Positions 1 through 46,785 of a stretch of DNA of 46,785 nt are shown here, piece after piece. Source of the DNA: Dehalococcoidia bacterium (GTDB taxonomy: Bacteria; Chloroflexota; Dehalococcoidia; Bin125); contig JAJEJC010000004.1 in the NCBI GenBank assembly GCA_022828105.1, forward strand, positions 1-46,785. The letters are read 5' to 3'. A model generated the notes under the pieces. The model saw nothing but the letters and a program-made list of their open reading frames with translations. It was not told where the DNA came from and did not search any database. The stretch's first letter is position 1; every line of letters starts with the position of its first letter. Both the position numbers and the translations under genes were made by a program.

Positions 1-1103
<1,103 letters not shown>

Positions 1104-1158
1104 CGTTCGCTCTCCTGCCTGTCGTCTCGTTCGCAGTGAAGTGCCGCCCAGCGGCGGA

Positions 1159-1234
1159 TGGAGCCCGCATCCAGATTTGAACTGGAGACCTCGTTCTTAC
1201 CAAGAACGCGCTCTACCGACTGAGCTATGCGGGC
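1159..1234 (-). tRNA. tRNA-Thr (anticodon GGT)
   Basis: The minus strand folds as a cloverleaf with acceptor stem GCCCGCA/TGCGGGC, D-arm TAGCTCAGTCGGTAGAGC and anticodon stem CGTTC/GAACG. The loop TTGGTAA gives anticodon GGT, and the T-loop is TTCAAAT. The terminal CCA is encoded. It is the tRNA nearest tuf and lies about 55 bases upstream of its start, like thrT before tufB in E. coli. Confidence 0.96.
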
Positions 1235-1332
1235 CCGGATCTCTCGATGCACTGCTCCGGCTGCTGCGCTGGCTTTCACGTCGCAACCGCCGACGGCAGC
1301 GCAAACTGCCACGGCGGCTGTACGTCAATGTC

Positions 1333-1418
1333 TGGTGCCGGGGGCAGGATTCGAACCTGCGAAGCCTTTCGGCGCCGGTTTTACAGACCGGTGGTATTAG
1401 CCACTCACCCACCCCGAC
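1333..1418 (-). tRNA. tRNA-Tyr (anticodon GTA)
   Basis: A class II cloverleaf with a long variable arm, 86 nt with encoded CCA. The acceptor GTCGGGG pairs with CCCCGGC with one G-T pair. The anticodon stem CCGGT/ACCGG closes loop CTGTAAA, giving anticodon GTA, and the T-arm is GCAGG/CCTGC with loop TTCGAAT. It is the middle member of the Thr-Tyr-Thr cluster upstream of tuf. Confidence 0.96.
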
Positions 1419-1520
1419 ACTCTTCACATCTTAGCCCTACCTGCGCACCCTCTCGCCCGCTTCCGCACGACCACCAATAGCGTCATCTGTTCACCAGCAC
1501 GCAAACTGGAGTGGTTTGAG

Positions 1521-1596
1521 TGGAGCCCAAGGGGGGATTCGAACCCCCAACCTGCCGATTACAAATCGGCTGCGCTGCCAATTGCGCCACCTGGGC
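1521..1596 (-). tRNA. tRNA-Thr (anticodon TGT)
   Basis: A 76-nt cloverleaf with encoded CCA. The acceptor GCCCAGG pairs with CTTGGGC. The anticodon stem GCCGA/TCGGC closes loop TTTGTAA, giving anticodon TGT, and the T-arm is GGGGG/CCCCC with loop TTCGAAT. It is the first tRNA of the cluster read on the minus strand, corresponding to thrU of the E. coli tufB operon. The promoter should lie between here and the divergent gene at 1718, but no convincing -35/-10 pair was found there. Confidence 0.96.
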
Positions 1597-1717
1597 ACTA
1601 CTCAATCCTACGATCAGTTCGTCCGGCCGGGGTTTCTTGCACTTGACGAAACAAACTCAGTCCCTATCCTCGCAAGTGCGTTTATCTCTTCATTCGAACG
1701 CTACGCAAAGGACGCAC

Positions 1718-2452
1718 ATGACCCGCATCATGATTGCCATGCTCGCCGCCGCCCTCTTGATTGGCTCAGCGGGCCTGGCCGCCACCCAGCCCGCCGCCGC
1801 GCAACCGGGCGGACCGTCCGTCTGCCTGTCGCTTGCCCCGGGGGAGCACGAAATCTCCGCTCCGGCCCGAGACCGCGAAGGCAACGTCATCTTCCGCGTG
1901 ACGGTTGGCGAAGGCGGCGTCGTGACTGAATTCGTCGAGCCCGGCGGACAGTCGATTCCGCCCGTCGCCCTGCTCGACATCTTCACCGGAGCAGACGCAT
2001 ACCCGCTGCCCGACGGCGTCGCCATCGTCGAATGCGAAGCCGCCGCCGACAGCATGGCATCCGGCGGACAGGGCAGCGGCGAACTCTGCCTCAACCTTGA
2101 GCCTGGCAGCTACGAGGAATCGGTCAGCGCCAGCGGTCAGACCTACAACATCACCATTCATGTCGGCGAGAACGGCCGTCTGACCAGTGTCGACGTGCTC
2201 GGTCAGTCCTACTCGCCTTCCGATGCCCTGGCGCTCCTTGCGCAGTTTGGAGCCTCCGTCCCGCCCCACATCCAAATCCTCCCCTGTGAGCCGTCCGCGG
2301 CCGCCTACCCGACCACCGGGACCGGCGGACTGGCCGACGCGAACGACCGGACGGGACTGTGGGTGGCGCTCGCGACGGTCGCCGCGCTTGGGCTCGTCAG
2401 CGCATTCGCCTTGCAGCGACGCCAGCGCCAAACACGCACCGTCATCCGTTAG
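1718..2452 (+). CDS. Secreted, membrane-anchored protein with a duplicated Cys-bounded domain
   Basis: No family was recognised. The 244-residue product has a signal peptide (residues 1-28, ending in an AAA-like site) and two copies of a ~71-residue domain, C36-C106 and C124-C190. Each copy follows the pattern CLxLxPG, then VGExGxxT, GQSxxP, A-L and a final CE. The tail is YPTTG at 197-201, a hydrophobic segment at 213-231 and a basic end, which resembles a sortase signal or a simple C-terminal anchor. AAAGGA lies 5 bases before the ATG at 1718, which decides this start over upstream in-frame ATGs that fall inside the tRNA gene. The Cys pair in each copy could form a disulfide outside the cell (inference). 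The stop codon overlaps the convergent cysS stop by three bases. Confidence 0.85.
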   Translation: MTRIMIAMLAAALLIGSAGLAATQPAAAQPGGPSVCLSLAPGEHEISAPARDREGNVIFRVTVGEGGVVTEFVEPGGQSIPPVALLDIFTGADAYPLPDGVAIVECEAAADSMASGGQGSGELCLNLEPGSYEESVSASGQTYNITIHVGENGRLTSVDVLGQSYSPSDALALLAQFGASVPPHIQILPCEPSAAAYPTTGTGGLADANDRTGLWVALATVAALGLVSAFALQRRQRQTRTVIR

Positions 2453-3879
2453 AAGCGCAGCGCGCTTTCGACCAGCGAATCGGCGCCGGGCGCCTCCTCG
2501 GCCTCCTCCGGCTCGGGCAGGACCCGGCGCCATCTCGTGCCCTCCCGCGTATCCTCCAGCGCCACGCCCAGCGAGGTCAGTCGATCACGCACCGAGTCGG
2601 CCAACTCGTACTGCTTCGCGCCACGCAGCTCCTGGCGGATCGATACCAGCAGATCGATAAACGGCCCCGCGTCCGACGCGGCCGAAGTGGACACGCCGGC
2701 GAATCCCAGCCCCAGCACTCCGCCCAACTCCACCAGCGCATCACGCGCCGCGCCCGCCGGTCGATCCTCGGCGCGCGCTCGATTGATCTCCCGGGCCAGG
2801 TCAAACAGGGCTGCCAGCGCTTGCGGCGTGTTGAGATCGTCCTCGAGTGATGCGATAAACGTCTCCCGGGCCTGGCTCGGATCGATCTCCCCGTCTCCGT
2901 CCTGCAGCGGCAGCGTGGCCGCGGTTCGCAAGCGCTCCGCCCCCCGCGCGGCCGACATCAACGACTCCTCCGAGTAGGTCAACGGCGATCGGTAGTGTCC
3001 ACCCAGCACGAACATCCGTAGTCCGTCCGCTCCGTACCGATCCAGCCCCTCACGCAGCCGAACGATCTTGCCCGTCGACTTCGACATCTTCTCCCCGCCG
3101 ACCTGCATCATCGCGTTGTGCATCCAGTGCCGCACAAACGGATCGAGCCCCGAGAATCCCTCCGACTGCGCAATCTCGTTCTCATGGTGCGGAAAGATCA
3201 GGTCCATTCCGCCGCCGTGCAGATCAATCTGCTCGCCCAGGTAGCGAATCGACATCGCCGAGCATTCGATGTGCCAGCCCGGCCGGCCGGGACCCCAGGG
3301 ACTCTCCCACTGCGGTTCGCCGGGCTTGGCCCCCTTCCACAGGGTGAAATCCATCGGGTGTTCCTTCTCGACCCCGATGTCCGTCGGCTCGGCAGAGATC
3401 ATGTCGTCCAGGGTGCGACCCGAGAGCTTGCCGTATCCGGGCATTTCCCGCACGCGGTAGTACACGTCGCCGCCGGCCGGATAAGCCATCCCTCGCTCAA
3501 TCAACCCGTCAATCAGGTCAATCATCTGCGGAATCTCTTCGGTCGCTCGGGGATGCACGTCGGCGGGCGCGATGCCCAGCTCGCGCCACTCGCCCATGAA
3601 CGAGGCGATCTGGCGCTCGGCCAACTCCGTGACCGTCATCCCCTCTTGCGCCGCGCGGGCGATCAGTTTGTCGTCGACATCGGTGAAGTTGTAGACCAGC
3701 CGCACTCGCCTGCCACGCCACTCAAGGAACCGCCGCAGCGTGTCGAAAATGATGATCGACATGGCGTGGCCCAGATGCGCGTCGTCATATGGGGTGATCC
3801 CGCAGACGTACATCGAGATCGGATCATCGACCGGTCCAAACGGCTGCTTGCGGCGCGTCAATGTGTTGTACAACTCCAC
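2449..3879 (-). CDS. cysS: Cysteinyl-tRNA synthetase
   Basis: This class I aminoacyl-tRNA synthetase charges tRNA-Cys. At 476 residues it has normal length. The HIGH motif is HLGH at 35-38, the second motif is KMSKS at 264-268, and the catalytic zinc ligands are in place (C26, C206, H231, E235). The start is GTG, giving MELYNTLTRR, which aligns with the family N-terminus; a G-rich stretch upstream may act as ribosome binding site. It is the last gene of a minus-strand run behind cysE, separated by 83 bases. The cysE-cysS order is conserved in Firmicutes and related groups. Confidence 0.97.
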   Translation of the reverse strand: MELYNTLTRRKQPFGPVDDPISMYVCGITPYDDAHLGHAMSIIIFDTLRRFLEWRGRRVRLVYNFTDVDDKLIARAAQEGMTVTELAERQIASFMGEWRELGIAPADVHPRATEEIPQMIDLIDGLIERGMAYPAGGDVYYRVREMPGYGKLSGRTLDDMISAEPTDIGVEKEHPMDFTLWKGAKPGEPQWESPWGPGRPGWHIECSAMSIRYLGEQIDLHGGGMDLIFPHHENEIAQSEGFSGLDPFVRHWMHNAMMQVGGEKMSKSTGKIVRLREGLDRYGADGLRMFVLGGHYRSPLTYSEESLMSAARGAERLRTAATLPLQDGDGEIDPSQARETFIASLEDDLNTPQALAALFDLAREINRARAEDRPAGAARDALVELGGVLGLGFAGVSTSAASDAGPFIDLLVSIRQELRGAKQYELADSVRDRLTSLGVALEDTREGTRWRRVLPEPEEAEEAPGADSLVESALRF

Positions 3880-3962
3880 GGACCAACCCCCAACATGCAG
3901 TCAACTCACAGAACGTACGTCAGTCAAAGCGTAAGCCAACACGCGCCGCACGAACGACAGAC

Positions 3963-4682
3963 CTAGCCCGCCGCCGTCTCCCCCGCCCGGGACTCCGCGG
4001 CCGCCGCCTGTTCGCTCATCCGCAGCAACTCCACGCGCATCTCCGACACTGCCTGCTCCAACGCCTCAATCCGATCGTGCTCGGGGTCGGGCAGGCGCAG
4101 CACGGTGTCGTCGCCGGGGTCGTAGTAGGCCACGACGTGTCCCGGCACGCCGACTACCGTCGAGTGCTGCGGCACGTTCGACACCACGACCGCCCCCGCG
4201 CCGATCCGCGCGCCGGTGCCGATGGTCACGGCGCCGACGATCGCCGCGTTGGCCCCCACCAACACGTTGTCACCGAATGTCGGATGCCGGCGCTTCCTCA
4301 TCGTCGACGTGCCGCCCAGCGTCACGCCCTGATGCAAGTGGCAACGCCGGCCAATCCGCGCCGTCTCTCCGATCACCACGCCCATGCCGTGGTCGATCAG
4401 ACAGGGCGCCGAAATCTGCGCGCCGGGGTGAATCTCAATCCCGGTCAGATTGCGCGCCAGGTGCGACAGCAGCCTCGGTAGCACCGGCACGCCCAGTCGC
4501 AGCAGCGCGCCCGAGACCCGGTGCAGCATCAACGCGTGGATGCCGGGATAGGCGAGCAACACCTCAAGCCAGATCGTGGCGGCCGGATCGCGCTCGATCG
4601 CGAACTGGATGTCCGCCCAGGTGTCGTCGACGAACGACCAGTACCAGTCCAGGACAGCGGAGAGGCGTTGCAGCAACATCAT
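3963..4682 (-). CDS. cysE: Serine O-acetyltransferase
   Basis: CysE makes O-acetylserine from serine and acetyl-CoA, the first step of cysteine synthesis. The 239-residue product has a helical N-terminal part (1-75) and a left-handed beta-helix of hexapeptide repeats (about 80-185). It contains the family motifs IDHGMGVVIGETA, HQGVTLGGT and RHPTFGDNV. A C-terminal tail of about 50 residues is heptad-like and may be a coiled coil. The start at MMLLQRL could be either of two adjacent ATGs. It begins 9 bases after ispDF, so it is probably co-transcribed with it and with cysS. Confidence 0.95.
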   Translation of the reverse strand: MMLLQRLSAVLDWYWSFVDDTWADIQFAIERDPAATIWLEVLLAYPGIHALMLHRVSGALLRLGVPVLPRLLSHLARNLTGIEIHPGAQISAPCLIDHGMGVVIGETARIGRRCHLHQGVTLGGTSTMRKRRHPTFGDNVLVGANAAIVGAVTIGTGARIGAGAVVVSNVPQHSTVVGVPGHVVAYYDPGDDTVLRLPDPEHDRIEALEQAVSEMRVELLRMSEQAAAAESRAGETAAG

Positions 4683-4691
4683 GGGAGCAGC

Positions 4692-5885
4692 CTATACGTC
4701 CGCGCCGAACTCCACGCCAACGTCGGAGTTGGCCCCACGACGCATGCGCACCGTGGCCACCGCGTGCGTCGCAATGCCCTCGGCGCGACCTAAGGCGCCC
4801 ATCCCCTCGGCCGTCGTCGCGGCGACGTTCACCGCCGATATGTCAAGTTGCAGCGCTTCGGCAAGCATCGCACGCATCTGCTCGATGTGCGGACGCAGGC
4901 GCGGGCGTTCCGCGATCACCGTGGCATCGACCGACTGCGGACGCGCGCCTGCTTCGGCCAGCATTGCGACCGCCGCTCGCAGCATCAGCGTCGAGTTCCC
5001 GTCTCTCCACTGAGGATCCGCAGTCCCGAACTGCGCCCCGATGTCGCCGAGCCCAGCCGCGCCGAGTAACGCGTCGATGATCGCGTGCGTCAGCACATCG
5101 GCGTCCGAGTGGCCGTCCAGGCCGACCTCGCTGGGAATCTCGACCCCGCCGAGCACCAGCCGGCGACCCTCCGTGAATCGATGCGAGTCGATGCCGATTC
5201 CCGTTCGCACGTCGTACCCGGCGTCCAGCAGCGCTTCGGCGATCCGCAAGTCCTGCGGGGACGTGATCTTCGGATTGGGCGCGCCCAGGTCATGCACGAG
5301 CACCGATTCGCCGAGCCGCTCGACCAGCGCCGCATCATCCGTCGCCAATACGCCGTCTCGCCGCGCCGCCTCATGCGCGCGCCGCAACGTGGCGGCGGGA
5401 AAGACCTGCGGCGTGGCCACGGCGCGCAGCGTCGCCCGTTCCGGCGTGACCTGAATCAGCTCCCGGTCGTCAACCACCTTGATCGTGTCGACCGCCGGAC
5501 CTCCGGCGATCACACCGATCCCATCCTTCGCCAGATCGATGCACGCGGCGATCCCGTCGGCCGTGATCAGCGGGCGCGCGCCGTCATGAACGGCCACGAC
5601 ATCGACCCTGCGCAACGCCGACAATCCCGCCCAGACCGAGTCCTGCCGTTCGCGTCCGCCATTGACCAGTGCGCGAACCTTGTCCAGGTTGCGGCAGATG
5701 TCGCTCACTGCCGCGCGGTTCGCCGCCGATGTCACAACCACCAGATCATCAACCGCTTGACACGCCTCGAACGCCGAGAGCGTGCGGCTGAGCACCGGCC
5801 GACCGGCCAGATCGGCCAACAGTTTGTCTCCGCCGCCCATCCGCCTGCTGCTGCCCGCCGCGAGGACGATCGCGCCGACTCTCAC
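4692..5885 (-). CDS. ispDF: Bifunctional IspD-IspF, MEP isoprenoid pathway
   Basis: This is a natural fusion of 2-C-methyl-D-erythritol 4-phosphate cytidylyltransferase (residues 1-225) and 2-C-methyl-D-erythritol 2,4-cyclodiphosphate synthase (about 228-390), enzymes three and five of the MEP pathway. The IspD part shows LAAGSSRRMG with K21, and DGARP near 101. The IspF part shows metal ligands in GIDSHRF (D233, H235) and H259 in DGHSDAD, then GDIGAQFGTADPQW and TTAEGMGALGRAEGIA. The start is GTG, within a 4-base GTGA overlap with the PIN-TRAM gene, so translation is probably coupled. Fused IspDF is known from several phyla, while many relatives keep two genes. Confidence 0.96.
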   Translation of the reverse strand: MRVGAIVLAAGSSRRMGGGDKLLADLAGRPVLSRTLSAFEACQAVDDLVVVTSAANRAAVSDICRNLDKVRALVNGGRERQDSVWAGLSALRRVDVVAVHDGARPLITADGIAACIDLAKDGIGVIAGGPAVDTIKVVDDRELIQVTPERATLRAVATPQVFPAATLRRAHEAARRDGVLATDDAALVERLGESVLVHDLGAPNPKITSPQDLRIAEALLDAGYDVRTGIGIDSHRFTEGRRLVLGGVEIPSEVGLDGHSDADVLTHAIIDALLGAAGLGDIGAQFGTADPQWRDGNSTLMLRAAVAMLAEAGARPQSVDATVIAERPRLRPHIEQMRAMLAEALQLDISAVNVAATTAEGMGALGRAEGIATHAVATVRMRRGANSDVGVEFGADV

Positions 5886-6826
5886 GCGACCTCCTCCTCG
5901 GCCGCGAGTTGCGCGAAGATCATCCGCCCGGCCTGGGTCTGAATGACCCGCTTGACGGTCAGGTGGCGGAACTCGCCGATCGCCGATGCGCCTTCCTCGA
6001 CCACGACCATGGTGCCGTCCGGTAGATAGCCAACGCCCTGGTCCTCGCCTCGACCGGCCTCAATCACCTCGATGCTCAGGCTCTCGCCTGGCAAGGCGTT
6101 GGTCTTGACCGCGTTGGCCAGGATGTTCAGGTTCAGCGCGCGCACGCCTTCCAGCTCGGCCACCCGGGCCAGATTCGAGTCCGTCAACGCCAGCGCCGCG
6201 CCGCGCTCCTTCGCCAGCCGCACCAGCCGCGCATCCACATCGCCGTCCGCCTCGGTCGACTCGTCGTCGATCACGTGTGTCGCCACTCGTTCCTCCGTCT
6301 GCAGTCGAGTCAGCAGCTCCAGGCCGGTTCGGCCGCGCCCTCGGCGGAGTGGGTCAGAACTGTCGGCGACGCGGCGCAGTTCGTCCAGGACAAAGCGAGG
6401 CACGATGATGTCCGCCAGCAGGAATCCGCTCGCAGCCACGTCGATGATCCGCCCGTCGATGATCGCCGAGGTGTCGAGAATCACTTCCGAGGGCGCAGGC
6501 GGCCGTGCGAGTGCGACCGACTCCGCCACTTCATCCGCTCGGCCTCGCACCGTGTTGACGAAGCGCTCGACCTCGGCCCGGCGGCCCAGCGCGACACCGA
6601 TGCCGATTGGCGCGAGCAGGATCGCGACGCCGATCGGCGCGAACTCTCCGGCCGCGCCCGGCAGCGCGCCAAGCACCGGCGACAGCAGCGCCGCCGCCAC
6701 CAATGCCGCGACCAGGCCAAACCCGCCTAGCAGAATCTCCAACGTGGACAGCGAGCGCCAGATGCCCTGGCGCAGCCACCACAGTGGTCGCAATGTCCAG
6801 TCGAGCAGTTGCCGGAGCGTCTCCAT
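5882..6826 (-). CDS. PIN-TRAM domain membrane protein (YacL family)
   Basis: A 314-residue protein with N-terminal hydrophobic segments (about 28-52 and 62-80), a PIN nuclease-like domain (about 113-230) and a C-terminal TRAM RNA-binding domain (about 250-310). The PIN acidic residues are visible in ILDTSAIIDGR and VLDELRR, with DGDVDARL and LTDSNLA further on. YacL relatives are ubiquitous upstream of ispD in Firmicutes. They are presumed RNA-acting ribonucleases, but the substrate is not established. The start METLRQLL was chosen because the upstream in-frame ATG adds eight non-conserved residues. It heads the run PIN-TRAM, ispDF, cysE, cysS. Confidence 0.9.
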   Translation of the reverse strand: METLRQLLDWTLRPLWWLRQGIWRSLSTLEILLGGFGLVAALVAAALLSPVLGALPGAAGEFAPIGVAILLAPIGIGVALGRRAEVERFVNTVRGRADEVAESVALARPPAPSEVILDTSAIIDGRIIDVAASGFLLADIIVPRFVLDELRRVADSSDPLRRGRGRTGLELLTRLQTEERVATHVIDDESTEADGDVDARLVRLAKERGAALALTDSNLARVAELEGVRALNLNILANAVKTNALPGESLSIEVIEAGRGEDQGVGYLPDGTMVVVEEGASAIGEFRHLTVKRVIQTQAGRMIFAQLAAEEEVA

Positions 6827-6974
6827 GGCCCCAGGCCTCAATCGTCCCAAATGGAAATGGCGGCCATGCGGCCGCCAATTAGTCCAGAGCGGTCATCCGC
6901 CCAATAACTCCAGGCGCATCCCTGCGCACCTCAAATCATACAGGATTCCAACACGCCCGTCCCATCCGGGGCCA

Positions 6975-7085
6975 CTCTCACCGAGCGAGAGGGTCAGGGC
7001 AAGGGCCCTTCCCACTGTTCCCATCTCTCCCCCCGCCTCCGGCGGGGGGAGATGCCGAAGGCAGAGGGGGGCACTCCCCAGCCCC
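6975..7085. repeat. Palindromic intergenic repeat, left copy
   Basis: The region 6827-7173 holds no gene. Its middle is a GC-rich palindromic element. It contains a perfect 11-bp stem (7027-7037 with 7041-7051, loop TCC), followed by a 25-base stretch at 7047-7071 that recurs exactly at 35470-35494. Upstream are shorter patterns around CTCTCACCGAGCGAGAGGG. The element looks like a dispersed extragenic palindrome. It could also act as a terminator or mRNA stabiliser, although no T-run follows the stem. Confidence 0.75.
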
Positions 7086-7173
7086 GTCAACCCCACAACA
7101 CACCGCCACCCACATCGAACACCCGTGCGCATAAGATCGAACTTCCAAGCGCACGAGAGCAGGAGCCCACCCC

Positions 7174-7572
7174 ATGTCCCACGCCGCCAACCCACCCCTC
7201 CCCTTCACCAGCGACGCCATCATCGACCGTCTCCGACACCAGGCCACCAATGGGCCCGCCTACGTCCAGCACAGCGCCACCAAGGCCCTCGCTCACATCA
7301 AGGGCCTCTACGCCCAGGCTCAGTACGAAGCCAGGCTCGCCTTCGAAGCCTCCCGCGTCGCCCTGCGCGACTCGGTACAGGACGCCCCCGCCAACGACAG
7401 CGACCACGCCGACGACCGCAGCATGGGTCTCGCAGAGCGCATGGAGGGCCTCAACAACGGCACCCTCCAACCCACCCCCGAAGAACTCGCCCACTTCGAG
7501 CCGGACAACCCGGCTCAGGCCGAAGATGACGACGAAGACCACCTTGAGGAGCAGGAAGATGAACCTCCATAA
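7174..7572 (+). CDS. Small acidic protein of unknown function
   Basis: The product has 132 residues and was not recognised. The N-terminal 70 residues look helical (TSDAIIDRLRHQAT, then ALAHIKGLYAQAQYEARLAF). The last 25 are almost all Asp/Glu (AEDDDEDHLEEQEDE) and probably disordered. There is no signal peptide or membrane segment. AGGAG lies upstream of the ATG at a usable distance, and codon usage matches neighbouring genes, so it is likely a real gene. It stands alone between the palindromic repeat and a possible weak terminator. Acidic tails of this kind are common in nucleic-acid-mimic or chaperone-like proteins, but nothing here proves such a role. Confidence 0.65.
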   Translation: MSHAANPPLPFTSDAIIDRLRHQATNGPAYVQHSATKALAHIKGLYAQAQYEARLAFEASRVALRDSVQDAPANDSDHADDRSMGLAERMEGLNNGTLQPTPEELAHFEPDNPAQAEDDDEDHLEEQEDEPP

Positions 7573-7587
7573 GAGCGAGCGAACCCC

Positions 7588-7604
7588 GCGGCCTCCGCTT
7601 TTTT
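7588..7604 (+). terminator. Possible weak intrinsic terminator
   Basis: A short GCGG-CCT-CCGC hairpin is followed at once by six Ts, 16 bases after the stop of the small acidic gene. The 4-bp stem is short for a Rho-independent terminator, so this is only a candidate. Confidence 0.35.
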
Positions 7605-7718
7605 CGGGAGCGGCCATGTCACGCTCAGTCGAGTCGGCCTCAGCGCCCCATACCCCGCGCCGGACTCCATTCTGGACCGGCGCCGCCTCACCCCGTCCTC
7701 TGATAGCGTGAGTCCACA

Positions 7719-9596
7719 ATGCCGACGGTCGACATCGATCCACTCCTGCAGGGAGTCTCCAAGCCCGCCCGCTATGTCGGCGGCGAGTGGAACGTGATCG
7801 AGCGCGACTGGAACGAACGCGCCGTCCGCTGGGCGCTGATCTACCCCGACCTCTACGACATCGGACAGTCCAACGGCGGGCTGGCTATCCTCTACGACAT
7901 CCTCAACCACACCCCGGACACGCTGGCCGAGCGCTGTTACACGCCCTGGCCCGACATGGCCGACAGCCTCCGCGCCCACGGTCAGCCGCTCTTCTCGCTC
8001 GAGAATCGCCGCAGCCTGCGCGACTTTGACGCGCTTGGCTTCTCGCTCTCCTACGAACTCACCTACACCAACATCCTCGAGATGCTCGACCTCTCCGGCA
8101 TCCCGATCCGCAGCCTCGACCGCAGCGAGGACGATCCGCTGATCCTCGCCGGCGGCTCCGGCGCGCTCGTGCCCGAACCGCTGGCCCCGTTCATCGACGC
8201 CTTTGTGCTCGGCGAAGCCGAAGACGTCGTTCTTGAAATCAACGAACTGCTCCACGAAGCCAGGACTCAGGGCGCGTCCCGGCTCGACCTGCTGCGCGCC
8301 CTCGCCCGAACGCCGGGCGTCTACGTACCCCGCTTCTACGAGTGGCGCTACGAGGCCGACGGCACCCCTGCCGAAGTCTTCGCGACCGACGACGCGGCAT
8401 CCGTGCCCGTCGTCAAGCGATTCCTGCAGGGACTCCCGCCGATCCTGACCAAGCCGATCGTGCCGTATCTGCAAACCGTCCACGACCGCGCCGGCATCGA
8501 GATCCAGCGCGGCTGCACCCAGGGCTGCCGCTTCTGCCAGGCCGGGATGATCTATCGACCCCTGCGTGAACGCACGCCCGAAGAAGTCGTCGCCGGCGCG
8601 AAAGAACTCTTCCGCAACACGGGATTCGATGACCTCTCGCTGGTCTCGCTCTCCTCCACCGATCACTCGCAAATCAAGTCGATCGTGCGTGCGTTGCGCG
8701 CCGAGTTCGGCGATGAGATCGGCGTTTCCCTGCCTTCGACCCGCGTCGACAGCTTCAGTGTCGATGTCGCGCTGCTCTGCTCGCCGCGAAAGAAGCACTC
8801 GATGACCTTCGCTCCCGAGGCCGGCTCGCAGCGCTTGCGCAACGCGGTCAGCAAGGTCGTTGACGAGCAGGATCTGCTCGACGCCGCCCGCAACGCGTTC
8901 GAGCAGGGCTGGACCTCGATCAAGCTCTACTTCATGGTCGGCCTGCCGACCGAGACGATGTCCGATGTCGAAGGCATCGTCGACTGGGCCGCGCAGGTCA
9001 AGCAGATCGGCCGCCAGATCGTCGGCAACCGCGCCCGCGTCCGCGTCTCCACCTCCAACCACGTGCCCAAGGCCCACGCTCCCTTCCAGTGGGCGCGACA
9101 GGAAACGCCTGCCGAGCTCGAGCCCAAGCACCAGTTGCTCAAGCAAATGACCCGCCGAGCTCGGCTCGACCTGAGCTGGAACGACCCCCAGGAGTCGATC
9201 CTCGAGGGCGTACTCTCGCGCGGCGACCGCCGCCTCGCGCCCGTGATCGAGACCGCCTGGCGCAACGGCGCTCGCTTCGACGCCTGGAGCGAGCACTTCC
9301 GCGAGAACCTCTGGTGGGACGCGATGGCCCGTGAAGGCCTCGACCCCGCCTTCTACTGTCACCGCGAGCGCGACCTCTGGGAGCGCTTCCCCTGGATGCA
9401 CATCGCATCCGGCGTCTCCGAGGCCTTCCTGCGCAAGGAGTGGCAGCGCACCTGGAAGGAACTCACAATCGCCGACTGCCGCGACGGCTGCAACGTTTGC
9501 GGCATGGAACACGCCGCCCAACTCTGCGAACTCAAGCTCGGCGACCTGATCGCCACACGTCGGGCGTCGTCCGAAGAACTGATCAGCGTCTTGTAG
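7719..9596 (+). CDS. B12-binding-type radical SAM protein (TIGR03960-like)
   Basis: A 625-residue protein with an N-terminal Rossmann-like, B12-binding-type region (about 30-180) and a radical SAM core. The [4Fe-4S] motif is RGCTQGCRFCQ, with cysteines at 266, 270 and 273. Near the C-terminus CRDGCNVCG gives a second cysteine cluster. Length and motifs match the TIGR03960 family, whose substrate is unknown. In many bacteria it sits next to a DUF2344 (TIGR03936) protein and ribonuclease G or ribosomal protein genes; none of these is here. No clear Shine-Dalgarno precedes the ATG. The long open frame on the opposite strand is a codon-bias artefact. Confidence 0.9.
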   Translation: MPTVDIDPLLQGVSKPARYVGGEWNVIERDWNERAVRWALIYPDLYDIGQSNGGLAILYDILNHTPDTLAERCYTPWPDMADSLRAHGQPLFSLENRRSLRDFDALGFSLSYELTYTNILEMLDLSGIPIRSLDRSEDDPLILAGGSGALVPEPLAPFIDAFVLGEAEDVVLEINELLHEARTQGASRLDLLRALARTPGVYVPRFYEWRYEADGTPAEVFATDDAASVPVVKRFLQGLPPILTKPIVPYLQTVHDRAGIEIQRGCTQGCRFCQAGMIYRPLRERTPEEVVAGAKELFRNTGFDDLSLVSLSSTDHSQIKSIVRALRAEFGDEIGVSLPSTRVDSFSVDVALLCSPRKKHSMTFAPEAGSQRLRNAVSKVVDEQDLLDAARNAFEQGWTSIKLYFMVGLPTETMSDVEGIVDWAAQVKQIGRQIVGNRARVRVSTSNHVPKAHAPFQWARQETPAELEPKHQLLKQMTRRARLDLSWNDPQESILEGVLSRGDRRLAPVIETAWRNGARFDAWSEHFRENLWWDAMAREGLDPAFYCHRERDLWERFPWMHIASGVSEAFLRKEWQRTWKELTIADCRDGCNVCGMEHAAQLCELKLGDLIATRRASSEELISVL

Positions 9597-9618
9597 CGAA
9601 ACAGAGGCTCGCATCATT

Positions 9619-10098
9619 ATGTCAAGAGACGTCCTGGAACATCTCATCTGGAGCCTCAACCAATCATTCCAGGAGAAGAAAGAACACTCCCTGATCCAGA
9701 ATCTCTCCTCGGTCACCACCGACGACCTCGATCAGGTCGTCCCCGGTGGCGGTCGCACCATGCGCGACCTGATCGTCCACTGCGCTGCAGTCAAGTACAT
9801 GCACGCCAACCACGCTTTCGGCGACGCCAGCGCCACCTTCTGGAACACCTGGGAAGGCGACGAGCCGGTCAGCGACGCCTCCTTCGAAGACCTGCTGGAA
9901 TGGCTCGAGGCAGGTCACGAACAGGTCATCGAGTCGGTCAAAGCCCTGAGCTCCGACGGCGAACTCGACGCCACGCGACCCACCTATTGGGGTGAGCAAT
10001 GGGAGACGCGCCGCATCCTCGACGCCATCGCGGTGCACGACGTCTACCACGCCGGGGAAATCAACCATCTCCGCGCGCTCATCCACCAGGTCCAGTAG
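9619..10098 (+). CDS. DinB-superfamily protein
   Basis: The 159-residue product fits the DinB/YfiT-like four-helix bundle. A histidine follows RDLIV in the second helix (H54) and a later helix carries HDVYHAGEINH (H140, H144). Together these form the three-His metal site typical of the fold. Family members include metal-dependent thiol transferases and many uncharacterised proteins, so no substrate can be given. It starts 22 bases after the radical SAM gene on the same strand and may be co-transcribed with it. The stop is followed by about 47 bases before a convergent gene. Confidence 0.85.
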   Translation: MSRDVLEHLIWSLNQSFQEKKEHSLIQNLSSVTTDDLDQVVPGGGRTMRDLIVHCAAVKYMHANHAFGDASATFWNTWEGDEPVSDASFEDLLEWLEAGHEQVIESVKALSSDGELDATRPTYWGEQWETRRILDAIAVHDVYHAGEINHLRALIHQVQ

Positions 10099-10145
10099 GG
10101 CAGCAGCATCGGCGCCCGGTTCCCGCGTTACGGCAGCGCGGTCGC

Positions 10146-11429
10146 TCAGAACCGCAGCAAGTCCTCCAGCCGCTCAGCCTCCTCCGCCGGCCCCACGACC
10201 GCCAGGCGCAACTCGTCCTCGCGCAGGTACTCGTTGGCGACTCGTTGCACATCGTCCAACGTCACCGCCCGGTAGTCCTCGTACACCTCATCGACCGATC
10301 TCAACTCGCGGTGCAGCAGCGACTGCCCGCCGTTCCAGGCCGACACGGCGCGGCTGTCTTCCATGCCCATCAGCATCCTGCCCGCCGCCAGCCGCTTGGC
10401 CCGCTCCAACTCCTCCGCCGGGACGCCGTCGCGTAGCCGCGACAGCTCGCCCAGCGTCGCGGCAAGCGCCTGCTCCACGTTCTCGGGATCGACGCCCATC
10501 GAGACCTGGATCGCGCCCGTGTCTCGATACATCGCCAGCGCCGCGCCGACGTCATAGGCCAGACCCAGCTCCTCGCGCACCTTGAGGAACAGCCGCGAGC
10601 TCATGCCGTCGCCCAGCATCCCCGTCATCAACCCCAGCGCAAAGCGGTCCGGATGCCGCGAGGTCATGCCCGGCAAGCCGATCGTGATCTGCGTTTGCTC
10701 GGTCTCCTTAATCCGCAGCGCGACGCGCTGACCGTCCTCGGATATGCCGGCAGTCAAGCGGTTGGCGGCCTCGGTCGTCGACCAATCCTGCGTCAACTCT
10801 GATACGCGCGCCAACACGGCATCGGCATCGACATCGCCCGCCACCGATACCAGCACGTTGGCCGGCGAATACTGCGTCGACCAGTAGGCGACGGTGTCTT
10901 CGTGCCGGATTGCCTTGACCGACTCCGGCGTCCCGGCGATGTCGCGGCCCAGCGGCGAGCCGCGCCACATCAGCTCGGCCAGCAGTTCGCCGACAAGCTG
11001 GTACGGCGAGTCTTCTATCTGTGCCAACTCCTCCAACACCACCGATCGCTCGCGCTCCATCTCGGCCGCATCAAGGTTGGGCCGGCAGACCATGTCCACG
11101 ATCACGTCGACCGCCGCTTGCCAGTCGGGACCGGGCACCTTGGCGTAGTAGACCGTCATCTCCCGGTCGGTCGCCGCGTTCATGTATCCACCCACGCCTT
11201 CAATCGCCATCGACAGCTCGGCAGCAGTCGGAAACGACTTCGATCCCTTGAACAGGCAGTGTTCGAGCAGATGCGAGACGCCGGCATGTTCGTCTCGCTC
11301 ATACTGGGCCCCGGCGCCGACATAGACCGACACGGCCGCCGACCGAGCCGAGGCCATCGGCTCGGTGATCACCCTTAATCCGTTCTCGAGCGTGTCGAAC
11401 CGCCGCGCCGCGGCCGCCTCGGCGGCCAC
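10146..11429 (-). CDS. M16 family zinc peptidase (insulinase / processing peptidase type)
   Basis: A 427-residue protein with the inverted zinc motif HLLEH (H53, E56, H57) and the downstream ligand in VVLEEL (E133, 76 residues after H57), both diagnostic of active M16 peptidases. The sequence resembles the PqqL/YmxG-type processing peptidase family. There is one N-terminal catalytic half and one C-terminal half, the usual size for the small form. No signal peptide is visible, so it is probably cytoplasmic. The GTG start overlaps the stop of the upstream MBL gene by one base (TAGTG), indicating coupling. Substrate unknown. Confidence 0.93.
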   Translation of the reverse strand: MAAEAAAARRFDTLENGLRVITEPMASARSAAVSVYVGAGAQYERDEHAGVSHLLEHCLFKGSKSFPTAAELSMAIEGVGGYMNAATDREMTVYYAKVPGPDWQAAVDVIVDMVCRPNLDAAEMERERSVVLEELAQIEDSPYQLVGELLAELMWRGSPLGRDIAGTPESVKAIRHEDTVAYWSTQYSPANVLVSVAGDVDADAVLARVSELTQDWSTTEAANRLTAGISEDGQRVALRIKETEQTQITIGLPGMTSRHPDRFALGLMTGMLGDGMSSRLFLKVREELGLAYDVGAALAMYRDTGAIQVSMGVDPENVEQALAATLGELSRLRDGVPAEELERAKRLAAGRMLMGMEDSRAVSAWNGGQSLLHRELRSVDEVYEDYRAVTLDDVQRVANEYLREDELRLAVVGPAEEAERLEDLLRF

Positions 11430-12148
11430 TACTCCGCTCCCCAGGTCGTGTCGCCCGAGGATTCGTCGCGCACAATCGTGTGCGCCATCGCCCCGCCGAC
11501 GAACTCGTCGATCGAAGATCCGATCGTCGTGTCGTCGCCGTGGCCGTTGAAGGTCAGCGTGTGCTCGGGCAGTCCGTACAGCTGGGTCACGATCGAGCGC
11601 ACTTCCTGGGTCACCTGCGGCATTCCCCTCGAGTTGCCCGGCCCGCCGGGGAACAGCGTATCGCCCACGACGCAGTACGGATCGTCCGCGTCGGCAATGA
11701 AGTAGGACACCGAACCGGTCGTGTGGCCTGGCGTGTGCAGGACCTCAAGCTCGGTCCCACCCAGCAGGATCGTCTCGCCGCCCTGCATGTGGATGTCGAT
11801 CTCGAGGTCGGTCTCCAGCCAGGGGTGCTGCTCGTCGGCCACCGTGTCCGACGTGTGCATGTAGAAGGGCACGTTTGGACCCAACCATTCGCGAAGCTCG
11901 TTGTAGGACTTGATGTGGTCGGGATGCGAGTGGGTGAAGAGCACCATCTTCGGCGTGGCGCCCGACTGCTCGACGCCGGCCTTCACCAGCTCGTGCTGCG
12001 CCACCGCGTCGATAATCGCTGCGTCGCCCGTGCCTTTGTCAACCAGCACAAAGGCATTGTTCTCGAATGGCCCCCACGACATCTGCATCACCACCGTCCG
12101 CCAATACACTCGCAACAGACGCGACTCCGCGTGCAATTCCATGCTCAC
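11429..12148 (-). CDS. Metallo-beta-lactamase-fold hydrolase (glyoxalase II-like)
   Basis: An MBL-fold protein with the metal motif THSHPDH (H73, H75, D77, H78), followed by HTPGHTTGS, the aspartate in VVGDTLFPGG and a final NGHGDDT histidine. All ligands of a binuclear site are present. The arrangement is typical of glyoxalase II-like hydrolases of unknown substrate. The start is uncertain: GTG at 12148, ATG at 12142, or an internal Met (residue 21 of the long form) just before SWGPFENNAF, where the fold really begins. It is coupled to the M16 peptidase gene behind it. Confidence 0.9.
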   Translation of the reverse strand: MSMELHAESRLLRVYWRTVVMQMSWGPFENNAFVLVDKGTGDAAIIDAVAQHELVKAGVEQSGATPKMVLFTHSHPDHIKSYNELREWLGPNVPFYMHTSDTVADEQHPWLETDLEIDIHMQGGETILLGGTELEVLHTPGHTTGSVSYFIADADDPYCVVGDTLFPGGPGNSRGMPQVTQEVRSIVTQLYGLPEHTLTFNGHGDDTTIGSSIDEFVGGAMAHTIVRDESSGDTTWGAE

Positions 12149-12224
12149 GTCGCACCCCAGTTCGTCAGGTCAGTCAGACGCACTCCGATAATGTCCGCAG
12201 TGTAGCTAGCGCGGAGGCACCTCC

Positions 12225-13553
12225 ATGACTCATCAGACACCGATCGACGCGCTCCGCGATGTGATGCCGCTCAGTGCGGCGGCAAGCGATGACGGCGCGC
12301 TGCAACTCGGCGGTTGCGACGTTCGCGAACTCGCCCGCGAGTTCGGCACTCCGCTCTACATCTACGACGAGCACACGATCCGCCAGACCTGCCGCGACTA
12401 TCTGCGCGACTTCCGCTCGCAGATGCCCGGCGCGCGGGCTCACTACGCCTCCAAGGCCTGGCTCAGCCCGGCGCTCGTCAACGTATTGGTGGAGGAAGAG
12501 TTCGGACTGGACGTCGTCTCGGCCGGAGAACTCCATGTGGCCCTTGCCGGAGGGATGGACCCCGAGCAGATCGGCTTCCACGGCAACGGCAAAACGCCCG
12601 CCGAGTTGGAGTATGCGCTCGAGGCCGGCGTGGGACGGATCATCGTTGACAACGACGACGAACTCGCGCTGCTCGATGATCTGACCCGTTCACGCGCGAC
12701 CGAGCAGCGGATCATGCTGCGGATCACGCCCGGCGTCGATGCGCAGACCCATGCCAAGACCACGACCGGATTGCGCGACAGCAAGTTCGGCTTCCCCTTG
12801 CCCTCCGGCCAGGCCGAAGCCGCGCTGGTTCGAGCGCTTGATGCCCCGTTCCTGGATGTCACCGGATTTCACATCCATCTCGGTTCGCCGTTGTTCAAGA
12901 TTCAGCCCTACGCCGACGGCATCGCCACCATCGGCGAGTTCGCCGCCGAGATGAAGCAACGCCACGGCTACGAATGGCGCGAATTCTCACCGGGCGGCGG
13001 CATGGCGCTGACCTACACCGCCGACCACACGGCGCCGGTCTCGGAGCGATATGCAGCCCAGATCGCCGAGGCGATTCACACCGCCTGCGATACACACGGC
13101 CTGCCAATGCCCGATGTCCACATCGAACCGGGCCGCTCCGTCGTCGGCCGCGCCGGCGTCGCGCTCTACTCCGTGGTCAGCCGCAAGCACATTCCCGAGA
13201 CTCGGGACTATGTCACGGTCGATGGTGGCATGGCCGACAACATCCGTCCCGCCATGTACGACTCCCGTTACGAAGCCGCAGCCGCCGAGCAGATGCACAC
13301 TGTTCCCAGCCTCACCGTGACCGTGGCCGGCAAATTCTGCGAGTCGGGCGACGTGCTCGTCCGCGATGTGCGACTGCCGTCGCTGCAACTGGGCGAGTTG
13401 ATCGCCATCCCGGCCAGCGGCGCCTATCAAATCGCCATGGAGAGCAACTACAACCTCGCCCTGCGCCCGGCGATCGTGATGGTGCAAGATGGGGACGCAC
13501 GCCTCGTGCGTCGGCGCCAGACGCTCGACGATCTGCTACATCTTGAACTCTGA
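12225..13553 (+). CDS. lysA: Diaminopimelate decarboxylase
   Basis: LysA decarboxylates meso-diaminopimelate to lysine, the last step of lysine synthesis, using PLP. The 442-residue product has the PLP lysine in HYASKA (K77), the glycine-rich SPGGGMALTY, EPGRSVVG for phosphate and substrate binding, and the conserved CESGD and SGAYQIAMESNYN blocks. GGAGG lies 7 bases before the ATG. It is partly complementary to CTCC next to the start, so a small hairpin could mask it. The stop overlaps the holB start by one base (TGATG), so the lysA-holB-PSP1 genes form an operon. Confidence 0.97.
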   Translation: MTHQTPIDALRDVMPLSAAASDDGALQLGGCDVRELAREFGTPLYIYDEHTIRQTCRDYLRDFRSQMPGARAHYASKAWLSPALVNVLVEEEFGLDVVSAGELHVALAGGMDPEQIGFHGNGKTPAELEYALEAGVGRIIVDNDDELALLDDLTRSRATEQRIMLRITPGVDAQTHAKTTTGLRDSKFGFPLPSGQAEAALVRALDAPFLDVTGFHIHLGSPLFKIQPYADGIATIGEFAAEMKQRHGYEWREFSPGGGMALTYTADHTAPVSERYAAQIAEAIHTACDTHGLPMPDVHIEPGRSVVGRAGVALYSVVSRKHIPETRDYVTVDGGMADNIRPAMYDSRYEAAAAEQMHTVPSLTVTVAGKFCESGDVLVRDVRLPSLQLGELIAIPASGAYQIAMESNYNLALRPAIVMVQDGDARLVRRRQTLDDLLHLEL

Positions 13554-14680
13554 TGACCGACGCTCAACCTGTCGACACGACTCCGCTCGGCGGCGACTGG
13601 GGACCGCACGCCGGGACGCCGGCCGTCCGCAGCCTGGCGGCGATGATCGCCGCCGATCGTCTACCCCACGCCCTGTTGATCAGCGGGCCGGTCGGCGTCG
13701 GCAAGCGCGACCTGGCAATCCGTGTCGCCCAGACCTTGCTCTGCGAGTCCGTTGAACCCGCCCAAGGACCGTGCCGCGAGTGCCGAACCTGCCAACGCCT
13801 GCACAATCCCAGCCAGCCAAGCCTCGATCCGCAGCACACCGACGTCGAAGTGATCGGTCCCGGTACGCTCTGCGCTGAGCCCACGCATGACCATCGCAAC
13901 ACGCGCACGATTGGCATCTGCGTGATCCGGCGGATTGAGCATGTCGCGACCCTGACACCGTTTGAAGCCGATCGCCGCATCTTCATCGTCAATCCTGCCG
14001 ACGCGCTCACTGCCGACGCCGCGGACGCCTTCCTCAAGACGCTTGAGGAACCGCCCGAGCCGGTCCACTTCATTCTCCTCACCGCACAGGAGGCCCAGCT
14101 CTCCGAAACCATTCGCTCCCGCTGTCGCAGCATCACCCTGGCTCCGCTGCCGGCCGACGAACTGGACGCCTGGCTCGAGTATTGGGCCGGCACGGCCGGC
14201 GTCCAGATTCCCGAAGAGCCGCAGCGACGCGCCGAACTCACCCGTCTCGCGCGCGGACGGCCGGGCTGGCTCCAGGCCGGCCTCAGCGCCGGCGACCCGG
14301 TCGCGCTGCGGGCCGCACAGATCGACGACGCCGTGCGGATTGCCTCCGCCGACCGCGCCGAACGACTCAACTGGTCAGACCAGCTCAGCGGCCGCTCGGC
14401 GACCGCCCAGACCGTCGCCAACATCGAACTGATCCTCGACGCCTGGAGCGATTGGTGGCGAGATCTCTGGCTCTGTCTCGGCAACGGCGCCGACTCGCTG
14501 ACGCACACTTCGCAGCGGGAACGCATCGAACAGATCGCGCCCATGTACGATCAACGACACATCACCCAGTTTCTGGAGCAGATCCAACGCACTCGCGCAC
14601 TCCTGCAACAGGGCGTCAATGCCCGCCTCGCGCTTGATGTGCTGCTGCTCAGCATCCCCTCCGCCAGGACATCACCATGA
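13553..14680 (+). CDS. holB: DNA polymerase III delta-prime subunit
   Basis: Delta-prime is the stator of the clamp loader, which opens the sliding clamp. The 375-residue AAA+ protein has a Walker A motif GPVGVGKR (K51) and a zinc module with C64, C74, C77 and C80. FLKTLEEPPE and SRCRSI, the latter close to the SRC box of clamp loader subunits, follow. E. coli HolB has lost a usable Walker A; here it looks intact. The stop overlaps the next start by four bases (ATGA). The holB plus PSP1-domain pair is widely conserved. Confidence 0.93.
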   Translation: MTDAQPVDTTPLGGDWGPHAGTPAVRSLAAMIAADRLPHALLISGPVGVGKRDLAIRVAQTLLCESVEPAQGPCRECRTCQRLHNPSQPSLDPQHTDVEVIGPGTLCAEPTHDHRNTRTIGICVIRRIEHVATLTPFEADRRIFIVNPADALTADAADAFLKTLEEPPEPVHFILLTAQEAQLSETIRSRCRSITLAPLPADELDAWLEYWAGTAGVQIPEEPQRRAELTRLARGRPGWLQAGLSAGDPVALRAAQIDDAVRIASADRAERLNWSDQLSGRSATAQTVANIELILDAWSDWWRDLWLCLGNGADSLTHTSQRERIEQIAPMYDQRHITQFLEQIQRTRALLQQGVNARLALDVLLLSIPSARTSP

Positions 14681-16107
14681 ACCAGGATCCAGACCCAGCA
14701 GACGAGCCGGTCGAGTCCACGACCGGCGACGCCGCTGAGCAGCCCGCCGAGTCCAGCGTCGCCGCCGCAGCCAGCGAACCGGCGCCCGAGTCGCAGGACG
14801 ACCGCGTGGTGATCGGCATCCGCACGCGCGAGGCCTCGCGCATCTATCACTTCTCCGCCCCGCGCGGAGCGGTCTTCGTCGGCGATTATGTCGTGGTCGA
14901 CCGAGCCCGGGGCAACCAGCTCGCCAGGGTCGTTACCGTGCCCGACGACGACACGCCCAGCCGGTCGGTCCCGCGCGACGTGCGGCCGATCGTGCGCCTG
15001 GCCGACGCCGACGACCGCGATCGCGCCGCCGCGCAGTCCGAACGCGCCGACCAGATTCTCCAGGACATGCGCTCCGCAGCCGTGCGCGACGAGCTGGGTT
15101 TGTATCCGGTCGCCGTGGAACTCAACCTCGACGGCGACCGCGGTTCCGCCTGGTTCCAGGCTCCCGACCATGTTGACTTTCGCTCGCTGCTGGACGGCAT
15201 TCAGGACAAGTACGAGGTCACGCTGCAGATGCAGCAGGCCAATCAGCGTGAGCGTGCCCGGCTCGTCGACGGCTATGACATCTGCGGCCTGCGGCTCTGC
15301 TGTTCGAGCTGGATGACCGATTTCCCGCACGTCGGCATACGCGTCGCCAAGGACCAGGACCTCTCCCTCAACCCCGACAGCATCTCGGGCGTCTGCGGGC
15401 GCCTGCTCTGCTGCCTGACCTTTGAGCACGAGGTCTACCGCGAGATGCGCGGCACGCTGCCGCGCGTCGGCAAGCAAGTCAGCACTCCGGCCGGGATGGG
15501 CAAAGTGATCAAGCTGAACGTCTTGCAGCAAAAGGTCACGATCGCGCTCGACGACCATCCCCAGCGGGTCGATGTGCCGGCTGACGAGATCGGACTCGCT
15601 GTCCGCCCGGAAGACGCGCCCAATCAGGCATTGATCGAAGCCGAGCGCGAACGGCGTGACGCGGACGAGCGGGCCGCCGCGCTGCGCCGCGCCGCCGCAC
15701 CGACCGACGCGCCGCCGGAGGCGGACCGCCCCGACCGTTCCGATGCGAGTGAGTCGGGCGAGTCGAGCGACCGCGCGCCCAAGCGACGCCGGCGACGCCG
15801 CTCACGCAAGCAACAGTCCGACGCCAGGCAGGTCGATCCGAATCGTGAATCGGATGACCGGCAGAGCGCCGACCGACCGGCAGATGGCGGCGCTGAAGCC
15901 GGGCCGCGCAAGCGTTCGCGCCGCCGGCGACGGCGCGGAAAGTCGCAGGTCGTCAACCAGGATCGGCCGTCCTCAGAAGGCGGCCCGGACGACCAGGCGC
16001 CACAGCTGCAACGACGGGAGGACGAATCCGGCCGGTCGAGGCAGCGCCGCAGGCGCGCGCGACAGCCGGTTAATCGGCCCGAACAGTCGGACGACCCTGC
16101 CGACTGA
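14677..16107 (+). CDS. ricT: PSP1-domain protein, RicT/YaaT-like, with basic tail
   Basis: The PSP1 domain spans about 45-330 and has paired cysteine clusters CGLRLCC (C203, C208, C209) and CGRLLCC (C240, C245, C246). In B. subtilis RicT (YaaT), a partner of RicA and RicF, such cysteines help hold Fe-S clusters and the complex promotes RNase Y-dependent mRNA processing. No RicA or RicF gene is in this window, so the same role is inferred only from family and position beside holB. The last ~140 residues are rich in Arg, Asp and Ser, with repeated KRRRRRR-like clusters, and are probably disordered and RNA-binding. That tail is longer than in RicT. Confidence 0.88.
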   Translation: MNQDPDPADEPVESTTGDAAEQPAESSVAAAASEPAPESQDDRVVIGIRTREASRIYHFSAPRGAVFVGDYVVVDRARGNQLARVVTVPDDDTPSRSVPRDVRPIVRLADADDRDRAAAQSERADQILQDMRSAAVRDELGLYPVAVELNLDGDRGSAWFQAPDHVDFRSLLDGIQDKYEVTLQMQQANQRERARLVDGYDICGLRLCCSSWMTDFPHVGIRVAKDQDLSLNPDSISGVCGRLLCCLTFEHEVYREMRGTLPRVGKQVSTPAGMGKVIKLNVLQQKVTIALDDHPQRVDVPADEIGLAVRPEDAPNQALIEAERERRDADERAAALRRAAAPTDAPPEADRPDRSDASESGESSDRAPKRRRRRRSRKQQSDARQVDPNRESDDRQSADRPADGGAEAGPRKRSRRRRRRGKSQVVNQDRPSSEGGPDDQAPQLQRREDESGRSRQRRRRARQPVNRPEQSDDPAD

Positions 16108-16114
16108 GCCTGCC

Positions 16115-17092
16115 TCAGATGGCGAATTCGCCGCTGTCATCTTCGTCCGGCGCGCCCTCGCCAGTCAACAGCGAAGCGAGCGCGTTGAGCTGTTCCTCGT
16201 CATACCAGTGAATCACAATTCGGCCACCGGACTGACCCTTCGCGCTCGAGCGCACTTCCACCCTGGTTCCCAACGCGGACTCCAGCCGCCGAACGGCTTC
16301 GAGCATGGCCGGCGAAGCCGCCCGCGTCGCAGTCTCCCGCTCGGGCTTGGCCATCGAGCGCACCGTGTCTTCCAGTCGACGCACGGTCCAGCTACTCTGC
16401 ATTGCTCGTTGGGCCAGTCCCGCCTGCTCCGTCTCGGGCGCGCCCAGCAGCGCTCGACCGTGACCCTCGCTCAAGTCTCCCGCGGCCAGCATTGACTGGA
16501 TCGCTTCGGGTAAGCGCCGCAGCCGCAGCAGATTGGCGACCGCCGTTCGGCTCTTGCCGATCTCCTGCGCGATCCGCTCCTGTGTCCAACCCGACTGCGC
16601 GAGCCGCTCGAAGGCCGTCGCCATCTCGATCGGATTCAGATCGCTGCGCTGCAGGTTCTCAACCAGCGCGAGCGTGAGCCCCGCCTCATCCTCTTCCAGC
16701 TCCTCCTGGACGACGATGGGAACGGTCTTGAGACCGGCCAGGCTGGCCGCCCGCCAGCGCCGCTCGCCGGCAATCAACTCATAGCCGCCCGAGCGCGTTG
16801 TCCGAACAAGGAGCGGTTGCAACACCCCGTGCTCGCGGATGCTGGCGGCCAGCTCGTCCAGCGCTTCGCGGTCGAACTCCTGCCGCGGCTGCGACGGATT
16901 GCGCGTGATCGACCCGATCGGCGCCTGCAATCGACCGTCACCCGAGCCCTCGTCGGGCGATGAGGGGATCAGCGAGTCCAGGCCCCGGCCGAGACGCCGC
17001 CTGCGTCGATCTTCTTCGCTTTCCGGTGGCGGCGGTCGCGACCCGAAGGTGGTGATCCGCGGCGAATCGGTAGCGGACTCTGACTCGCTCAT
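16115..17092 (-). CDS. parB: Chromosome partition protein ParB
   Basis: ParB is the CTP-dependent clamp that loads at parS and spreads along DNA. The 325-residue product has a disordered N-terminus with the RRRRLGRGLDSLI box that contacts ParA. The CTP-binding GERRWRA is at 109-115 and ENLQRSDLNPIE at 145-156. A helix-turn-helix parS-binding region lies at about 165-195, with a C-terminal dimerisation part after it. Its start overlaps the parA stop (ATGA). Likely targets are the parS sites at 21304 and 21972 in the same cluster. Confidence 0.97.
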   Translation of the reverse strand: MSESESATDSPRITTFGSRPPPPESEEDRRRRRLGRGLDSLIPSSPDEGSGDGRLQAPIGSITRNPSQPRQEFDREALDELAASIREHGVLQPLLVRTTRSGGYELIAGERRWRAASLAGLKTVPIVVQEELEEDEAGLTLALVENLQRSDLNPIEMATAFERLAQSGWTQERIAQEIGKSRTAVANLLRLRRLPEAIQSMLAAGDLSEGHGRALLGAPETEQAGLAQRAMQSSWTVRRLEDTVRSMAKPERETATRAASPAMLEAVRRLESALGTRVEVRSSAKGQSGGRIVIHWYDEEQLNALASLLTGEGAPDEDDSGEFAI

Positions 17093-17895
17093 GCCTGCAC
17101 TCCGTCTACGACGCCGCCTTGGTAGAGCATCGACGGCGGCAGCGCTGCGAGGCGGCGCAACAACTCTCCCGCGAGTTCCCGATACGCCTCGGCGCCCCGC
17201 GATGCCGGGGCATAGTCGATGATCGGTCGCTGATGGCTCGGCGCCTCCGAGAGGCGAATCGAGCGCGGGATAATCGTATCAAACGTCGAACTGATATGCG
17301 ACTTCAACTGTGCAGCGACATCCTGCGACAGCCGTGTGCGACCGTCGTACATCGTCGCGATCACACCCAGAAGATGTAAGCCGGGATGCACATGCGTCTG
17401 CACGCGACGAATGGTCTCCAGCAGCGCCGTCAAGCCCTCGAGGGCCAGATACTCGCACTGCACGGGCGCGATGGCTCCGTCTGCCGCGGCCAGCGCGTTG
17501 AGCGTCATCAGACCCAGCGACGGTCCGCAATCGATCAGGACAAGCTCATACTGAGGCGCTACATCGAGCAGCAAGCTCCGCAACACGTACTCGCGTTCCG
17601 GCCTGGACGCGAGCTCCATCTCCGCCGCCACAAGGTCCATGGATGAGGGCGCAACGTCGAGACCGGGCCAGGAAGTGGCAACGATGCAGTCGCGCAGCGG
17701 AGCCTCGCCCAGCAGTGCGTCGAACATCCTCAGCGAGGCATGTTGCGCGCCCAGCGCGGATGTCGCGTTGGCCTGCGCGTCCGCGTCGATGACCAGGGTG
17801 CGGCGGCCCATCTCGGCGGAGGCGGCGGCCAGGTTGACGGCGGTCGTCGTCTTGCCCACGCCGCCCTTCTGATTCGCGACCGCTACCACGCTCAC
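17089..17895 (-). CDS. parA: Chromosome partition ATPase ParA (Soj)
   Basis: ParA is the Walker-type ATPase that moves ParB-parS complexes over the nucleoid. The 268-residue product has the deviant Walker A KGGVGKTT at 10-17, including the signature first lysine K10. Walker A-prime reads DADAQAN instead of the more usual DxDPQGN, and LIDCGPSLG is the Walker B region. No N-terminal helix-turn-helix is present, as expected of small chromosomal ParA. The GTG start gives MSVVAVANQKGG, which aligns with the family. It follows jag after 66 bases and is coupled to parB. Confidence 0.97.
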   Translation of the reverse strand: MSVVAVANQKGGVGKTTTAVNLAAASAEMGRRTLVIDADAQANATSALGAQHASLRMFDALLGEAPLRDCIVATSWPGLDVAPSSMDLVAAEMELASRPEREYVLRSLLLDVAPQYELVLIDCGPSLGLMTLNALAAADGAIAPVQCEYLALEGLTALLETIRRVQTHVHPGLHLLGVIATMYDGRTRLSQDVAAQLKSHISSTFDTIIPRSIRLSEAPSHQRPIIDYAPASRGAEAYRELAGELLRRLAALPPSMLYQGGVVDGVQA

Positions 17896-17961
17896 GTTTG
17901 CCGGCCTCCGAACGTCGTGTTCCGAGGATAACGGTCAACCCGTTACGTCGGGTAGCCTCGG

Positions 17962-19008
17962 CTACTCGTCACGGTACAGAATCCGCACACGACGCGACGT
18001 GCCCTCGCCGAAGGACTCCGTTCGCAATTCCGGGTCGTCCTGGAGCTGCAAGTGAATGATCCTTCGCTCGGCCGCCGGCATCACGCCGAGGGTGACCGCT
18101 TCGCCATGTTCGCGCACTTCCGTCGCCGCGCGCTGAGCCATCTCCACCAACGCGGTTTCGCGACGCCGCCGGTAGCCGTCGACATCGACCGTGATCGGGT
18201 TGTTGCCGTCCAGGGCGCGGCTCACAATCACATTGACCACATACTGCAACGCCGCCACGTGCGAGCCGTGCCGACCAATCAGCAGGCCGAGATCGTCATC
18301 CCCGGCCGAGGTGACATCGAGCACCGCCACCGCGTGACCCAGCCCGTCCATGGGCGTGGACGGGTCTCGCGCGGTGACCTGTACGTCGAATCCCAACTGT
18401 CGAGCGATGTCGGTCAGCACCTCAACGGCAAATGCGCGGGGGTCGTCGTTCGGCTCGTAGTCGGGGTCGGCGAGCAGCTCGAAGGGGCCAATGGCCGCGC
18501 GCGCGGGCTGCCGCTCCTGGGAGTCGGAACGAGAGCGCGTGCGGCCGCCTCGGCTGCCGCGTCCTCGCCGCTGTTCGTTCCGGCCCTTGCCCGAGGACGC
18601 CGACTGGCGATTGCGAGAACGGGAACGATGGTCGGGCTGCACGTCCTGCTGCGATTCGCCCTGATCTTCTGCGCCGTCCGCCGAGCCTGAGCTCACGGCG
18701 CGGCGAGAGGGGCCACGGCGGCGTCCCGAGCGCGGCCCGCCGCCCGACTCCACCTCCGTCAGATCGGAATAGTCGTCAATCTTGGGCAGCGCCGGCGCCG
18801 ACGGCGCCGCGGAAGGCCGACCGCCGCTGGTTCTCGGGGTCACCCTGACCAGCGACTGGGCGTGTCCGATTCCGAAGATGCCCGTTCGTCCTTCGTCGAG
18901 GACCTCGACATCGACCTGCGCACGCGACAGTCCCAGGCGGCGAAGCGCCGCCTGGACCGCGTCGTCCACGGTCCGTCCGGATTGTTCGATGGGATCGCGT
19001 TTCGTCAT
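17962..19008 (-). CDS. jag: Jag / KhpB RNA-binding protein with RG/RS-rich linker
   Basis: The 348-residue protein has the Jag-N domain (1-58), a long linker (about 60-175) rich in Arg, Ser, Gly and Gln, a KH domain with LIGRHGSHVAAL (GxxG-type loop) and a C-terminal R3H domain with ERRIIHLQL. In Firmicutes, KhpB binds RNA with KhpA and affects cell elongation and division. The gene usually follows yidC, as here. The linker, with stretches such as RRGRGSRGGRTRSRS, is much longer than in common homologues and likely disordered and RNA-binding. No KhpA gene is in this window. Confidence 0.94.
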   Translation of the reverse strand: MTKRDPIEQSGRTVDDAVQAALRRLGLSRAQVDVEVLDEGRTGIFGIGHAQSLVRVTPRTSGGRPSAAPSAPALPKIDDYSDLTEVESGGGPRSGRRRGPSRRAVSSGSADGAEDQGESQQDVQPDHRSRSRNRQSASSGKGRNEQRRGRGSRGGRTRSRSDSQERQPARAAIGPFELLADPDYEPNDDPRAFAVEVLTDIARQLGFDVQVTARDPSTPMDGLGHAVAVLDVTSAGDDDLGLLIGRHGSHVAALQYVVNVIVSRALDGNNPITVDVDGYRRRRETALVEMAQRAATEVREHGEAVTLGVMPAAERRIIHLQLQDDPELRTESFGEGTSRRVRILYRDE

Positions 19009-19101
19009 TGCCGCATCTCCAGCTCAGCCTCGTGTCGCGCGTCAATCGGCGGCCAGCGCTTTGGTTGGTCGCCGTACACGCGCGGTTTCTCCGTTCTTGG
19101 T

Positions 19102-20040
19102 TCAGCGCGAACGGCTTGCGCGCCGTCTTCGCTGTCGACGGCGGCGCGCTGCGCTCGTCTCGCGCCGCGCCGGTCGTTGTGGCTCCGGCTCCGGATCATC
19201 TTCCTCAATCGTCTCGGCGGTGATCTCCACGGCCGCGCCGCCATCGGCCGCGAGCGCAGCTGCCGGCGCCGGCAGAGGCTCCGAGGACAACAGCCACTTC
19301 CACGACCAGCGAAGCCCCTGGCGGTAGAAGTAGTAGTACCAGGACGTGAGGATCGTGAAGACCGAGGTGACCAACCAGTACAGCCCCAGTCCGGCGGGGA
19401 CCTGAAGCGTGAAGAACCCAAACATGAACGGCATCATCCAGAGCATGGTGCGGTTCATCGACTCCGAGCGCTCGTCGCGAGGCCCCATGCGCGCCGTCGA
19501 TACCTTCTGTTGGATGTATGCCGTCGCGCCGACCATCAGCGCCAGCGGCAGCGATTGCTCGAGCGAAGATGAACCCAGGTCCCAGAAGAGGAAGTCTCGA
19601 TTGATTGGGATGGCCGAGGTGATGTAGGCCCAGTCGTACAGGTCGCTCGAGAGCCGCAGCAGCTGTTCGGGCGTGTCGCCCAGCGTCCGTCTCAGTACCT
19701 GGTAGAGCGCGATCCAGATCGGCATCTGGACGAGCAGCGGCCAGAGACAGCCAAGCGGATTGAAGCCCGCCTCGCGGTAGACCTTCATCAGCTCTTCCTG
19801 GCGCCGCCGAGGGTCCTTGTACTTCTTCTGGATCTCCTGCATCCGCGGCTGCATTTCCTGCATCGAGCGAGTCGCCCGCAGCTGCCGCAGCGTCAACGGA
19901 TAGGTGATTACGCGGACGATCAGCGTGAACAGGATGATCGCAACCCCGTAGTTGTCGTCAACCGCATGAGCGATCACGATCAACCCGTTCATGATCGGGC
20001 CGATCAGGATGTCGTTCCAGATGAAGTCGAGAATTTCCAT
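19102..20040 (-). CDS. yidC: Membrane protein insertase YidC/Oxa1
   Basis: YidC inserts and folds inner-membrane proteins, alone or with SecYEG. The 312-residue protein is the short form without the large periplasmic domain. Hydrophobic segments include about 32-52 (with the conserved arginine of the hydrophilic groove, R43, in LIVRVITYPLT), a helical hairpin rich in Met/Gln, and three more segments. The charged tail ends RRRRQRRRRASRSR and may bind ribosomes. It lies between a beta-propeller lipoprotein gene and jag, all minus strand. The first segment may double as a signal anchor. Confidence 0.96.
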   Translation of the reverse strand: MEILDFIWNDILIGPIMNGLIVIAHAVDDNYGVAIILFTLIVRVITYPLTLRQLRATRSMQEMQPRMQEIQKKYKDPRRRQEELMKVYREAGFNPLGCLWPLLVQMPIWIALYQVLRRTLGDTPEQLLRLSSDLYDWAYITSAIPINRDFLFWDLGSSSLEQSLPLALMVGATAYIQQKVSTARMGPRDERSESMNRTMLWMMPFMFGFFTLQVPAGLGLYWLVTSVFTILTSWYYYFYRQGLRWSWKWLLSSEPLPAPAAALAADGGAAVEITAETIEEDDPEPEPQRPARRETSAARRRRQRRRRASRSR

Positions 20041-20060
20041 CGTCGCCTGTCTCTGGGATG

Positions 20061-21320
20061 CTAGTTGGGGGGATACAACCTGACGGCCGAGTTGGCGCCG
20101 AGCAGCACGGCGTAGAGCACGCCGTCCTCGTCGCCGACCAGCACGCGGTCGTCCCGCAGCAGCGCATTGGCCATCAAGTCCTTGGCCTTCTCGAGGCGGA
20201 ACTGGCGAAGCAACGTGCCGTCGGCGGCATTGAGCTGGTGGATCATGCCCCCGCGCGCCACAATCACGAGAATGCCTCCGTCGACCGAATCATCTTCGAA
20301 CTCGACGAACAACGGTTGCGCGCGGATGCGATCATCGGCTGCGAAGGGCTGCAACCAGCGGGGCGCGCCGGTCAGGGCATCGAGCGCGTAGACGTTGCCG
20401 CGCAGGTCGGTCAGGTAGATCACCCCGTCTCGAATCAGCGGCGTGCCCCAGATCCAGTGCGACGCCTCCGCGGTCCAGACCTGCGCGCCGGTCGCGGCGT
20501 CGAGCCCGTAAAGGACTCGGTCGAGTCCGCCGACGTAGACGATGCCCTCGGCCGCGACCACGGAGCCGGCGATGCCGGCCTCGATCACCAGTTGCCATGC
20601 TTCGCTGCCCGCAGCCTCGCCGTCCAGGTGCAAGGCCGTGACCCGACCATCGAGGCCGGCCACGATCAGCAGGCGGCCGCGTTCGGTCTCGACCAGCGCG
20701 GGTCCGCTCCAGATTTGCAGGTCCGAATCGCCGCTCCAGGACCAGAGCGACGCCCCGGGCTGCTCGATGTCCACGGCGTGCACGCGATAGCCGGTATCTG
20801 CCAGGTAGACGGTGGTGCCCTGCACAATCAAATCGGCGACGATCCGAGCCTCGGTCTCGAACACGACCCGGGCCGACTCGCCGTCGCGCTGCACGGCGTA
20901 GAGGACGCCATCGGAATAGCCGGCCAACAGCCATTCGTCCGTCTCGGGCACCCAGATTGGATCGGCGTAGAAGGCGACCGGCTCGATCTCGGCGTCGAGC
21001 CCGGGAAAACGACCGTCATCGTCGGGAAACTGCCAGACGGCGGCGCCGAGGTTGCCGTCGAGCAGTTCAACGGCAACGACCGAACTGTCGCCGGTCGGGG
21101 CGATCAGGCGGGTTTCGGGCTGGACGGGATCGGGCGTCGGGGCGGCCCATCCGTCCGGCTGGTCGGCGACGTCACAGGCCGCGATCAGAGGAATAGCCAG
21201 CAACAACGCTGCGCTTACCAAGATTCGGCGGCGGAGGATTCGCGATCGGTCCCGCAAGGAGCGCAGCGCCCAGAGGCGCGCGAGCGGCCGACGCGACTCA
21301 GGCTGTTTCACGTGAAACAT
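20061..21320 (-). CDS. Beta-propeller (PQQ-like) lipoprotein inserted between yidD and yidC
   Basis: A 419-residue lipoprotein. A basic N-region and a hydrophobic stretch end in IPLIAAC, a good lipobox with the lipidated cysteine at 49. PQQ/WD-like blade repeats follow (VYVGGLDRVLYGLDAATGAQ, VIYLTDLRGNVYALDALTGA, VLVGDEDGVLYAVLLGAN), resembling BamB. ATG at 21320 is chosen because it gives MFHVKQ; an internal TTG would give a more usual signal length. The first codons are the parS site, and the start overlaps the yidD end. Its place in the yidD-yidC row suggests a role in envelope protein insertion or assembly (inference). It might instead be a generic extracytoplasmic propeller. Confidence 0.85.
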   Translation of the reverse strand: MFHVKQPESRRPLARLWALRSLRDRSRILRRRILVSAALLLAIPLIAACDVADQPDGWAAPTPDPVQPETRLIAPTGDSSVVAVELLDGNLGAAVWQFPDDDGRFPGLDAEIEPVAFYADPIWVPETDEWLLAGYSDGVLYAVQRDGESARVVFETEARIVADLIVQGTTVYLADTGYRVHAVDIEQPGASLWSWSGDSDLQIWSGPALVETERGRLLIVAGLDGRVTALHLDGEAAGSEAWQLVIEAGIAGSVVAAEGIVYVGGLDRVLYGLDAATGAQVWTAEASHWIWGTPLIRDGVIYLTDLRGNVYALDALTGAPRWLQPFAADDRIRAQPLFVEFEDDSVDGGILVIVARGGMIHQLNAADGTLLRQFRLEKAKDLMANALLRDDRVLVGDEDGVLYAVLLGANSAVRLYPPN

Positions 21321-21657
21321 CTCGCTCGCGAGGCATCGCCGCATGTCCAGCACGTTCGTTACGCCGCTCGCGCACTCCAGGCGCGGGGTCGTATCCGCCG
21401 GCATTGAGTGGGTTGCAGCGCGCCAGCCGCCACAGCCCCAGACCGATCCCCATCAGCACACCGCGGGCTCGCACGGCGTCGATCATGTATTGGGAACAGG
21501 ACGGCTCAAACCGGCATTGCGAGCCCATCGCACTCATCAGCGGCGACAACGCTCGCTGATAGCCGAGCAGCAGCACGATCACCGCGCGGTTGGTCGCTCG
21601 CGCCGGTCCTCGCGGGGGCGCGATCCATCGGCGCGTGGCTTCGGTTGACGTCAACAC
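21298..21657 (-). CDS. yidD: Membrane protein insertion efficiency factor YidD
   Basis: YidD is a small membrane-associated protein that assists YidC-dependent insertion. The 119-residue product has the diagnostic core YQRALSPLM, CRFEPSCSQYMIDAV and GLWRLARCNP, with the conserved cysteines. It is longer than the 70-90 residues of most homologues. The extra C-terminal ~30 residues (RERRNERAG to VSRETA) run through the parS site at 21304-21319. The GTG start overlaps the rnpA stop (GTGTTGA). Gene order rnpA-yidD matches the common origin cluster. Confidence 0.95.
   Translation of the reverse strand: MLTSTEATRRWIAPPRGPARATNRAVIVLLLGYQRALSPLMSAMGSQCRFEPSCSQYMIDAVRARGVLMGIGLGLWRLARCNPLNAGGYDPAPGVRERRNERAGHAAMPRERDVSRETA
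21304..21319. promoter_or_regulatory. parS site (perfect consensus)
   Basis: The 16-bp palindrome TGTTTCACGTGAAACA is identical to the bacterial chromosomal parS consensus bound by ParB. It lies inside the overlap of the yidD end and the lipoprotein start, and is read as VSRET in one frame and FHVKQ in the other. parA and parB are about 4 kb away in the same cluster, consistent with an origin-proximal partition site. Confidence 0.95.
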
Positions 21658-22145
21658 TCACCTCGCGACCCATGGAGATCGGACATTGCACCCTCCGGCG
21701 AGGCGTCCTCCGTACCGTGCAACTGCCGCATCAAGCGGCGCACCAGACTTGATAGCGTCGAGTCCAACTTGTCGTAATCGGCCGCCGCCGCTCCTTGCCG
21801 CGCGACCACCACCACATCGAGACCCCGGCAGTCGCCCTCTCGATTCAACCGATCCGCCGATGACCGCAGCCGTCGCCGAATCCGGTTTCTCACGACCGCG
21901 CCGCCCAGACGCGAACTGATCGCGAATCCGAACCGGCATGGAGCATCGGCCGGCGATTGCCCGACATTAGTTGTTTCACGTGAAACGTCCGGCTCCTGTG
22001 TGTCCGCCACGGCGACGCGCGACCTCGCCCGCACGGCGAGCACGCCGGCGGAACTCCTCACGCTCTCGCGGAACACGGCGTCAAAGTCCGACTTGCGCCG
22101 CAGCCGCTGCTCCGTGCGCTTGACGGTCGGCCTGGTCGGCTGCAT
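21651..22145 (-). CDS. rnpA: Ribonuclease P protein component
   Basis: RnpA is the protein subunit of RNase P, which trims tRNA 5' ends. With the start MQPTRPTVKR the product has 164 residues, and LRRKSDFDAVFRES aligns with the family N-terminus. The RNR signature is RNRIRRRLR at 86-94. A loop of about 20 extra residues (roughly 48-68) interrupts the normal fold and contains VSRET, which is a parS site read in frame. The reading frame stays open upstream into rpmH, so a longer N-terminal form (up to ATG at 22331) cannot be excluded; an analogous rnpA extension exists in Thermus. Confidence 0.93.
   Translation of the reverse strand: MQPTRPTVKRTEQRLRRKSDFDAVFRESVRSSAGVLAVRARSRVAVADTQEPDVSRETTNVGQSPADAPCRFGFAISSRLGGAVVRNRIRRRLRSSADRLNREGDCRGLDVVVVARQGAAAADYDKLDSTLSSLVRRLMRQLHGTEDASPEGAMSDLHGSRGEC
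21972..21987. promoter_or_regulatory. parS-like site (one mismatch) in rnpA
   Basis: TGTTTCACGTGAAACG matches 15 of 16 positions of the parS consensus, with the last base changed. It lies within the rnpA coding region, in a loop insertion of the protein, about 670 bases from the perfect site. The core TTTCACGTGAAA is intact, so ParB binding is likely. Confidence 0.88.
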
Positions 22146-22269
22146 TGACGGCGGCTGATTGCTCTGCATGCTGGTCGGCACGCCCTGATCGATCCGGTTG
22201 ACCGCTCGCGCAATCGCTGACGCGCCAGGCGAGCGGCCTGACATGGAGTCCAAACGACACATCCGAGAC

Positions 22270-22410
22270 TCAGACGACCGTAAGTCGCCTTCGGCCGCGC
22301 GATCGGCGGCGTTTGAGCACCGCCCGGCCACCGCGGCTTGACATTCGCTTCAGGAATCCATGCTCCCGCTTGCGCGGAATTCGTTTCGGTTGATACGTGC
22401 GTTTCGGCAT
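22270..22410 (-). CDS. rpmH: Ribosomal protein L34
   Basis: A 46-residue basic protein beginning [20 protein letters not shown] and ending [12 protein letters not shown], which matches L34 along its whole length ([19 protein letters not shown] is the family core). L34 sits in the large ribosomal subunit. It is the first gene of the rpmH-rnpA-yidD-yidC cluster, with rnpA starting about 124 bases downstream. It was found by translating the intergenic stretch on the minus strand. Confidence 0.96.
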
Positions 22411-22475
22411 CGCTTCCCTCGACACATCACCGGACACACCGCCCAGGTCGAAGAGTGGTAGGGCAAGTACGTCTC

Positions 22476-22481
22476 AGTATA
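22476..22481 (-). promoter_or_regulatory. Possible -10 element for rpmH
   Basis: The minus strand has TATACT about 65 bases upstream of the rpmH start, a good match to a sigma-70-type -10 box. No strong -35 box is seen 16-18 bases further upstream (GC-rich sequence there), so the call is tentative. The 148-base gap between rpmH and the lytic transglycosylase gene contains no DnaA-box-like cluster. Confidence 0.4.
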
Positions 22482-22558
22482 GGCCAGCCCGGTTCGATTG
22501 CGGCGTTGCCTGCGCTGCGCAGCGCTGCCCGATCTTGCACTGGCGCGTCATGACTCCA

Positions 22559-24871
22559 TTACTCGGTCTCGTCAGCAAGCGCTCGGTAGACGTGCCACGC
22601 TTCAAGCACGCACTGTACATACGTTCTGGTCGAGTTGAAGTCCATGGCGATCAGGAACGCATCCGAGCCGGCCAGCAACGCCTCGGTCTCCCAACGGGCG
22701 GCGTTTCCCGGTCCTGCGTTGTATGCCGCAAGCGCAATCAGAGGCTCTTCCGAAAAGCCCTCCAGCTGGCGCGCGAGGTACCAGGCGCCAAACCGGATTG
22801 CGAGCTCCGGTCGCACCAGGTCTTCATGTTGGTAGGCAACGCCCAGGCCGGCCGCAATGTCCGATCCGGTCAAGGGGATCACCTGGGTCAGGCCGATCTC
22901 TCCGGCCAATCCGGTCGCGTCGGCGTCGTAAAAGCTCTCGCGTCGGATCAGCGACCAGAGCAGCAGGGGATCGAGACCCTCTGCAGCAGCGTGCAGGGTC
23001 ATCACCTCGGGCCATGGCCGCGGATATGCGAGTAGCAGCAGTTCGACCGGCGCTTCCGTCCACTCAAGTTCAAACAGGTCCAGCACCCGTGCCGCGGCGC
23101 TGGCCGAGGCGGAGAACTCGTCATGCGCGGCGAGGAAACGCGAGGCTTCGACAAGCGCCCAGGGATCGGAGGCCAGAGCATCGAGCCAGTTGGACAGCAT
23201 CCGATTGGCGGCATCGTCGAACCCGCCCAGCCGAAGATCGTGCGCCGCGCGCCACTCCGACGCCGACTCCAGTTCGATAACGGGAGCATCCTTCTCGCCT
23301 GTCAGCCGCGTCAGCCAGTCGGCAATGGAAATCTCGAGCGGCCGCGGCGCCGGTTGGTTGAGCAGCTCGGCAGCCCGCAGCGCGAAGTAGCTGCCAGGAC
23401 TCTGCTCAATCACTTTCGCAGCCAGGTCGGCGGCGGATTCGACATCTCCCGACTCCTGGTGCATGAGCGCGGACCAGTAGAGCAGTTCTGCGCGATTCGA
23501 CTCGGTCCAGTGATCGGCTCCGGCGTTGGCGACGTCGCGGAAGCGCTCAGCGGCCTCCGACCACTGTTCGCGGCCAACGGCGAGCATCGCCCAGCGCCTC
23601 GCCGCCTCCGACGCGCGCCGATGAGCGGGCTGATCGAACGCGACGCGCCGCCAGTACTCCTCAGCGGTCTGCAGATCGCCGTCGGCGACGGCGAAATCGG
23701 CCAGCCGCATCATCGACTCGGCTGCGAGCGGATCCGTTGCGTCCCGCGCGACGACGGCGACATAACCGAGGGCAGCGCTATCCCGGACGCCGTTGGCCTG
23801 GTGGATCGCGGCGATCGTGAACTCGCCGAGCACGCGCTCGGCGCGCTGGTCCGAGCCTCCCAGCACATTGAGCATCGCGTTGCGCGCGTCCTGCCATCGC
23901 TCCTCGCGGAAGCGAACCTGCCCAATCGCCACCTGGTCGACGAATGCGCCGGCTTCCAGCAATGAGGTCAACGCATTGCTGCTTTCCGCATGGTCGCGGT
24001 ACTCGTTGACCAGAACTCGCCAGGCGACTTCGGCAGCGTCGGTGTTCCCGAGTTCGGCCTGCAACGCCCCGATTCGGCTCAAAGCCACCGCCTGATCGTC
24101 TCGCCAGGGAGAGAGGCGACGGAGTTCTTCGTAGTAGGCCAGCGCCCGTTCGGCCTCGCCGGCGATGTCCGACTCGGTCGCCGCCAGGTGAATCGCCGTG
24201 AGGCGGTCCTGTGATGGGAGCCGCCCGGTCAGCGCTCGCTCGGCCCAGGCGATCGCTTCCTCGCCCTGACCGGCCCGCTGCAGCGCTCGCGCGACCTCGA
24301 GCGCGACGACATCCCAGGCCGGACTGTCCGAGTTGACATATTCGCTCAAGGCCTCAACTGCCGCTTCTGTTTGTTCGAGCATCAGCGCGGCGCGAGCGGA
24401 CAACAGGAGCACTCGACGCTCGGCCCCTGGCGATTGGCCGTCCTCGTTAATCTCGGCGATCATTGTCAGGGCAGCGTCGGGGCGATCGAGGCGCAGCAGC
24501 AGACGCGCCTGATCGAGCTTCAGCGAGGTCAGCGCATCGCTCTCCAGGGTCTGCCCGGAGCGGATTGCCGAGTCACGGACGCTGAGCGCCTGTTCCCAAA
24601 AGCCATTGAGCTCCAGCGCGGCTGCCTCGGCGATCAGAAGCTGGACCGGATCGCCGGGAGCGCGCTCAGGGCTGGCGTCGCGCTCCGCCTGCTGGTCCTG
24701 AGGGTCCTGCGCGTCGGGCGGCGATGCCAATTGAGGGCGCGCAGGGCTCGGCGTCGGCGTCGCAACGGACTGCTGCGCCTCGTCACCACCGCAAGCGAGC
24801 AACCCGAGGGCGACCGAGCACACAAGCGCGAGGCTGAGCGACCAGATGACGATACGGCGGGCGCGATGCAT
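22559..24871 (-). CDS. Lytic transglycosylase lipoprotein with tetratricopeptide-like repeats
   Basis: This 770-residue protein is predicted to cleave peptidoglycan glycan strands to 1,6-anhydro products. A signal sequence ends in ALGLLAC (lipidated C27), followed by a Thr/Pro/Asp/Gln-rich linker. A long alpha-helical repeat region (about 75-620) resembles the superhelix of Slt70. The C-terminal SLT domain (about 626-770) has the catalytic Glu in IRRESFY (E645), GLTQVIPLTG and AYNAGPGN (716-723), all hallmarks of family 1. The start at MHRARRIVIW was taken because an earlier ATG would spoil the signal peptide. The gene is divergent from alr. Confidence 0.94.
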   Translation of the reverse strand: MHRARRIVIWSLSLALVCSVALGLLACGGDEAQQSVATPTPSPARPQLASPPDAQDPQDQQAERDASPERAPGDPVQLLIAEAAALELNGFWEQALSVRDSAIRSGQTLESDALTSLKLDQARLLLRLDRPDAALTMIAEINEDGQSPGAERRVLLLSARAALMLEQTEAAVEALSEYVNSDSPAWDVVALEVARALQRAGQGEEAIAWAERALTGRLPSQDRLTAIHLAATESDIAGEAERALAYYEELRRLSPWRDDQAVALSRIGALQAELGNTDAAEVAWRVLVNEYRDHAESSNALTSLLEAGAFVDQVAIGQVRFREERWQDARNAMLNVLGGSDQRAERVLGEFTIAAIHQANGVRDSAALGYVAVVARDATDPLAAESMMRLADFAVADGDLQTAEEYWRRVAFDQPAHRRASEAARRWAMLAVGREQWSEAAERFRDVANAGADHWTESNRAELLYWSALMHQESGDVESAADLAAKVIEQSPGSYFALRAAELLNQPAPRPLEISIADWLTRLTGEKDAPVIELESASEWRAAHDLRLGGFDDAANRMLSNWLDALASDPWALVEASRFLAAHDEFSASASAAARVLDLFELEWTEAPVELLLLAYPRPWPEVMTLHAAAEGLDPLLLWSLIRRESFYDADATGLAGEIGLTQVIPLTGSDIAAGLGVAYQHEDLVRPELAIRFGAWYLARQLEGFSEEPLIALAAYNAGPGNAARWETEALLAGSDAFLIAMDFNSTRTYVQCVLEAWHVYRALADETE

Positions 24872-24952
24872 TCGGGCAATCACCGCCAGGACCGGTAGTA
24901 TCACAACGATCTCGGGATCTCCCCTGCCCTTACCCAAACTCACTCTAGCGCC

Positions 24953-26143
24953 ATGACCCAGATCTCGACCGTTTCGACTCCGGCCGTCTCAGCGACAACC
25001 TGGGCTGAGATCGACCTCTCGGCGGTTCGACATAACGTCTCAGTGCTGGCTCGGACGGTTCGGCCGGCTTCAGTTGCGGCGGTGGTCAAGGCTGACGCCT
25101 ATGGCCACGGAGCGGTGACGGTGTCGCGGGCTGCGCTGGAGGCTGGCGCAACGTTGCTCTGCGTGTTCACCGTCGCCGAGGCGGCGACGCTGAGGGAGGC
25201 CGGGATCGACGCGCCGATTCTGGTCCTGGGACCGCTGCTGCCGGACGACATGGGACGGGCTGCCGCGCTGAACATCGAGGTCGTCGTCGACTCGGCGGAA
25301 CGCGCCGAACGGTTGAGCAGCGCCGCAAGGGAGCGCGGCTCGCGGATGCGGGTTCACATAAACGTGGACAGCGGTATGCAGCGCTACGGACGACCGCACC
25401 ACGAGGTCCCAGCGCTGGCCGAGGTCATCCGTTCGAGCGAAGCGCTCGAACTGGAGGGGGTGTTCACGCACCTCCCCGATGCCGCCAATCCCAATCCTGA
25501 AGCGACGCTGCTCGCCCTGCGGCAGTTCGCTCGGGTCGCCGAGCAGATGGATGCGCGTCAGCGCCACGCGGCGGCCTCCGCGGCAGCGCTCCGCTTCTCC
25601 GAGAGTCGACTGAACTTCGTTCGCGCGGGCATCGCGTTGTACGGCGTCGACCCGGCTCCGGAGGCGGGAGACGCTGGCGCAGCGTCGCTGCGTCCGGTGT
25701 TGTCCTGGCGCGCGACCCTGCTGTCGGTGCGGGACGTGGCACAGGGCGAGACAGTCTCGTACGGCGGACTCTGGACGGCGCCGCATGACTCGCGGATCGG
25801 CGTACTCGGCGTCGGCTATGCCGACGGACTGCGGCGCGCGCTCTCTCCCGGCGGCAGCGTTCTGGTTCGCGGCCGGCGCGCGCCCATTCGCGGCGCGATC
25901 TGCATGGACAGCACGATGGTCGACCTGACCGAGATTCCCGACGCAGCAGTCGGGGATGTCGTCACGCTGATCGGAGACGACGGCGGCGAGACGATCCTGG
26001 CCTGGGAGTTGGCTCGGCGGCTGAACACGATTCCCTACGAAGTCTTCACGAGCATCGCCGCCCGCGTTCGGCGCGTCCCTATTGACGGCGACGACGGAGC
26101 GTCTGTCGGGGAGTCCCTTGTCGACAACCCCAACGCTTCGTAG
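24953..26143 (+). CDS. alr: Alanine racemase
   Basis: Alr interconverts L- and D-alanine for peptidoglycan, using PLP. The 396-residue product has the PLP lysine in VVKADAYGHG (K46), the second catalytic base in GVGYADGLRRAL (Y289) and the conserved GAICMDSTMVD block. It is divergently arranged with the peptidoglycan lytic transglycosylase; together they form a small cell-wall locus. The ATG is about 80 bases from the divergent gene start, leaving room for back-to-back promoters. The N-terminal 17 residues before WAEIDL are longer than usual and could be partly untranslated. Confidence 0.96.
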   Translation: MTQISTVSTPAVSATTWAEIDLSAVRHNVSVLARTVRPASVAAVVKADAYGHGAVTVSRAALEAGATLLCVFTVAEAATLREAGIDAPILVLGPLLPDDMGRAAALNIEVVVDSAERAERLSSAARERGSRMRVHINVDSGMQRYGRPHHEVPALAEVIRSSEALELEGVFTHLPDAANPNPEATLLALRQFARVAEQMDARQRHAAASAAALRFSESRLNFVRAGIALYGVDPAPEAGDAGAASLRPVLSWRATLLSVRDVAQGETVSYGGLWTAPHDSRIGVLGVGYADGLRRALSPGGSVLVRGRRAPIRGAICMDSTMVDLTEIPDAAVGDVVTLIGDDGGETILAWELARRLNTIPYEVFTSIAARVRRVPIDGDDGASVGESLVDNPNAS

Positions 26144-26159
26144 GATCAAGAGCGGAGAT

Positions 26160-26765
26160 ATGCCGATGACATTCCGCTCCCTTGCTTCGCGCCGCGTGAT
26201 GATTGCTCTGATCGGTGTTGCCGCCTTCGCTGCGGCGGCGTTGTTGTCCAGTCCTGGCGGTGCGAGCGATTACCTGATCCACGAAGAGCCGGCCAGCGGC
26301 GCGACAGTCGCCGAGGCGCCGCACCAGTTGCTGCTCACCTTTGACAGGCCCCTGGCCCAGATCGCCGGCCAGCATCGCGTCGAAGTCATGGACGCCGATG
26401 GCTACCGCGTCGACGACGGCGAGGCCAAGATCTCCGGCTACAGCCTGCACACCTTGATCGTTCCGATCTCGGCCAAGGGCGACGGCCAGCTCGAGGTTAC
26501 CTATGACGTCTTGTTGGTCGATGCCGACCAATACATCGATGCGAGCTCGTCCTACCGCTTCTCGGTCGACCACAACCTCGCACCCGGCGACGGCGAGTCG
26601 GTCGAGGCGGCGGCGGAGAAGTCCAGCCAGGCGCTGGTGCTGTGGACAATCGCGATCCTGCTCGGCATCGCCGTGGCCGGCGCGCTCGTTTACTTCCTGC
26701 GAATGGCAACAGGCAACTCGCGCAGTTCGCTCGAGCCGACCAACCGCTCGGTCTTCCGCGACTGA
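26160..26765 (+). CDS. CopC-domain protein, secreted and membrane-anchored
   Basis: A 201-residue protein with an N-terminal signal (hydrophobic 13-30), a CopC-type immunoglobulin-like domain (about 38-145) and one C-terminal hydrophobic segment (about 158-178). The start of the domain, LIHEEPASGATVAEAP, matches the CopC pattern HxxPxxGA. The TFDRPL stretch corresponds to the family VxLxFxxP block. CopC binds copper in the envelope; whether this one keeps both copper sites cannot be judged, as few Met and His residues are present. A GGAG-like sequence precedes the ATG. It starts 16 bases after alr and may be co-transcribed, though no functional link is evident. Confidence 0.85.
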   Translation: MPMTFRSLASRRVMIALIGVAAFAAAALLSSPGGASDYLIHEEPASGATVAEAPHQLLLTFDRPLAQIAGQHRVEVMDADGYRVDDGEAKISGYSLHTLIVPISAKGDGQLEVTYDVLLVDADQYIDASSSYRFSVDHNLAPGDGESVEAAAEKSSQALVLWTIAILLGIAVAGALVYFLRMATGNSRSSLEPTNRSVFRD

Positions 26766-26778
26766 CCGAACCGATCCG

Positions 26779-27480
26779 CTACTCCTCGCCGCTTCCTTCG
26801 TCCCCGCCCAGGCGCATTGTCGGAATAAGCGGCTGAGCGTCTTCGTTCCGCTTCGACTTTCGCTCCGGTAGCTCAACGATCCGCTGTTTGACCGCCGCAA
26901 CGTCGTCAGCGGTCACGTGTCGATCGAGCACAAACACGGCGACGCCGGAATCCCGCAGCGCTTCGATGTCACCAGCCGAAACATCGGTGGGACACTTCAC
27001 TCCCAGGGGAACGGAGGTCAACAGGGCCAACCGACGCAGTTCCAGGATCGCGCTAAGCCCGACTGGAAACTCGACCTCCACCGCGAGCTCGGCCGGCCGC
27101 AGGCTGCCCAACGCCCGCGCGTCCGCCTCGTCAATCCGCAGGTCGCCCAGGCGGACGACGTAGTCCACCTCTTCGTCGAGCAGGGCGTCAGCGCGCGCGC
27201 CATCCAACTCAAACGAAACGAAGGCAGCCCCGCCGTCCTTGGCGGCGGCGACGCTGTCGGCGGTTAGCGCATCGAGCCGCGTGCCCCAGACCGCCAGATC
27301 GGACGATGCTGCTGCAGAGCGGTCATCGTCGTCGAGCGCCAGGCAGAAATCCGCGCCCTCAACGATGCCGATCGTCCCGACCAGCATCGTCGGCTGGCGC
27401 TCGTCGGAGGCGGCGCCGAATCCCAGCCGCCGCTGACCGCCCTTGCGCCGATCCCGTATCGCGTCTGCAAACTTGCCCAT
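26779..27480 (-). CDS. Conserved-looking protein of unknown function, beta/alpha pattern
   Basis: The 233-residue product was not recognised. It shows alternating hydrophobic strands and helices: LVGTIGIVEGADFCLAL, DLAVWGTRLDALTADSVAAA, AAFVSFELDG, YVVRLGDLRI, LAVEVEFPVGLSAILELRRL, VPLGVKCPTDVSAGDIEAL, GVAVFVLDR. This periodicity and the terminal GVKC / DIEALRDSGV segment recall a (beta/alpha)8 barrel, but no known active site was seen. The N-terminus is basic and the C-terminal 25 residues are charged and likely disordered. Codon usage fits the neighbours. It is convergent with the CopC gene and divergent from the DoxX gene. Confidence 0.75.
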   Translation of the reverse strand: MGKFADAIRDRRKGGQRRLGFGAASDERQPTMLVGTIGIVEGADFCLALDDDDRSAAASSDLAVWGTRLDALTADSVAAAKDGGAAFVSFELDGARADALLDEEVDYVVRLGDLRIDEADARALGSLRPAELAVEVEFPVGLSAILELRRLALLTSVPLGVKCPTDVSAGDIEALRDSGVAVFVLDRHVTADDVAAVKQRIVELPERKSKRNEDAQPLIPTMRLGGDEGSGEE

Positions 27481-27516
27481 CGCTGCACTCCTCCATCCTG
27501 CCGCTGAGCACGGATA

Positions 27517-27544
27517 TTGACTCTAGTAGAATCCAGCCTAAATC
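27517..27544 (+). promoter_or_regulatory. Possible promoter of the DoxX gene
   Basis: TTGACT (27517-27522) and TAAATC (27539-27544) are separated by 16 bases in the otherwise AT-richer gap before the DoxX gene. They lie about 35 bases before the ATG. The match to sigma-70 consensus is fair for -35 and weak for -10, so this is tentative. Confidence 0.35.
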
Positions 27545-27578
27545 AGAGTCGTGATCTCGCTCAGTACCGGAGTGACGC

Positions 27579-28016
27579 ATGGACGTCGGTGACTGGCTGA
27601 CCGCTCCATTTGGCAGCGAACTGATCGAATGGGCACCGATTCCGTTGCGGATCGTGCTCGGGATCATCTTCATAGACGCAGGACTGGGCAAGTTTCGGCG
27701 GGGGATCGGCGGGTTTTCCGGTTGGCTGGAGTCGCTGGGCGTACCGTTCCCGCGTCTCGCCGGGCCTGGGGTGGCGGCGATCGAATTGGTCGGCGGGATC
27801 CTGCTGCTGGCCGGACTGTTGGTGCCGTGGATCGCGATCCCGCTGGCGATCAACATGATTGTCGCGACCTATGTGAACAAGTTCAAAGAGGGCCTGCCAT
27901 TCCAGGGATCCTCGGACAAGCAGGGTTACGAGCTGGATGTACTGATGGTCTTCGCGTGTATAAGCTTGATTCTGTTGGGCGCCGGCCCTGCTTCCGTTGA
28001 TTCCATTCTCTCCTAG
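27579..28016 (+). CDS. DoxX-family membrane protein
   Basis: The 145-residue protein has four hydrophobic segments (about 22-40, 62-78, 80-97, 122-140). It carries the DoxX-type start LRIVLGIIFIDAGLGKFRRGIG and the pattern FSGWLESLGVPFP followed by AGPGVAAIELVGGILLLAGL. DoxX proteins are small quinol-oxidase-associated or redox-stress membrane proteins; the function of most is unknown. It lies upstream of the MMPL gene on the same strand with a 74-base gap, so it may share its transcript. Confidence 0.9.
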   Translation: MDVGDWLTAPFGSELIEWAPIPLRIVLGIIFIDAGLGKFRRGIGGFSGWLESLGVPFPRLAGPGVAAIELVGGILLLAGLLVPWIAIPLAINMIVATYVNKFKEGLPFQGSSDKQGYELDVLMVFACISLILLGAGPASVDSILS

Positions 28017-28090
28017 GCGCCGACTCACCTCCGAGGTGGCTTCCCAGATGCGCCCGCCGTTGGCGGGCACCGAGGCCGGGGGTCTGCTGG

Positions 28091-30310
28091 ATGGAACGCT
28101 GGTCGGCATTCGTTGCGGAGCACCCGTGGCGCGTCGTCCTCATGTGGGTCGTGTTGGTCGTGGTTGCCGCCGGGTTGCTGAGCCGGTTCGGCGGTGAGCT
28201 GACCGACGCCTTTACCGTCCCGGGCACCGAGTCACAGGCGGCGTTTGATCTCTTGGCGGAGCGCTTTCCGGCACGAGCCGGTTCCGAGTTGGTGGCCGTA
28301 TTCCACACCAAAGAGGGGACCGTCCAGGGACCCGAGGCGCAATCGGCGATCGACGCGTTTGCTCGCCAGGCGTCAACGGTTGCAGAAGTTGCGGTCGTCA
28401 CCCGGCCTGAGGAGCGTCCCGGGAGCGTCTCGAGCGATGGTCGTACGGCGCTGGTTCGCGTTGCTTTCGATCGCTGGGCTAATGATCTCTCGCACGACAG
28501 CATCGCCGCGGTAATCAAGCCCGGCGAAGCGCTGCGGTCGGACACGCTGCAAATCGACTTCGCCGGCGAGCCAGTGCGGGAGTACGAAACGGAAGCGCCG
28601 GGCGCTGCCGAACTGGTCGGCCTCGCCGCTGCCGTGATCATCCTGATCATCGGCTTCGGCTCGGTGTTTGCCGCAGGCATGCCGGTCGTGTCAGCGCTGG
28701 TCGGTCTCGCCGTGGGGGCGATCGGGATTGCACTCGCGGCGGCGGTGCTCGACATCTCGACGGTGGCGCCGACGTTTGGCGCAATGCTCGGAATCGGGGT
28801 CGGCATCGACTATGCGCTGTTTGTCATCGCCCGCTTTCGCGAACAACTCAGCACCGGCATTGATGCGCGTGAGGCAGCTCGCGCCGCGGTCACCACGGCT
28901 GGGCGCACGGTCGCGTTTGCCGGCTCGATCGTGGTGGTCGCGCTGGTTGGGTTGTTCGCAATCGGCATTCCGCTGATTGCCAATCTCGGGCTGGCAGCGG
29001 CACTGGTGGTGCTGTTGGAGATGTTGGTTGCCATTTCGCTGCTCCCGGCGATGTTGGTGCTGATCGGGACACGCATTGACAGATTCTCGATTCCCGGCTT
29101 GCGCTATACGGCCGGAGGCGAGCATGGGCGCTGGTATCGATTCTCACGCCGGATCGAGCGTCGCTCATGGCTGTACCTGACCCTGGGCACGGTGATCCTG
29201 CTGGCGCTCGCCTTCCCTGTGCTGGACATGGAGATGGGCGTCTCCGACGATGGCAATCGCCCGACCACGTACACCTCTCGCCGCGCCTACGACCTGATTT
29301 CGAGCGCATTTGGACCGGGCGTCAACGGTGCCCTGTTTGCCGTCGTCGACAATGCGGGACAACGACTGTCCCAGGCGGATCTGGACGCGGTGCGGCGGTC
29401 GCTGGCCGCGACCGAGGGGGTCTCAGCGGTCTTGCCGCCCAATGCCACACAGAGCGGCGAGACGGCGCTGATCTACCTCTACCCGAGCACGGCGCCGCAA
29501 GAAGCGGAGTCTCGCGAGTTGGTCAACAGGCTGAGAGAGACCGCCGTACCTAACGCGCTTGCCGAAGTCGCTCCACGCACCACGATCTACATCGCCGGGA
29601 CGACCGCGGCGTTTGAAGACGTCACGGCCAAACTGACCTCACGGCTGCCCTACTTCTTCGCGATCGTGATTGGGGTCTCGATTCTGCTGCTGATGATGGC
29701 GTTCCGCTCGATCCTGGTGCCGCTCAAGGCGGCCGCGCTCAACATGCTCGCGATCGGTGCGGCGCTGGGCTTCATTGTCGCGATCTTCCAGTGGGGCTGG
29801 GGTATCGAGCTGATCGGCCTCGATCGCACTGGACCGATCGAGTCGTTCATACCCATGTTCATGTTCGCGATCCTGTTCGGCCTCTCAATGGACTATGAGG
29901 TGTTCCTGCTCTCCCGCATTCGCGAGCACTGGCTCGAGACGGGCGATTCGGGAGAGTCGGTCGCGTTCGGGATCGGCGCGTCAGCGCGGGTGATCACGGC
30001 TGCGGCCGCGATCCTGATCGCGGTGTTCGGCAGCTTCGCATTCTTTGGCGATGAGCGGGCCGTGAAGGAGTTCGGAATGGGCATGGCGTTCGCGATCTTC
30101 ATCGACGCCACGCTGGTGCGGCTGGTACTCGTCCCGGCGTTCATGCAGATCGCGGGGCCGGCGAACTGGTACCTGCCGCGCTGGCTGGACAACTTGCTGC
30201 CCGGCCTGACAATCGATCCACCGATTCCGGTGCGAACCAGAGTCCGTCGCCTGCTGGGCGTGGCGCTGCATATGGTCCTGGCTCGACCACAGAAGTCGGC
30301 GATGTACTAG
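28091..30310 (+). CDS. MMPL / RND-superfamily transporter
   Basis: A 739-residue protein with two repeats of one transmembrane helix, an extracytoplasmic domain and five more helices. The RND-type proton-relay motifs are GIDYALFVIARF in the first half and SMDYEVFLLSRIREH in the second, both with the conserved Asp-Tyr. The MMPL family exports lipids, or drugs and hopanoid-like molecules, driven by proton motive force. The substrate here is not predictable. The length is typical of MMPL proteins of high-GC bacteria. The gene ends 14 bases before the convergent pseudo-HtrA gene. Confidence 0.93.
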   Translation: MERWSAFVAEHPWRVVLMWVVLVVVAAGLLSRFGGELTDAFTVPGTESQAAFDLLAERFPARAGSELVAVFHTKEGTVQGPEAQSAIDAFARQASTVAEVAVVTRPEERPGSVSSDGRTALVRVAFDRWANDLSHDSIAAVIKPGEALRSDTLQIDFAGEPVREYETEAPGAAELVGLAAAVIILIIGFGSVFAAGMPVVSALVGLAVGAIGIALAAAVLDISTVAPTFGAMLGIGVGIDYALFVIARFREQLSTGIDAREAARAAVTTAGRTVAFAGSIVVVALVGLFAIGIPLIANLGLAAALVVLLEMLVAISLLPAMLVLIGTRIDRFSIPGLRYTAGGEHGRWYRFSRRIERRSWLYLTLGTVILLALAFPVLDMEMGVSDDGNRPTTYTSRRAYDLISSAFGPGVNGALFAVVDNAGQRLSQADLDAVRRSLAATEGVSAVLPPNATQSGETALIYLYPSTAPQEAESRELVNRLRETAVPNALAEVAPRTTIYIAGTTAAFEDVTAKLTSRLPYFFAIVIGVSILLLMMAFRSILVPLKAAALNMLAIGAALGFIVAIFQWGWGIELIGLDRTGPIESFIPMFMFAILFGLSMDYEVFLLSRIREHWLETGDSGESVAFGIGASARVITAAAAILIAVFGSFAFFGDERAVKEFGMGMAFAIFIDATLVRLVLVPAFMQIAGPANWYLPRWLDNLLPGLTIDPPIPVRTRVRRLLGVALHMVLARPQKSAMY

Positions 30311-30324
30311 GCGTCCTGCGACCG

Positions 30325-32286
30325 CTACTCGTGGCGCTCGACCTCGATCTGCCATTCGCTGATGCCCGGCTCGTCCGCGCTGAGCTCGACGGTCCAGGGG
30401 CCGCCTCCCGTCTCATTGCCGACGAAGATTGCCTGAGCCAGACACTGATCGCCCGAGGGACAGGACACGAGCACGCGGCCCTCGACGACGACGACGCCCT
30501 GCGCGTTGGTCACGGTCAGGCGTCCCAGCGCGCTGTCCGCGCCGATCACCGAGACGATGATTTCGAACGCGCCGTCGGCGTCGTCGACCAGCAGTCCGTT
30601 GCCGACCGACTGGGAGCCGAGACCGAGCAGAGTCGCCTGGAGTCCATCAGCGCCACCGATCCCGCGCAATGAAATCGTGGGCGGCGGGGACGGGGACGGC
30701 AGCGTCGCTGCCATCATCATGCTGTCGTCATCGTCCTCCATCGCCGCTTCCGCGGCGGAATCGACTGACGGACCGGCAACCTGCGTCACGGTCAGCAGGT
30801 ACGAACCACTCTGCGAGTTCAGGCGATCGCTGACAGTGACCTGGACGACGCCGTCCAGAGTCGGTTCGATCGTGAGGGCCGAATCGAGTTGGAACAGACC
30901 GCCGCCGCTGTCGTCGTCGGCGGCGTCGATGCCCGCGCCCTCGACCATCAGGTAGGTGTCCAGAAGGAAGCTCTGCAGGAGCACCTCATAGACCGCGCCA
31001 GCGCGCACGGGCAGGGTGAAGGTGTCGACATCGCCAGGCAGGTCGATGCTGCCAAGGAACGGCTGATCCGGGGTCAGGACGGCCATGTCTTCGGCCTCGG
31101 CGAGCACCATCAAGGGGACATTGGCACTGATCTCGTAGGACGCCGGCTCGGGCATGGCCTCGCCGGCCTCGTCGGCCTCCATGCCATCTGTTGCCGGGAC
31201 GGGGGCGATGACAATCTCATTCGGACCGACCGTGCCGCGTTGGAGCGCGACGATCGTGGTTCCGCTGACTAGGTTCGATTCCTGCTGGAGCTCGCCGATG
31301 CCGTCGAACAATGTGAGCGTTGAAGCAGTCTCGGTGCGCACCGTGATCAGGACCTGGTCCACGTCCGCCTGATCGCCGACGAAGAGGCTGACCAAGGACT
31401 GACCTTCGGCCAGTGTCAATGTGTGCTCAGTCGCGGATGCGACCGCGGCCGACGCCATGCGGTCGGACAGCGGGTCGGCCGCGAGGCTGCGCACCAGATC
31501 GCCAGTGGAAATGTAGAGACCTCCGCCTGCCACCGACGCCGGAGCCATTCCGATGACCGTGCCGGCTGCGTCCACCAGCACCGTGCCGGTGGATCCGCCG
31601 GGCAATGCAATGTCAGTCCTCAAGATCGTCCGTTCGCCGGGTTCCCACTCGACAAATCCGCTGATCACACCCGAGAACACGGCCGGAGGCGCGTCGGGGT
31701 TGTCGAATGCGCCGTATCCAACCGCATAGACCGACGAGCCCGGGCGCACGCTCTCGCCGTCGCCGAGCCGTGCGCCGGGCAACAGTCGGATCAGGGAAGC
31801 TTCCACGGGTCCCAGATACGCCAGTCCGGTGAGCGCATCTCGGCCGACCACCGGCAGCGACTCGAGGGTGTCGCCGTTGGATAGCTGCACGTCCGCCGAG
31901 GCCGCGCCGCCGAGCAGGGCGCCGTCTATCAGTACGAACCCCTGGGTGATCACCAAACCGGTCGCGACCGCGTCACCGGTGCTAACGCGGGCGACGCTGG
32001 GGAAGACGATGCTGTAGGCGAGTTCGCCCTGGCCGCCGCCTCGGGCAACGGGCGGGGGAGGCGGACCGGAAGGCTGTTGCGGGGGCTGTGCGGCCGGGCG
32101 CGAGGCCGGGGTCGCTGCCGCGGCCTGTTGCTGCGGGGTCTCCTGTTGCTGGGCCTGTTGCTGCTCGTCTTCGTCATCGGTGCCGACCAGATCGCACGCG
32201 CTGAGCGCCAACGCCGAGGCAATCAACAGCGCGAACAACCAGAGCCCGCGGCGGCGCAGTGGTTGGCTCAGCGTGCGTACGTTCAT
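30325..32286 (-). CDS. Lipoprotein with degenerate HtrA/trypsin-like domain and PPC-like beta domains
   Basis: A 653-residue lipoprotein. A signal sequence ends in LALSAC (C31), followed by a Gln/Ala/Pro-rich linker to about 85. The next part (about 90-265) aligns by eye with HtrA proteases: VARVSTGDAVATGLVITQGF, VVGRDALTGLAYL and IALPGGSTGTVLVDAAGTVIGM. The active-site histidine and aspartate positions are Ala/Gly (A123, G154) while a serine remains (S232), so it is probably not a protease. The rest contains pre-peptidase C-terminal-like beta domains (FLGSIDLPGDVDTFTLPV and GSYLLTV are typical). The start MNVRTLSQPL gives the best signal peptide. The gene is divergent from the GYD gene. Confidence 0.85.
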   Translation of the reverse strand: MNVRTLSQPLRRRGLWLFALLIASALALSACDLVGTDDEDEQQQAQQQETPQQQAAAATPASRPAAQPPQQPSGPPPPPVARGGGQGELAYSIVFPSVARVSTGDAVATGLVITQGFVLIDGALLGGAASADVQLSNGDTLESLPVVGRDALTGLAYLGPVEASLIRLLPGARLGDGESVRPGSSVYAVGYGAFDNPDAPPAVFSGVISGFVEWEPGERTILRTDIALPGGSTGTVLVDAAGTVIGMAPASVAGGGLYISTGDLVRSLAADPLSDRMASAAVASATEHTLTLAEGQSLVSLFVGDQADVDQVLITVRTETASTLTLFDGIGELQQESNLVSGTTIVALQRGTVGPNEIVIAPVPATDGMEADEAGEAMPEPASYEISANVPLMVLAEAEDMAVLTPDQPFLGSIDLPGDVDTFTLPVRAGAVYEVLLQSFLLDTYLMVEGAGIDAADDDSGGGLFQLDSALTIEPTLDGVVQVTVSDRLNSQSGSYLLTVTQVAGPSVDSAAEAAMEDDDDSMMMAATLPSPSPPPTISLRGIGGADGLQATLLGLGSQSVGNGLLVDDADGAFEIIVSVIGADSALGRLTVTNAQGVVVVEGRVLVSCPSGDQCLAQAIFVGNETGGGPWTVELSADEPGISEWQIEVERHE

Positions 32287-32482
32287 CTCGGCTCCCGTCG
32301 CTGTCACGACACGGCTGAGCAGCGGCCATGGCGTCGCGTCAGCCCTTGGTTGGCGTCTGGGGATGGTGTTCGGAGTGTATCCCACACCAGGCATTCACGA
32401 ATGCGGGTCGAAGGCGCGATACTGGCGGCGCGAGGGTGGAGTCGGCTCGGCAACTGAAGCCAGGAAGGACAGGCAGGGCGAC

Positions 32483-32815
32483 ATGCAGTACATCCTGTTG
32501 GTGCGGCTGACGCCGGAGGGCATCGACGCCACGCTCCAGAATCCCCAGATGCCGCTGGAGGCTGAACGCAGCGTGTCGGTGCCCGGGGTAAGCGCGCTAG
32601 GCATCTATGCCGTGCTGGGGCCGTACGACTTCACGGCCATCATCGACGCGCCGGACAACGACTCGGCGGCGCGTTGGTCGATCGCGTTCTCATCCAAGAT
32701 TCGCGGGGAGATCACGACGATGCCGGCGGTACCGATCTCGCACTTGCAAGATCGCGGCGGCGGGGCGGACGTTGAGCAGACATCGGAGCCGTTGCCAGGG
32801 CAAGCGGGGGGATAG
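32483..32815 (+). CDS. GYD-domain protein
   Basis: The 110-residue protein has the core of the GYD domain: QYILLVRLTPEGIDATL, a variable loop, then GIYAVLGPYDFTAIIDAPDNDSAA and a final strand region. The family (named for Gly-Tyr-Asp; here GPYDF) has a ferredoxin-like fold, is common in high-GC bacteria and has no established function. The start ATG follows an AGGCAGG stretch at a suitable distance. The 196 bases between this gene and the divergent pseudo-HtrA gene contain no other gene. Confidence 0.85.
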   Translation: MQYILLVRLTPEGIDATLQNPQMPLEAERSVSVPGVSALGIYAVLGPYDFTAIIDAPDNDSAARWSIAFSSKIRGEITTMPAVPISHLQDRGGGADVEQTSEPLPGQAGG

Positions 32816-32844
32816 GCGCGGTTCAGGCGACCTAGCCGAGCGGG

Positions 32845-32863
32845 TCCCTGCACGAGGCAGGGA
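32845..32863. other. Stem-loop between GYD gene and tRNA-Thr
   Basis: TCCCTGC and GCAGGGA form a 7-bp stem with a 5-base loop. No T-run follows on either strand, so it is only a candidate transcription end signal for the two converging transcripts (GYD gene and tRNA-Thr). Confidence 0.4.
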
Positions 32864-32902
32864 TTGGAGGCCAAGCTGGGGTCTGGATGTGTGGTGGCGC
32901 GC

Positions 32903-32977
32903 TGGAGCCGGCGGGGGGATTCGAACCCTCGGCCTACGGTTTACGAAACCGTTGCTCTACCACTGAGCTACGCCGGC
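32903..32977 (-). tRNA. tRNA-Thr (anticodon CGT)
   Basis: The minus strand forms a cloverleaf with acceptor GCCGGCG/CGCCGGC and D-arm TAGCTCAGTGGTAGAGC. The anticodon stem ACGGT/ACCGT closes loop TTCGTAA, giving anticodon CGT, and CCA is encoded. The T-stem reads GAGGG against CCCCC, so the pair at 50-64 is an A-C mismatch. Otherwise it looks functional. It is the third threonine isoacceptor in the window. Confidence 0.93.
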
Positions 32978-33091
32978 AGCATCCCGACTGAGATCGTATC
33001 GCAACATTGAGCCGTCCCTGCGTGCCTGCGGCGTTGCACACTGCACAGGCTGGCGCAGAGGCGGCGAGGTTGGATGTTCTATGGTGCGCGC

Positions 33092-33754
33092 ATGTTCCGT
33101 TTGACCGTCTCGACGCTTGACGATGACTTCGTCCCGCCGATTCAGCCGGCGTTGGAGCGCGCCGGTCTCCAGGTGGTTCGATTCGCACCGGCCGAGGGTG
33201 TCGAACCCGATCCCGCAGCCGCTCCCGACGTCCTGTTGCTGGACTGGCGGGCAACGCTGCCAATCGCCAGGCCTGCGGAAGTCCTGGCCTGGCCCGATGC
33301 GATGCGCCTCGCCGCGCTGAGACCGTCGGACACCGGTCTCCTGGGACCGACGCACGAACTGGATGACTTTGTACTGGCTCCCGTCCACGACGAGGAGCTG
33401 GTGGCGCGGGTGCAACTGGTGCTCTGGCGTCACGGACGGGCGCTCACGCGCAATACGCTCGAGGCAGGCGAGTTGGTCGTCGATACCTCGAACTACCAGG
33501 TCTTCGAGGGAGGGCGGTCGGTCTCGCTGACCTTCAAGGAGTTCGAACTGCTGCGCTTCCTGATGACGCACAACCAGCAGGTGTTTACCCGCGAAACGCT
33601 GCTCAATCGGGTCTGGGGATACAACTACTACGGCGGCTCGCGCACGGTCGATGTACACATCCGCCGGCTTCGCTCGAAGCTTGAGGCGGGCGGGCAGCGT
33701 TACGTCGAGACGGTCCGCAATGTGGGCTACCGATTCGCACTGCCGCTGCGCTGA
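33092..33754 (+). CDS. GlnR-like OmpR-family regulator with atypical receiver
   Basis: A 220-residue regulator with a receiver-like N-terminus and a winged-helix DNA-binding domain (about 120-220; LTFKEFELLRFLMTHNQQVFTRETLLNRVWG, then SRTVDVHIRRLRSKLE). An Asp is kept in DVLLLDWR (D51), but the conserved lysine of the usual KP motif is Ala (LAPVHDEEL). The receiver therefore resembles GlnR, which acts without normal phosphorylation (established for actinobacterial GlnR). It stands about 220 bases upstream of glnA on the same strand, with a GTAAC direct repeat between them. A nitrogen-control role is inferred from that context. ATG at 33092 is preferred over the earlier ATG at 33074 for alignment to the family. 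Confidence 0.85.
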   Translation: MFRLTVSTLDDDFVPPIQPALERAGLQVVRFAPAEGVEPDPAAAPDVLLLDWRATLPIARPAEVLAWPDAMRLAALRPSDTGLLGPTHELDDFVLAPVHDEELVARVQLVLWRHGRALTRNTLEAGELVVDTSNYQVFEGGRSVSLTFKEFELLRFLMTHNQQVFTRETLLNRVWGYNYYGGSRTVDVHIRRLRSKLEAGGQRYVETVRNVGYRFALPLR

Positions 33755-33815
33755 TCCTGTTCGGTTTCGATAAGTCGGCTACAGAACTTGAGCGGAAGGC
33801 GCGAGCCGGCAGTGC

Positions 33816-33831
33816 GTAACTCAGGTGTAAC
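33816..33831 (+). promoter_or_regulatory. Putative GlnR-type box upstream of glnA
   Basis: GTAAC-TCAGGT-GTAAC is a direct repeat with an 11-base period, about 145 bases upstream of the glnA start. Half-sites of this form and spacing (GTnAC-n6-GnnAC) are bound by actinobacterial GlnR. A third, imperfect half-site (GAAC) begins at 33838, seven bases after the second. The regulator encoded just upstream is the obvious candidate to bind here. This is sequence-based inference only. Confidence 0.5.
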
Positions 33832-33976
33832 CCAAGAGAACGGGACCAGCCCAGCCCTGGCCATAGGATGATTCCCAGCATTCATTGACGCTGCGCGGCA
33901 GGCGGCATGCCTGCGTGAGAGACCAACCGGCCCCGTTCCCCGCGCAACACGAAGACAGATTGAGAGGCACAGGCCC

Positions 33977-35395
33977 ATGGCAACCCTTGGCGACATCCAG
34001 GCGCTGATCCAGGATCAGGGCATTCGCCGCGTCGACTTGTTGGTGACCGACCTGATCGGCCGCTGGCAGCATTTCAGCATCCCGGCGTCGAAAGTCGACG
34101 AGGACCTGGTCAACCGTGGCCAGGGTTTCGACGGCTCCTCGCTGCGCGGTTTCCAGAGCATTGACGAGTCGGACATGCTGCTCCGACCCGACCTCGACTC
34201 CGCGCGGATCGACCCGACCGAAAACGTGCCGACGTTGAAGTTCATCTGCGACGTACACGACCCGGTCACCGGCGATCGCTACAGCCGCGACCCGCGGTAC
34301 GTCGCGACCAAGGCCGAGCAGTACCTGGTCGACTCGGGAATCGCCGACCAGGCCTTCTTCGGCCCGGAACTCGAGTTCTTCCTCTTCGACCACGTGCAGT
34401 TCCAGATGTCGATCAACCAGGCCTTCTACGTGGTCGAATCGGACGAAGCCGACTGGAACAGCGGCCGCGACGAAGAGGAGAACAACCTGGGCTACAAGAT
34501 CCCGCCCAAGCAGGGTTACTCGCCGACCGCCCCGTTCGACACGCTCAGCGACATCCGCTGGGAGATGGCCGACGCAATGGAAGCGGTCGGGATGGAGCTG
34601 GAAGTCCACCACCACGAGGTCGCGACCGGCGGCCAGGGTGAGATCGCCACGCGCTTCAACACGCTGCGCACCAAGGCGGACGAGACGCAGTGGTACAAGC
34701 ACATCGTGCGCAACGTGGCCAAGGCCAACGGCAAGTCGGCGACGTTCATGCCGAAGCCGCTCTACGGCGACAACGGGACGGGCATGCACTGCCACCAGTC
34801 GCTGTGGAAGGACGGCTCACCGCTGTTCTACGAGGCAGGGCGATATGCCGAGCTCTCGGACACGGCCCGCCACTACATCGGCGGCCTGCTCAAGCACGGC
34901 TCGGCGCTGCTCGCCTTCTGCGCGCCGACGACCAACTCCTACAAGCGGCTGGTGCCGGGCTTCGAAGCGCCGATCTACCTCGCCTTCTCGCAGCGCAACC
35001 GCTCGGCGGCGGTTCGCATTCCGACATACGAGACTTCGCCGAACAGCAAGCGGATCGAGTTCCGCCCGCCCGACGCCTCGGCCAACACCTACCTGGCCTT
35101 CTCGGCGATGTTGATGGCCGGCCTCGACGGGATCCGCAACCGGATCGAGCCGGACGACCCGGTCGACACGGACATCTATGAGTTGAGCGCCGAAGAGGCC
35201 GCGGGCATCCCGTCTGTGCCGCATTCGCTGGAGGGCTCGCTGCAGGCGCTGGCCGAGGACCACGACTTCCTGATGGAGGGCGGAGTCTTCACCCAGGACT
35301 TGATCGACGAGTACCAGGACTTCAAGCTGACCGAGGCGCGGGACGTGTTCATGCACCCGGTCGCGGCGGAGTTCTTCCACTACTACCACATCTAG
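33977..35395 (+). CDS. glnA: Glutamine synthetase, type I (adenylylatable-type length)
   Basis: GlnA makes glutamine from glutamate, ammonia and ATP as a dodecamer. The 472-residue product has FDGSSLRGFQ, the metal ligands in GPELEFFLF, HHHEVATGGQGEI and GMHCHQS, the flap Glu in NSYKRLVPGFEAP, and RIEFRPPD with the catalytic Arg. Length and the DIYELSAEEAAGIP segment correspond to type I-beta enzymes, where the Tyr (here Y401) can be adenylylated. No adenylyltransferase gene is in the window, so regulation by adenylylation is only possible. A GTAAC direct repeat upstream suggests control by the adjacent regulator. Confidence 0.97.
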   Translation: MATLGDIQALIQDQGIRRVDLLVTDLIGRWQHFSIPASKVDEDLVNRGQGFDGSSLRGFQSIDESDMLLRPDLDSARIDPTENVPTLKFICDVHDPVTGDRYSRDPRYVATKAEQYLVDSGIADQAFFGPELEFFLFDHVQFQMSINQAFYVVESDEADWNSGRDEEENNLGYKIPPKQGYSPTAPFDTLSDIRWEMADAMEAVGMELEVHHHEVATGGQGEIATRFNTLRTKADETQWYKHIVRNVAKANGKSATFMPKPLYGDNGTGMHCHQSLWKDGSPLFYEAGRYAELSDTARHYIGGLLKHGSALLAFCAPTTNSYKRLVPGFEAPIYLAFSQRNRSAAVRIPTYETSPNSKRIEFRPPDASANTYLAFSAMLMAGLDGIRNRIEPDDPVDTDIYELSAEEAAGIPSVPHSLEGSLQALAEDHDFLMEGGVFTQDLIDEYQDFKLTEARDVFMHPVAAEFFHYYHI

Positions 35396-35403
35396 CAACG
35401 GGG

Positions 35404-35562
35404 TTCCCTCTCACCCCGCTTCGCGGGGGGAGATGTCGAAGCAATTGCGCTCTCCCCTCGCGGAGCGGTGGGAGATGCCGAAGGCAGAGGGGGGTCCGTC
35501 GACTAGCGCGGAAGCCCCCCCTTCACCCGCTACGCGGGAGCTTCCCCCAGAGGGGGGAAGCG
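35404..35562. repeat. Palindromic intergenic repeat, right copy
   Basis: The 183 bases between the two glutamine synthetase genes are filled with GC-rich palindromes. They are CCCCGC-TTC-GCGGGG near 35414, the stretch at 35470-35494 that repeats 25 bases of the left copy exactly, CCCGC-TAC-GCGGG near 35526, and a perfect 8-bp stem CTTCCCCC/GGGGGAAG with AGAG loop at 35541-35560. A shorter variant of the shared motif is near 35429. Such nested hairpins fit a dispersed repeat element; they could also tune the amount of glnA2 mRNA. Confidence 0.75.
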
Positions 35563-35578
35563 AAAGTTCACCATCGCC

Positions 35579-36928
35579 ATGACCAGCCTCGACACAGACC
35601 CGAATGCTCCGCCCAGTGAGCATCAGCATGTGCTGAACGCTTGCCGCGAGCATGACGTGCGGTTTGTGCGCCTGTGGTTCACGGACCTGCTGGGACAGCT
35701 CAAGTCGGTCGCGATCACGATCGACGAGCTGCCGGCGGCGCTGGAGAAGGGCGTCGAGTTCGACGGCGCGTCGATCGAGGGGTTCGCTCGGCACGACGAG
35801 TCGGACATGGTGGCGATCCCGGATCCGGACACGTTCGTTGTGTTGCCCTGGCGGCCGCAACAGCATCGCGTGGCGCGGTTGATCTGCGACATTCACCGGC
35901 GCAACGGCGAGCCGTTCGAGGGCGATCCGCGGCGCGTGCTGCGACGCCAGCTCGAGTCGGCCCAGCAGCGCGGCTACACCTTCTACGTCGCGCCGCAGAT
36001 CGAGTACTTCTACTTCCGCGCGCCCGACGATCCGTCGCCACTGGACTCGGGCGGCTACTTCGACCTCTCCCCGCTCGACACCGCGACCGACCTGCGCCGC
36101 GAGACCGTGTTGACCCTGGAAGAGATGGGCATCGGAGTCGAATCGTCGCACCACGAGGCAGCGCCGTCCCAGCACGAGATCGACCTGCGCTATACCGATG
36201 CGCTGACGATGGCCGACCAGGTCATGACGACTCGGCTGGTGGTCAAGGAAGTCGCGATCAAGCAGGGCGTCCATGCGACATTCATGCCCAAGCCGCTCAA
36301 CGGCGTCAACGGGTCGGGCATGCACGTCTACCTCTCGCTGTTCGACCACGAGCAGAACCTGTTCTACGAGGAAGGCGGCGGACTGTCGGAGATCGCTCGC
36401 GCGTTCCTTGCCGGTCTGCTCGCCTACACGCCGCAGTTCACCCTGATCGCCAACCAGTGGTCGAACAGCTACAAGCGGCTCGCGCCCGGCACCGAGGCGC
36501 CCGTCTACCTGACCTGGTCACACGCCAACCAGTCGGACCTGGTGCGAATCCCGGATTATGAGCCCGGCGATTCCGAGTCGACGCGGCTGGAGTACCGCGG
36601 CGCCGACTCGGCAACGAACCCGTACCTCGCGTTCTCGGCGTTCCTGGCGGCCGGACTGCGCGGAATCGACGAGGGATTAGTCCCGCCTCCGGCGGCGGAA
36701 GACAACGTCTTTGAGCTGACTCCCGCCCAGCGGGAAGCGCGGAACATCGTCGAGATGCCGACGACCCAGGGTCGCGCAATCGAAGCATTCTCGGAGTCCG
36801 AGCTGATGAAGAGTGTGTTGGGCGAGTACGTCTGGTCGACGGTGCTGCAAAACAAGCGCCTCGAGTGGGACGAATACCGCTCGCAGGTCACCGACTACGA
36901 GCTGCGTCGCTATCTGGCCGTGCTCTAG
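35579..36928 (+). CDS. Second glutamine synthetase-like protein (GlnA2 / type I-alpha) with E-to-Q change
   Basis: A 449-residue type I-alpha protein, closest by eye to actinobacterial GlnA2 (GYFDLSPLDTATDLRRETV, HHEAAPSQHEIDLR, AEDNVFELTPAQR). It lacks the adenylylation segment of the first copy. It keeps FDGASIEGF, the Glu residues in HHEAAPSQHEID, GMHVYLSLF, NSYKRLAPGTEAP and RLEYRGAD. The first of the two metal-binding glutamates in the PExEF motif is Gln (APQIEYFYF, Q140), so the second metal site may be altered. It could be a glutamine synthetase, a gamma-glutamylpolyamine synthetase-type enzyme or a regulatory paralogue. No clear Shine-Dalgarno is seen; repeats fill the upstream gap. 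Confidence 0.9.
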   Translation: MTSLDTDPNAPPSEHQHVLNACREHDVRFVRLWFTDLLGQLKSVAITIDELPAALEKGVEFDGASIEGFARHDESDMVAIPDPDTFVVLPWRPQQHRVARLICDIHRRNGEPFEGDPRRVLRRQLESAQQRGYTFYVAPQIEYFYFRAPDDPSPLDSGGYFDLSPLDTATDLRRETVLTLEEMGIGVESSHHEAAPSQHEIDLRYTDALTMADQVMTTRLVVKEVAIKQGVHATFMPKPLNGVNGSGMHVYLSLFDHEQNLFYEEGGGLSEIARAFLAGLLAYTPQFTLIANQWSNSYKRLAPGTEAPVYLTWSHANQSDLVRIPDYEPGDSESTRLEYRGADSATNPYLAFSAFLAAGLRGIDEGLVPPPAAEDNVFELTPAQREARNIVEMPTTQGRAIEAFSESELMKSVLGEYVWSTVLQNKRLEWDEYRSQVTDYELRRYLAVL

Positions 36929-36961
36929 CGGTCGCGTTTAAACCCTTGCAGCGCGCGTCGC

Positions 36962-38002
36962 CTATTCAGGTTTGCGGGCCAAGAAGCAATAGAGCGGTGT
37001 GAAGATCCCGGTCTGACCACCCTCGATATAGGCCTGCGCGGTGCGATCCATCATCCGAACCACATCAGCGGATCCCCTCGGGAAAATCCGCAGTGTTTCC
37101 GCGAGCTTCGTTCCAGCCATGAGCGCCCGGCGGCCCAACAGGCTCCTGAACATGCTCTCTCCGCTCCGCGCGCCGGCGTAGCGCTGGATCGGTTGATACC
37201 ACGGGGTGCTCGCGCCCGGCTGCTCAAGGGCCAGATCACTGCCCTCGACAATCTCGAACCCCACTGCCTCGAGCGCCCGATCAACCTCTTCGGTCGTGGC
37301 GATCTCGTTCAGTGCGATCCCACGCATCAGTTTCTGCTTGATCACCTGGTGCCGAGGATCGCGGGGATCGAACAGATCCGTCATGCACATCTCGTGACCC
37401 CAGAAGAGCGCTCCGGGTTTAAGCACGCGATAGATCTCCGCGAATGCGCCTACCTTGTCCGGTGCGTGACAGGTCGATTCGATGGCGTAGCCGCGGTCGA
37501 AGGTGTCGTCGGCAATAGCGCTCATATCCATGAAGCTGGCCGCCAGGTACTCAACCATGTCGTCAAGCTGGGCTTCGGTGTTCAGCGACCTGGCCCGGTC
37601 CAACTGGCCTTCGTTGATGTTGACACCGAGCACCCGCACACCGGCCTCGCGTGCGACGCGGCGCATTGGCCCGCCAATGCCGCAGCCGACATCGATGACC
37701 GACATGCCCTGCTGCAGGTCCAACTTCTCGATCATCCGGTGCTCGAGTCTGATCTGTGAGTCCTCCAGGCTTTCGCCCGGCAAGAGCGGCGCGAAGTGCA
37801 GTGATTCGCCCCAACCGAAGACCATGAATTCGCTGCAGAGGTCGTAGTACTCCTTGACCGTTTCGGCGTGGTTGTAGCTTGCGCCGCTGCGGTCCTTCGC
37901 ATCGGCTCGGTCCATCCAGCCGTCGAAATCCCGAACCCGCTCGCGGACATTCGAACCCTGGTAAGCCGCCTTCAACAGTTGTGGGAGGGTATGGAATCGC
38001 AT
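36962..38002 (-). CDS. ERG6-type sterol C-24 methyltransferase homologue
   Basis: A 346-residue SAM-dependent methyltransferase that resembles yeast Erg6 along its whole length. Matching blocks are EYYDLCSEFMVFGWGESLHF (Erg6: YYNLVTDFYEYGWG), VIDVGCGIGGP for SAM binding, YAIESTCHAP (Erg6: YAIEATCHAP), RVLKPGALFWGHEMCMTD, the TPWYQP segment and a C-terminal GIFTPLYCFLARKPE. Such enzymes add the C-24 methyl group to the sterol side chain. No other sterol gene is in the window, so the real substrate (sterol, hopanoid-related or other) is unproven. AGGA lies 8 bases before the ATG at 38002, which decides that start over the GTG six bases earlier. It follows nuoN after 66 bases. Confidence 0.88.
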   Translation of the reverse strand: MRFHTLPQLLKAAYQGSNVRERVRDFDGWMDRADAKDRSGASYNHAETVKEYYDLCSEFMVFGWGESLHFAPLLPGESLEDSQIRLEHRMIEKLDLQQGMSVIDVGCGIGGPMRRVAREAGVRVLGVNINEGQLDRARSLNTEAQLDDMVEYLAASFMDMSAIADDTFDRGYAIESTCHAPDKVGAFAEIYRVLKPGALFWGHEMCMTDLFDPRDPRHQVIKQKLMRGIALNEIATTEEVDRALEAVGFEIVEGSDLALEQPGASTPWYQPIQRYAGARSGESMFRSLLGRRALMAGTKLAETLRIFPRGSADVVRMMDRTAQAYIEGGQTGIFTPLYCFLARKPE

Positions 38003-38068
38003 GCTCACTGTGTCCTGCGCGTGACGACGTGTGAGAAGCAGTCCGGCATCGGCCGGACTGCGCGGGCG

Positions 38069-39634
38069 CTAGTTTCCCACTGCGGCGGCGGAGATCGCGG
38101 CAGCCTGTTCGAACAACCCGGCAGTCGAGCTGTGGATCACGTCGAACAGCGGGGTCGGGTAGAGGCCGATGAACAACACGCCGGCGACCAGCACGACCAG
38201 CGCTCCGGCAAGCGGTCGCGAGACGTGGAAGCGGGCCCGGTCGGAGCCTTCAGGTTCGTAAAGGTACATCTGCTTGATCACCATCAGGTAGTAGTAGAGC
38301 GAGACGAAGGAGGCCGTCACGCCAATCGCGCCGAGCCAGAGGAAGCCGTTGTTGAACGCGGCCTGGAAGATGATGAACTTGGTCGCGAATCCGGCGAACA
38401 GCGGCATTCCGGCCAGCGAGAACAGCGCCGCAGCGATGGCAAACGCGAGGAACGGTTGGCGCTCGGCCAGACCGCGCAGATCGACGATGTCGTCGCGTCC
38501 GGTGCGGTTGTAGAAGGCGATGATCGCCGCGAAGACGGCGATATTGGTTGTGACATAACCAATCAGATGCAAGACCAGGGCCGAGGCGGCGTCTTGCGAT
38601 TGGGTGATGTTCGCGGCGTCGAGCGCGACGATACCGACGAGCAGATAGCCGACCTGCGAGATGGAGGAATACGCCATCAGGCGCTTGAAGTTGGTTTGCT
38701 GCAGGGCCATCAGGTTGCCGACGATCATGGTCACGGCGGCGAGAATGCCGACGAACCAGACCCACTCGGCGGCGGCGGGCAGGAAGGCTTCGGAGAACAG
38801 GCGCAGGAAGAAGGCGAAGGCCGCGGCCTTGCCGCCGGCGCTGAGGAAGGCGGTGATTGGCAGCGGCGCGCCCTGGTAGGCGTCGGGGGTCCACTGGTGG
38901 AACGGCACAGCCGAGACCTTGAAGCCGAGTCCGGCAGTGATCAGTACGAGCCCGATCAGCAGGCCGGGCCGCGCGCCGTCGGGATCGACGCCGCCGCTGC
39001 CTCCGGCGAATGAGGCGAGCTGACCGGCAATGCTGCGAGTGCCCTCGACGACGTCGGGGCCGATGGCGGAGTAGGTCGTGCTGCCGGTGACGCCGTAGAT
39101 CAGCGAGATGCCGTAGAGCATTAGCGCCGATGAGAACGCGCCGAGCAGCATGTACTTAAGCGAGCCCTCGTTGGAGAAGGGGTTGAGCTTGTTGAAGCCG
39201 ACGAGGATGTAGAAGCTGAACGAGAGCAATTCGAGCGAGAGGTAGGCGGTCAGCAGCTCGCGCGAGGCGGCAAGCAGCATCATGCCCAACGTGGCAAAGA
39301 CGATCAGGCCGTAGAACTCGGCGTGGTTCTTGAGTCGCTCGCCGGCGAACTGGACGGCCGCCATGACCGTGAAGAAGGCGATGCCGAGGAAGAAGACGCG
39401 GAAGAGGACGGTGAAGTGGTCGACCGCGAGCACGCCGCCAAAGTCGTCGTTGGTGTCCCAGTAGGCGACGGCTGTGATGACCGCGATGATCGCCAGTCCG
39501 ATCGCGGTTGCGTAGCCGAACCACTTTTGGTCGACGTTGCGGAAGGCCAATGCAGCGGCAATGATCACCACGGCCAGGCCGGCCATGACGAATTCGGGGA
39601 TGATCAGCTGATATTCGAGGTCCATCAGTGTCAC
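38069..39634 (-). CDS. nuoN: NADH-quinone oxidoreductase subunit N
   Basis: NuoN is one of three antiporter-like membrane subunits of complex I that pump protons. The 521-residue product has about 14 hydrophobic segments. Family blocks are AAFSSALMLYGISLIYG, the lysine-bearing KVSAVPFHQWTPDAYQGAP (Lys of the proton path) and KRLMAYSSISQVGYLL. The GTG start overlaps the nuoM stop (GTGA); an ATG three codons later is an alternative. It is the last complex I gene in the run. Confidence 0.96.
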   Translation of the reverse strand: MTLMDLEYQLIIPEFVMAGLAVVIIAAALAFRNVDQKWFGYATAIGLAIIAVITAVAYWDTNDDFGGVLAVDHFTVLFRVFFLGIAFFTVMAAVQFAGERLKNHAEFYGLIVFATLGMMLLAASRELLTAYLSLELLSFSFYILVGFNKLNPFSNEGSLKYMLLGAFSSALMLYGISLIYGVTGSTTYSAIGPDVVEGTRSIAGQLASFAGGSGGVDPDGARPGLLIGLVLITAGLGFKVSAVPFHQWTPDAYQGAPLPITAFLSAGGKAAAFAFFLRLFSEAFLPAAAEWVWFVGILAAVTMIVGNLMALQQTNFKRLMAYSSISQVGYLLVGIVALDAANITQSQDAASALVLHLIGYVTTNIAVFAAIIAFYNRTGRDDIVDLRGLAERQPFLAFAIAAALFSLAGMPLFAGFATKFIIFQAAFNNGFLWLGAIGVTASFVSLYYYLMVIKQMYLYEPEGSDRARFHVSRPLAGALVVLVAGVLFIGLYPTPLFDVIHSSTAGLFEQAAAISAAAVGN

Positions 39635-41151
39635 CGTCCGGTCAGCGAACTGAGTGTGAACAGCCCGCCGATCTGATCAATCTTGGGTAGCTCCGCCACG
39701 GTTGGCGCGATGCGGTCGATGAACGGGTCGGGCCAGACGCCCATCGCGATGATCGGCGCAATCAGCACGATCGCTGCGGCAATCTCCCAACGAGAGAGTT
39801 CCTTCAGGTTCTCCCAGCGCGGGTTGAAGGGACCCAGCGCGGCGCGGCCCATCAGCCTGAGCACGTAGATCGCGGTCAGCGCGGCCGAGAGGATACCCAG
39901 CGCCGCGAAGAGCGGGAACGTATCAATCGTGCCGACAAAGATGTGGAACTCCGCCACAAATCCCGACAGTCCAGGTAAGCCGAGCGACGTCAGGCCGGCG
40001 ATGCCGAAGAAGATCACGAACAGCGGCATCTTGCGCACCAGTCCGCCGAAGACCCGAATGTCCCTCGTATGAGCCTGGTCGTAGAGTCCGCCGACCATGG
40101 CGAAGAAGAGGGCGGTCATCACGCCGTGCGAGAACATTTGCAAGACGGCGCCGTTGACGCCGATGTTGTTCATCGTGCCCAGGCCCATCAGCACAAAGCC
40201 CATGTGGGAAACGGAGGAGTAGCCGATCACGAACTTGAGATCGGTCTGGTTGATGGCAGAGATGGCGCCGTAGACCGCGGCGACACCGCCGAGCACGAGC
40301 AGGACGGGCATCCAGAAGTCGGTGCCGGCCGGCAGGATCTCCATGCCCAGGCGGATGATGCCGAACGCGCCGAGCTTCATCAACACGCCCGCGTGCAGCA
40401 TCGAGACGGCGGTCGGGGCAGCGACGTGGCCGTCGGGCGACCAGGTATGGAAGGGGAAGAGACCGGCCAGGATGCCGCAGCCGATCATGAAGAAGGGGAA
40501 GAAGGTGTTGGCGAAGCCGCGATCGAATTCGATATCGCGCAAGACCGCCATATCGAAGGTGCCGGCGCCGGCCTCGGCGAAGACGGCAAAGATGCCAATG
40601 AAGATCAGCACGGAGCCGCCGACCAGGACCATGGTCAGCTTCATCGCGCCGTATTCCTTGTTGGTCGAGCCCCAGACCACGATCAGCAGGTACATCGGCA
40701 GCACGGCGAGCTCGTAGGCGAAGAACCAGAAGAACAGGTCCTGGCCGATGTAGACGCCGTAGACGCCGGTGAAGAGCGCCATGAAGAGGATGAAGAAGTC
40801 CTTCACCCGATGCGTGATCTTCCAGGAGACGAGCACGCCGGCGAAGCCGACAAGACCGTTGAGCAGCACCATCGGCGCGGCGATTCCGTCGACGGCGAGA
40901 TGTAGCGAGATGCCGTTCTCGCCGAGGAAGCCGATGTTCTCGATCCACGGATATTGGAGCGTGAACTGGTAGCCGCCTTCGGCAAAGTCGTAGACGGCGA
41001 AGATCCAGATCGAGTCGATCAGGGTGGCGGTCGTCGCGATCAAGGCGATCCAGCGCACGACGTTCGCGTGCCGTGAGGGCACGAGGATCGTGAGCAGCAT
41101 CGCTGCCCCGGGGATCAGCAAGAGCAGGAGGAGTGCTTCGCCTGCGTCCAC
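39631..41151 (-). CDS. nuoM: NADH-quinone oxidoreductase subunit M
   Basis: NuoM is an antiporter-like proton-pumping subunit of complex I. The 506-residue protein has about 14 hydrophobic segments and the blocks LPMYLLIVVWG, GLFPFHTWSPDGHVAAPT (lysine/histidine region), KFVIGYSSVSHMGFVLMG and GLPGLSGFVAEF. It starts with GTG behind an AAAGAGG sequence, 31 bases after nuoL. Coupled to nuoN by a 4-base overlap. Confidence 0.97.
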   Translation of the reverse strand: MDAGEALLLLLLIPGAAMLLTILVPSRHANVVRWIALIATTATLIDSIWIFAVYDFAEGGYQFTLQYPWIENIGFLGENGISLHLAVDGIAAPMVLLNGLVGFAGVLVSWKITHRVKDFFILFMALFTGVYGVYIGQDLFFWFFAYELAVLPMYLLIVVWGSTNKEYGAMKLTMVLVGGSVLIFIGIFAVFAEAGAGTFDMAVLRDIEFDRGFANTFFPFFMIGCGILAGLFPFHTWSPDGHVAAPTAVSMLHAGVLMKLGAFGIIRLGMEILPAGTDFWMPVLLVLGGVAAVYGAISAINQTDLKFVIGYSSVSHMGFVLMGLGTMNNIGVNGAVLQMFSHGVMTALFFAMVGGLYDQAHTRDIRVFGGLVRKMPLFVIFFGIAGLTSLGLPGLSGFVAEFHIFVGTIDTFPLFAALGILSAALTAIYVLRLMGRAALGPFNPRWENLKELSRWEIAAAIVLIAPIIAMGVWPDPFIDRIAPTVAELPKIDQIGGLFTLSSLTGR

Positions 41152-41182
41152 GCTGTGCGCCTCTTTCTTTCTGCTTCGTTCG

Positions 41183-43117
41183 TTATCCGCGCAAGAGGAA
41201 GGCGAGGCCGCCCGCGAGGGCGACGCCGACGACCATCAGCAGCGCGTAGTCGGGAATCCTCCCGGTGACGTGGTAGCGCAGCCAGTAGGCGGCGTAGCGC
41301 GTCGCATCGGCGGGAGCGTTGATCCCCGTGTCGTTGACGATCATGCGGTCGAACCAGGCGACGACGCGGGCCAGCGGCAGCATCGCTCGGTCGATGCCCC
41401 ACTGGTAGGCCTCGTCGAAGTAGAACTTGTTCTCGACCACGGCGGCCAGACGGGGCTGGAACTCGCGCACCGCTCGGGCGCGCTCGGAGTTCTTGCCCCA
41501 GAAGAACCACCAGGCGGTAAGGAAACCGAGCAGCGAGACGGTGCCGGTGACGGCGGCAATCGAGTTGGAGAAGTGGAAACTCTCCGGCTCGGGGAAGTAA
41601 ATGTAGCTGTTGATTCCGCCGGGGAAGCCGAGCGCGTCGCCGACCTGGTCGAACGCGACGAAACCGACCAGGAAGGTGAGCACGGTGAGGAAGACGAGCG
41701 GGATCAGGATCGTTGGGGCGGCCTCACGGGCGCGACGGATCACGGCGAGGTCCTTGGGCGGTCCGAAGAAGGTGATGATCACGAGGCGGGCCATGTAAAG
41801 CGCAGACAGGAAGGCGGCGATGCCGAGCAGGATCGCGACCGCGGTGTTGGCGCCGCCGATCGTGGCGAGGAAGATCTCATCCTTGGAGAAGAACCCCGAG
41901 AGCGGCGGGATGCCGGCCAGCGCGACGGAGGAGATGATGAAGGTCGAGGCGGTCACGGGCATGCGCCACCAGAGTCCGCCGAGCTTGCGCGCGTCCTGCT
42001 CCTCGGTCATATGGATCACGGAACCGGAGCCGAGGAAGAGACAGGCCTTAAAGAAGGCGTGCGTGAGCAGATGGAACATGGCAATGCCGACTGCGCCGAC
42101 CCCCAGGGCGACGAACATGAATCCGAGCTGCGACACAGTGGAGTAGGCGAGCACCCGCTTGATGTCGTTCTGGGCGAGCGCCATGATCCCGGCCAGCAGC
42201 GCCGTGGTCAGGCCAACGCCCAACACGACGTTGGACGCGCCCGGGGTGACCTCGAAGACGGGCAGCAGGCGGGCGACGAGGTAGACGCCGGCAACGACCA
42301 TTGTGGCCGCGTGGATCAGTGCGGAGACCGGCGTGGGGCCTTCCATCGCGTCGGGCAGCCAGACATGGAACGGCACCTGGGCCGACTTGCCGGCCGCGCC
42401 CAGGAAGAGCATCAGGGTGGAGAGCGTGAGATAGCCGTCGCCCATCACCTGGGGCAGGTCGTTGACCCGGCCTGCCTCGGCGGCGGCGATGATGTCGGAG
42501 ATCTGGAACGAGCCGGTGGCGCGCCAGAAGAGGATGATGCCGATGAACAACCCGACATCGCCGAGACGCGTGGTGACGAACGCCTTCTTGGCCGCTTCGA
42601 CGGCCGAGCGGCGCTCGTAGTAGAAGCCGATCAGGAGGAATGAGCAGAGACCGACGCCTTCCCAGGCGACGAACATGAGCAGCAGGTTGTCGGCCAGGAC
42701 CAGCGTCAGCATCATCGCCACGAACAGCGAGAGCACGGCAAAGTACCACCAGTAGCGCGGTTCAGGGCGTCCGTGATGGCGGAGATAGTTGGTCGAGTAG
42801 ATGTTGACCATCAACGCGACCGTCGCGACGACGAAGACCATCACCATCGCGATCGAGTCGACGGTGAAGCCGAGCCGGACGACGAAACTGTCGAAGTTGA
42901 TCCAGTCGGTGCCGACGTTGCGGATGCCGCCGAGTCCCGCGCCCAGCCAGTCGAGATGCGACTCGAGCACGAAGAAGAAGAGCACGAACACGGCCAGCGC
43001 CGCACCGACGGAGATGAAGTCGCCGCCGCGCGGCAGCTTGCGACCGAAGAGGAACAGCACGACGAACGCGATGGCCGGGATCGCCGGCAGAATCCACGCG
43101 TGGTCAGCCCAGATCAT
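41183..43117 (-). CDS. nuoL: NADH-quinone oxidoreductase subunit L
   Basis: NuoL is the distal antiporter-like subunit of complex I with the long lateral helix. The 644-residue product has the core blocks VGLCSFLLIGFYYER, AAGKSAQVPFHVWLPDAMEGPTPVSALIHAATMV and KRVLAYSTVSQLGFMFVALG, plus the distal AVVENKFYFDEAYQWG segment. Its length is normal. Start is ATG. It lies 16 bases after nuoK. A very long open frame on the opposite strand is an artefact of the codon bias. Confidence 0.97.
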   Translation of the reverse strand: MIWADHAWILPAIPAIAFVVLFLFGRKLPRGGDFISVGAALAVFVLFFFVLESHLDWLGAGLGGIRNVGTDWINFDSFVVRLGFTVDSIAMVMVFVVATVALMVNIYSTNYLRHHGRPEPRYWWYFAVLSLFVAMMLTLVLADNLLLMFVAWEGVGLCSFLLIGFYYERRSAVEAAKKAFVTTRLGDVGLFIGIILFWRATGSFQISDIIAAAEAGRVNDLPQVMGDGYLTLSTLMLFLGAAGKSAQVPFHVWLPDAMEGPTPVSALIHAATMVVAGVYLVARLLPVFEVTPGASNVVLGVGLTTALLAGIMALAQNDIKRVLAYSTVSQLGFMFVALGVGAVGIAMFHLLTHAFFKACLFLGSGSVIHMTEEQDARKLGGLWWRMPVTASTFIISSVALAGIPPLSGFFSKDEIFLATIGGANTAVAILLGIAAFLSALYMARLVIITFFGPPKDLAVIRRAREAAPTILIPLVFLTVLTFLVGFVAFDQVGDALGFPGGINSYIYFPEPESFHFSNSIAAVTGTVSLLGFLTAWWFFWGKNSERARAVREFQPRLAAVVENKFYFDEAYQWGIDRAMLPLARVVAWFDRMIVNDTGINAPADATRYAAYWLRYHVTGRIPDYALLMVVGVALAGGLAFLLRG

Positions 43118-43133
43118 CAGCGCACGCTCCCGC

Positions 43134-43448
43134 TTACCACTTGAGGAGATTCACTTCGTCGACGTTGGCGGTGGCCCGGTTGCGGAAGGTCCGCACGACG
43201 ATGCCCAGCGCGAGCGCGACCTCGGCGGCCGCGATCACGATGATGAAGAAGGCGAAGACGATGCCGGTGATGTTGCCGAAGTCGACGTGTCCGTAGACCG
43301 CGAAGGCAACCATGTTGAGCGACACCGCGTTGAGCATCAACTCAACCGAGAGCAGGATCAGCACGGCGTTGCGGCGCGTGAGCACGCCCATCACGCCGAT
43401 CGCGAAGAGCACCGCGTTGACAACCAGGATGTGCTCAAGTGGCGGCAT
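43134..43448 (-). CDS. nuoK: NADH-quinone oxidoreductase subunit K
   Basis: NuoK is a small three-helix subunit of the complex I membrane arm. The 104-residue product has the pattern HILVVNAVLFAIGVMGVLTRRNAVLILLSVELMLNAV and a second conserved Glu in VIAAAEVALALGIV, both Glu residues being part of the proton path. The start codon overlaps the nuoJ stop by one base (TGATG), so translation is coupled. Confidence 0.97.
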   Translation of the reverse strand: MPPLEHILVVNAVLFAIGVMGVLTRRNAVLILLSVELMLNAVSLNMVAFAVYGHVDFGNITGIVFAFFIIVIAAAEVALALGIVVRTFRNRATANVDEVNLLKW

Positions 43449-43966
43449 CAGTTGTCGTCCTCGTCAGGTGAGGCGAGCATGATCGCGCCGTCAAGCGCGA
43501 TCGAGAGCAGTACGCCGACGATGATGAAGGGGACGATCCAGAGAGTGAAGATTGCGTCGCCGATGGTCTGCAGACCGACCGGCTCGAAAGCGGCTGAAGA
43601 TTCGGGCGTGGTCCAGGTGGTGGCGACAATGCCGCCGATTAGCGCGGCGAGCAGTCCCAGCGCGGCGGCGATGCCGAGCGGCCGTGAGCGGCCGAAGAGG
43701 GCCTGGGGCCGCTCTCGGGCGCGGGTCAGCATGAGCGCAAAGAGGATCAGGATGACGACTGCGGAGCCGTAGATCAGGAGCTGGACGAGCGCGATGAACT
43801 CGACCGTGAGGATCAGGTAGATGCCGGCGACGCCACCGAGCGAGGCAATGAAGAAGAGCGCGGCGTAGACGATGTTGCCGGCGGTGACCACGCCGATCGC
43901 GGAGACCAGCATGACCACGGCCAGGATCCAGAACACCACCTGGGTTGCGGTTACACCGTCCTCCAC
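43448..43966 (-). CDS. nuoJ: NADH-quinone oxidoreductase subunit J
   Basis: NuoJ is a five-helix subunit of the complex I membrane arm. The 172-residue protein has the pattern LFFIASLGGVAGIYLILTVEFIALVQLLIYGSAVVILILFALML, including the LLIYVGAVxVLFLF-like stretch of the family. The GTG start is 28 bases after nuoH. In most complex I operons nuoI lies between H and J; there is no space for it here. Confidence 0.96.
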   Translation of the reverse strand: MEDGVTATQVVFWILAVVMLVSAIGVVTAGNIVYAALFFIASLGGVAGIYLILTVEFIALVQLLIYGSAVVILILFALMLTRARERPQALFGRSRPLGIAAALGLLAALIGGIVATTWTTPESSAAFEPVGLQTIGDAIFTLWIVPFIIVGVLLSIALDGAIMLASPDEDDN

Positions 43967-43994
43967 TGGACCTCTCTCCCTCTGCTCTGAATGA

Positions 43995-45203
43995 CTAGTC
44001 GCCGCCAGCTTCGACCGGGGTGACTTCCGGGGCGGTGATCACACGCGGCGTGGCCGGCGTGGTTTGTACGGTTCGGGCGCCTTCGCCCTGCTTGCGGCTC
44101 ATGATGTAGTAGACCAGTCCGCCGAGCGCGACCAGCAGCCCGAAGGAGACGAGGCCCACGACCCAATCGGGGCCGCCGTAGGCGAGGATGATGCCGTTGG
44201 CGATGACCTGGACGATGGAGAAGGGCAGCAAGACCTTCCATGAGAAGGACATGAGCTGGTCAATGCGCAGCCGGGGGAAGAGCGCCCGCGATCCGATCAC
44301 AAGCACGATCATGACCGAGGTCTTGACGAAGGTCAGCACGATCTGGAGGCCCAGGCCGACATCGGCGCCGAACGGCCAGTTCCAACCGCCGAGGAAGAGC
44401 GAGGAGGCGAGCACGACGAGCAGGAACAGCGCGGTGTACTCGGCGAGGAAGAACATGCCCCAGCGCATGCCGGAGTACTCGACGAAGTAGCCGCCGACGA
44501 CTTCCGATTCCGCGATCGGCATGTCGAAGGGCGGACGGTGGAGTTCGGCCAGCATGCCGATGATGAAGATGAAGAAGCCAAGCGGTTGCAGCAGGATGTA
44601 CGGCGTCGTGGTCTGATCGCCCACAATCGCGTTGATCGAGCCGGCGGCCGAGGCGTCGCCATCAACGGCCAGGCGTCCTGCGGCGACCATCACCACAGCG
44701 ACGATGATCAGCAGCATGGGAATTTCGTAGGAGATGGCCTGTGCCGCGGCACGGACGCCGCCGAGCAGCGCGTACTTGTTGTCCGAGCCCCAGGCGGCCA
44801 TGACGACGCCGACGATGTTCAGACCCAGTACGCCGAAGACGAAGAGCAGGCCGAGATTGAGGTCACGGATGAACCAGGTCTCGGTGAACGGCATCGGCAC
44901 GAAGACGAGGAAGACGGGCACGAATGCCATGTAGGGCGCGAGTTCGAACGCCCAGCGGTCGGCCGTGATCGGCCGGACATCTTCCTTCGTGACCAGCTTG
45001 AGCGCGTCGGCGATTGACTGCAGCGTGCCGATTGGTCCGGTGCGGGTCGGGCCGACGCGAGCCTGGAAGCGGGCCAGGATCTTGCGCTCGAGGTAGATCA
45101 GGGCGAAGGCCATGATCGTCATCAGTGCGACGATGAAGATGATGCGCAGGAGCGCATCAATCCAGTCGGGCATGCTGACGCCGGCGAACTCGCTCAGGAC
45201 CAT
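43995..45203 (-). CDS. nuoH: NADH-quinone oxidoreductase subunit H
   Basis: NuoH forms much of the quinone-binding chamber at the foot of complex I. The 402-residue protein has about eight hydrophobic segments and the blocks LERKILARFQARVGPTRTGP, QSIADALKLVTKED and SYEIPMLL. It has EVVGGYFVEYSGMRW, the acidic loop of the quinone site. A soluble tail of about 40 residues (RTVQTTPATPRVITAPEVTP) is longer than usual and Thr/Pro-rich. No ferredoxin-like [4Fe-4S] motif follows, so it is not fused to NuoI. It starts 146 bases after nuoD. Confidence 0.97.
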   Translation of the reverse strand: MVLSEFAGVSMPDWIDALLRIIFIVALMTIMAFALIYLERKILARFQARVGPTRTGPIGTLQSIADALKLVTKEDVRPITADRWAFELAPYMAFVPVFLVFVPMPFTETWFIRDLNLGLLFVFGVLGLNIVGVVMAAWGSDNKYALLGGVRAAAQAISYEIPMLLIIVAVVMVAAGRLAVDGDASAAGSINAIVGDQTTTPYILLQPLGFFIFIIGMLAELHRPPFDMPIAESEVVGGYFVEYSGMRWGMFFLAEYTALFLLVVLASSLFLGGWNWPFGADVGLGLQIVLTFVKTSVMIVLVIGSRALFPRLRIDQLMSFSWKVLLPFSIVQVIANGIILAYGGPDWVVGLVSFGLLVALGGLVYYIMSRKQGEGARTVQTTPATPRVITAPEVTPVEAGGD

Positions 45204-45313
45204 TTAGCGCATCCCCACCCGCAGTTGCGGCAACTCACGCAGGTTACACGCGATCCGGCTTACGCCCATCCTGTGGGAATGACCACGATTGCCGTTCGGC
45301 AGCGTGAGTCGGG

Positions 45314-45331
45314 GTCCGCGCGAGCGCGGAC
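45314..45331. other. GC-rich perfect hairpin between nuoD and nuoH
   Basis: GTCCGCGC and GCGCGGAC are exact inverted repeats around GA; a stem of 6 bp with a 6-base loop is more realistic. It lies in the 146-base gap between the nuoD stop and the nuoH start. No T-run follows in the direction of transcription. It could stop or pause transcription, or be an mRNA processing or stabilising element. Confidence 0.55.
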
Positions 45332-45342
45332 ATGACGGAGTG

Positions 45343-45361
45343 GTTGACATTAGCGGTCAAC
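45343..45361 (-). other. Small hairpin spanning the nuoD stop codon
   Basis: GTTGAC and GTCAAC flank the 7-base sequence that includes the nuoD TAA stop. The 6-bp stem would lie exactly over the end of the reading frame. It may be chance or may affect coupling of nuoD and nuoH. Confidence 0.35.
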
Positions 45362-46513
45362 CTCGCAGAGCACGATGTCGATCGAGCCGAGCGCGACGAC
45401 GGCGTCGGCGAGGTAGGTGTTGATCACTTGCGGCTTGAGCGAGGAGAGGTTGTGGAAACATGGCGAGCGCATCTTGACCCGCCAGGGCTTGTCGGTGCCG
45501 TCGGAGACCATGTAGATGCCGTACTCGCCGCGCGGATTCTCCTGGCGCATGTAGATTTCGCCGGGTTCGGGGCGCAGACGGGCGGGCATGCGCTCGGGCT
45601 CGATCGGTCCCGAGGTCGGCATCTGATCGAGTGCCTGGCGGAGGATGGTCACGGACTGGCGCATCTCTTCCAGTCGCACGAGGTAGCGGTCGTAGACATC
45701 GCCGCGCTCGCCGACCGGAATCTCCCAGTGGAAGCGGTCGTAGATCGAGTACGGCTCGTCAACACGCAGATCGAAGGGCACGCCGGAGGCGCGCAGCATG
45801 GGTCCGGTGACGCCGTAGGCGATCGCCTCGTCGGCGGTCATCGCGCCGATGTCGCGGCAGCGGGCGATGAAGACCTCGTTGTTGGTCATCAGCTCGTCGA
45901 CGTCGCCGATGCCAACCTCGACCTGGTCGAGCACCCAGTGCGAGTCCTCGATGAAGGTCTCGTGCGGCTCCCAGGCGAGTCCGCCGACGCGGAAGTAGTT
46001 GTACATGATGCGGTCGCCGCAGACGGCCTCGAACAGGTCCTGGATGCGCTCGCGTTCCTTGAAGGTCCAGGTGAAGGCGGTGCCGAAGTAACCGACATCG
46101 GTGCCGAAGGCGCCCATGAACATGAAGTGCGAGAGGATGCGGTTGAACTCGGCCAGGATCAGGCGGATGTACTCGGCGCGTTCGGGAATCTCGATCCCGG
46201 CGAGGCGCTCGACCGCGTTGACGTAGACCCACTCGGAGTTGAAGGCGGCGAGGTAGTCGGTGCGGTCCTGGTAGCCCAACGCTCCCCGGTAATCGAGGTT
46301 CTCGGAGAGTTTCTCGCCGCCGCGGTGCATGTAGCCGATGTAGGGAATGGCGTCCTTGACGATCTCGCCGTCGACGGTGAGGACCATGCGAAACACGCCA
46401 TGAGTCGCAGGGTGCTGCGGCCCGATGTTGATGTTCATATCGACGGTCTCGAACTCGCGCTCGACAACGACTGGTTCGGTCAGGACTTCGCCCTCGAAGG
46501 TTTGCTGGACCAC
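45350..46513 (-). CDS. nuoD: NADH-quinone oxidoreductase subunit D
   Basis: NuoD is the 49-kDa subunit that helps form the quinone site. The 387-residue protein has the family start VDMNINIGPQHPATHGVFRM, with the quinone-site His in GPQHPATHG. GYMHRGGEKLSENLDYRG, AYGVTGPMLRASG and the C-terminal SPCFHNLSSLKPQ and SIDIVLCEVDR follow. The usual DRRL-type ending reads EVDR. GAAGGAG lies about 8 bases before the GTG start. It is followed by a gap with two hairpins and then nuoH. Confidence 0.97.
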   Translation of the reverse strand: MVQQTFEGEVLTEPVVVEREFETVDMNINIGPQHPATHGVFRMVLTVDGEIVKDAIPYIGYMHRGGEKLSENLDYRGALGYQDRTDYLAAFNSEWVYVNAVERLAGIEIPERAEYIRLILAEFNRILSHFMFMGAFGTDVGYFGTAFTWTFKERERIQDLFEAVCGDRIMYNYFRVGGLAWEPHETFIEDSHWVLDQVEVGIGDVDELMTNNEVFIARCRDIGAMTADEAIAYGVTGPMLRASGVPFDLRVDEPYSIYDRFHWEIPVGERGDVYDRYLVRLEEMRQSVTILRQALDQMPTSGPIEPERMPARLRPEPGEIYMRQENPRGEYGIYMVSDGTDKPWRVKMRSPCFHNLSSLKPQVINTYLADAVVALGSIDIVLCEVDR

Positions 46514-46536
46514 GTGGTCTTCTCCTTCGTATCCCG

Positions 46537-46785
46537 TTAGTCGCCGCGCAGCTGCGCGCGCCTGGCGGCGGCGAGCTCGCGGCCGATGCGGACGCGCTCC
46601 GCCTGGGCAGCGGCGCGGCCTTCGGGGTCTTCTTCGGCGTCGGGAATGGTTGGCAGTTCGGGCGGCGGCGGAGCGGGCGGACGGTCATCCTGCGCCGGCG
46701 CAGGCGAGGCCGCCGGCTCTGCCGCCGCAGCAGCAGCCGGCGCCGCTGCGGGCGGCGGAGGCGGCGCGGCGCCTTCAGGTCGCGG
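46537..46785 (-). CDS. Probable C-terminal end of NuoC (start beyond the window)
   Basis: Only the last 82 codons are in the window. They read as a long Pro/Ala-rich stretch (PPPPPAAAPAAAAAAEPAAS) followed by a charged helix (DPEGRAAAQAERVRIGREL) and the end RRAQLRGD. No NuoC core motif lies in this part. The gene is assigned from its place directly upstream of nuoD, with only 23 bases between them, where nuoC is expected. If right, NuoC here has an unusual disordered, helical tail. Confidence 0.5.
   Translation of the reverse strand, partial: PRPEGAAPPPPPAAAPAAAAAAEPAASPAPAQDDRPPAPPPPELPTIPDAEEDPEGRAAAQAERVRIGRELAAARRAQLRGD

Follow-up and report, generated by a model that had tools for sequence, protein, structure and literature searches.

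The window analysed here, a 46,785-nt stretch of DNA, belongs to a 2.74-Mb genome of the class Dehalococcoidia (Chloroflexota) in ten contigs. It carries an OmpR-type regulator gene with a GYD-domain gene and a tRNA-Thr gene on its 5′ side and, across a 222-bp spacer, glnA and a second glutamine synthetase-like gene on its 3′ side (Table 1). The earlier note had placed the regulator upstream of two glutamine synthetases, with a GTAAC-n6-GTAAC repeat between regulator and glnA; both the gene order and the coordinates hold. We consider 33092 a likelier start for the regulator than 33074, as conservation among homologues begins at the residue encoded at 33092 (MFRLT...). A Pfam scan of 33 window proteins, which cover the ORFs apart from some shorter ones, found no histidine kinase, in agreement with the earlier reading that a partner kinase is absent from the window.

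Table 1. Features of the regulator-glnA locus, in window positions
Feature	Position	Strand	Evidence or remark
GlnR-type orphan OmpR-family regulator	33092..33754	+	Pfam Trans_reg_C only; PDB matches; tree; Asp57-x-Arg59; alternative start 33074
GlnR-type box GTAACTCAGGTGTAAC, two GTAAC half-sites and 6-bp spacer	33816..33831	+	Uniqueness in the genome; conservation before glnA
Probable -10 element TAGGAT of the glnA promoter	33864..33869	+	Conserved CATA[G/C]GATG at a fixed distance from the box
glnA, type I glutamine synthetase, predicted target	33977..35395	+	Pfam Gln-synt_C/N; NCBIfam TIGR00653, 625 bits, above cut-off
Second glutamine synthetase-like gene, 3′ of glnA	35579..36928	+	Pfam Gln-synt_C/N; TIGR00653, 443 bits, just above cut-off

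The second glutamine synthetase-like gene remains adjacent to glnA in relatives, and no GlnR-type box was seen in the gap between the two. The same gap holds a copy (35472-35490) of an interspersed element with CCTCTGCCTTCGGCATCTC, which is also present at 7049-7067 in the window; the 2.74-Mb genome has 99 copies at one mismatch or fewer, most of them exact, and 0 of the reversed control. Some 11 kb away from glnA, at 16118-22331, parB, jag, yidC and rnpA are grouped, as is usual in the neighbourhood of a replication origin.

In the 220-residue regulator, Pfam detected Trans_reg_C and did not detect a receiver domain. The β5 position reads DDFVLAPVHDEEL where canonical paralogues have KPF, so the receiver lysine is indeed missing, as first noticed, and of the residues that define a canonical receiver (acidic pair, Asp and Lys) the acidic pair is gone as well. 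Alignment shows the acidic pocket and β5 lysine to be lost in all 15 window-clade members. The same 15 carry Asp57-Trp-Arg59 at the phosphorylation site. The Asp-x-Arg pattern is shared by the homologue L121 and by the GlnR rows, which came from PDB alignments without the N-terminus and so do not extend to Thr-9, a conserved GlnR residue in contact with Asp-50. GlnR has Asp50 and Arg52 and no phosphorylation pocket (PMC10704036). Many Dehalococcoidaceae homologues retain the β5 lysine (KPF-like) or differ in their receiver, and phosphorylation-independence is therefore clear for the window clade only.

The best PDB sequence matches were the GlnR chains 8hig (127 bits) and 8hih (124 bits), from Saccharopolyspora erythraea and M. 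tuberculosis according to the PDB titles, with RegX3 (96 bits), PhoB and MtrA behind. Over its whole length the protein is approximately 33% identical to GlnR, and its DNA-binding domain is 51% identical. With the NCBIfam MtrA model the score is 113 bits, below the cut-off of 300. The recognition-helix residues RTVDVH(I/V)RRLR are common to PhoB and are thus no proof of specificity. A structure model (pLDDT 88, pTM 0.60) was dropped as a discriminator, as it fits any OmpR/PhoB regulator.

Phylogeny had been set beforehand as a refuting test, and in it the regulator groups with GlnR and with no other OmpR family. A single clade with support of 100/100 (IQ-TREE, site-mixture model, 220 columns) unites the window clade with other Dehalococcoidia homologues and two GlnR sequences; it excludes RegX3, MtrA, PhoP, PrrA, KdpE, the paralogues encoded in the same genome and the best matches of other Chloroflexota classes. 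The DNA-binding domain alone, with PhoB added, returns the same GlnR clade (97/95). MtrA pairs with RegX3 outside this clade, so the regulator is not grouped with MtrA. Within the clade, GlnR groups with the window clade and L121 (97/92). In the AU test, a grouping of the window clade with RegX3 is rejected (p 0.008), and that of GlnR with MtrA gives p 0.057. The same test does not reject a Dehalococcoidia clade from which GlnR is left out (p 0.12), and common ancestry and transfer are thus both compatible with the tree. The sampling comprises only two actinobacterial GlnR sequences and no GlnRII sequence, and the branches of GlnR and the window clade are long (1.2 and 1.0 changes per column). 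The best reading of these alignments and trees is that the regulator is a GlnR orthologue, or of one origin with GlnR.

The box, 145 bp 5′ of the glnA ATG, is the sole exact GTAAC-n6-GTAAC in the genome. By count it is unremarkable, because 0.21 occurrences are expected by chance per 47 kb at one mismatch or fewer and its reversed control turns up just as often (4 occurrences in the genome). Exact matches number about one per genome among relatives, which is not above chance, and genome-wide counts of GTAAC-n6-GTAAC or GNAACTCNNGTGNAAC at one mismatch show no excess over reversed controls. We therefore used position and conservation as evidence instead.

By these measures the box stands out. 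The exact site lies 5′ of glnA in 14 of the 15 related genomes that carry the regulator, with TCAGGT as the n6 (TCAGCT in two), and it is retained with the regulator next to glnA, divergent from it or at another place. No other 16-bp stretch of the spacer is as well conserved (conservation 0.99 versus 0.68 for the remainder). The distance from the box to the TA[G/C]GAT -10 element is 32 bp in 14/14 genomes, and that to the ATG varies from 122 to 183 bp; there is no -35-like element at the usual distance from the glnA -10. Presence in 14 of 15 genomes, conservation above the surrounding spacer and the fixed distance to the -10 show that the glnA box is not a chance match. As caveats, box scores were defined after some sites had been seen, and the related genomes do not count as independent cases. 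Of the relatives with a clear orthologue, the most divergent (L015, 68%) lacks an intact glnA box and has only three of six amtB half-sites. In that genome (G214; L015, L101), the orthologue occurs together with a degenerate glnA site, GTAACTCGCTTACAG, which suggests that site and protein drift together or that the regulon is relaxed.

A second candidate target lies elsewhere in the window genome (G000:C4:397699 on), where the amtB-A operon consists of amtB followed by a PII gene. Upstream of it are six half-sites of the form GNNAY at exact 11-bp spacing (GACAT-GAAAT-GCAAT-GACAT-GCAAC-GAAAC), and this array ends 21 bp 5′ of a TAGGTT -10. Actinobacterial amtB has three GlnR boxes, and the A at position 4 of each half-site is irreplaceable (PMC10704036); this A is present in all six amtB-A half-sites. 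Among 12 genomes including the window genome, in-phase coding-strand amtB half-sites number six of six in nine, five in two and three in one, whereas shuffles have at most four. A whole-genome search for five half-sites in phase finds only the amtB-A promoter in the window genome, and over 15 genomes it gives few other matches, mostly tandem repeats. The distances to the -10, 21 bp at amtB and 32 bp at glnA, differ by one 11-bp unit, as would be expected for a protein held to one side of the double helix. The second amtB operon (amtB-B and a glnK gene; the genome's own copy is L138) has no clear box. On the 5′ side of this amtB-glnK operon (L106-L120 and L138), GAATTCAT..GTAACCAGT is conserved, with ACTGGTnCnGCGGAC approximately 45 bp later; these look like widely spaced inverted half-sites, not a GlnR box.

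The association extends to other families of the class. At 14 of 17 fetched Dehalococcoidia loci the best homologue (approximately 30-44% identity) has amtB-PII genes in its vicinity, in many cases with glutamine synthetase genes after them. Upstream regions at the 14 other Dehalococcoidia loci contain boxes scoring 8 or more in 19 of 50 cases, compared to 0.66 in shuffles, and by gene these fall at amtB (15/19) and synthetase genes (4/14) and at none of the operon-internal PII genes (0/17). In other Chloroflexota classes, no boxes were found 5′ of amtB (0/21). In G106 and G074, where the regulator is unlinked, amtB or a synthetase gene still has boxes on its 5′ side. Each family f2 genome in the set has 19-38 reductive dehalogenase matches, from which we take this family to be Dehalococcoides/Dehalogenimonas-like.

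One of the f2 genomes (G048), which resembles Dehalococcoides mccartyi 195, encodes a second GlnR-like regulator with 35% identity to the window protein (L180:9742-10503, minus strand). This gene directly heads an apparent modABC-nifH-nifI1-nifI2-nifDK cluster, whose genes were named by eye, and a GTAACACGGCTGTAAT site lies just 5′ of it on the opposite strand. In a review of bioremediation genomics (PMC3462421), the markers of nitrogen status named for D. mccartyi 195 are amtB, PII and nif genes, with Lee et al. 2012 as the source for amtB and PII; this fits the observations made here.

The nitrogen-control unit proposed in the earlier note is supported, as far as sequence can tell. Neither of the refuting outcomes named there came about, since the regulator groups with GlnR and nearly all relatives have the box 5′ of glnA. 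Two refinements apply. Because the glnA box stays where the regulator is elsewhere, and because a separate amtB-PII locus has the six-half-site array, the arrangement is better described as a regulon than as a linked cassette, and it reaches other families of the class.

We considered whether the box is real but read by an MtrA- or PhoP/RegX3-like paralogue, with the orphan regulator controlling something else. MtrA competes with GlnR at Streptomyces nitrogen genes (PMC10704036), 11-bp direct repeats are common in the OmpR family, and the genome encodes five other Trans_reg_C proteins, at least three with canonical receivers. However, the boxes co-occur with GlnR-like homologues and are missing from the amtB genes inspected in other Chloroflexota classes despite many canonical OmpR regulators there, and a GlnR-like gene is linked to amtB or glnA in most inspected Dehalococcoidia loci. 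We thus regard a paralogue as an unlikely reader of the box. An ordinary two-component response regulator that controls glnA by phosphorylation from an unlinked kinase seems very improbable: Asp57 is kept and Dehalococcoidaceae homologues have a KPF-like lysine, yet Pfam recognises no receiver, the acidic pocket and β5 lysine are gone throughout the window clade and the scanned window proteins include no kinase.

It is harder still to credit that box and adjacency arose by chance, or were inherited by close relatives without function. A single repeat per genome is what chance would give and the 14 relatives share ancestry to an extent that makes them non-independent, but the near-invariance of the box in an otherwise diverged spacer, its constant spacing from the -10, the phased array that in this genome is confined to amtB and the boxes in other families of the class, whose regulators are about 30-44% identical, all speak against this explanation.

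We consider it highly probable that the regulator is a phosphorylation-independent GlnR that activates glnA and amtB-PII under nitrogen limitation, as part of a class-wide regulon outside Actinomycetota. We infer that the regulator binds the boxes, that binding activates transcription and that nitrogen limitation is the signal. In the proposed mechanism, this orphan OmpR-family activator would dimerise constitutively through its degenerate receivers, with no need for phosphorylation, and its winged-helix domains would occupy, in head-to-tail order, GTAAC-type half-sites whose 11-bp spacing puts them on the same side of the helix. The activator would thereby sit just 5′ of promoters with a TANNNT -10 and no clear -35, where it may recruit RNA polymerase. 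The glnA target would be one box of two half-sites, and the amtB-PII operon elsewhere would present three boxes in phase. Both would be activated when nitrogen is short, with nitrogen status presumably sensed by a route that is invisible in sequence. For actinobacterial GlnR, acetylation and Ser/Thr phosphorylation have been reported (PMC10704036).

The regulator resembles GlnR of Actinomycetota (Streptomyces, Mycobacterium, Amycolatopsis, Saccharopolyspora) in being an orphan OmpR-type protein with an Asp-x-Arg receiver that lacks the phosphorylation pocket. GlnR has been described as the nitrogen master regulator of actinomycetes. The two also share one clade, boxes at glnA and amtB (three at amtB), and the form of the site, 5+6+5 direct repeats with a 6-bp spacer and A at position 4 (consensus from PMC10704036). 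Unlike the actinobacterial system, this one is in another phylum, its gene is usually linked to glnA or amtB, its glnA has one box and its regulon comprises, as far as could be seen, only glnA and amtB-PII. The Streptomyces protein GlnRII is likewise an orphan with a GlnR-like DNA-binding domain and overlapping targets (PMC10704036); GlnRII and GlnR differ in the recognition helix at Arg195/Ala199, where we read Arg and Ser in the aligned window protein. MtrA, PhoP and PhoB/RegX3 share the winged-helix fold and 11-bp direct-repeat sites, and the PhoB recognition helix is similar, but these proteins have canonical phosphorylated receivers and partner kinases, and the trees place them outside the GlnR clade. 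Nitrogen assimilation genes are also controlled by GlnR of Bacilli (MerR family), AmtR and NtcA; these belong to unrelated protein families with unrelated sites, and the Bacilli protein shares only the name.

The earlier note had remarked that regulator and box together would be notable outside an actinobacterial context, and the Chloroflexota setting is such a case. The literature searched, a limited set, held no description of a class-wide GlnR regulon in Chloroflexota, and GlnR paired with Chloroflexi, Chloroflexota or Dehalococcoides gave incidental matches only. Within that literature, the GlnR-type regulator is a known kind, whereas the class-wide Chloroflexota regulon appears to be new and in an unexpected phylum.

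On balance we favor, with some reservation, the broader view that GlnR-type control is an old system common to Actinomycetota and Dehalococcoidia, which would run glnA and amtB-PII across the class, Dehalococcoides-like genomes included, with a duplicate that heads mod-nif in the D. mccartyi 195-like genome. That a second phylum has the protein along with its sites and target genes would date or relocate the origin of GlnR. The natural receiver variants may separate dimerisation from phosphorylation. For the Dehalococcoidia, which comprise organohalide respirers and uncultured marine and sponge lineages, the finding provides a testable nitrogen regulator, and GlnR-type control would offer a reason for the response of amtB and PII to nitrogen status in D. 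mccartyi.
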